Shown in pieces: positions 1-35,494 of a stretch of DNA of 35,494 nt (position 1 is the stretch's first letter; each line of letters opens with the position of its first letter). Made by a program: the position numbers and the translations under genes. The stretch comes from Thermoplasmatales archaeon (lineage in GTDB: Archaea > Thermoplasmatota > E2 > DHVEG-1), in the NCBI GenBank assembly GCA_020341795.1, contig CP070836.1, positions 1,388,014-1,423,507 of the forward strand, in the 5' to 3' direction. The notes under the pieces are model-generated. The model searched no databases, was not told the DNA's origin, and saw only the letters and a list, made by a program, of their open reading frames with translations.

Positions 1-398
1 ACTAAAATCCCTGAATCTTGATTGTATCCTCCAGAATTTCTAATAATTAGATCTTTAATTACACAGCTATCAGATTTGATTTTTATTACAAAATTATTGT
101 AGTCACCATCAATTATTGTTTGTTTTTCTCCCATAATTGATACTCTTTTTTCAATTTCTATGTTTTCAAGATATACCCCATCAAAAACATATATTGTATC
201 TCCATTTGTAGCATTTTCTAATGCATCTCTAATTTGATTATATGGATTTTCTAAGGTTCCGAACCATGGCCCATTTATATTGTCATCATCTACATAGATT
301 ATTTCACTGTTTATAGATATTGATTTATCAGCAATTATATGGTTAGCATTAGTAATTAAAAAAAGCAAAACAGTAATAATTAATAATATTTTATTCAA
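1..398 (-). CDS. Secreted beta-helix repeat protein, N-terminal part (runs off the left edge)
   Basis: This open frame continues past the window edge, so only about 132 N-terminal residues are visible. It starts at a TTG (398) preceded by AGGGA, with an in-frame TAG four codons upstream. The N-terminus (NKILLIITVLLFLITNA) is a clear signal peptide. After it comes IYVDDDN, then GPWFGT..NPY..I.DAL.NA..GDTIYV..G.Y.ENI, the typical opening of archaeal right-handed parallel beta-helix (NosD/pectate-lyase-like) surface proteins. The following 'IMGE...IIDG' and 'IKDLIIRNSGG' look like the first helix rungs. Such proteins are exported and often bind or cleave polysaccharide, but the catalytic part lies outside the window, so no enzymatic function can be assigned. 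Confidence 0.8.
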   Translation of the reverse strand, partial: MNKILLIITVLLFLITNANHIIADKSISINSEIIYVDDDNINGPWFGTLENPYNQIRDALENATNGDTIYVFDGVYLENIEIEKRVSIMGEKQTIIDGDYNNFVIKIKSDSCVIKDLIIRNSGGYNQDSGIL

Positions 399-489
399 TA
401 TAATTCCCTAAATAACACTATTTTTATTTAATTATATAAAATTTATCCCATATTTTTATAAAATATCATGCAATATTAAAAAATTTCTT

Positions 490-1062
490 TTATAATAGCC
501 CAATTCTTTTCAATTCAAAAAAACAATTTGCACAAGCTTCAGCATCTATTAATGCATCATGTGCGTTTTCAAGTTTTTCTCCAAACAATAAAAAGTAAAG
601 CTCTGATAATGACGGACATTGTCTACTTCCGTTTACTCTAAAATTCATACAATAGTCTAATACTGGTTTTGATGTCATCGTGCAGAATTTTGAATAATAT
701 TTTAAAAAATCAGGTATATCCTTTCTAAGTAACTCTCCTCTAACAACTCCATAATCATATGCTATATTATGAGCAACTAATACTTTTGCGAAATTTAAAT
801 CGCTTAAAAAATGGTGAAGAGCATAATCCATATCAACTCCCTCCTCTAAGGCTCTTTCCATTGTAATACCATGTATTTTTTGAACCCTCTTAGGAATATA
901 ATATCCTTCTGGTTTTATGATCAAACTATTTTTTGATTTAATCTCTCTATTTTCATCAACAAGGAGCCAAGCGATCTGAAGTATACGTGGCCAACTCTGG
1001 TAATCAGAAACAGGGCCAGAGGGTAAACCAGTTGTTTCAGTATCAAAAAAAAGATATGTCAA
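490..1062 (-). CDS. DEDDh-family 3'-5' exonuclease (DnaQ/PolC-epsilon-like)
   Basis: A 190-residue single-domain exonuclease of the RNase T/DnaQ superfamily, which removes nucleotides from 3' ends using two metal ions. All five catalytic positions are visible: D7 and E9 in FDTETTG (Exo I), D103 after HN at 98-99 (Exo II), and H168 and D173 in AHDALIDA (Exo III). The His makes it the DEDDh subtype. The start is a TTG at 1062; a GGGGG Shine-Dalgarno sequence sits exactly 11 nt upstream, the same spacing used by the TFB gene in this window. No polymerase or helicase domain is fused, so the substrate (DNA repair intermediate or RNA) is open. Its neighbours are regulators and do not clarify the role. 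Confidence 0.88.
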   Translation of the reverse strand: MTYLFFDTETTGLPSGPVSDYQSWPRILQIAWLLVDENREIKSKNSLIIKPEGYYIPKRVQKIHGITMERALEEGVDMDYALHHFLSDLNFAKVLVAHNIAYDYGVVRGELLRKDIPDFLKYYSKFCTMTSKPVLDYCMNFRVNGSRQCPSLSELYFLLFGEKLENAHDALIDAEACANCFFELKRIGLL

Positions 1063-1180
1063 ATTATATCTTGCCCCCTATAACTACTTTAAATATAACA
1101 TTAATGATTATTATAATTTTTCATTATTGTATTATTATCAAATTGATTATAACATATTGTAACCTTAATTTATCTAATAT

Positions 1181-1723
1181 CTAATCAAAAGAATCTATTA
1201 TAAATTGTTGTAAATTTTTTATTTTTGGATTCTTTATCCTTTTCACTCTAATTAGAAACATTATCTTTATTAAATCATACCTTTGTACATAACCCTGATA
1301 GGTTTTATTTAATAGCTCGCAGAATAGTTTAGCATTTTTTATTGTTTTTAGCCTTAAAAAAATAATCCAGTCATAATTACCATGTGTATAATAACTGTGT
1401 TCAATTTCAACATTTACTTTAGATAAAAGATCCTCTATATTAGTTAATAATATTTGTTCACTAAGTTTTTTATCTAACCGACGGAGTGTTCTTTTAATTA
1501 ATAAGATATAATATTTTAAACCTTTTTTTTCTTCATCAACAATTACTGTATAACCCCATATCGTAAGATTCTTTTCTAAATTTTTTATAATCCTTCATAC
1601 TTTCTGACGTGAAAAATCTAATTTAATTGAAATTTCATTAATACTTTTATTTGCATTTTTTTGAAGTTCATTTAAAATCAGTTGAGTATCTACATCAGTT
1701 TTATCTTTAGAACTTTTTGCCAT
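1181..1723 (-). pseudogene. Lrp/AsnC-family transcriptional regulator interrupted by one in-frame TGA
   Basis: Reading from the ATG at 1723 gives a 180-codon frame ending TAG at 1181, continuous except for a TGA at 1597-1595 (codon 43). Residues 12-60 form a helix-turn-helix (NELQKNANKSINEISIKL.FSRQKV[stop]RIIKNLEKN). Residues 90-175 resemble the RAM/AsnC ligand-binding domain (HSYYTHGNYDWIIFL, then a C-terminal NPK motif). From memory of related archaeal regulators the stop falls where a tryptophan (SRQKVWRII) is usual, so one G-to-A change explains it. There is no frameshift or deletion. Several genes here, such as the serine hydrolase and the UbiD-family gene, use TGA as a normal stop, so a general code change is unlikely. 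A recent nonsense mutation, a sequencing error or read-through are all possible. Confidence 0.75.
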
Positions 1724-1835
1724 ATTATCAGATTTTTTTAAGTAATATAGTATAGTATTGATATATTTTTATATTGCAACGTCTTCTATTATAAAAAAGA
1801 AAAATTGAATTTTCATCTTTTCTCTGAATATATCT

Positions 1836-2201
1836 TTAGTCAACTGGGGCAATTTCAGTAAACCCCTTTGCTAGTAATCTATCAAGTTGTTTGGATATTG
1901 TACTTGGATGCATATCATATCTTGATAAAACAGTATGGCAAAGAATAATCAATAATATATTATCAGTGGTTTTATTCCTTTGAAAATCTATTAACTTTTT
2001 ACACTTAATAACAAAATTTTTTATAATATAAAATCTTATGTAATAGTCGATATTTTTTTCAAGATATCTACTAAGATATCTCAAAATAATCTTTGAAATT
2101 TTCATTTTTCTGGAAATATCTCTTATATGTAAACCTGAATCTGAATTAATGAAATTATAAATCTTTTTCCTACTTTCAAGATTTGGATTAATTTTTTTCA
2201 T
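1836..2201 (-). CDS. Winged-helix transcriptional regulator, probably decaying
   Basis: A 121-residue protein starting at ATG 2201 (AGGTTG just upstream). Residues 10-50 (SRKKIYNFINSDSGLHIRDISR..KIS) match the first winged helix of archaeal tandem-wHTH regulators, and residues 85-121 (MHPSTISKQLDRLLAKGFTEIAPV) match the second recognition helix and wing. The part between is short and lacks the usual glycine turn of the first wing. The C-terminus stops where relatives, as I recall them, continue beyond 'APV'. After the TAA the same frame stays open for at least 20 codons, which fits a recent truncation. It would bind DNA if functional; the target is unknown. It is divergent from the serine hydrolase gene, which it could regulate. 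It may be a pseudogene in progress. Confidence 0.55.
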   Translation of the reverse strand: MKKINPNLESRKKIYNFINSDSGLHIRDISRKMKISKIILRYLSRYLEKNIDYYIRFYIIKNFVIKCKKLIDFQRNKTTDNILLIILCHTVLSRYDMHPSTISKQLDRLLAKGFTEIAPVD

Positions 2202-2344
2202 AGCAACCTACAAATCATTCTATATATTATTTATATTTATATTCACTCCATTATAATACAATTATCCACCTTGGTATATAAAATTATTGATAAATTAAAA
2301 TTTTTAACAAAATTATTCTTATAATCAGCAATATTATTATTTTT

Positions 2345-2368
2345 TAAAAAATGAAAATTCATTTTTTA
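2345..2368. repeat. 11-bp inverted repeat upstream of the serine hydrolase gene
   Basis: AAAAAATGAA and TTCATTTTTT are exact reverse complements separated by AA, and one further T/A pair extends each arm to 11 bp. It lies in the 254-bp divergent intergenic region between the winged-helix gene and the serine hydrolase gene, upstream of TATA-like boxes (2375-2387 and 2410-2423). It could be an operator for the adjacent regulator. In such AT-rich DNA a chance palindrome is a real alternative. Confidence 0.35.
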
Positions 2369-2455
2369 TAAATTGATATTTATAATGTGTAAATTTTTTA
2401 AAAGGATGATTTATTTATATTATGGATTTGTTTCAATTTAGTGGAGAATAAAACA

Positions 2456-3802
2456 ATGGAAAAAAACATTTTTAAAAAATGTTTAGTACCTTTTATTGTA
2501 TTACTATTGGTAGGATCAAATTTTATATCAGTATCAGCTAATCATGATTCTGAAAATAAAGTTAAATTAAACCTAACTGATGAACACAGAAATGAAATTA
2601 AAAATATATTTTTCGATCTGAAAATTTCATTATTTATGAAACTTGCAAGATTTCCATCTATTTCTGCATGTATTATAAACGATAATCAGGTTATCTGGTC
2701 AAAAGGCTATGGATATTACGACCTTAAAAATAAAAAAGAAGCCACTTCAGATACAATTTACATTATCGCTTCAATTACAAAAACCATTGTAGGAACTGCA
2801 TTAATGCAACTATGGGAACAAGAGCTTTTTGATCTTGATGAAGATGTAAATAATTATTTACCTTTTAGTTTAAGAAATCCAAATTTTCCTGATGAACCTA
2901 TTACATTTAGAATGCTTCTTTCTCATACATCAAGTTTAAATGTAAATAAAAGAAATGAGTATTATTGGATTAATAATTCTGAAGATCCACCTTTTGATTT
3001 CTTTCCTATGCCATATTTAGAAGAATTTCTTATCCCTGGGGGAAAATATTATCATGAAGATATTTGGAGTAATACACATAAACCAGGAGAGCGAGCAAGG
3101 TATGCAAATGTTGGATTTGACATTATTTCTTACCTTGTTGAAATAATATCAGGTGAACCCTTTCTATTATATTGTCAACATCAGATCTTTGATCCATTAG
3201 AAATGTATAACACAAGTTTTAATTTATCAACATTGAATATAGATAATGTAGCACTTCCATACTATACTTATCTAGGTAAATATTATCAAATCAATGAACT
3301 CACCTTTATATATGGAGATGATACTCCTCCATATCCTTATTGGAAAATGCGGGCTTATCCTGCTGGAGGACTTTATACATCGATTGATGATCTTTCTCAT
3401 TTTCTTATTGCTCATATGAATGATGGTATCTATGAGGATACACGAATTTTAGAAAAAGAAACAGTTGACCTTATGCATACAATCCAACCAAATAATGAAC
3501 TTGGATATGGATTTGCATGGATGGAATACCCTATAAGTGAAAAATATTCAGCAACAGGACATGGTGGTGATATAGTAGGTGTTGACACATGGATGCTTTT
3601 TATACCATCTGAGGAAATTGGTGTTATTTATTTTGCAAATGGTAATCCTGCTTATGGTCTTCTTACATCGGATATTGGATTTATCATAGTTCAGTTTCTA
3701 TTGTATTCATTGTTTAGGAAAGGTGGACTTCCCTCGAGATCTTTTTTAAAAACGATTTATAATCCGCGTTCCTCATTTTTGAATATAGATACTATTGAAT
3801 GA
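2456..3802 (+). CDS. Secreted serine hydrolase, beta-lactamase/penicillin-binding-protein-like family
   Basis: A 448-residue exported enzyme of the class C beta-lactamase/esterase fold. Numbering from ATG 2456: a signal peptide covers about 1-28; the nucleophile motif SITK is at 106-109 (SxxK); YAN at 216-218 is the YxN motif; and HGG at 369-371 replaces the KTG box, as is common in this family. All three active-site motifs are intact. An upstream in-frame GTG exists at 2441, but GGAG at 2443-2446 lies inside that extension and is spaced 9 nt from the ATG, so the ATG is preferred. Family members hydrolyse esters, peptides or D-amino-acid substrates; the substrate here is unknown. An archaeon lacks murein, so resistance or cell-wall roles should not be assumed. 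Flanking genes are degenerate regulators. Confidence 0.88.
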   Translation: MEKNIFKKCLVPFIVLLLVGSNFISVSANHDSENKVKLNLTDEHRNEIKNIFFDLKISLFMKLARFPSISACIINDNQVIWSKGYGYYDLKNKKEATSDTIYIIASITKTIVGTALMQLWEQELFDLDEDVNNYLPFSLRNPNFPDEPITFRMLLSHTSSLNVNKRNEYYWINNSEDPPFDFFPMPYLEEFLIPGGKYYHEDIWSNTHKPGERARYANVGFDIISYLVEIISGEPFLLYCQHQIFDPLEMYNTSFNLSTLNIDNVALPYYTYLGKYYQINELTFIYGDDTPPYPYWKMRAYPAGGLYTSIDDLSHFLIAHMNDGIYEDTRILEKETVDLMHTIQPNNELGYGFAWMEYPISEKYSATGHGGDIVGVDTWMLFIPSEEIGVIYFANGNPAYGLLTSDIGFIIVQFLLYSLFRKGGLPSRSFLKTIYNPRSSFLNIDTIE

Positions 3803-3887
3803 ATTATACAACAATAAACAGTATAATTATTTTATTTATTGTAAAAAGATGTATTTAATTTGAAATTATTATTAAAAATTTGAATTT

Positions 3888-4088
3888 TTAAAAAAATTCA
3901 TTTATTTTCTCAGTATTTGGATTTTCTATACCATTTATTTCAAGAGGAAATAGTACTTCTAGAATCTTTACATCTGTAATAAGATCTCTAAGGCGATGAT
4001 AAAAAACCTCGACAGCATTTTTAATTAGATTAATATTTCTCGCATTGACTATAATCATCCAGTTATAAACACCAGAACCATAAAACAT
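3888..4088 (-). pseudogene. C-terminal remnant of an Lrp/AsnC-like regulator
   Basis: A 66-codon frame whose protein matches only the end of the AsnC ligand-binding domain: GVYNWMIIV, then K..EV..., then ILEVLFPL..NGIENPN. It parallels residues 110-175 of the broken regulator at 1181-1723 (GNYDWIIFL ... KIMFL....RIKNPK). No helix-turn-helix is encoded upstream; the codon immediately before the ATG is TAG, and the remaining 185 bp to the TFB gene have no related frame. I read it as a leftover of a second copy of the regulator. A stand-alone ligand-binding (RAM-type) protein is the alternative. Confidence 0.5.
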
Positions 4089-4197
4089 CTAAAAAATGAT
4101 TTGGGAAAAGAATAATTTAATTCAACAATGAAAAAATCAGTTCAACACTCAAAAATCAACACCCCATTTTTTTATTCCTTAAAATATAGGAAAATTA

Positions 4198-4207
4198 TTT
4201 ATATAAG
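4198..4207 (+). promoter_or_regulatory. TATA box of the TFB gene
   Basis: TTTATATAAG is a near-ideal archaeal TATA box. Transcription would start about 26 nt downstream, near 4228, giving a leader of roughly 47 nt that carries the GGGGGA ribosome-binding site at 4258-4263, 11 nt before the ATG at 4275. The intergenic stretch 4089-4274 holds nothing else I recognise. Confidence 0.6.
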
Positions 4208-4274
4208 TTCTTTATTGTCGTTTAAAAGCATATCGCAAAGTATTTAATAAATAAAATGGGGGAAATGTGCCAAA

Positions 4275-5225
4275 ATGATGCCAAGTGAGAAGAAAAAAAA
4301 AGAAAAACCAAGTATTGAAGAAATAACTAGATGCCCTCAATGTTCAGGCACACATCTAACAAAAGATTATTCCCGAGCTGAACTTGTATGTGAAGATTGT
4401 GGTCTTGTAATTGATGAAGATTTCATTGATCATGGACCTGAATGGCGAGCTTTTGACTCTGATCAGAGAGAAAAACGTGCACGAGTTGGAGCACCTATGA
4501 CATACACAATACATGACAAAGGTCTATCAACTATGATTGGTTGGAAAAACCGTGACTCATACGGTAAATCAATCCCAACACGTAACAGAGCACAACTATA
4601 TAGGTTAAGAAAATGGCAGAGACGTATCCGTATTAGCGATGCAACAGAACGAAACCTTGCTTTTGCATTGTCAGAACTTGACCGTATGGCTTCTGGTATG
4701 GGTCTTCCAAGAAATGTTCGTGAAACAGCTGCTATGATTTACCGAAAAGCAGTTCTTAAAAACCTTATTCGAGGTAGAAGTATAGAAGGTGTATCTGCAG
4801 CTGCATTATATGCAGCTTGTCGTCAATGTAATGTTCCACGAACACTTGATGAAATAGCTGGCTCATCCAGAGTTTCAAGAAAAGAAATCGGAAGAACATA
4901 TCGTTTTATTGCCCGAGAGCTAGGACTTAAATTAATGCCAACAAGTCCACAGGATTACATCTCAAGGTTCTGTAGTGAACTAAAGCTATCAGGTGACGTT
5001 CAATCGAAAGCAATAGAAATTCTAAAAGATGCTGCTGACAAAGAGCTAACAAGCGGTCGTGGTCCAACTGGTGTAGCCGCTGCATCTATTTATATCGCAT
5101 CTATTCTCTGTGGTGAAAGAAGAACCCAAAGAGAAGTTGCAGATGTAGCAGGTGTCACAGAGGTTACAATTAGAAACCGTTACAAGGAACTTGCAGAGAG
5201 ACTAGACATAGACATAATTCTTTAA
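4275..5225 (+). CDS. tfb: Transcription initiation factor IIB (TFB)
   Basis: The archaeal TFIIB homologue, which binds the TBP-TATA complex and recruits RNA polymerase. The 316-residue protein has an N-terminal zinc ribbon (C20, C23, C39, C42; CPQC and CEDCG), a B-reader/linker segment (GPEWRAFD onward, about 54-80), and two cyclin-like repeats (about 110-200 and 205-305). The second repeat contains [16 protein letters not shown] and the DNA-recognition helix near [12 protein letters not shown]. Length and order are those of a full, functional TFB. The start is one of two adjacent ATGs (4275, 4278) behind GGGGGA. The rRNA methyltransferase follows 23 bp downstream across a T-rich stretch and may be cotranscribed. 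Confidence 0.97.
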
Positions 5226-5226
5226 A

Positions 5227-5247
5227 TCTCTCTATTTTCTCTTTTTT
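5227..5247 (+). terminator. T-rich tract between TFB and rlmE
   Basis: A pyrimidine run (TCTCTCTATTTTCTCTTTTTTT) directly follows the TFB stop codon. Archaeal RNA polymerase can terminate on U-rich tracts alone, so this may end or attenuate the TFB transcript. Because the next ATG begins immediately after it, partial read-through or a separate promoter inside tfb would be needed for rlmE. Confidence 0.4.
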
Positions 5248-5248
5248 T

Positions 5249-5851
5249 ATGACTCGTTGGTATACTGATAAAAAACATGAACATTTTTACAAAGAATCAA
5301 AAAAACATGGTTACCGTGCACGCTCAGCATTCAAACTTAAACAAATCCAGAATAAATACAAAATAATAAAAAAAGACGACATAGTAATAGATCTTGGTGC
5401 CGCTCCAGGTGGATGGAGTCAAGTTGTAAGAGAAATAGTCGGAGAAAAAGGACGTGTTATTGGAATTGATTTAATTTCAATACAAACCTTAAATGGTGCT
5501 ATTTTTCTTAAAGGTGATATGACAAAACAGGAGTCTATTGATGAACTTACTAAGATCCTTGATGAAAAAAAAGCTGATGTAATAATATCTGACATGTCAC
5601 CGAACATTTCTGGAAATTACTCTATTGATCAAGCAAAAAGCATATATTTATGTGAGCAAGCATTTAAAACTGTTGAAATTTTATTAAAACATAATGGACA
5701 TTTTATTTGCAAAGTTTTTGAAGGAGAAGATTTAGAAAACTTTATTCAAATTCTATTAAGTAGATTTAGATTCGTAAAACGTTTCTCTCCGGCTGCATCA
5801 CGAAAAAGTAGTAGTGAGATTTATATTATTGCTCAGTTTTTTAAGAAGTAA
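5249..5851 (+). CDS. rlmE: 23S rRNA 2'-O-ribose methyltransferase, RlmE/RrmJ (FtsJ) family
   Basis: A 200-residue SAM-dependent methyltransferase that 2'-O-methylates a uridine in the peptidyl-transferase A-loop of 23S rRNA (U2552 in E. coli numbering). The catalytic tetrad K-D-K-E is complete at K29, D115, K155 and E190, each exactly nine positions before the E. coli residues (38, 124, 164, 199). SAM motif I is DLGAAPGGW (48-56), and DMSPN (115-119) surrounds the catalytic Asp. No TRAM or other extension is present. It lies 23 bp after tfb on the same strand and converges on the ACT-domain gene, with four bases between the two stops. Confidence 0.93.
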   Translation: MTRWYTDKKHEHFYKESKKHGYRARSAFKLKQIQNKYKIIKKDDIVIDLGAAPGGWSQVVREIVGEKGRVIGIDLISIQTLNGAIFLKGDMTKQESIDELTKILDEKKADVIISDMSPNISGNYSIDQAKSIYLCEQAFKTVEILLKHNGHFICKVFEGEDLENFIQILLSRFRFVKRFSPAASRKSSSEIYIIAQFFKK

Positions 5852-5855
5852 TTGC

Positions 5856-6500
5856 TTATCGATGACATAGTCTGTATAAAACTTGATATGCACTTAAGAT
5901 ATCTTTTTCATCTACAAAAAATAACATTTCTGGAACACAGCTAATTATTTCCATTATATTTATTCCATTGAGAGCTAGTTCATTTGTTATTATACTTGCT
6001 ATACCTGGTGTATTTACTGCTTCTGGATGCAAGTGCATGTTGATTTCTCCTAGATTTTTATCTATTTTAATTATTTTTTTCTCTGGAAACAGTCTTTGAA
6101 TTTTTTCTAAGTTTTTTTCATCTACAAGTATTTTCATAGATTCATCTGCTTGAATAATTCTTAGTACGTCACCTCTATTGTAATATATTATTGAAAATAA
6201 TTTTGGTAGTAGATTTTGTACTTCATCATCTTTTATTAATGCAACATTTGCTAGTTTACTCTTAGTTGATATTGTTGCTTGTCTAAGTATTTTACTTGAT
6301 TTATTAAATAAATCAGTGATTTTTTCTGGTTTATATCTTCTTATTGCACTTATAACAGCATCTATTGTTGCATCGATTTTTTGCTCTTTTATTAGATATT
6401 TTCCAAGTGCTCTCGAGTTTCTTAGTCCTCTACTTAGATCTCTTCTGAGGCAAGGGCTATTATCTAGTATTTTCCATACCTGTTCTGTGATATTATACAT
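5856..6500 (-). CDS. ACT-domain protein with an N-terminal helical domain, probable regulator
   Basis: A 214-residue protein. Residues 1-75 are helical and HTH-like (VWKILDNSPCLRRDLSRGLRNSRALGKYL). Residues 80-145 contain a beta-alpha segment (KLANVALIKDDE...), and residues 145-214 have the ACT pattern HPEAVNTPGIASIITNELA.NGINIMEII, followed by MLFFVDEKDILSAYQVL. ACT domains bind amino acids and usually regulate enzymes or transcription, so a small-molecule sensor is likely; the ligand is unknown. No catalytic domain is attached. Upstream of the ATG (6500) a TATA-like stretch lies about 20-30 bp away with no Shine-Dalgarno sequence, suggesting a leaderless message. It is divergent from the prenyltransferase gene. 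Confidence 0.6.
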   Translation of the reverse strand: MYNITEQVWKILDNSPCLRRDLSRGLRNSRALGKYLIKEQKIDATIDAVISAIRRYKPEKITDLFNKSSKILRQATISTKSKLANVALIKDDEVQNLLPKLFSIIYYNRGDVLRIIQADESMKILVDEKNLEKIQRLFPEKKIIKIDKNLGEINMHLHPEAVNTPGIASIITNELALNGINIMEIISCVPEMLFFVDEKDILSAYQVLYRLCHR

Positions 6501-6848
6501 ATTTGGTAATATTTATGTAAAGGTTTATTAATTTTTGCCATAAATAGCAGATTTTTTTTAAATATCATTACAAAATGATTTTTTATGTCAATTTATAATA
6601 ATTTATGTTATTTATAAATTTTTTTTTACCTTTTCTGTCATATGATTTATATATATTATAAACAATTATAATTAAAAATACACTTTCACTAAAAATTATC
6701 ACACAAAAACTATATAACTACTATAAAGATTAACAATGTTAATCTTTCCGCAAATAAATTAATATTAAAATTAAACGAAAAAAATATATATACGATATAA
6801 CAAATATATAATAAATAATCTGTCAACTTAATAATAAATTGGGGGACA
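6501..6848. other. 348-bp AT-rich divergent intergenic region
   Basis: No credible coding frame or RNA gene is visible. It separates the ACT-domain gene (minus strand) from the prenyltransferase (plus strand). It contains several TATA-like stretches (about 6648-6662, 6783-6792 and 6803-6812), the long inverted repeat at 6725-6747, and the GGGGGA ribosome-binding site at 6841-6846. Its length and the palindrome suggest regulated divergent promoters. Confidence 0.5.
6725..6747. repeat. Perfect 10-bp inverted repeat (candidate operator)
   Basis: AAAGATTAAC, spacer AAT, then GTTAATCTTT: a perfect 23-bp interrupted palindrome in the divergent region between the ACT-domain gene and the prenyltransferase. 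It lies about 35 bp upstream of the TATA-like box nearest the prenyltransferase start, a plausible activator or repressor position. It contains GC pairs in symmetric positions and is not a simple AT run. There is no poly-T tail, so a terminator is less likely. Confidence 0.5.
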
Positions 6849-6857
6849 GTGAAATTA

Positions 6858-7817
6858 ATGACTAAAGTAAATAATATCAAATTAAATCATTTCTTTAACG
6901 AAACTTTGAGAGATGTTGACAGAAAAATATCAGATACAATTAAAGATCAGCAAATCAGATCATTATTGGATGGTGGAAAAAGACTCAGATCATTATTAGC
7001 TCAACTAGCATTTAAAACATGCACTAAAGGTACAGAATCACAAAAACAATATCATAAATCTTTAGAGGGGACAGTGAGCATTGAACTTGCTCATTCAGCA
7101 TCACTTGTTCACGATGACATTATAGATAAAGATGTAATGCGAAGAGGCAAACCTTCTTATTATAAAAAAGAAGGAGTAGGAAAAGCTCTTCTAATAGGAC
7201 ATAAAATGCTATCTGAAGGTTTTAGAATAGCACTTAGCCATGGAAAAGATATTGCAAAGTTATATGTTGATTCATGGAATGAAGTAGTTAACGGTGAAAT
7301 TGACGAAGTAGATTTTAATAAAAATGGAAATAACACATATATGTCTGCAAAAGGACAAATTTTTGAAGCATATAATAAAATAATCAATATGAAAACTGCA
7401 GCATTATTCTCATCTGCATGTAAAGCAGGAGCTCTTGAAGCAGATATGGCTGGAGACATCTTAAGAGTCTTTGCAGATTATGGTCGAGAAATTGGTCTTG
7501 CATATCAACTAGCAGATGATCTTGTTGATCTTGCACAAGGTGAGATGATTGACAGTGTAATTATTCCACTTTTAAACAGATTTGAAAATAAACAAAAAGT
7601 CGGTGTTTTAAATAAAAGAGAAATTAAAAGATTATTTGCTAAAAATGAAGATAAAATTAAGAAATACTACGTTAATGAAATTAAAAAACATGTTAAAAAG
7701 GCAGAAGAACTTAGTAAATCAGATATCATACCAAAATCTTCATATACAGAACTTTTAGTAGATGCACCAGCATATATTATCAACAGAATGTTAAATGAAA
7801 TAAAAATAACAATTTAA
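6858..7817 (+). CDS. Trans-isoprenyl diphosphate synthase (polyprenyl synthetase family)
   Basis: An all-helical class I prenyltransferase that condenses isopentenyl diphosphate onto allylic diphosphates, in the pathway to archaeal ether lipids or polyprenols. Visible motifs are GGKRLRS, the first Asp-rich motif DDIIDKD..RRGKP, and the second Asp-rich motif QLADDLVD. The residue five positions before the first Asp is Ala (ASLVHDD), whereas archaeal GGPP synthases usually carry a bulky aromatic there; long-chain synthases carry Ala. After the second motif the usual GK..G.DL..GK.T segment is missing. So it may be a long-chain or atypical synthase and not the standard GGPP synthase. An in-frame GTG lies at 6849, but GGGGGA sits 11 nt before ATG 6858, exactly as at tfb. 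Its stop overlaps that of the convergent gene. Confidence 0.88.
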   Translation: MTKVNNIKLNHFFNETLRDVDRKISDTIKDQQIRSLLDGGKRLRSLLAQLAFKTCTKGTESQKQYHKSLEGTVSIELAHSASLVHDDIIDKDVMRRGKPSYYKKEGVGKALLIGHKMLSEGFRIALSHGKDIAKLYVDSWNEVVNGEIDEVDFNKNGNNTYMSAKGQIFEAYNKIINMKTAALFSSACKAGALEADMAGDILRVFADYGREIGLAYQLADDLVDLAQGEMIDSVIIPLLNRFENKQKVGVLNKREIKRLFAKNEDKIKKYYVNEIKKHVKKAEELSKSDIIPKSSYTELLVDAPAYIINRMLNEIKITI

Positions 7818-8287
7818 TCACTATTTTTCCTTCCTGCAACATTAAAATATAATCTTATTTTAGGTCTTGTAAGTTGGTATATTATACCAAGATCAATAAA
7901 TGTTAAAATTACTATTATGCTTAAACCTTGTGTCGAAAAATTAGTTGGAAGTAGCCATACTGTTATAATAAATGAAGTAATCATTAAACCAAAAACAGCT
8001 AGAAAAGTAGTTATAATAATGATACCTGTTGTCCAAATCCAGTTGTCAGCTTTATAAGTACCATATGCAAATAATATGAACATACCAGCAAAAACAAACC
8101 ATGTAATAGTTGACATTAACGATCCAAAAAATAACATTGATACAACATCTTGATGAAGCCCTTCAAATTGCCAAGCAGGTATATCTAAAACTAGAGTTGC
8201 TGAATACTGAGCTAGTATAATATATATTGAAGCTAAAAGCAGCCATAATATAATTAAAATAATAATCGATCTTGGTCTTTCAATCAA
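7814..8287 (-). CDS. Small four-helix integral membrane protein, unknown function
   Basis: A 157-residue protein with four predicted membrane helices, near residues 7-28, 50-75, 84-112 and 118-138, and short polar ends (MIERPRS..., ...RPKIRLYFNVAGRKNSD). I do not recognise the family. The start is a TTG at 8287 with AGGGG about 8 nt upstream; an ATG seven bases upstream runs into a stop at once. It follows the 1155-residue surface protein by 54 bp on the same strand, so the two are probably cotranscribed and may be partners in the envelope. It converges on the prenyltransferase with a four-base stop overlap. Confidence 0.75.
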   Translation of the reverse strand: MIERPRSIIILIILWLLLASIYIILAQYSATLVLDIPAWQFEGLHQDVVSMLFFGSLMSTITWFVFAGMFILFAYGTYKADNWIWTTGIIIITTFLAVFGLMITSFIITVWLLPTNFSTQGLSIIVILTFIDLGIIYQLTRPKIRLYFNVAGRKNSD

Positions 8288-8341
8288 GTCTCATACCCCT
8301 AATTAATTGATTAATTGAGTTATATAACTTATATTTTTTTA

Positions 8342-11300
8342 TTATTTTAATTTAACTCTTCTGTTTTTAAAATAAGTTTTAATTTTTACAAGACTAATAA
8401 TGATAATTATTATTGAGGATATTAGTATTAAGTAAAAACCAATATTTGGACCATAAGTACATGAAACACTATAATATGTTTCCTCCCCCGGAACAGCTAC
8501 TTCAAGACCACCTTGGTTAGTACATGTTCCAGTTAAAATATCAGAAAATATTGAGATTCCATAAAAAAATCCTATAGTTGAAAAAACAATCAAAATTGCC
8601 CCTAATGCAAAAATTAAATTGGATATTTTCTTTCTCTTTAGTTTCTTTAGAACAATTTTTAAGAATATTAAACCTGCTCCAATTAATATAGCAAGCATTA
8701 GGTAGTATATTGCCATATTGAATGTTTCATTTAATATAATAAATTCTCCAGCATAATTTGTATTTGATGATGTGAAAGAAACCATTTTCCCTGGAATCAA
8801 ATAAAGATTTGTGCTTGTTTCAACGCTATGTTCCGTTGAATTACCACTAATATTCCACCAAGGCATAACAACTGACATAAGTGTTATTATTACAACTAGT
8901 AATTCTAAGAACAACAAACTATTTCTTTTCTTAATACAATATATAACTGTTCCAGTTAATGCAATAATAAGAATACCAATAATTAAAAAGAAAATAATTG
9001 GATCATGATTTGTAACAATCATATAAACATTTTCATTTAATATATCAACTTTTCTTTTTGCTACAAGATCATTAGATATATATACTTCGGTTTCATAAAA
9101 TCCTGGTGGAAGAGAAAAAACTGCAACACCGCAATCATTTGAAACACCTGTATCATTAGCGTTATTTTTTCCAATTTTAATTTTTGCATCTTTTAAAGGA
9201 TTTCCATGGGAGTCATATACTTTAGTTGTTACATTTAATTTAATTGGAAATTTTATATTTATATGGTTATTATAACTATCTGGAATTGTTATATTTTGTT
9301 CAAGTATATTTGACTTAAAACTTATTTTAAGTACATAATTTCCTGGGTAAATATTTGAAAAAGTATAACCATTTTCAGTTGTACTTGTAGCTTTTAACTC
9401 AATATTTTTTTCAAGATCAAGACTTTTTATTTTTACATCTAAACTAGCTTCAAAAGTTTGATCCCAAGCATCAAATATATCTATTGAAAAATCATAGAGA
9501 GTAATTGTTATATTTTTATTTTCTGGAATAATTATTTCTTTTTGAACTTTAAATTGGTAATATTCAATGATTAACGTGTAATTTGCATGATATAAATCTA
9601 AGAATTTAAAACTTCCATCCCTCTGGTAATCTGGATAAATCTCAATGGATTTATTCATTTCGTCACTTGTAAGATACATATTTACATTAACATCTGGAAC
9701 TAAACCTTGTGTATTTTTTAATGATACTGAGAAATTAGAAAGATTAAAGTTTATTTTTTTCCTTAATGGAATTATCATTCTAATTTGTCCAAGATTTATT
9801 TCTTCATTTGTAACTAAAAAACCATCATAATATATTTTTAATTGGTATGTCTGCCCTAATCCACTAGGTACACCAAAAATTACTCTTCCCTCTTCATCAG
9901 TATTATTTGAACATAGAATTATATTATCTTTTATCAAATTAATTTCAGAATCTTTAATGTTCTTACCATATTGATTATTTAGGATTAATTCAATTTTCCC
10001 TTCAGGTTTACAAAAAATATTTATATCAACGTTATTTTGAACATCGATAATTTCATAACCAATGAATTTTTCTCCATCATCAAATACAGTGTTTTCTAAG
10101 AACACTTTTATAAGGTATTTCCCTGATTTTAAATTTTCAAATTGAAACTTGTTAAAAAAGCTTATATTTTTCCAATCTATCTTAAAATCATTAGTAAATT
10201 TTATTCTGCTTATTCTTTGTTGTGATATTTGTTTACCGTCCTTAAATATTATAGCATTAATATGAGCATCATTTAATAGTAATTTTGAACTAAGAATTTC
10301 AAGTTTAATTGATTCTGGTAAAAATACATTACCAGATACAGTGAATTCGGCTTGTTCGTTTTCACTTCCATTTATTTCTTCATCGTTTTCAGGTTGAAAT
10401 CCCACAAGATTTTGATATATCTCTGCTTCTTGCTCTACTTTTTTATATCCTCCCTTTTGAGTAGTAAAGATTTCTGCGTTAAACTCAAGTTTAAAATCCT
10501 TAGGAAGCATTTTTTCATAGTCTTCACCTGTTTCATGTGTGTTTCCTACAATGTAGATATCTGCTAAACTGATATCAACAGGAAATGGTATTACATTTTT
10601 TTCAAATAAACGTATATTGATACCATCGCGAATGTTAAACTTCGGATCAACAATCTCATTTGATTCAAAAATAAATGATGTAGCTTTTCCTGTTTCACCA
10701 TAATCACTTGAAATCCATGGTTTTTTTCCTAAATCCACCTCATCTTTTGGTCCAATAATTCGCACCCAGTTAGGACTTTCTGGTGCTGTATCAAAATAAT
10801 ATGTTTTGATTTCATCAGATTCACTATAATAATGTAAATATGGAGGAATACCTTCTACATTTAAATCATCTATATTACTTACTGTTTTACTATATCTTAA
10901 TGTGGCAAAACCAAAATCTATTTTATCTCCAGTTGGAAGTGGATATTTTTTAATCTCATGTAAAATATGTCTATATAATCGTTTATCTTCATGTGGAGTA
11001 TAATAATACTTATAATATACCGTTGATTGAAGAGAATCATCTTTTGAGTTACTGATTATTGCACATTTAACCATTAAATTTCCATCGATTAAAATATCGC
11101 TATTGTTAAATTTCTCACAAAATATTGGATTCCATTTATTGTTTGTATAATACCAATATTTGAAGTTTAAATCAACTGCAAATTCTCCATTTTTTGGAAG
11201 AGTATTAGTCGCTCCTGGTTTCATTACAGCAACTTGTTGAACAGTAGGATAATCAACTGCAATTCCCTCTTTTGAAATTCCATATATTAAGTTATCATCT

Positions 11301-11809
11301 TGATTTATTTCATAATACCAAGATTCATAATAAAGACCTTGAAATGGCTCATAGTGGCTATATCCGTCTTCAATTTGCACTCGGTCTTCATAACCTGGAC
11401 TAGGTTTCGGATCATCGTCATATATAACATAATATTTTTCATTTCCTGTAGCAAATTCAGGTATTAAAAAAACTAAATTACATGAAATAATAAAGTTCTC
11501 ATTTGAAAAGTTCATATCATATATCTGCGATTCAAGTTCTTCAATTTCATCTCCATCTTGAAATATTACTCTAATTGAATGCTCATTTTCATCTTTTACC
11601 CAGCAAGAATTATTGAAATTTATTTGAATGTCGATTGGTTGATATTTTGCATTTTCATCGCTTGTATTAATCGGAATTTTAACTTCTTTTCTAAATGACC
11701 AATCCTCAAACCCAGGAAGAAATATTTCATCATCAGATAAACTAGTTGGAATTAAAGTAGGAAAAAGTATTAGTGAAATAATTGCTATAGCAACTAGTCT
11801 TTTAATCAT
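8342..11809 (-). CDS. Large membrane-anchored surface protein with carboxypeptidase-regulatory-like beta domains
   Basis: A 1155-residue exported protein. A signal peptide covers residues 1-25 (IAIISLILFPTLIPTS). About 950 extracellular residues follow. The first third is a unique beta-rich region (EDWSFRKEVKIPI..., ...KYYVIYDDDP..., many Trp and Tyr). The region from roughly 480 to 940 carries repeated Ig-like/carboxypeptidase-regulatory-type units (DSHGNPLKDAKIKIGKN, 'GVAVFSLPPGFYETEV', 'YTFSNIYPGNYVLKI'). The C-terminus holds about five membrane helices, starting at DPIIFFLIIGILIIAL, the last near GFYLILISSIIIIII. No catalytic motif is recognised. N-x-S/T sequons are frequent, consistent with archaeal N-glycosylation. 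GGAGG lies 12 nt before the ATG. It probably acts at the cell surface as scaffold, adhesin or sensor. Confidence 0.8.
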   Translation of the reverse strand: MIKRLVAIAIISLILFPTLIPTSLSDDEIFLPGFEDWSFRKEVKIPINTSDENAKYQPIDIQINFNNSCWVKDENEHSIRVIFQDGDEIEELESQIYDMNFSNENFIISCNLVFLIPEFATGNEKYYVIYDDDPKPSPGYEDRVQIEDGYSHYEPFQGLYYESWYYEINQDDNLIYGISKEGIAVDYPTVQQVAVMKPGATNTLPKNGEFAVDLNFKYWYYTNNKWNPIFCEKFNNSDILIDGNLMVKCAIISNSKDDSLQSTVYYKYYYTPHEDKRLYRHILHEIKKYPLPTGDKIDFGFATLRYSKTVSNIDDLNVEGIPPYLHYYSESDEIKTYYFDTAPESPNWVRIIGPKDEVDLGKKPWISSDYGETGKATSFIFESNEIVDPKFNIRDGINIRLFEKNVIPFPVDISLADIYIVGNTHETGEDYEKMLPKDFKLEFNAEIFTTQKGGYKKVEQEAEIYQNLVGFQPENDEEINGSENEQAEFTVSGNVFLPESIKLEILSSKLLLNDAHINAIIFKDGKQISQQRISRIKFTNDFKIDWKNISFFNKFQFENLKSGKYLIKVFLENTVFDDGEKFIGYEIIDVQNNVDINIFCKPEGKIELILNNQYGKNIKDSEINLIKDNIILCSNNTDEEGRVIFGVPSGLGQTYQLKIYYDGFLVTNEEINLGQIRMIIPLRKKINFNLSNFSVSLKNTQGLVPDVNVNMYLTSDEMNKSIEIYPDYQRDGSFKFLDLYHANYTLIIEYYQFKVQKEIIIPENKNITITLYDFSIDIFDAWDQTFEASLDVKIKSLDLEKNIELKATSTTENGYTFSNIYPGNYVLKISFKSNILEQNITIPDSYNNHINIKFPIKLNVTTKVYDSHGNPLKDAKIKIGKNNANDTGVSNDCGVAVFSLPPGFYETEVYISNDLVAKRKVDILNENVYMIVTNHDPIIFFLIIGILIIALTGTVIYCIKKRNSLLFLELLVVIITLMSVVMPWWNISGNSTEHSVETSTNLYLIPGKMVSFTSSNTNYAGEFIILNETFNMAIYYLMLAILIGAGLIFLKIVLKKLKRKKISNLIFALGAILIVFSTIGFFYGISIFSDILTGTCTNQGGLEVAVPGEETYYSVSCTYGPNIGFYLILISSIIIIIISLVKIKTYFKNRRVKLK

Positions 11810-11933
11810 CTAGTAATTTGACCTCCAGTATTAATTATTTTATATTATATCATAGGATATATAATATATTCTGTTAAAATACACTATATAATAGTTATTT
11901 TACAACTATTGCCAAAAAAACAATTTAATATAT

Positions 11934-12608
11934 TTAGTTAATATTTTTCTGATCATTCATCATTTTTTTAGTTTTTTTACTGATAAAAATCATAATACCT
12001 ATTACTAAAATGATAATTAAAATCATAACACCTAATAATAAGTTTTTAACTAAAACAGATAAAATTGCATCAGCAAAATATCCAATTAATAAACAACCAA
12101 CAATTGCTCCTATAGATATTGCAATAAAAACAGTCCATCGTTTCATTCCAATTAGACGACCAACTATTGAGCCGACTAGACCTCCGGATCCCTGAAATGG
12201 AACCATTACAAATAATATTATACCAATAAAACGTAAGGGTTTAAGCCACCGATATTTATCAGAAGAACTACGACCAATTTTTTCAATTCTACCTATAAAT
12301 TTACCAACAAATGGGATTTTTTTTGCAAGGTCATAATTATACACTAAAAACAATGCGACAATAATGTCTACAAAAGCAATTGACAATGCAATTGTTGTTG
12401 GATGTATCCCTGCAACTATACCTGCAGGTATGACTGTCTCTTTTCCAAAAGGCGGGAAGAAATAAGCAGTTATTAAAGACCAATATCTTAATCGTAGATA
12501 GTCATCTAAAAAATATCCAACTGTTAAAACGACAGCAATACCTATTAAAATTGGAATAATAAATTTTAAAAAAGTAATTATAAGTTTTGAATTTAACCCA
12601 ATTTTCAT
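11934..12608 (-). CDS. Small multidrug export protein-like membrane protein (Sm_multidrug_ex family)
   Basis: A 224-residue integral membrane protein with about five hydrophobic segments (near 10-30, 65-90, 125-145, 155-180, 185-208). The segment FFPPFGKETVIPAGIVAG.HP..IALSIAFVDI and the later MVPFQGSGGLVGSIVGRLIGM are the hallmarks of the family annotated as small multidrug export proteins. The transport role is by family name only; substrate and mechanism are not established, and the fold recalls DedA-like proteins. The ATG at 12608 has GGGATGA upstream. It follows flpA by 21 bp on the same strand, so the two probably share a transcript, although no functional link is apparent. Confidence 0.8.
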   Translation of the reverse strand: MKIGLNSKLIITFLKFIIPILIGIAVVLTVGYFLDDYLRLRYWSLITAYFFPPFGKETVIPAGIVAGIHPTTIALSIAFVDIIVALFLVYNYDLAKKIPFVGKFIGRIEKIGRSSSDKYRWLKPLRFIGIILFVMVPFQGSGGLVGSIVGRLIGMKRWTVFIAISIGAIVGCLLIGYFADAILSVLVKNLLLGVMILIIILVIGIMIFISKKTKKMMNDQKNIN

Positions 12609-12629
12609 ATTTTATCATCCCAATTTTTT

Positions 12630-13289
12630 TTATTTAGATACAAATATTACTGCATGATCTTTTTCAAATGGTATAAGATCTATTAATGAATTAATTTTCA
12701 ATCTATTTTTTTCAAGTTGTGAACATACTAGATCATAAGTTTCTTTTGGTTTTAATGATACATCTATGCTTCTTGCTTTAACCATAAAAATACCAATCCC
12801 GTCTTCCTTAAGATAATTTTTAATATTTTTTATAAATATATCTGCCTGGTTTCTCTGTGATATATCTTGATATAAAATATCAACAATATTGACAATTGAA
12901 CTATATCTATCTGGATGATTAGCATCTTCAAAAATAGGTATAATATTTGGTCTATTTTTACATAAATTAACTAATTTTTTCATAGCAAACGGTGAGTTTT
13001 CAACAGTAAATATCATTCCATTTTTACATATATCTGAAATATGACTAACAGTTGTCCCAGTTGCAGCTCCTAAATAAAGAATATTTGAATCTTTTTTTAT
13101 TTTAAACTCAAGACCATTTAATATCGCTGCTGCAAGTTTACTTCTATAAGGATTCCATGAACGAAATTCCTTATTTTTTTGTTTAACAATTTTTTCATTA
13201 TAAACTTTAACCCCTTTGCTTTCTTTTATGTTTTCTGTAAAAATTTGGCTTTTATCCTTGTAAACACCAGTAATATCTGTTTTTTGCAT
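12630..13289 (-). CDS. flpA: Fibrillarin-like rRNA/tRNA 2'-O-methyltransferase
   Basis: The catalytic subunit of archaeal C/D-box ribonucleoproteins, which 2'-O-methylate rRNA and tRNA at sites chosen by guide RNAs, with Nop5 and L7Ae. Recognisable segments are RSWNPYRSKLAAAI, SAM motif I LYLGAATGTTVSHISDI, FTVENSPFAMKKL (SAM binding), DILYQDISQRNQADIF, and the C-terminal LIPFEKDHAVIFV. From ATG 13289 it has 219 residues, a usual archaeal length; a TTG two codons upstream is an unlikely start. Nop5 is often adjacent in archaea but is not within this window. It is divergent from gcvT. Confidence 0.95.
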   Translation of the reverse strand: MQKTDITGVYKDKSQIFTENIKESKGVKVYNEKIVKQKNKEFRSWNPYRSKLAAAILNGLEFKIKKDSNILYLGAATGTTVSHISDICKNGMIFTVENSPFAMKKLVNLCKNRPNIIPIFEDANHPDRYSSIVNIVDILYQDISQRNQADIFIKNIKNYLKEDGIGIFMVKARSIDVSLKPKETYDLVCSQLEKNRLKINSLIDLIPFEKDHAVIFVSK

Positions 13290-13340
13290 TAACAACTGTT
13301 AGATTTGAATATTTGATAAATGTTTTGTCGAAATATTTTA

Positions 13341-13350
13341 CTATAAAAAT
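13341..13350 (+). promoter_or_regulatory. TATA box of gcvT (leaderless transcript predicted)
   Basis: CTATAAAAAT is centred about 27 bp before the ATG at 13373, the normal TATA-to-start-site distance. Transcription should therefore begin at or within a couple of bases of the ATG. This supports ATG 13373 over the in-frame TTG at 13313, which would lie upstream of the promoter. Confidence 0.6.
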
Positions 13351-13372
13351 AGTATACACCCAGACGATATTT

Positions 13373-14479
13373 ATGGCAAATAAATCACCAATACATGAGC
13401 TTCATAAAAAATTAGGTGCAAAATTTACAGATTTTTCAGGTTTTGAAATGCCAATTCACTATGGTTCAATAAAAGATGAACATTTAACAGTTAGAAAAAA
13501 CGTAGGTCTTTTTGATGTATCACATATGAGTAATATATGGATAACAGGAGATGGTGCTGAAAACTTAATAACTCTTACAACAGTTGAGGATGCATCAAAA
13601 ATTGAGAATAAAAAAAGCCAGTATACAGTAATATTACGTGATAATGGAACAGTTATAGATGACACAATATTCATGCATCTTGAAGATAAATTTATGATAA
13701 TACCTAATGCTGGGAGAGCAAAAACTGTAACAGAATGGCTTAATAAAAAAGCAGAGGAAAACAATATTTGTGCAACATGTGAAGATGTATCAAGAGAATA
13801 TGTAATCTTAGCTATACAGGGTCCAAAATCTCGTGATACACTTCAAAAACTAACAAAAACTGATCTAAAAACAATTGGATTTTTTGGATGTCAATATATT
13901 AATCTTGCCGGAATAGAGTGTATTATCTCGCATACTGGATACACAGGTGAGCTTGGATTTGAACTTCAAATAACTCCTGTAGATCAAGCAAAGGATATAT
14001 TCAAAAAAATTCTGGAAGCAGGAAAAGAATATGGTATAAAACCAATCGGACTTGGTGCACGAGATACACTTAGACTTGAGAAAGGATTTATACTTGCAGG
14101 AAATGAATTTGAAGGTGGACGTACACCCCTTGAAGCAGTTATGTCTTGGATTATTAACTGGGATCATGATTTCATTGGAAAATACGCTCTTTTAAAACAA
14201 AAAGAAAAAGGAGATTACGAGCGTCTTACTTGTTTAGTATGTCAGGAAAAAGGTATTCCACGTCATGGTTTTGAAATACAAAGAGATGGAAAAAAAATAG
14301 GTATTGTATCTAGTGGAACAATTTCTCCATGTCTTAATACTGGTATTGCTATGGGTTATTGTCATCCTGATTATCGAGAAAAAGATAGTATTAATGATAT
14401 CATAATTCGTGGGAAACCTGTTAAATCAAAGGTAATAAAACCACCTTTTGTCCCTAAAGATTGGAAAAATAATCAATAG
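13373..14479 (+). CDS. gcvT: Glycine cleavage system T protein (aminomethyltransferase)
   Basis: GcvT takes the aminomethyl group from lipoylated H protein and, with tetrahydrofolate, releases ammonia and forms 5,10-methylene-THF. The 368-residue protein starts at ATG 13373 (MANKSPIHELHKKLGAKF), typical for the family; the frame is open 20 codons further upstream, but that segment contains the promoter. Key segments are FSGFEMPIHYGSI, GLFDVSHM, DNGTVIDDTI (catalytic Asp region), HTGYTGELGFEL and GLGARDTLRLEKGFILAGNE. It has normal length and no truncation. gcvH lies about 600 bp downstream on the same strand, separated by a secreted PKD protein. The P-protein genes are not in the window. Confidence 0.96.
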   Translation: MANKSPIHELHKKLGAKFTDFSGFEMPIHYGSIKDEHLTVRKNVGLFDVSHMSNIWITGDGAENLITLTTVEDASKIENKKSQYTVILRDNGTVIDDTIFMHLEDKFMIIPNAGRAKTVTEWLNKKAEENNICATCEDVSREYVILAIQGPKSRDTLQKLTKTDLKTIGFFGCQYINLAGIECIISHTGYTGELGFELQITPVDQAKDIFKKILEAGKEYGIKPIGLGARDTLRLEKGFILAGNEFEGGRTPLEAVMSWIINWDHDFIGKYALLKQKEKGDYERLTCLVCQEKGIPRHGFEIQRDGKKIGIVSSGTISPCLNTGIAMGYCHPDYREKDSINDIIIRGKPVKSKVIKPPFVPKDWKNNQ

Positions 14480-14543
14480 TAAAATTTATAAAACATTACA
14501 TCCATTTCACAATTGTTAATTTGAGTCGTGGGGCAAAAATAAA

Positions 14544-15020
14544 ATGAAAAAAATATTAGTATTTTTTACTTGTATGCTTATGATTTTAACTAGTGTCTCA
14601 ATTTTAGTTTCTGCAAATAAAATAAATATTGGTACAAACAATTATAATAATCCTCCAAATCCACCAGAGGTTACAGGTCCATTAAATGGACAAATTAAGA
14701 ATAACTATATTTATTATGTTACAATTTCAGATCCAGATGAAGATCTCTTATTAAGAATTGAAGTTGATTTTGATGATGGAATAACAGAGGTATGTGGTGG
14801 ATGTACATCCAGACCATGGCAATCAGGTGAAACTGTTCCAGTTGATCATCAATGGTCAGAAACTGGAAATTATGCTATAGTAGCAAGAGTTCAAGACGAA
14901 CATGGAGTTTGGAGTGATTGGTCAGAACCATTTAGTGTATCAATGCCAAAATACAGAGCATTATATAATAACTTTCCATCTTTGCTCTATAAAATATTTT
15001 CAATATTTCAAATACTTTAG
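14544..15020 (+). CDS. Small secreted PKD-domain protein
   Basis: A 158-residue exported protein. A signal peptide covers residues 1-24 (ILVFFTCMLMILTSVSILVSA). One PKD/Ig-like domain spans about 35-135 (PPNPPEVTGP, ISDPDEDLLLRIEVDFDDG, HQWSETGNYAIVARVQDEHGVWSDWS). A hydrophobic, weakly amphipathic tail ends the protein (MPKYRALYNNFPSLLYKIF...). Two cysteines in CGGC could form a disulfide. GGGG lies 11 nt before the ATG. PKD domains mediate protein or polysaccharide contacts at cell surfaces; no enzymatic part is present. The tail resembles that of the thioredoxin-PKD protein at 19605-20831, suggesting a shared anchoring or sorting role. It sits between gcvT and gcvH with no obvious link to them. 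Confidence 0.8.
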   Translation: MKKILVFFTCMLMILTSVSILVSANKINIGTNNYNNPPNPPEVTGPLNGQIKNNYIYYVTISDPDEDLLLRIEVDFDDGITEVCGGCTSRPWQSGETVPVDHQWSETGNYAIVARVQDEHGVWSDWSEPFSVSMPKYRALYNNFPSLLYKIFSIFQIL

Positions 15021-15051
15021 AACAGTTGATAATTTTTATTAAAAATATTAA

Positions 15052-15065
15052 TTTCTTTTTTTTCT
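15052..15065 (+). terminator. T-rich terminator after the PKD protein gene
   Basis: TTTCTTTTTTTTCT, about 30 bp after the stop codon at 15020, is a typical archaeal U-tract terminator. It is followed at once by the probable gcvH promoter, so gcvH is likely its own transcription unit. Confidence 0.5.
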
Positions 15066-15071
15066 TACAAA

Positions 15072-15080
15072 CATTTAAAA
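15072..15080 (+). promoter_or_regulatory. TATA-like box of gcvH
   Basis: CATTTAAAA is centred about 36 bp before the gcvH ATG (15112). It predicts a start site near 15102 and a leader of about 10 nt. No Shine-Dalgarno sequence is seen, consistent with near-leaderless expression. Confidence 0.45.
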
Positions 15081-15111
15081 CACAGAAAAAAATTACCAGA
15101 TTCAGATTATT

Positions 15112-15492
15112 ATGGTAATTGAAGTACGTGATAATTTAAAATATACAGATACACATGAATGGATAAAAATACAAGGTAATACAGCAATAATTGGAATAAC
15201 AGATCATGCACAATCACAACTTACTGATATTGTTTTTGTTGAACTACCTGAGATTGGTAAAGAAATTAAAAAAGAAGATGAGCTCTGCATAGTTGAATCA
15301 GTAAAATCAGTAACAGAAATATATGCACCAATTTCAGGAAAAATAGTAAATGTCAACAAACATCTAGAAGAAACGCCAGAAACAATAAATGAAAGCCCTT
15401 ATGATAAAGGATGGCTAGTTGAAATAGAAATAGCAGATGAATCTGAAATAAAAGATTTACTTGATGCAGTTTCTTATAAAAAAATGATATAG
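15112..15492 (+). CDS. gcvH: Glycine cleavage system H protein
   Basis: The lipoyl carrier that shuttles the aminomethyl intermediate between the P, T and L proteins of the glycine cleavage system. The 126-residue protein has the standard fold: YTDTHEWIKI at the start, GITDHAQSQLTDIVFVELPE.G, and the lipoylation site in ESVKSVTEIYAPISG, where K65 is the modified lysine. The C-terminal NESPYDKGWLVEIEI is also canonical. Complete and of normal length. It follows gcvT after one unrelated gene and probably has its own promoter. Lipoate attachment enzymes are not in the window. Confidence 0.97.
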   Translation: MVIEVRDNLKYTDTHEWIKIQGNTAIIGITDHAQSQLTDIVFVELPEIGKEIKKEDELCIVESVKSVTEIYAPISGKIVNVNKHLEETPETINESPYDKGWLVEIEIADESEIKDLLDAVSYKKMI

Positions 15493-15580
15493 ACAAAAAA
15501 ACAATTTTTCTCCTTATTTATATGAAGAAAAAAACAGATAGTTTTTTTCCGAAATATTCTTATATTGTTTAATACATTCA

Positions 15581-15675
15581 AACGTTCAGGCGGAGAGATG
15601 GGATTGCATAGTATAACAATTTAAGAATTTTTATTTGCGGTGTTTAACACCTCCGCCGCCTCCCCCATTAACGTT
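15581..15675 (+). ncRNA. Candidate structured RNA or thrS leader element (GC-rich, self-complementary)
   Basis: This element is strikingly GC-rich for the region. GGCGGAG (15589-15595) is the exact complement of CTCCGCC (15651-15657); GATGGG (15597-15602) can pair with CCCATT (15664-15669, one G-U); and AACGTT flanks both ends (15581-15586 and 15670-15675). The first two pairings cross, as in an H-type pseudoknot. A local hairpin GGTGTTTAACACC is an alternative that competes with stem 1. TTATATT at 15560-15566 is about 26 bp upstream of 15589, so a transcript could start at GGCGGAG. It lies about 60-145 bp before the thrS ATG. Either a cis-acting leader controlling thrS or an independent small RNA would fit. 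No tRNA fold fits. No coding frame explains it. Confidence 0.5.
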
Positions 15676-15733
15676 AGTGATAACAATCATTATCTTTAAT
15701 AACAATTATTTGTTTTACAGGGTTTGATTCTAT

Positions 15734-17608
15734 ATGAAACTATTATTTATTCATAGTGACTTTATTGAATACGAAGTAAAAGAAAAAGCAATAAAAACAC
15801 CTGAAGAAACAGATAAAAAAACCGATAGATTTGAAGAGGCACTTACTGTTTTTACAGCAGTTGAAAAAATAGATGAAAAATCATCAAAACATGCTGTAAC
15901 ACAGGCAATCGAAGAAATTACTAAAATCGCAGAACAACTTAATGTAAAAAACATAATGCTTTATCCATATGCACATCTAAGTAGCGATCTGGCAAGTCCT
16001 AAAAAAGCACAAGAAATACTAATTGAAATTGAGTATGAACTTAAACAGAAAAATTATAATGTAAAAAGATCACCTTTTGGATGGTATAAAGCCTTTAAAA
16101 TATCATGCAAAGGTCATCCACTTTCAGAACTATCACGTGAAATAATTCCAGTAGGTGAAGAAACAGATTCGTTAAAAAAAGAAAGAAAACTTAGTTCATA
16201 CTGGAATATTTTAACACAAGATGGACAACTACATGATGTTGGTAAATTCAACTTTAAAGGACATGAAAATTTAAAGATATTTTCTTACTATGAAAAAGAA
16301 AAATCAAGAGCAGAAAAACAAGAACCTGCACATGTAACTCTAATGAAAAAACTGGAAATTGCTGACTATGAACCTGCCTCAGATGGTGGAAACATGAGGT
16401 TTTACCCCAAGGGTAGATTAATAAAAAAGTTAATCGAGCGTTATGTAACACAGAGAGTAGTCGAGTATGGTGGCCTTGAAGTTGAAACTCCAATAATGTA
16501 TGATATGGAACATCCAACTCTTTCAAAATATCTTCAGAGATTCCCTGCAAGACAATACCAAATTGAAAGTGACAAACGAAATTTTTTCCTGCGTTTTGCT
16601 GCATGCTTTGGCCAATTTCTTATGGCACATGATTCAACAATTAGCTACAAAGATTTACCACTAAAAATGTATGAATTAACTAAATATTCATTCAGACGAG
16701 AGCAATCTGGAGAGCTTACTGGTCTTCGAAGATTACGTGCTTTTACTATGCCTGATGTTCATGCTTTTACTGCTGACCTTGATATGGCCATGGATGAATT
16801 CAAGATAAGATTTGATTTAAGTCTGAGTGTTTTAGATAAAATTGGAATTGAAAACTCAGATATTGAGATGGCTTTAAGAACAACCAAAGATTTTTATGAA
16901 AAAAATAAAGAATTTATTCTTTTTCTCGTTAAAAAACTTGGAAAATCAATACTTGTTGAAATGTGGAATGAACGAATATTTTACTTTGTTTTAAAATTTG
17001 AATTCAACTTTGTAGACATGTCAAATAAGGCATCTGCTCTTAGCACCGATCAAATAGACATTGAAAACGGAGAAAGATATGATATAAAATTTACAGATAA
17101 ATATGGTAAAACCAAACATCCATTGATTCTTCATTGCAGTCCATCTGGTGCTATTGAAAGAGTAATATATGCACTTCTTGAAAAAGAAGCGATAAAAATG
17201 AGTAAAGGCCTAAAACCAATTTTACCCCTTTGGCTTTCCCCAACACAGATAAGACTTATTCCAGTTGGAGATGAATTTATTAAAGACTGTGTTAAGTTTG
17301 AACAAGACATTAACAATCACGAGTATTATAAAATTCGCATCGACATAGATGATCGTGAGGAAAGCGTTAGTAAAAAAATTCGTGATGCTGAAAAAGAATG
17401 GATTCCAATTATAATTGTCGTTGGTGAAAAAGAAATAAATAAAAACACATTTTTACCAAGATTTAGAAACGATAAAATTGGTGATAATTCAAAAGAATAT
17501 AAAATAAAAGATCTACAAAAACTCGTTTTAGATGATATAAAAAACTATCCTAATGAGTCATTACCTTTATCTATCTATCTTTCTAAAAGACCAAAATTCA
17601 AAGGATAA
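15734..17608 (+). CDS. thrS: Threonyl-tRNA synthetase, archaeal type
   Basis: Charges tRNA-Thr with threonine. The 624-residue protein begins with the archaeal-specific N-terminal editing domain (MKLLFIHSDFIEYEVKEKA, about 1-140; D-aminoacyl-tRNA-deacylase-like fold that removes mischarged serine), with KSPFGWYK-like segment 'RSPFGWYKAFKISCKGHPLSE'. The class II catalytic core follows: RFAACFGQFLMAHD, motif 2 YSFRREQSGELTGLRRLRAF, PDVHAF, and motif 3 LHCSPSGAIERV. The zinc ligands expected for ThrRS (Cys in RFAAC, His in DVH, His in LHCS) are present. The C-terminal anticodon-binding domain starts near LSPTQIRLIPVGDEF. The protein is complete. It stands alone behind the candidate structured leader. 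Confidence 0.96.
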   Translation: MKLLFIHSDFIEYEVKEKAIKTPEETDKKTDRFEEALTVFTAVEKIDEKSSKHAVTQAIEEITKIAEQLNVKNIMLYPYAHLSSDLASPKKAQEILIEIEYELKQKNYNVKRSPFGWYKAFKISCKGHPLSELSREIIPVGEETDSLKKERKLSSYWNILTQDGQLHDVGKFNFKGHENLKIFSYYEKEKSRAEKQEPAHVTLMKKLEIADYEPASDGGNMRFYPKGRLIKKLIERYVTQRVVEYGGLEVETPIMYDMEHPTLSKYLQRFPARQYQIESDKRNFFLRFAACFGQFLMAHDSTISYKDLPLKMYELTKYSFRREQSGELTGLRRLRAFTMPDVHAFTADLDMAMDEFKIRFDLSLSVLDKIGIENSDIEMALRTTKDFYEKNKEFILFLVKKLGKSILVEMWNERIFYFVLKFEFNFVDMSNKASALSTDQIDIENGERYDIKFTDKYGKTKHPLILHCSPSGAIERVIYALLEKEAIKMSKGLKPILPLWLSPTQIRLIPVGDEFIKDCVKFEQDINNHEYYKIRIDIDDREESVSKKIRDAEKEWIPIIIVVGEKEINKNTFLPRFRNDKIGDNSKEYKIKDLQKLVLDDIKNYPNESLPLSIYLSKRPKFKG

Positions 17609-17703
17609 ATATTCTTGTTTGAAAATTTTTTTCTTTTTATCAATAAACCTAAAAAACCTTTCCCTGATTACAGTCAATTATAATACGGGTAGGATATCAT
17701 ATT

Positions 17704-18834
17704 ATGATCGGCAGAAAAACAATTCAAAAAATAGTCGAATCATATGATAAGAGCAATATCACGATTGGTGTTTTAGGTGGTCATTCTGGATTAGATGTTG
17801 GTCGCGGTGCAAAAAAATATGGCTTTAATACACTAGCTGTTTGTCAGAAAGGTAGAGAAAATACATATACAAAATATTACAAAACTCGAAAGAATGGACG
17901 AGGTTGTATTGATGATGCAATTATTCTGGATAAATTTTCTGATATAACTAAACCAAAAGTTCAAAGGGAACTTAGGAAAAGAAATACTATTTTCATTCAT
18001 AATAGATATTTCTGGGTTTACTTTGATTTTAAGGATATTGAAAATAACTTTGAAGTTCCTATTTATGGAACTCGTTCAATGTTGAAACTTGAAGAGCGAG
18101 ACCTTCCAAAAAACCAGTATTATCTCCTTGATAAAGCAGGGATTAGATATCCAAAAATCTACAAATCTCCAAAAGACATAGATAAACTTGTAATTGTAAA
18201 AGTAAATGAAGCTATTCGTGGATATGAACGTGCATTTTTCTATGCAATAAGTAATGAAGACTATAAGAAAAAATCCAAAGAATTGTTAGATAAAAAAATA
18301 ATTACAAAAGAATTATTAAAAAAGGCAGTTATTGAGGAATATGTTATTGGTGCTCAGATTAATTTTAATTATTTTTATAGCACTATCAATGATGAACTTG
18401 AGATAATGGGAACTGATACTCGTCGACAGACAAATCTTGATGGACTCATCAGATTGCCTGCAAATGAGCAACTTGAGGTTCTAAAGTATTTAAAACCAAA
18501 AATCATTGAAACAGGGCATATTGCTGCTACAACTAAAGAATCAATTATTGAGAAAATCTTTAATCTTGGTGAAAAATTTGTAAAAACAACTCAAAAGGAA
18601 TGCCCCCCAGGTATAATTGGACCTTTTGCTCTACAAGGAGCAATAGCAGCTGATAAAGGCAGAGAGGAGATGGTTGTATTTGATATTTCAATGCGTATAC
18701 CAGGTAGTCCTCTTACTCGTTTTACACCTTATTCAGGATATTTATATGGTGATTCTATTAGTTATGGTGAACGAATTTCTATGGAGATAAAAAAAGCATT
18801 GGATACAGATAGGCTAAAAGAAATTGTGACTTAG
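17704..18834 (+). CDS. purP: PurP-family formate-dependent AICAR ligase (FAICAR synthetase)
   Basis: PurP is the archaeal ATP-grasp enzyme that makes FAICAR from AICAR, formate and ATP, the penultimate steps of purine synthesis without folate. The 376-residue protein has the N-terminal DUF1246-type domain (IGVLGGHSGLDVGRGAKKYGFNTLAVCQKGRE, about 20-52; IYGTRSMLKLEER, about 121-133) and the C-terminal ATP-grasp/DUF1297-type domain (GPFALQGAI, VVFDISMRIPGSPLTRFTPYSGYLYG, SYGERISMEIKKAL). The RIPGSP variant of the last motif is that of the PurP-like subfamily, so a paralogous role cannot be excluded. GGTAGGAT lies ahead of the ATG. It converges on the folate gene at 18873 and fits the one-carbon theme of this region. 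Confidence 0.85.
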   Translation: MIGRKTIQKIVESYDKSNITIGVLGGHSGLDVGRGAKKYGFNTLAVCQKGRENTYTKYYKTRKNGRGCIDDAIILDKFSDITKPKVQRELRKRNTIFIHNRYFWVYFDFKDIENNFEVPIYGTRSMLKLEERDLPKNQYYLLDKAGIRYPKIYKSPKDIDKLVIVKVNEAIRGYERAFFYAISNEDYKKKSKELLDKKIITKELLKKAVIEEYVIGAQINFNYFYSTINDELEIMGTDTRRQTNLDGLIRLPANEQLEVLKYLKPKIIETGHIAATTKESIIEKIFNLGEKFVKTTQKECPPGIIGPFALQGAIAADKGREEMVVFDISMRIPGSPLTRFTPYSGYLYGDSISYGERISMEIKKALDTDRLKEIVT

Positions 18835-18872
18835 ATTAAAATAATAATATGAAAAATAAATTAAATTTGATA

Positions 18873-19430
18873 TTATTTACACATAATTACTCTAGTTTCT
18901 GTAATAATAATTTCGACAGGTATATCATGATTTTCTAATGGAATTATGTCAACTATTTGAAAATCAAAAGCAAGTCCTATATGGATTGCTTTAGACTTTT
19001 TTAAGAGTCTATCATAATAACCTTTACCATGACCCATTCTATTTCCTTTTATATCAAATCCTATTCCTGGTATAACAATCAGATCTATATCTTCTATAAG
19101 GACTTTTTTAATACACTTCTTTCTAGGTTCTAAAATTCCATAAGCTCCAATTTTTAAATCATCCCATGACTCTAAATATGAAAGACTAAGTGAACAATTC
19201 TTTTTGTTAATAATTGGTACAATTACTCTTTTTTCTTTCAATGCTTCATTTATCATATCATGTGTAAATACTTCGGTATTATATGAAATATAAAAAAGTA
19301 CAGTTTTCGCACTCTTGTATTCAGGAAGATTAAACAGTTTTTCTTTTATCTCTTTGCTTTTTTTTCTATTTTCTTTATATACTTGTTTACTTCGTTTTTC
19401 TTTTAATTCTTTTCTAATTATTTCTTTCAT
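18873..19430 (-). CDS. 5-formyltetrahydrofolate cyclo-ligase family protein
   Basis: A 185-residue ATP-dependent enzyme that converts 5-formyl-THF to 5,10-methenyl-THF, returning the storage folate to the active pool. Diagnostic features are the N-terminal KELKEKRSKQ basic helix, VLFYISYNTEVFTHDMI, and the family signature DLIVIPGIGFDIKGNRMGHGKGYYDRLL (about 116-143), where the GHGKGYYDR loop binds nucleotide. The C-terminal VDIIPLENHDIPVEIIITE is also typical. A folate role agrees with gcvT and gcvH nearby, implying that this archaeon uses tetrahydrofolate-type one-carbon carriers. Other archaeal proteins of this fold act on modified pterins, so the exact substrate is not proven. Confidence 0.9.
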   Translation of the reverse strand: MKEIIRKELKEKRSKQVYKENRKKSKEIKEKLFNLPEYKSAKTVLFYISYNTEVFTHDMINEALKEKRVIVPIINKKNCSLSLSYLESWDDLKIGAYGILEPRKKCIKKVLIEDIDLIVIPGIGFDIKGNRMGHGKGYYDRLLKKSKAIHIGLAFDFQIVDIIPLENHDIPVEIIITETRVIMCK

Positions 19431-19604
19431 ATATAATTTTTTATTATCCTTATTTTAATATTTAGAAATTTTGCTAAATAAAATTTTTTGTTAACTTATA
19501 ATTATCTTTACTTTTTTTCAAAATTACTTTCTTGATTTTTCTATTCACACATCCTAAACCAATATAAAAATAATAAAAAATTAATATAATTATTATGTAA
19601 TGAG

Positions 19605-20831
19605 TCATATTAATTTTTCAAATAATGTTGAAAGCAACTTAATATGATTACTTATAAATTCGATTAATCGCGATGAAATTACAATACTTTTTGGTGTTGT
19701 AACTGTCAGAGAGTTCCAATCACTTTCAGCACCATCTAAATCCCTTGCTTTAACTCTGATTACATATACTCTATCTTCAGCCCAATTATGGGTCACTTTT
19801 ATGTCTTGATTTGAAGGATATGGTCCAATTGTTACTTCATCGCTTTCATCTCCCCAATCTAAGACGAAGTACATATCATCTCCATCTGGATCAGAACCTG
19901 TAATTGTAAATTCGATATCTTCCCCAGTTTTTGCCTTTGATGGACCAACAATTGTTGGCATATCTGGTGCAGTATTTGGTAATTCTTCATTGTTTGTAAT
20001 ACTTATACTTATTTCAAGTTCTCCTTCACCAATCCATTCTACTGTTAGTGATAAATCTAGTTCATGGACATCTCTTTTACCACATGCTTCAACGGTATCT
20101 CTATGAACAGTTTCTGTGATATCCCCTCCAATTAGGACCTCTTCTCCTCCATCATAGAATGCCGTAGGAAGCCAATAGAGGCTATAATCATCCATTCTTC
20201 TATTGGCATCATTACTTTCATCAACAACCATTGATACATAATAAAAAGGATAATCTCCAGATTCATAGATGCTTTTTAATTTTCTTGCCATACCTGGACA
20301 AGCTGGACACCATGTAGCTGTTCCTTTTTCAACAAAAACAGTATGTGTAAAATCTTCATTTACAGTATTTGAACCTGTAGTACCAGGTGTTGCACCAGCA
20401 GCAGCATCAACAAGATGAGCATTAAAAGGTCTATTGAATGGTGGATCAGCATAATTTGTAAATGATTCTTGATTAAATAATGCAGCCATTACAATGACAT
20501 TATTTTCTTCTATGTCGCCAGACCAACTAATAACATCTTCATATGTATCAAGATATCTGACAAATATTTGATCATTAAATGCAATATCAAATAATGCATT
20601 ATGATACCTTTGTTTGTTATCCATCTTCCATCTTGATTCTTCCTCAACAATATACACTCGTAGGTATCCTTTATATTCATTTCCCATCATTTTTTCTGAA
20701 GGTTGATAATTATCTAAAATATTTTTTTCTTCTACATTTGCTGCCACCAATGTTGTGCAAGAAAAAAGCAGCAAAGATGATATAATTAAAGCTCCAAAGA
20801 TTTTTCTATTTTTATTTCCTTTTCCTACCAT
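19605..20831 (-). CDS. Secreted thioredoxin-like protein with C-terminal PKD domain
   Basis: A 408-residue exported protein. A signal peptide covers 1-31 (GALIISSLLLFSCTTLVAA). Residues 55-140 are a beta domain (GYLRVYIVEEESRW..., NVIVMAALFN). A thioredoxin-fold segment spans about 155-240 with the redox motif WCPAC (C175, C178), MVVDESNDANRRMDDY and a cis-Pro-type loop LPTAFYDGG. A PKD-like domain runs from about 285 to 380 (DPDGDDMYFVLDWGD, VIRVKARDLDGAESDW). It ends in a helical tail (IEFISNHIKLLSTLFEKLI). It likely acts as an extracellular thiol oxidoreductase or disulfide isomerase. Cys25 in the leader could suggest a lipoprotein, but the context is weak. The ATG has GGGTAGG upstream. 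Confidence 0.82.
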   Translation of the reverse strand: MVGKGNKNRKIFGALIISSLLLFSCTTLVAANVEEKNILDNYQPSEKMMGNEYKGYLRVYIVEEESRWKMDNKQRYHNALFDIAFNDQIFVRYLDTYEDVISWSGDIEENNVIVMAALFNQESFTNYADPPFNRPFNAHLVDAAAGATPGTTGSNTVNEDFTHTVFVEKGTATWCPACPGMARKLKSIYESGDYPFYYVSMVVDESNDANRRMDDYSLYWLPTAFYDGGEEVLIGGDITETVHRDTVEACGKRDVHELDLSLTVEWIGEGELEISISITNNEELPNTAPDMPTIVGPSKAKTGEDIEFTITGSDPDGDDMYFVLDWGDESDEVTIGPYPSNQDIKVTHNWAEDRVYVIRVKARDLDGAESDWNSLTVTTPKSIVISSRLIEFISNHIKLLSTLFEKLI

Positions 20832-20976
20832 ATAATGTCGCCTACCCTTAATTAAGAAATATTATACAACTATATCAAATTAACGATTGTTAAAAGATTA
20901 TATAATTATTTTAAACAAAATAATTATTTTTTGAATAAAAATAAAATGTAATTATTGTGTTTTATTTAATTGTTTT

Positions 20977-21432
20977 TTAAATCACTTTTGTGTTAGGATT
21001 AAATAGGTCTATAATCCATTGGATTAATTGTTGTACCATGCTAATGAGCTGTTGTATACTTTCGATTAATAAATCTATTAGATTTGCCAATGAAAGAAGA
21101 TCGCTTATAAAGTCTATTAAGGTTTGAATAAGATTGATAATGGAATTTATTAGATTAATAAGCCAGTCTAAAAATGGACCTAGCATACCGATATCTAAAA
21201 TATATATTTTTATTAATTCAAGAGCTTCCTCATAATTATTTTTAATTAATTGATCTTTATTTTTTATTTCTTCTAAACTTTTTATTCGTTGATCTATTAG
21301 CCTCTGAATTTCCTCTGATTTATTTAATCGTTTTAACGTAAATTGGCTCTGTACTTGTGGAACAGCAGAAACCGTAGAAATCATTAGAAATATAGCGGCT
21401 AAAGATACTGACATTATTATATATTTTTTCAT
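20977..21432 (-). CDS. Small secreted protein with a long leucine/isoleucine-rich amphipathic helix
   Basis: A 151-residue protein with a signal peptide (1-23, IIMSVSLAAIFLMISTVSA), a charged coiled-coil-like helix (35-75, SEEIQRLIDQRIKSLEEIKNKDQL), then a striking stretch from about 85 to 145 dominated by Leu and Ile in a 3-4-residue rhythm (LINLINSIINLIQTLIDF, LIESIQQLISMVQQLIQW). Trp and Pro are rare and there is no cysteine. The periodicity fits one or several amphipathic helices lying on a membrane or self-assembling, more than ordinary transmembrane helices. I do not recognise a family and give no function. A strong GGGGGAG ribosome-binding site precedes the ATG. It shares strand and neighbourhood with the thioredoxin-PKD gene downstream. 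Confidence 0.7.
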   Translation of the reverse strand: MKKYIIMSVSLAAIFLMISTVSAVPQVQSQFTLKRLNKSEEIQRLIDQRIKSLEEIKNKDQLIKNNYEEALELIKIYILDIGMLGPFLDWLINLINSIINLIQTLIDFISDLLSLANLIDLLIESIQQLISMVQQLIQWIIDLFNPNTKVI

Positions 21433-21572
21433 TTATCTCCCCCTTCTACATAAATACTTAATACAAAACATAAATTTAAATTTTTTTATTCATTAAAATA
21501 TTAAAATTTTATATAAAATGTTATATTTTATATAGGATTAAATATATAAAGCAAACTAATAACGAAAAAAAA

Positions 21573-22298
21573 TTAATTCTTATTTTTAGTTTTTATTGTT
21601 TTAGCTGGAATACCTGCATATACATTGCCTTTTTTTAACACCTGACCCTTTGTTACAACTGCGCCAGTAGCAATTTTTACATCATTCTCAATAATGGCAC
21701 CTGGCATAATAAAAACACCTGCACCAATAACAACATTATCTCCAATTTTAATCCTATCAAGAAGAAGAGTGGTTTTTTCATAATCATGAATATGGCCATA
21801 TATCACTGAATAAAGTCCCATTGTACAGTTATCCCCAATCTCTGTTAAACAAGGATCCATAATTGTTCCACCAACAAGTGTGTTTTCACCAATTTTCATA
21901 CCAAGAAGTCGGTAATATCTATATTTCATCCCACCCATTGGAAAAATCTCAAGAAGTTTTCTCATTGGAGTGTATAATATACAGAATAAAACCCATTTAA
22001 AAGTAGTTTTATTGTTAAATGTATAATGATATTCTCCTGGTTCATATTTTATTTTAAAAATATGAATTATTAATCCCGAAATTAATAGCTGATACCATAA
22101 AGTTAATCCAATTCCAATATAAATAAGAACTGGAAGTAAGAAAAAATGCCATATTTCTGTAAACGAGATATACATTAGAACAATTTTACCACCTATTACT
22201 AATGGTATAAAACCTAATGTAAATATAATAAATGCAATTATTGATAGCTTTATTGTACCTATTATTTTTCCTGTTGAATCGTATTCTTTATTTTTCAT
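21573..22298 (-). CDS. Membrane-anchored left-handed beta-helix acyltransferase (hexapeptide repeat)
   Basis: A 241-residue protein. Two membrane segments occupy about 14-42 and 52-80. After a short loop with a basic MGGMKYRYYRLLGMKIG motif, residues 125-235 form hexapeptide repeats ([LIV]-G-x4 pattern: IGENTLVGG, IGDNCTMGLYSVIYGH, IGDNVVIGAGVFIMPGAIIENDVKIATGAVVTKG) ending with the acetyltransferase signature GNVYAGIPAKTIK. His in YGHIHDYE may be the catalytic base. Enzymes of this fold transfer acetyl or other acyl groups to sugars or lipid-linked glycans. The membrane anchors suggest a lipid or surface polysaccharide substrate. It lies 12 bp after the transglutaminase-like gene, in one probable operon with it. 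Confidence 0.85.
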   Translation of the reverse strand: MKNKEYDSTGKIIGTIKLSIIAFIIFTLGFIPLVIGGKIVLMYISFTEIWHFFLLPVLIYIGIGLTLWYQLLISGLIIHIFKIKYEPGEYHYTFNNKTTFKWVLFCILYTPMRKLLEIFPMGGMKYRYYRLLGMKIGENTLVGGTIMDPCLTEIGDNCTMGLYSVIYGHIHDYEKTTLLLDRIKIGDNVVIGAGVFIMPGAIIENDVKIATGAVVTKGQVLKKGNVYAGIPAKTIKTKNKN

Positions 22299-22310
22299 AT
22301 CACATATCTA

Positions 22311-23600
22311 CTAGACTATAATTTTATTGTATTCTTCATTTGCTCTTTTAATATTGTAATAATATTCCAGTGGATTTCCAATTTTCATACGATTTATTGC
22401 TTCGTTTTGAAAACCTACTGCATTTTCAAAATATTTTTTATTTTCACCTGTTAAACCAATACCCAGGTATTTTTGAAATTGATGAAAAGTTGTTCTTGTT
22501 GTGTCAAAACATGCATCTGCAACAAGGTCACATGTCCATACAATACTTTCACTAAACATCTGAGACTTACTACCTTGTTTGCAGTCAACATAGAAAGGTT
22601 TTACATTATTATTGCTAAACCATATCCAGCGTTCTTCACCTTTCATTCTTTTAAAAATGTAATCCGTCTTTGTGTTATTTTCATCTTCAGGATAACAAAC
22701 TCGGTTTACAATTTGTCTGCTAGTGTTAAATGGTGTTTTCGCTCGTGTTGTATCAAGGAGTACCCATCCATAATCTGGTACGTAATATTCTATCATATAA
22801 TGCATTTGAGTCCAGAAACCTTGGTCATTATTTACTAGTAAAACCCGAGATGGTATATTTTGTAATCTAAGAAGTGCACATGCAAGATGGGATCTTCCAA
22901 CGTTTTCACCATTTATTAAAAGTGTTGTAACAGCATCTTGTGAAAAAAACATATTAAATTTAAGCTGTAATAAAAACATCTGATATCTGTGATCTTTAAT
23001 GAAAGTTGCAGTTTTTTTTGCATAACTGATAAGATCACTATGTTCCATTTTAAACAATTTTGCTCTATACTTTATTAATCTACTATTGAGCTGTACTACA
23101 TCCGTTTTTAAAAGCCATTTTTTTGTCGCACTTGGAAGATGGGATTTATTTGGAAAATCTACATTTATTGGTAAATCAGAGAAATTATGATGTTTAACTA
23201 AAACCCAAGCAGTAAAATGAATAAGCTTATGCTCATCTTTGTTTATACCAGATATTGTAAAGTTTACAAATTTATTAGGAATGCAGGTGTCGTTTTCAAT
23301 TTTATAGTTTAAAACCTCCTCTGATGTATCATCAAAAACATGTAAAAGAATAGGTGACTGATATTGATAATCTGGTGGGAATGCATACCATACATTAAAT
23401 CGTCCTATACTCTTTTCAGCAACAATTTCAAGATAATGTTCAACTCTTAACAAATGAAGTTCATTATCTTCTGTTTGACTTTCTAGAATTAATCTATCAA
23501 AATCTAATTGAGTACTAACACCTAATGATGGAATTGAACTAATTAAAACAATTGAAATTGAAAAAAGGAATAAACATATTTTTTTAGTTCTTCGACTCAT
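22311..23600 (-). CDS. Secreted transglutaminase-like superfamily protein lacking the usual cysteine
   Basis: A 429-residue exported protein. A signal peptide covers 1-28 (ICLFLFSISIVLISSIPSLG). The N-terminal half is beta-rich. Residues 222-290 show the transglutaminase/protease core: LINGENVGRSHLACALLRLQNIPSRVLL, then QMHYMIEYYVPDYGWVLLDTT. His267 and Asp283 sit at the expected catalytic positions. The nucleophile position, normally Cys in 'G-x-C', reads GRS (Ser237); the nearest cysteine is Cys241. The protein may be inactive, or may use another residue. The tail (340-429) is unique, with several cysteines. GGAG precedes the ATG. It is upstream of the acyltransferase by 12 bp and downstream of the flippase-methyltransferase gene by 66 bp on the same strand, suggesting an envelope operon. 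Confidence 0.75.
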   Translation of the reverse strand: MSRRTKKICLFLFSISIVLISSIPSLGVSTQLDFDRLILESQTEDNELHLLRVEHYLEIVAEKSIGRFNVWYAFPPDYQYQSPILLHVFDDTSEEVLNYKIENDTCIPNKFVNFTISGINKDEHKLIHFTAWVLVKHHNFSDLPINVDFPNKSHLPSATKKWLLKTDVVQLNSRLIKYRAKLFKMEHSDLISYAKKTATFIKDHRYQMFLLQLKFNMFFSQDAVTTLLINGENVGRSHLACALLRLQNIPSRVLLVNNDQGFWTQMHYMIEYYVPDYGWVLLDTTRAKTPFNTSRQIVNRVCYPEDENNTKTDYIFKRMKGEERWIWFSNNNVKPFYVDCKQGSKSQMFSESIVWTCDLVADACFDTTRTTFHQFQKYLGIGLTGENKKYFENAVGFQNEAINRMKIGNPLEYYYNIKRANEEYNKIIV

Positions 23601-23666
23601 ATTAATACTCCAATATATTAAAATTTATAATAATATTATAATATTTATCATTTAAAAATGTTATGA

Positions 23667-25232
23667 TTACTTATTTGCAACAATAATAAAGTTCCATTTC
23701 CTTTTATTACCAATAATATTATTGATCTTAAAACCAGAATTTATGATTAGTTTTTTTGCATTGTCAAAAGTATATGCTGTTTTATAGGCATCAGCATGAT
23801 ATCTTGCCACCCATCCTGCACCTTTAAAAATCATTGCAATTTTTCTATAAAATATTTTCCAACGTGGATATTCCCTATTTAGAAGCTCCATAACAACTAT
23901 TCCATTTGGTTTTAAAACTCTATATATTTCAGAAAAACTCTCTTTTGGGTTCTTCCAATAAGTTAGGCTAAAACGTGATACTAAGGCATCTGCAGAATCA
24001 TTATCTAAAGGTATTTTTTCTGATATAACCTGTATTGTTTCAATTTTTGCATTTTCTCTAGCTATTTTTAGCATATCGACAGATTGATCCATCCCTATTA
24101 TTTTACCATTTGGAATTAATTTATTTATCTCTTTTGAAAGAAGTCCAGGACCACAACCTAAATCAATAATTATTGGTTTTTTTATCTTATTTGAAACATA
24201 ATTTTTAACAATAGATGCAAGAGAATTATATAATTCAGGAAACTTCTTCATATAGTTTTCAAATCTCCTACTTGTAATTTCATCGATTTTAATCTTGTTT
24301 ATTTTTCGTGTTTCATAAACTGTTACAAAAACACCTATAATACTAGGTGTTAGCCAGATAATTACAAACCAAAAAATTGAAAGACTAACAATTTTCTCTA
24401 CTGCCACATCAATAAATAATGGAAATAGTCCAATATAGGTTAAATCTCTAACTCCAAGACCGTATGTAGATATAGGAATTGAAGAAATAACATCAGAAAC
24501 AGCCATTATCATAATGAAAGTAATAGGAGAAATAGTGATAAAAAACATTTTTGCGATATAAAAAAACATAATATATTTTAGTACCCAGCCAGAAATTGAT
24601 ATAAATATAGGTAAAATAACATCTTTAAACTTTGGAATATCTTCAAAAAAAGTATCAACTGATCCTTCAATTCTTTCTTTAATTGCTGAAAACACTCTAG
24701 ATTGAACTATTTTAAAAAACCAAATCTTAGAACGTTTTGATTTAAAGAAAAATAAAAACAAGACAACAACTATTATTAAAATAAAAACTATAGTATAGAA
24801 CAAATAAGGAAATATACTACTTAGATAAATCGCACCAATCGCACCTACTAGCAGCATGCTAATAAATTCTACTATATTGAAAATAATCACGTTTGAAACG
24901 CATTTTGGGAGTGGTATACTACTTTCATCAGATAGATAAAGTGCCCTTGTAAAAGCACCAAAACCACCTGGTGTAATAAAACCATAAAAATAACCTATAA
25001 AAAAATTTTTAATTGAATACCAAAAACTCACATGTATTTTTTGTTTTTTTAATAATAGCTGCCATTCAATGCCCGCTAGAAGAAGAAGAGGAACAAGAAC
25101 AAAAAAAGAAAGGAATCCATATAATGGATTAATTTCTGAGAAAATTCTAATTATTTGTCTTATATCGATTGTTAGAAGAATTATGATAAAAATGATAATA
25201 CCAATAACTGGTAACAAATTTCTAAGCTTCAT
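23667..25232 (-). CDS. Fusion of an AglD-C-terminal/LPG-synthase-type membrane domain with a SAM methyltransferase
   Basis: A 521-residue fusion. Residues 1-310 form a polytopic domain of the UPF0104/lysylphosphatidylglycerol-synthase TM family (about eight helices), with the conserved GYFYGFITPGGFGAFTRALYL (80-100) and PISTYGLGVRDLT (254-266). These domains are flippase-like and occur in archaeal AglD-type lipid-linked glycan proteins. After a charged linker (310-350), residues 353-521 are a class I methyltransferase with IIDLGCGPGLLSKEI (motif I, 355-369), MDQSVDMLKIARENA, ADALVSRFSLTYWKNP and EIYRVLKPNGIVVMELL, like UbiE-type enzymes. The frame is continuous with no frameshift, so this is a true fusion. 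It suggests methylation coupled to translocation of a lipid-linked substrate. It is divergent from the ATP-grasp gene (63 bp apart). Confidence 0.88.
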   Translation of the reverse strand: MKLRNLLPVIGIIIFIIILLTIDIRQIIRIFSEINPLYGFLSFFVLVPLLLLAGIEWQLLLKKQKIHVSFWYSIKNFFIGYFYGFITPGGFGAFTRALYLSDESSIPLPKCVSNVIIFNIVEFISMLLVGAIGAIYLSSIFPYLFYTIVFILIIVVVLFLFFFKSKRSKIWFFKIVQSRVFSAIKERIEGSVDTFFEDIPKFKDVILPIFISISGWVLKYIMFFYIAKMFFITISPITFIMIMAVSDVISSIPISTYGLGVRDLTYIGLFPLFIDVAVEKIVSLSIFWFVIIWLTPSIIGVFVTVYETRKINKIKIDEITSRRFENYMKKFPELYNSLASIVKNYVSNKIKKPIIIDLGCGPGLLSKEINKLIPNGKIIGMDQSVDMLKIARENAKIETIQVISEKIPLDNDSADALVSRFSLTYWKNPKESFSEIYRVLKPNGIVVMELLNREYPRWKIFYRKIAMIFKGAGWVARYHADAYKTAYTFDNAKKLIINSGFKINNIIGNKRKWNFIIVANK

Positions 25233-25295
25233 AAATCATTAGGATAATACTATAGGGTGTTTAAGTAAAATTCTTTAAATTAATCATTATCATAT

Positions 25296-26537
25296 ATGGT
25301 ATTATCAATGATTCCTAGAAAATATTCAAATTTCATATATAATACAGAGGAGCCAATAGCATTTGTACTTGCAAGATATATGACTCTAGATCTTGGTGTT
25401 ATTAGAAGTCTTAAAAAAAAAAATATACCAACATTTGTTTTAAGTATTAAAAAAAATCCTACTTGTTCATATTCAAAATATTATAAAGGTATGATTTGTC
25501 CAAATCCAAAAGATGATGAAAAAAAATATGTTGATTTTTTATTAGATCTTGGAGAAAAACTAAAAAACAAAGGTGTTTTATTTCCAGTTGGAGACATTGA
25601 ACTATCTGTTATAACAAAAAATAAAAACAAACTCGAAAAATATTACCATTATTTTTCTGATGACTATGAAAAAGTTGAAAAATTTCTAAATAAACGCTTT
25701 TTTTTCGAAACTATTGAAAAATATGATATACCACGACCGAAAACATATCCAATAAATGATAAATCTGATGTTGAAATAATATCTAAAAAAATCGATTATC
25801 CCTGTATAATTAAACCAATATACTCTGATTATTTCAGACATGATTTTAAAATGAAGCTTTTTATAGCAAAATCAGAAAAAGAATTAATTAAGAATTATAA
25901 AATAACGGCTGCCAAAGGACATGAAGTTGTTGTCCAGGAGATTATTCCTGGAAGTGTTAGAAATCATTATGGATTTGATGCATTTTATGATAAAAAATCT
26001 CAACCAACTGGATGTTTTATGTACAGAAGTATAAGAGAATGGCCTCATAGTTTTGGAAATGGATGTATGATTGAAAGTGTTATTGAACCCGAACTTGAAG
26101 AAATTACAAACAAACTTGTTAAAAAAATCGGTTATCATGGTATTGTTGATGCAGAATTTAAAAAAGATTCAAAAGATTATAAATTCAAAATAATTGAAAT
26201 AAATTCACGCTGCTGGATGCAAAATGGCTTTCCAACTTGTTGTGGCATCAATTTCCCTTATATGGCATATATGGATGCAATTGGAAAAAAATTTGAAAAA
26301 CAAATTTTTAATGGTAAACACGTAAAATGGTTGTATATGCCTGAAGATATAGTTTCATCTATAAAATATCTAAAAAATAAACAATTAACTATTAAGGATT
26401 TATTAAAATCTTTCAAAGGTAAAAAGGAATATGCAATTTTTTCTTGGGATGATCCTTTACCATTTTTTGCATTATTTAACGATTTACCATTATTTTATAG
26501 AAGAAAGCAGTTTTATAAAGAATCAAATAATATGTAA
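25296..26537 (+). CDS. ATP-grasp ligase (COG3919-like carboxylate-amine ligase)
   Basis: A 413-residue ATP-grasp enzyme, which activates a carboxylate as acyl phosphate and joins it to an amine or thiol. An N-terminal substrate-binding fold (15-120, GVIRSLKKKNIPTFVLSIK, LFPVGDIELSVI) is followed by the ATP-grasp core: KRFFFETIEKYDIPRPKTY (ATP-grasp A), YPCIIKPI, VVVQEIIPG, GYHGIVDAEFKKD and the metal-binding KIIEINSRCWMQNG. The last two match the style of the 'predicted ATP-grasp' family often found in surface-polysaccharide and lipid loci. Substrates are unknown. The start is ATG 25296 or 25308; no Shine-Dalgarno sequence is present and a TATA-like CTTTAAAT lies just upstream. It is first in a run with the radical SAM gene 18 bp downstream. 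Confidence 0.85.
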   Translation: MVLSMIPRKYSNFIYNTEEPIAFVLARYMTLDLGVIRSLKKKNIPTFVLSIKKNPTCSYSKYYKGMICPNPKDDEKKYVDFLLDLGEKLKNKGVLFPVGDIELSVITKNKNKLEKYYHYFSDDYEKVEKFLNKRFFFETIEKYDIPRPKTYPINDKSDVEIISKKIDYPCIIKPIYSDYFRHDFKMKLFIAKSEKELIKNYKITAAKGHEVVVQEIIPGSVRNHYGFDAFYDKKSQPTGCFMYRSIREWPHSFGNGCMIESVIEPELEEITNKLVKKIGYHGIVDAEFKKDSKDYKFKIIEINSRCWMQNGFPTCCGINFPYMAYMDAIGKKFEKQIFNGKHVKWLYMPEDIVSSIKYLKNKQLTIKDLLKSFKGKKEYAIFSWDDPLPFFALFNDLPLFYRRKQFYKESNNM

Positions 26538-26555
26538 TCTAATCCTGGGAAATAA

Positions 26556-27992
26556 ATGAAAATTTTATTGATAGTACCAAATATAGAATCATTTGACCAT
26601 ATGCCATGTCTGTCAATTGCATATCTAAAAGGATTTCTAAACTCGAAAAAAAAACATGAATCAATTATTGTTGATTTAGCTTTTAATAGAAATAATTGGA
26701 AAGAACATATTGTTAATAAAATAAATTTTCATAAACCTGACATTATTGGTTTTTCAGTTTTAAGTTTCAATTATCCTTGTGCATTGAAAATTGCTAAATA
26801 TATAAAAAAACGTTTTAAAATAAAAATAATTTTTGGGGGAGTTCACGCAATTTTAGCACCAGAAGATGTAATAGAAAACAAAGAAGTTGATATTGTTTGC
26901 ATAGGTGAAGGAGAACAAGTATTGCAAGAGCTACTTGATCATGAATTAAATTGTGAAAAAGTAAAAGGTATATGGTATAAAAAAAATGGTCAAATCGTAA
27001 AAAACCAAAAAAGAAAACTGATTGAAAATCTAAATAATCTCGCATTTCCAGATTTTTCAGATTTTGATATTAAACATTATTTTAAGATTAATCATAATCA
27101 TTTTCCAATTATGGCATCAAGAGGATGCCCGTTTTCATGTACATATTGTAGTAATCACGCACTAAGGAGACGATTAGATGGAAATTATGTAAGATTTAGA
27201 AATGTTGATAATGTTTTAAAAGAAATTGAGCTTAGAGTAAAACAATATAAAGATAAAGGTATTAGATTTCTTTATTTTTTTGATGATACATTTATTCTTA
27301 AAAAGAATTTTGTAATAAAATTCTGTAATAAATTCAAAGAAAATAGTTATCATAAAATTATTGGATGGACTGCTAATGTAAGAGCAAATCTTGTGACTGA
27401 TGACATTATAAAAATTATGAAAAATGCGGGTTGTTATGAAGCAAGGATGGGAGTTGAATCAGGAAATGACTACATTTTAAACGAAGTATATAATAGAAAT
27501 ATGACTACTTTGCAACTCTTAGACGCATTTAGAATAATAAAGAAAAACGGTATGCAGCTTAGACTTGATTTTATTTATGGAGCACCTTATGAAACCTTGT
27601 CTATGATGGATGAAAGTTATGAACTTGCTAAAAAATCAAAAGCAGATAATGTGTTTTTTGCAAAGCTTTATCCTTTTCCTGGAACAGAAATAAAAAAAAT
27701 ATGTGAAAATGAAAAAACAATAAATTATGATTTAAATATTAAAGCAAAAGGTATGCCCCCTGTTGAAAAAACAAAATATGTAACGAACACTCAGATGAAT
27801 GATTTTAAGAATAAAATAAATAAATGGCAAGCCACCAATTATTTTAGAGAAGGTTTTCAATTAAAAGGTTTAAAATTCTTATCAGATATTGCATTATTTT
27901 TTATATATACTAAATTTAAATATGATCTAGAATTTAATCAAATATTCAGATGGAATGTCAGAAATTATAAACTCGAAAAACTCTCTAAATGA
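26556..27992 (+). CDS. Radical SAM protein with N-terminal B12-binding-type domain
   Basis: A 478-residue enzyme of the B12-binding/radical SAM class. Residues 1-130 have the Rossmann-like cobalamin-binding fold (PDIIGFSVLSFNYPCALKIA, IIFGGVHAILAPE, VDIVCIGEGE), without a DxHxxG motif, as in many class members. The radical SAM core starts at ASRGCPFSCTYCSN, the three cysteines C191, C195 and C198 holding the [4Fe-4S] cluster; MGVESGNDYIL and DFIYGAPYET follow in the TIM barrel. The C-terminus (about 400-478) is unassigned. Related enzymes methylate or rearrange unreactive carbons in lipids, phosphonates, hopanoids and antibiotics. Substrate here is unknown. GGGAAATAA precedes the ATG, and the gene is 18 bp behind the ATP-grasp gene. 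Confidence 0.9.
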   Translation: MKILLIVPNIESFDHMPCLSIAYLKGFLNSKKKHESIIVDLAFNRNNWKEHIVNKINFHKPDIIGFSVLSFNYPCALKIAKYIKKRFKIKIIFGGVHAILAPEDVIENKEVDIVCIGEGEQVLQELLDHELNCEKVKGIWYKKNGQIVKNQKRKLIENLNNLAFPDFSDFDIKHYFKINHNHFPIMASRGCPFSCTYCSNHALRRRLDGNYVRFRNVDNVLKEIELRVKQYKDKGIRFLYFFDDTFILKKNFVIKFCNKFKENSYHKIIGWTANVRANLVTDDIIKIMKNAGCYEARMGVESGNDYILNEVYNRNMTTLQLLDAFRIIKKNGMQLRLDFIYGAPYETLSMMDESYELAKKSKADNVFFAKLYPFPGTEIKKICENEKTINYDLNIKAKGMPPVEKTKYVTNTQMNDFKNKINKWQATNYFREGFQLKGLKFLSDIALFFIYTKFKYDLEFNQIFRWNVRNYKLEKLSK

Positions 27993-28046
27993 AACATTTA
28001 TTTTTTTCATAACAATAAAAAACAGTAAATTATTATCAAATTCTAT

Positions 28047-29027
28047 TTGACGAGACTAATATTCAAATATGCAAAGAAAATCCTCCCGTTTATTGGAATT
28101 TTTTTACTAATTTTTTACATATTTTTAAAAGAAGATATCAATGATATTATAAATGCATTTCTTGCTATTCATCCAATATATGTTATATTAGCTTTATCAC
28201 TTACAATACCAAGAGTACTAGTAAGAAATGTTGCATGGCAAATGATGCTTAAGGAGCAAAAAATCAATATAGGATTTTGGAAATCATTAAAAATATTTTT
28301 GATAGGATATTTCTATGGGAGCTTTACACCAGGCTATATAGGTCAATTAATGAGAATACCATATTTAAAGGAGAAGACAGGTGAACCATATGGAAAATTA
28401 TTTGTAAATTCAACGATAGAAACAACAGTTCATACCAGTTCTATGTATATTGTAATTTTTATTTGCTCTTTATTTTTTATATATCAGTTTCCAGAGCTTT
28501 TTATCTTAATATCAATATGGTGTGCATTTTTAATCGTGACAATACTTTTTTTTATAAGTAAAAAAAGAGGAGAAAAACTACTCTTTGGTTTTACAAAATA
28601 TTTACTTCCAAATAGAATAAAATCAAGCTCAAATCAGTTTATTAGCACATTTTATAAAGATTTCCCAAAAATTCGAAGATTAATAATTCCCGGTTTAATA
28701 ACATCTATTACCTGGATTATCATTTTTTCCCAAGAATACATTTTTGTTATAGCACTTGGTGTTGAAATACCATATCTTTATTTCTTGTTTCTATTTCCAA
28801 TTGCAAACGCTGCAGGATTCATCCCTATTACATTTGCAGGTGTTGGTACAAGAGAACTAACAGCAGTTTTTATTTTTACAACACTTTTCCCAACTGTAGA
28901 AAGTCATGATATACTTGTGGTATCTTTAATGGGATTTGTTATAACCGACATTTGTACAGGTTTCATTGGTTTTCTCTTATCTTTAACAGAAACAAAATTT
29001 GATCGTAAAAAAATCCTTAAATTATAA
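28047..29027 (+). CDS. UPF0104/AglD-C-terminal-type flippase-like membrane protein
   Basis: A 326-residue integral membrane protein with about eight helices, of the same family as the membrane half of the fusion at 23667-25232. Shared signatures are KIFLIGYFYGSFTPGYIGQLMR (versus GYFYGFITPGGFGAFTR) and PITFAGVGTREL (versus PISTYGLGVRDL). It lacks the methyltransferase, but a separate methyltransferase gene follows on the opposite strand 10 bp away. The start is a TTG at 28047; an in-frame TAA lies just upstream and no ATG gives a full-length protein. It follows the radical SAM gene by 54 bp, after a T-rich stretch near 28000. A role in moving lipid-linked intermediates is inferred from the family. 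Confidence 0.85.
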   Translation: MTRLIFKYAKKILPFIGIFLLIFYIFLKEDINDIINAFLAIHPIYVILALSLTIPRVLVRNVAWQMMLKEQKINIGFWKSLKIFLIGYFYGSFTPGYIGQLMRIPYLKEKTGEPYGKLFVNSTIETTVHTSSMYIVIFICSLFFIYQFPELFILISIWCAFLIVTILFFISKKRGEKLLFGFTKYLLPNRIKSSSNQFISTFYKDFPKIRRLIIPGLITSITWIIIFSQEYIFVIALGVEIPYLYFLFLFPIANAAGFIPITFAGVGTRELTAVFIFTTLFPTVESHDILVVSLMGFVITDICTGFIGFLLSLTETKFDRKKILKL

Positions 29028-29037
29028 GATAAATAAC

Positions 29038-29673
29038 TTATTTTTTTATTAGTAAAAAAGATTCCCAGCTATTTTTGTTATTGATTTTATTAATCATATG
29101 TTTGTCAATTTTCACCTTATCTTTTTGCTCTCCTAAATATTTTGAAACAACATTACTAATATTACATGATTCTCGTACAATAATTCTACTTTTTGGTTCT
29201 GCTTTATTTATTAAATTTTCTAAAACTTTCAACTTTGGAATCGAGCATCCTGAAACGATTATAGTATCAAATCCTTCAGGTGAATATTCAGATCCATCTC
29301 CAACCATGATTTTTACTCTATCATTAAATTGTTTTTCTGCAATGAGATTTTTCGCTCTTTCCACTGCTTTTTTACTTCTATCAATACCTATTATATTTCC
29401 ACCATTAAATCTATAGAGAGTTATAGCAGTGATAGGATATGATCCACATCCAATATGCAATATATTCTTTGCATCATTAATATCAAACATGTTGAATTCT
29501 CTGATATATTCTTTTGATACATGATCAATATAAATTTTTTCAATCTTATCAAGTTTAAAAGACAATATGTCTACCCATTTCCAAAAAAAATTAGACTTTT
29601 TAATATTAAATTTATCCCTTAAGGTATAATTATATTTCTTTGAATTATCACCCAATTTTTTATTTTTTTCCAT
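29038..29673 (-). CDS. Class I SAM-dependent methyltransferase fold protein, nicotianamine-synthase-like
   Basis: A 211-residue Rossmann-fold protein. Motif I is ILHIGCGSYPITAITLYRF (71-89), motif II GNIIGIDRSKKAVERAKNLI, then KIMVGDGSEYSPEGFDTIIVSGCS and LINKAEPKSRIIVRES. The 'GCGSYPITAI' loop and the 'IVRES' segment recall nicotianamine/staphylopine-type synthases, which transfer aminobutyrate from SAM, more than standard small-molecule methyltransferases. That placement is from pattern only. Residues 1-65 are a basic helical lead-in. It is convergent with the flippase-like gene (10 bp between stops) and divergent from the mevalonate operon. Its position suggests it belongs to the ATP-grasp/radical SAM cluster. 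True reaction unknown. Confidence 0.75.
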   Translation of the reverse strand: MEKNKKLGDNSKKYNYTLRDKFNIKKSNFFWKWVDILSFKLDKIEKIYIDHVSKEYIREFNMFDINDAKNILHIGCGSYPITAITLYRFNGGNIIGIDRSKKAVERAKNLIAEKQFNDRVKIMVGDGSEYSPEGFDTIIVSGCSIPKLKVLENLINKAEPKSRIIVRESCNISNVVSKYLGEQKDKVKIDKHMINKINNKNSWESFLLIKK

Positions 29674-29773
29674 TTTATATAGCCTAATTGAAATATTTTA
29701 TATTAAATATTAAATTATATACCTTTCTAGTATTAAGATTTTTTTACCACAAGCATAAAAAAGATATACTAAA

Positions 29774-29782
29774 TATAGTATT
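29774..29782 (+). promoter_or_regulatory. TATA-like box of the mevalonate operon
   Basis: ATATAGTAT-type sequence (within ACTAAATATAGTATTT) lies about 70 bp before the mevalonate kinase ATG at 29847. A start site near 29803 would give a leader of about 45 nt, which would include the nine-codon upstream frame at 29812. No other candidate is better, but assignment in such AT-rich DNA is weak. Confidence 0.35.
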
Positions 29783-29811
29783 TCACCCAAAAACGATTTT
29801 AAGAGGAAAAA

Positions 29812-29841
29812 ATGAAAATTATCAAAAAAACTGTTATGTGA
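29812..29841 (+). other. Nine-codon upstream frame in the mevalonate operon leader
   Basis: ATG (29812) to TGA (29841) encodes MKIIKKTVM. GAGG lies 5 nt before its ATG, a better ribosome-binding site than that of mevalonate kinase itself, which begins 5 nt after this stop in another frame. It could couple translation or act as a leader peptide, or be a chance frame. Confidence 0.25.
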
Positions 29842-29846
29842 TAAAA

Positions 29847-30794
29847 ATGTCGGGCGAGGGTATAGGTTTTGGAAAAACAATTATTTTTAATGAGCATTTT
29901 GTTGTTTATGGAATTCCAGCTATAGTTTCTGCAATTGGAAAATATACTATTGCAAGAATAGAATCCTTGGAAACAAATGGTTGGAAAATAATAGATAAAA
30001 GAAAAGCAACACCAACTTATAAAGAAAATAAAATCGAGCAGCAAAAAGACTCGATCAACCGCATAATAAACAAAATGAATCTAGATTTATCAAAAAAAGG
30101 TGTTGAAATCACACTTGAAGGTAATTTATTTGCAACAAGCGGAATAGGAGCAAGTGCAGCCTCTTGTGTTGCAATAGCAAGAGCTTTTTCTGAACATTTC
30201 AATCTCAATCTATCAAATAATGAGATAAATGATATTGCATATGAAGGTGAAAAAGGATATCATGGGACACCATCTGGTATCGATAATACAGCCTCTACTT
30301 TTGGAGGCCTTATCTGGTTTGAAAAAAAGGAAACGAACTTAATGGATAAAATTGACCTTATGAACCCTGTTGAAATAGTAATAGGTAGCACCGGGAAAGT
30401 TGCTGATACAGCCAAAGCAGTAGAAGGCGTACGTGAAAGAAAAGAGAAAAACCCAGAAAAATACCAGGAAATTTTTAATCGAGCTGAAAATATAGCATAT
30501 CTCGCAAAAGACGCCTTTCAAGATGAAGACTACAGAGAACTTGGTAAACTTATGAATGAAAACCATAAGCTACTACAGCAAGTAGAAGTATCTACTCGTG
30601 AACTTGATTTTCTTGTAAAACTTGCTCGTGATCAAGGAGCATTCGGTGCAAAACTTACAGGTGGTGGACTTGGTGGTAATATTATAGCTTTGACACCTGG
30701 TCGAGATTTGCAAGATGATGTAGCAAATGCAATAGAAAAAGAAGGCTTTCAAACATTAAAAACCATGATTGGTGTTAGAAGAAGTTACGAATAG
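29847..30794 (+). CDS. mvk: Mevalonate kinase
   Basis: A GHMP kinase that phosphorylates mevalonate to 5-phosphomevalonate with ATP, the entry to isoprenoids. All three GHMP motifs are present: GFGKTIIFNEHFVVYG near the N-terminus, ATSGIGASAASCVAIARA (ATP loop), and KLTGGGLGGNIIAL near the C-terminus. HGTPSGIDN holds the catalytic Asp and the mevalonate-kinase signature. The frame is open to a TTG at 29688, but homologues start a few residues before the first motif, so ATG 29847 (MSGEGIGFGK) is preferred, giving 315 residues. GTGAT (29838-29842), complementary to the 16S 3' end, is a possible ribosome-binding site. It is the first gene of a five-gene operon for the archaeal mevalonate pathway; ubiD follows 12 bp later. 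Confidence 0.95.
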   Translation: MSGEGIGFGKTIIFNEHFVVYGIPAIVSAIGKYTIARIESLETNGWKIIDKRKATPTYKENKIEQQKDSINRIINKMNLDLSKKGVEITLEGNLFATSGIGASAASCVAIARAFSEHFNLNLSNNEINDIAYEGEKGYHGTPSGIDNTASTFGGLIWFEKKETNLMDKIDLMNPVEIVIGSTGKVADTAKAVEGVRERKEKNPEKYQEIFNRAENIAYLAKDAFQDEDYRELGKLMNENHKLLQQVEVSTRELDFLVKLARDQGAFGAKLTGGGLGGNIIALTPGRDLQDDVANAIEKEGFQTLKTMIGVRRSYE

Positions 30795-30806
30795 GAGGGA
30801 GTAATA

Positions 30807-32117
30807 ATGAGGCTTAGACCTTTTCTGCAACAATTAGAAAAAGATGGAAAATTAACTAGAATTAAAAAAGAAGTATCAATCCAAAAGGAAATTGCAAATA
30901 TTATTTATAGTTTAGATGAACAACCAGTAATATTTGAAAATGTAAAGGGATATGATTTTCCAATTTTTGCAGGAATTACAAGTAATCGTGATATTATTGC
31001 AGAAGGGCTAAGGACGACTAAGGATAATCTTTTGTTTAAACTCGTTGATGCTCTGCGCAATCCTGTAAAACCTGAAATTGTAAAAAATGCCCCCTGTCAA
31101 GAAGTAATTATAAAAAATCCTGATCTGTCAAAGATTCCATTACTTTTTCACCTTGATGGTGATGGTGGCAGATACGGTTCTGCAACAGTTGCAACAATAA
31201 AAGATCCAGATACTGGACGAAATGTATCATATCATCGACTTATGGAAATAGGAAAAAAAAAGTTTACTGCTAGACTTATTAAAAAACGACAGACAAGAAC
31301 CACTTATGATAAAATAACAGGGGATCTTGAAATGGCTGTTTGTATCGGAAATAGCGTTGCTGTGATGATTGCAGCGTCTCTTGGGCCACCACCTGGAGTT
31401 GATGAGTTTTCTTTAGCAAATTCTCTTGATAAAACACCTCTTGTTAAATGTGTGACAAAAGATCTTGAAGTACCTGCCGAATCAGAGTTTGTAATAGAAG
31501 GAAGACTTACAAGAGATCTTGATCGTGAAGGACCTTTTGTTGATTTAACAGAGACACGTGATTTTGAACGTCAAGAACCAGTTTTTGTTGTTGATTGTAT
31601 TACTCATCGTAAAGATGCAATATATCAAGCCTTGATTCCTGGTAGACTTGAGCACAAAACACTCATGGGAATGCCAAAAGAACCAACTATTTATGATGAA
31701 GTCTCAAAAGTTGTTGAATGTAAAAACGTACTAGTAACACTTGGTGGAGGCTCTTGGCTACATGGAATAGTACAAATAAAAAAGAAAAATCCAGATGATG
31801 GAAAACTTGCAATAGATGCAGCATTCAATGGTCATAAAAGTATGAAACATGTAATAATCATAGATGATGATGTTGATATCTATGATGGAAACGCTGTAGA
31901 ATGGGCAATAGCAACGCGTTTTCAAGGAGATAAAGATCTAGTAATTAAAACTAATCAACCAGGAAGCTCACTTGATCCATCTGGAAAATTTGAGGAAGGT
32001 AAAAAAACACTTACTACAAAAGTTGGAATTGATGCAACTATACCTACAGGTGTTGATAAAAAAAATTATGAAGTAGTAAAATATAAAAAAGTTGATATCA
32101 ATGATTACCTCAGGTGA
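30807..32117 (+). CDS. UbiD-family decarboxylase, probable trans-anhydromevalonate 5-phosphate decarboxylase
   Basis: A 436-residue prenyl-FMN-dependent decarboxylase. In the archaeal modified mevalonate pathway this family converts trans-anhydromevalonate 5-phosphate to isopentenyl phosphate. Family markers are NPDLSKIPLLFH, RYGSATVATIKDPDTG, NVSYHR (R144), PPPGVDEFSLANSL, LEVPAESEFVIEG and REGPFVDLTET (E241, D246). R144, E241 and the acid at 246 correspond to the catalytic triad; Asp at 246 stands where fungal Fdc has Glu. The specific assignment rests on the operon, which encodes the preceding and following pathway steps. GGAGGG overlaps the preceding stop region and is well spaced for the ATG. 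The last 17 bases overlap the LpdD-like gene. Confidence 0.92.
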   Translation: MRLRPFLQQLEKDGKLTRIKKEVSIQKEIANIIYSLDEQPVIFENVKGYDFPIFAGITSNRDIIAEGLRTTKDNLLFKLVDALRNPVKPEIVKNAPCQEVIIKNPDLSKIPLLFHLDGDGGRYGSATVATIKDPDTGRNVSYHRLMEIGKKKFTARLIKKRQTRTTYDKITGDLEMAVCIGNSVAVMIAASLGPPPGVDEFSLANSLDKTPLVKCVTKDLEVPAESEFVIEGRLTRDLDREGPFVDLTETRDFERQEPVFVVDCITHRKDAIYQALIPGRLEHKTLMGMPKEPTIYDEVSKVVECKNVLVTLGGGSWLHGIVQIKKKNPDDGKLAIDAAFNGHKSMKHVIIIDDDVDIYDGNAVEWAIATRFQGDKDLVIKTNQPGSSLDPSGKFEEGKKTLTTKVGIDATIPTGVDKKNYEVVKYKKVDINDYLR

Positions 32118-32418
32118 GGGTAAATATAAGGTTTTTCTTGAAAAACACATACTTGATGATGATTTAGTTTATATTCTTGGTGGAGGGGAAAAATCTCATG
32201 TTGGTGGAGTAGTAGTTTGTGAACCATATAAAAATCCTGAAATAATGAAATTTGAAGGTCATTATGATTATTTGGTACTTCAACCAATAGCAGAAAAAGC
32301 ATGTAAAAAATATAATAAAAAAGTTATAGCTGTTGGTGGTGTTCATGTTGATAACGCTAGCAAAGAAGAAATTGATATTCTTGTAAATAACTGCAAGGAG
32401 TTATTAAAATGCATTTAA
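32101..32418 (+). CDS. LpdD-like protein (putative prenylated-flavin chaperone)
   Basis: A 105-residue cytoplasmic protein with no membrane segment. It resembles LpdD of bacterial gallate decarboxylase (lpd) operons, recalled from memory: DDLVYILGGGEKSHVGGVVV matches the 'DLL.VVTGG..PHIGDV' segment; KFEGHYDYL..QPIAEKACKKY matches 'KFPSHDGR...I.ERMAKRI'; and VIAVGGVHVDNASKEEI matches the 'ITAGIHV..I' segment. LpdD-like proteins are proposed to deliver or stabilise prenyl-FMN for UbiD-type enzymes. Its position between the UbiD gene (17-bp overlap) and the aconitase X gene (10-bp overlap) supports a role in maturing the UbiD-type decarboxylase. The start is ATG 32101; a TTG nine bases upstream is less likely. 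No Shine-Dalgarno sequence is clear, so translation is probably coupled to ubiD. Confidence 0.8.
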   Translation: MITSGEGKYKVFLEKHILDDDLVYILGGGEKSHVGGVVVCEPYKNPEIMKFEGHYDYLVLQPIAEKACKKYNKKVIAVGGVHVDNASKEEIDILVNNCKELLKCI

Positions 32419-33593
32419 CAAAAGAAGAAGAAAAAATATTAAATGGAGAAAAAGGCGAAGTAATGGAAAGACTGTTCAGACTTCTTGTTCGTCTTGGAGA
32501 CATTTATGATGCCAAAAAAATGATACCAGTCGGATCGGTACAAGTCGCAGGAGTATCATATAAGTCCATAGGTGATCCAGGGACTGAATTTCTTGAAGAT
32601 ATAGCATTTAAAGGCGCTCGTGTAAAAGTTCTTACTTATCTTAATCCAGCTGGTATGGATCTTGAAGATTGGAAGAAATATGGATTCCCTGCTGATTTTG
32701 CAAAAAATCAACTAAGAATTATGGATGCTTTTAAAAAAATGGGAATAGTAGTCACATCAACATGTACACCTTATTTAGCAGGTAATCTTCCTCGTTTTCG
32801 TGAGCATATTGCTTGGTCAGAATCATCGGCTGTTAGTTTTTCTAATTCAGTAATAGGTGCTAGAACTAATCGTGAAGGAGGCCCTTCTGCTCTTGCTGCT
32901 GCTATATGTGGTGTAACAGCTAATTATGGGCTACATTTATGGGAAAGAAGACAACCAACAATTAAAGTTAATGTTAAAGTTGATTTGAATTTTAACTCAG
33001 ATTTTGGAGCTCTTGGGTGGTATATAGGTAAACAGGTGAAAAATAAAATACCTTATTTTACAGGTATTAAAAATGCAAATACTGATCAACTTAAAGCCCT
33101 TGGTGCTGCAATGGCTGCATCAGGTGCAGTTGCTCTTTATCATGTTGAAGATATAACTCCGGAAGCAGATTTAGTAAATACAAAAGGATTGGAATCAATT
33201 AGTATAGGGAAATCTGAAATTAAAGAAACATATAATTTGCTATCTACTGGTAAAACACCTGATATTGTTATTTTCGGATGTCCTCATGCGTCACTTAGAG
33301 AAATATCAACTCTTGCAGATAAACTTGATGGAAAGAAACTAAAAAGACCAGTTTGGATCTGCACAAGCCGTATGGTAAAAGAAGCGGCAGAACGTATGGG
33401 ATTTAATGAAATAATAACTAAAGCAGGTGGCAGTATTATTGCTGATACCTGTATGGTTGTAAGCCCTATTGAGAATATGGGATATAAGACAACAGGTGTA
33501 AACTCAGGTAAAGCTGCCAATTATTTACCTGGATTTTGTAAGCAAGAAGTATGTTTTGCAAATATTGATGATCTAGTGGAGGGGCAACTATGA
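32409..33593 (+). CDS. Phosphomevalonate dehydratase large subunit (aconitase X, catalytic)
   Basis: A 394-residue iron-sulfur dehydratase of the AcnX family. With the small subunit it converts 5-phosphomevalonate to trans-anhydromevalonate 5-phosphate. Diagnostic segments are LTKEEEKILNGEKG at the start, ISGDPGTEF-like 'IGDPGTEFLEDIA', TSTCTPYLAGNLPRFREHIAWSESSAV, ARTNREGGPSALAAAICG, FGCPHASL and ADTCMVVSPIENMG. C119, C291 and C348 are the likely cluster ligands. C-terminal 'TNSGKAANY'-type sequence (VNSGKAANYLPGF) is also typical. AAGGAG sits 8 nt before the ATG, which overlaps the LpdD-like stop. It overlaps the small subunit start by ATGA, indicating translational coupling. Confidence 0.95.
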   Translation: MHLTKEEEKILNGEKGEVMERLFRLLVRLGDIYDAKKMIPVGSVQVAGVSYKSIGDPGTEFLEDIAFKGARVKVLTYLNPAGMDLEDWKKYGFPADFAKNQLRIMDAFKKMGIVVTSTCTPYLAGNLPRFREHIAWSESSAVSFSNSVIGARTNREGGPSALAAAICGVTANYGLHLWERRQPTIKVNVKVDLNFNSDFGALGWYIGKQVKNKIPYFTGIKNANTDQLKALGAAMAASGAVALYHVEDITPEADLVNTKGLESISIGKSEIKETYNLLSTGKTPDIVIFGCPHASLREISTLADKLDGKKLKRPVWICTSRMVKEAAERMGFNEIITKAGGSIIADTCMVVSPIENMGYKTTGVNSGKAANYLPGFCKQEVCFANIDDLVEGQL

Positions 33594-33979
33594 AAGGACG
33601 GACAATATCACCCGGCATTGCTGAGAGTGAAGCAATTGTTACAACTGAACCAATAGGATTTTATGGAGGAATTGACCCAAAAACAGGTATTGTAATTGAA
33701 AAAGGTCATCCCCTTAAAGGTCAAAAGATATCAGGTAAAATTCTTGTTTTTCCTTTTGGTAAAGGTTCAACAGTTGGTTCTTATGTGATATATGGACTTA
33801 AGAAAAATGGTGTAGCACCTGTAGGTATTATAAATAAGGAGACAGAAACAATTGTTGCAACCGGTGTAATCCTTGCAGGTATACCATGTATTGATCATAT
33901 AGAGATTGATAAAATTAAAAATGGCGATATTGTAAATCTTGATGCTGATAACGCAATTTGTACAATTAAAAAGATTTAA
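33590..33979 (+). CDS. Phosphomevalonate dehydratase small subunit (DUF126/AcnX swivel domain)
   Basis: A 129-residue swivelling-domain subunit that pairs with the aconitase X catalytic subunit to form phosphomevalonate dehydratase. Typical segments are the N-terminal GRTISPGIAESEAIVT, GGIDPKTGIVIEKGHPLKGQ, FPFGKGSTVGSYVIYGL (the conserved Ser/Gly substrate loop) and AGIPCIDHI. GGAGGGG lies just upstream, and the ATG shares the ATGA overlap with the large subunit stop. It is the last gene of the mevalonate operon. Its TAA overlaps the stop of the convergent membrane protein gene within TTAA, leaving no intergenic terminator. Confidence 0.95.
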   Translation: MKGRTISPGIAESEAIVTTEPIGFYGGIDPKTGIVIEKGHPLKGQKISGKILVFPFGKGSTVGSYVIYGLKKNGVAPVGIINKETETIVATGVILAGIPCIDHIEIDKIKNGDIVNLDADNAICTIKKI

Positions 33980-35430
33980 TGTCTCATGTTCCAAATTGTG
34001 CTAATACCGTTTAATTCTTCGATATGATCACCGTTATCATCAGACCAGGTAATCTGACCACTAACTATAGCACGTCCTATTTTCATACCAACATATGCAA
34101 ATTTTTTCCAAACATTGTCAAGTGTGTTATCAGCTTTTAGATTTAGATCAAGATTTATTTTAAATGTTTTGAGAAGGATCTGTGAAGGGCCAGCTTTAGC
34201 ACTAATCTCAATTTCAAGTGGGATATTTAAAAGTAGGAAAACTTTATCTGATTGTAAAATATTGATTTCAATATCATCAAGAATTGTAAGTTTTTCACCT
34301 TTATCAGATGTAATTAGTAGTGTAGAAAGTGGATTTATCGTATATTCTTTTGTTGATTTAAACTGTGAAAGTATATAATAATTGCTATAGTAAATATTCC
34401 ATCCATTATCAAGTTTCATATGACTCCAGTCCCATCCTCTTATCAAACCCTTTGAAATAATCCCAGATGCCCATGTATGCTCATGATGTCCAACACCTTC
34501 AACATTATAGCTAAAACCATCAATTTCAATAGTACCAGAGACATCACATCCTACGAATACGTAACTTGCAATATTTGCATTTGTGTTTTGAATAAGTCGA
34601 TTATTATGAATCCATAAAGGTGAAGATGGAGCAAAAAACTGTAGATCCATTAATATTTTATGATTATTTTTATCAATATTATTTCCTTCGATGTGAATAT
34701 GCCAATTTGGTTCTTGACCTTGAACATAAGATTTTTCAAATGATACTCTAAACATATCATCAGAGTATGAGGCTTGTAGTACAGGATCTTTTAAAAAGCT
34801 AAAATCACCAAGAATAGGTCTTTCTCTTTCGATAATTCCCCCATATTTTTCACCATCAGGACTGTGTAATGTTATAAATAATATGTCAGGGTATACAATG
34901 AAAAGATCAGTTCGCGACATATGATTAAAACTTATAGATACAGCCCAACCAGGAAGTTCACTATCTTCATTAAATATTGCGGTGAAATACCACCATTCTC
35001 TGCTTACAAGTAATTTATTATAATGTTTTCCTTCATCTTCAGGATTTATAACTCTCTCTGAAGCAGGAATTATGGATTCTGGTAACACTTTTTTAGGTGT
35101 GAAAGTCCAACTACCAAGTACGTCACCTGTTGGATTAAAAATTAGAGTTATTGTTCCTTCACAATTTATCAACATATTACCTTCAACAACTTTTTCACCG
35201 AGACCTGATCTGTCGCATTCTCCTTCAATTGTAATGTGCTTCCATAAAACCTCAGTTGACACTGATATAACCTTTAATATATCTGTAGAATCATCTTGAA
35301 AAAACTCAATAGTTGGTGTTTCAGGCTTCCTTGGATCACTAACATAACCAGTCCTAAGTAAAACAGCTCTTGCTATTATAATTAAGACTACTATGATACC
35401 AATATCAGTTTTTTTCAGCTTGTAAGCCAT
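33976..35430 (-). CDS. Membrane-anchored CrtC/AttH-like lipocalin-domain protein
   Basis: A 484-residue exported protein. An N-terminal membrane segment (IGIIVVLIIIARAVLL, about 10-26) is followed by a short beta domain (about 50-115; LKVISVSTEVLWKHITIEGECDRSG, CEGTITLIFNPTG, two cysteines), similar in style to domains of archaeal pilin-like proteins. Residues 140-480 resemble the CrtC/AttH (carotenoid 1,2-hydratase-like) double lipocalin fold: SREWWYFTAIFNE, SISFNHM, GVGHHEHTWASGI, GWDWSHMKLDNGW. The EWWYF and HHEHTWG-type motifs are diagnostic. Bacterial CrtC adds water to isoprenoid double bonds, but most family members have no known activity. It converges with the mevalonate operon. GGTGAAAA precedes the ATG. 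Confidence 0.8.
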   Translation of the reverse strand: MAYKLKKTDIGIIVVLIIIARAVLLRTGYVSDPRKPETPTIEFFQDDSTDILKVISVSTEVLWKHITIEGECDRSGLGEKVVEGNMLINCEGTITLIFNPTGDVLGSWTFTPKKVLPESIIPASERVINPEDEGKHYNKLLVSREWWYFTAIFNEDSELPGWAVSISFNHMSRTDLFIVYPDILFITLHSPDGEKYGGIIERERPILGDFSFLKDPVLQASYSDDMFRVSFEKSYVQGQEPNWHIHIEGNNIDKNNHKILMDLQFFAPSSPLWIHNNRLIQNTNANIASYVFVGCDVSGTIEIDGFSYNVEGVGHHEHTWASGIISKGLIRGWDWSHMKLDNGWNIYYSNYYILSQFKSTKEYTINPLSTLLITSDKGEKLTILDDIEINILQSDKVFLLLNIPLEIEISAKAGPSQILLKTFKINLDLNLKADNTLDNVWKKFAYVGMKIGRAIVSGQITWSDDNGDHIEELNGISTIWNMRH

Positions 35431-35460
35431 TTTTCACCAACATGTTTTATGTGACTATTC

Positions 35461-35472
35461 AAATATTTAAAA
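35461..35472 (-). promoter_or_regulatory. TATA-like box of the CrtC/AttH-like gene
   Basis: On the minus strand this reads TTTTAAATATTT, centred about 36 bp before the ATG at 35430. It predicts a short leader of about 10 nt. Confidence 0.4.
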
Positions 35473-35494
35473 CAATTAATTATTAAATCTTTCT

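Follow-up and report, generated by a model that had tools for sequence, protein, structure and literature searches.

A conserved small RNA candidate, usually adjoining thrS, in an order of the Thermoplasmatota

Between positions 15588 and 15667 (forward strand) of the window, as we call the whole stretch of 35,494 nucleotides analysed here from a Thermoplasmatales archaeon, lies a sequence that matches no known RNA family and probably encodes a new RNA, either regulatory or with a housekeeping role. Judged by comparison with its relatives, it is set apart by its conservation, a promoter of its own, a compensatory change in its main stem and its independence of any one location. With respect to function, we give an even chance to a stand-alone structured small RNA that acts in trans. 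To our knowledge, archaea have few recognised structured RNAs other than the universal ones. If part of the work of this RNA is the control of the threonyl-tRNA synthetase gene that it usually adjoins, it could be an archaeal counterpart of the riboregulation of synthetase genes in bacteria; if it does not control thrS, it would represent a new family of trans-acting RNAs.

Conservation and distribution

The decisive evidence that the element is real lies in its conservation among related sequences. Upstream regions were taken from thrS homologues on genome contigs and aligned, as the original prediction had proposed, and the arms turned out to be conserved almost exactly in relatives within the Thermoplasmatota down to about 59-60% ThrRS identity; they were not found near thrS in loci of Methanosarcinales, Methanothrix and Archaeoglobi. 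These two arms, GGCGGAGAGATGGGATTGCA and ACACCTCCGCCGCCTCCCCCA, are practically invariant (33 loci, 41 distinct sequences) in 48 of the 52 genomes of the window's order, and the AT-rich middle between them cannot be aligned between families. For example, when the window is compared with genome G214 of family f2, the arms are identical at 41 of 41 positions and the middle is unalignable, while the identity of their RNase P RNAs has fallen to 76%. This implies strong selection on the RNA, which probably does something important in this large group of uncultured Thermoplasmatota. The element could not have been seen from folding energy alone, since the block has a z of only -0.38 (for a nested-only fold, the pseudoknot being unscorable by the program).

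We searched 390 genomes of the phylum with a covariance model and with a pattern that tolerates mismatches. The genomes of the order that carry the RNA belong to families f1, f2 and f3, and the four without it are 63-79% complete. There is one RNA per genome, with the sole exception of G094, where a second, unlinked copy (L149:1398-1475) has a different middle and a perfect GAGTAC/GTACTC helix beside stem 1. Outside the order, G126 (family f8) has a clear relative, with an E value of 5.9e-6 under model R1 and of 7.3e-9 under model R2, which includes the G126 sequence itself, and G211 (family f9; E 0.02) has a second sequence that is probably a relative. The model search gave no convincing match when nearly all the remaining families of the phylum were sampled. 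Of the weak matches outside the order, those that we inspected looked coding or due to chance, with the exception of the clear locus L150 and the probable locus L167; for L167 the E value of 0.02 in a 40-genome search is borderline alone, but it is accompanied by the same variant of stem 1 as in L150. As for viruses, the 3' arm gave some hits, and the only viral contig with an exact 5' arm proved to be a coding coincidence; the matches in phage records were chance only.

Promoter and transcription start

The TATA-like box that had been noted upstream of the element is real. With A15588 taken as +1, 50 loci give a logo with a purine-rich BRE at -38 to -33 (CCGAAA at 15549-15554 in the window), a TATA box at -30 to -23, at a fixed distance from +1 (TTCTTATATT, 15557-15566, centred at about -26), A/T at -11/-10 and pyrimidines at -2/-1, which leaves A15588 as the A of a pyrimidine-pyrimidine-A initiator. 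By its sequence this is a textbook archaeal promoter, which would start transcription at the first base conserved in the RNA, as would be expected of an independent small RNA gene. At the other end, conservation stops at A15667, with no conserved T run beyond. Just upstream of the BRE and TATA box, loci of families f3 and f2 also carry CTTTCGGAACTRCTG (L096:1200-1220; L097, minus strand, about 1560-1580; L031, about 4795-4815), which is possibly a conserved upstream control element.

Structure of the RNA

The strands of the RNA follow the order P1-P2-P3-P1'-P2'. The pairing of GGCGGAG with CTCCGCC, on which the original prediction was built, is indeed present as P1 (15589-15595 with 15651-15657): it is 100% paired in 21 diverse sequences, and when the block was shuffled 5000 times, only two of the shuffled versions contained a 7-bp stem in which six or more of the letters were G or C. 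In L150 one pair is altered on both sides, from G-C to A-U, and L167 has the same GGCAGAG/CTCTGCC form, the change in these two loci being possibly one shared event. To judge from these sequences, another family of the class maintains stem 1 through a compensatory substitution. The second proposed pairing, GATGGG with CCCATT, which crosses the first, is present as well, but only its core is conserved, namely TGGG (15599-15602) with CCCA (15664-15667), here called P2. A check for covariation gave one compensatory pair, in P1, and P2 is kept in 98.8% of cells and essentially never varies; in L167 its outer pair is lost. Considering this invariance without covariation, a crossing helix is consistent with the sequences, not proven by them.

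Directly after P2, many f1 members are predicted, with P1 imposed, to form a further helix P3, tentatively AUUGC (15603-15607) with GCGGU (15637-15641). Its position may be taken by other pairings, UUGCA/UGCAA in L031, GCAC/GUGC in L038, L091 and L092, and GGCCGGG/CCCGGUU in L167. The local hairpin GGTGTTTAACACC (GGTG-TTTAA-CACC, 15639-15651) is kept in most of family f1, takes the form GGAG..CACC in one f1 clade and is replaced in family f2 and elsewhere. This hairpin had been thought to compete with stem 1 in the manner of a switch, but the two helices have only the base C15651 in common and the hairpin differs from family to family, so that the proposed switch is unsupported; the hairpin is an alternative to P3, not to P1. 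An outer helix of the flanking AACGTT repeats (15581 and 15670) is refuted: the repeats are present, yet they are not conserved in relatives and thus lie outside the element.

Two features of the RNA are unpaired. One is a U-rich tract in the variable loop (15628-15632), a run of at least five T in 43 of the 50 loci compared and shorter in the most divergent ones. The other is a C-rich segment between P1' and P2', GCCTCC at 15658-15663 or GCCUCC(CC) in the RNA, which is invariant across the order and of which CCTCCCC is retained even in families f8 and f9. The part of the original prediction that speaks of a small RNA under a TATA box of its own, folded with a pseudoknot, is backed by the conservation, the promoter logo and the compensatory change in stem 1.

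A possible trans-acting RNA

In the mechanism that we favour, the BRE/TATA promoter would start transcription at A15588 and give an RNA of about 80 nt or longer. This would fold into an H-type pseudoknot in which P1 (GGCGGAG/CUCCGCC) is crossed by P2 (UGGG/CCCA), and the loop between the two would accommodate the variable P3/U-rich domain. The RNA would work in trans as an RNP, its rigid pseudoknot core being read by a protein or other partner, and a partner that reads both sequence and shape would explain the invariance of paired and unpaired bases alike. The U tract is a likely binding site for SmAP (archaeal Lsm), and GCCUCC is likely to be a base-pairing site, for example for the GGAGG of ribosome-binding (Shine-Dalgarno) sites; both roles are predicted, and we infer the action in trans along with them. 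Archaeal SmAPs bind U-rich RNA (PMC12817955), and sRNA162 of Methanosarcina mazei masks a ribosome-binding site (PMC3510493). Moreover, in a sample from this genome GGAGG stands before 13 of 134 ORFs (about 10%), as against 2 of 134 internal controls (1.5%), so that Shine-Dalgarno sites exist as possible targets. On these grounds, and at even odds, we favour a trans-acting sRNP.

Genome-wide, complements of the C-rich tail are no commoner than a control pattern, and the one exact complement outside the element lies in a coding FAD-binding motif. Antisense searches against LSU, partial SSU and RNase P RNA gave no run within the genes that was longer than in shuffled controls; there is an 11-base match in the flank of the RNase P locus, outside the gene. 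Through this match a second GC-rich block came to light (L258:1110-1180, in G000), on the opposite strand to the RNase P RNA gene and some 320 nt past its 3' end. It has a TATA-like box upstream and a crossing layout of its own, GCGGAT/ATCCGC with TGAGG/CCTCA; Rfam has no match to it, and no counterpart was seen close to RNase P in four relatives. The 16S gene is absent from the window's assembly. In three other assemblies the 16S rRNA model is matched over part of its length only, positions 4-828 in G069 (L289, G069:C2:36320-37138) and 57-295 in G108 and G129, and the rRNA genes of these three assemblies are interrupted, masked or mis-assembled.

The extreme, order-wide invariance of paired and unpaired bases is also what one would expect of a class-specific housekeeping RNA, with a standing like that of bacterial 6S RNA: a highly expressed, pseudoknotted RNP without relatives elsewhere, bound to a core machine, perhaps the ribosome or RNA polymerase. 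We hold this to be possible, if rather doubtful.

Relation to thrS and other neighbours

In families f1 and f2 the RNA lies 47-112 nt before the ATG of thrS (15734-17608, forward strand, a 624-aa ORF outside the RNA), on the same strand, and it is directly upstream of this gene in every inspected f1 or f2 locus with a long enough contig. As for INDEPENDENCE from thrS, 25 of the 28 inspected loci L091-L118, a set obtained by pattern search and not selected by thrS, have thrS directly downstream. Of the remaining three, one lies on a contig that stops too soon, and the two from f3 genomes have a gene for a polyprenyl synthase where thrS would be, the RNA keeping its own TATA promoter there. In G094 an unrelated gene follows the second copy. 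In G126 the next downstream gene is a dihydrouridine synthase on the opposite strand that ends 23 nt away, with thrS beyond it; with this convergent gene directly downstream, the RNA cannot be a leader in f8. Its conservation is thus independent of the neighbour gene, and from these placements it seems likely that its ancestral place was near thrS, yet that it has been kept without being a thrS leader.

A riboregulator of thrS, as originally suggested, is therefore not established: the RNA does adjoin the gene in f1 and f2, but there is no such linkage in f3 or for the second G094 copy, and in f8 a convergent gene comes between the two. A cis-acting leader would require that the strong upstream promoter makes the thrS mRNA and that a pseudoknot in its 5' leader senses charged tRNA-Thr, ThrRS or a metabolite and so controls thrS. 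Besides the adjacency, it would be in keeping with the T runs between RNA and thrS, which are mostly 4 or less across the loci; with no conserved terminator there, read-through into thrS, and hence a cis role, could occur. The TATA-like box of thrS itself (TTTAATAA, 15695-15702, conserved about 35 nt before the ATG in 33 loci) is weaker and has no clear BRE, which also suits a leader, but it could transcribe thrS without the element. The element is moreover absent before thrS in Methanosarcinales, Archaeoglobi and other relatives, and there is no excess of Thr codons as in a leader peptide (21 of 500 residues), so that a threonine-rich peptide was rejected. On balance, we think a thrS leader unlikely, though worth keeping in mind.

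A smaller chance should be given to an RNA of dual use, which would be the first part of the thrS transcript in f1 and f2 and be processed to a stable small RNA acting elsewhere; this would unite the thrS linkage and the missing terminator with the independence seen in f3, f8 and the paralog. We find it very hard to believe that the conserved inverted repeat is not an RNA at all but DNA under protein binding: the compensation in P1 would be equally expected of a DNA dyad, but the fixed-distance promoter is on one side only, with its +1 exactly at the first conserved base, and the spacer between the arms, of about 55 bp, is not constant in length.

Within the window, the conserved AGATGGGA (15597-15620) holds an ATG, with GGAG two bases 5' of it. 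That this invariant ATGGGA encodes the start of a conserved micropeptide (AUG-GGA after GGAG) is the least credible reading, since the frames run for 4-41 codons with no conserved end and are conserved no further than Met-Gly, the conservation is at the nucleotide level with no synonymous pattern, and the ATGGGA letters double as a P2 strand.

Comparison with known RNAs

A search of Rfam 15 with the element of the window and five homologous loci, also proposed originally, gave no family above the gathering threshold, whether tRNA, SRP, C/D, H/ACA or any other, and a tRNA/tmRNA search of the window found none. The RNA is like RNase P RNA and other housekeeping RNAs in being single-copy, highly conserved and under its own promoter. 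A divergent RNase P RNA was rejected, a normal one being present elsewhere in the same genomes, and, with no tRNA in the window and no Rfam match, this is not a known housekeeping RNA. No description of the element was found in the open-licence literature on thrS, pseudoknots and Thermoplasmata RNAs, archaeal structured-RNA surveys and T-boxes; in a 2010 survey of 104 candidate RNAs the words Thermoplasma and threonyl are absent (PMC2864571).

The bacterial thrS leader (the E. coli operator) and the T-box riboswitches are likewise structured RNAs upstream of an aminoacyl-tRNA synthetase gene. Ours differs from them in having no match in Rfam, where the sequence and structure model of the T-box family does not fit it, in having no conserved terminator and in occurring away from thrS; a T-box or cis leader should in every case be the 5' leader of a gene for an aminoacyl-tRNA synthetase or of an amino-acid gene, which f3, f8 and the unlinked paralog contradict. 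In common with HDV-like ribozymes, this RNA has its strands in the order P1-P2-P3-P1'-P2' and a P1 of 7 bp with G as its first base. Nevertheless, it has neither a P4 nor the catalytic J4/2, with only GCCUCC between P1' and P2', and Rfam gave no match to such a ribozyme; its transcript would start one base before P1, the would-be cleavage site, and so have no leader to cleave off. Finally, we know of no sequence relation between this RNA and the archaeal trans-acting sRNAs such as sRNA162. It resembles the latter in being short and in having a single-stranded segment able to mask ribosome-binding sites (PMC3510493), but differs from it in a core that is near-invariant across the order and probably pseudoknotted.
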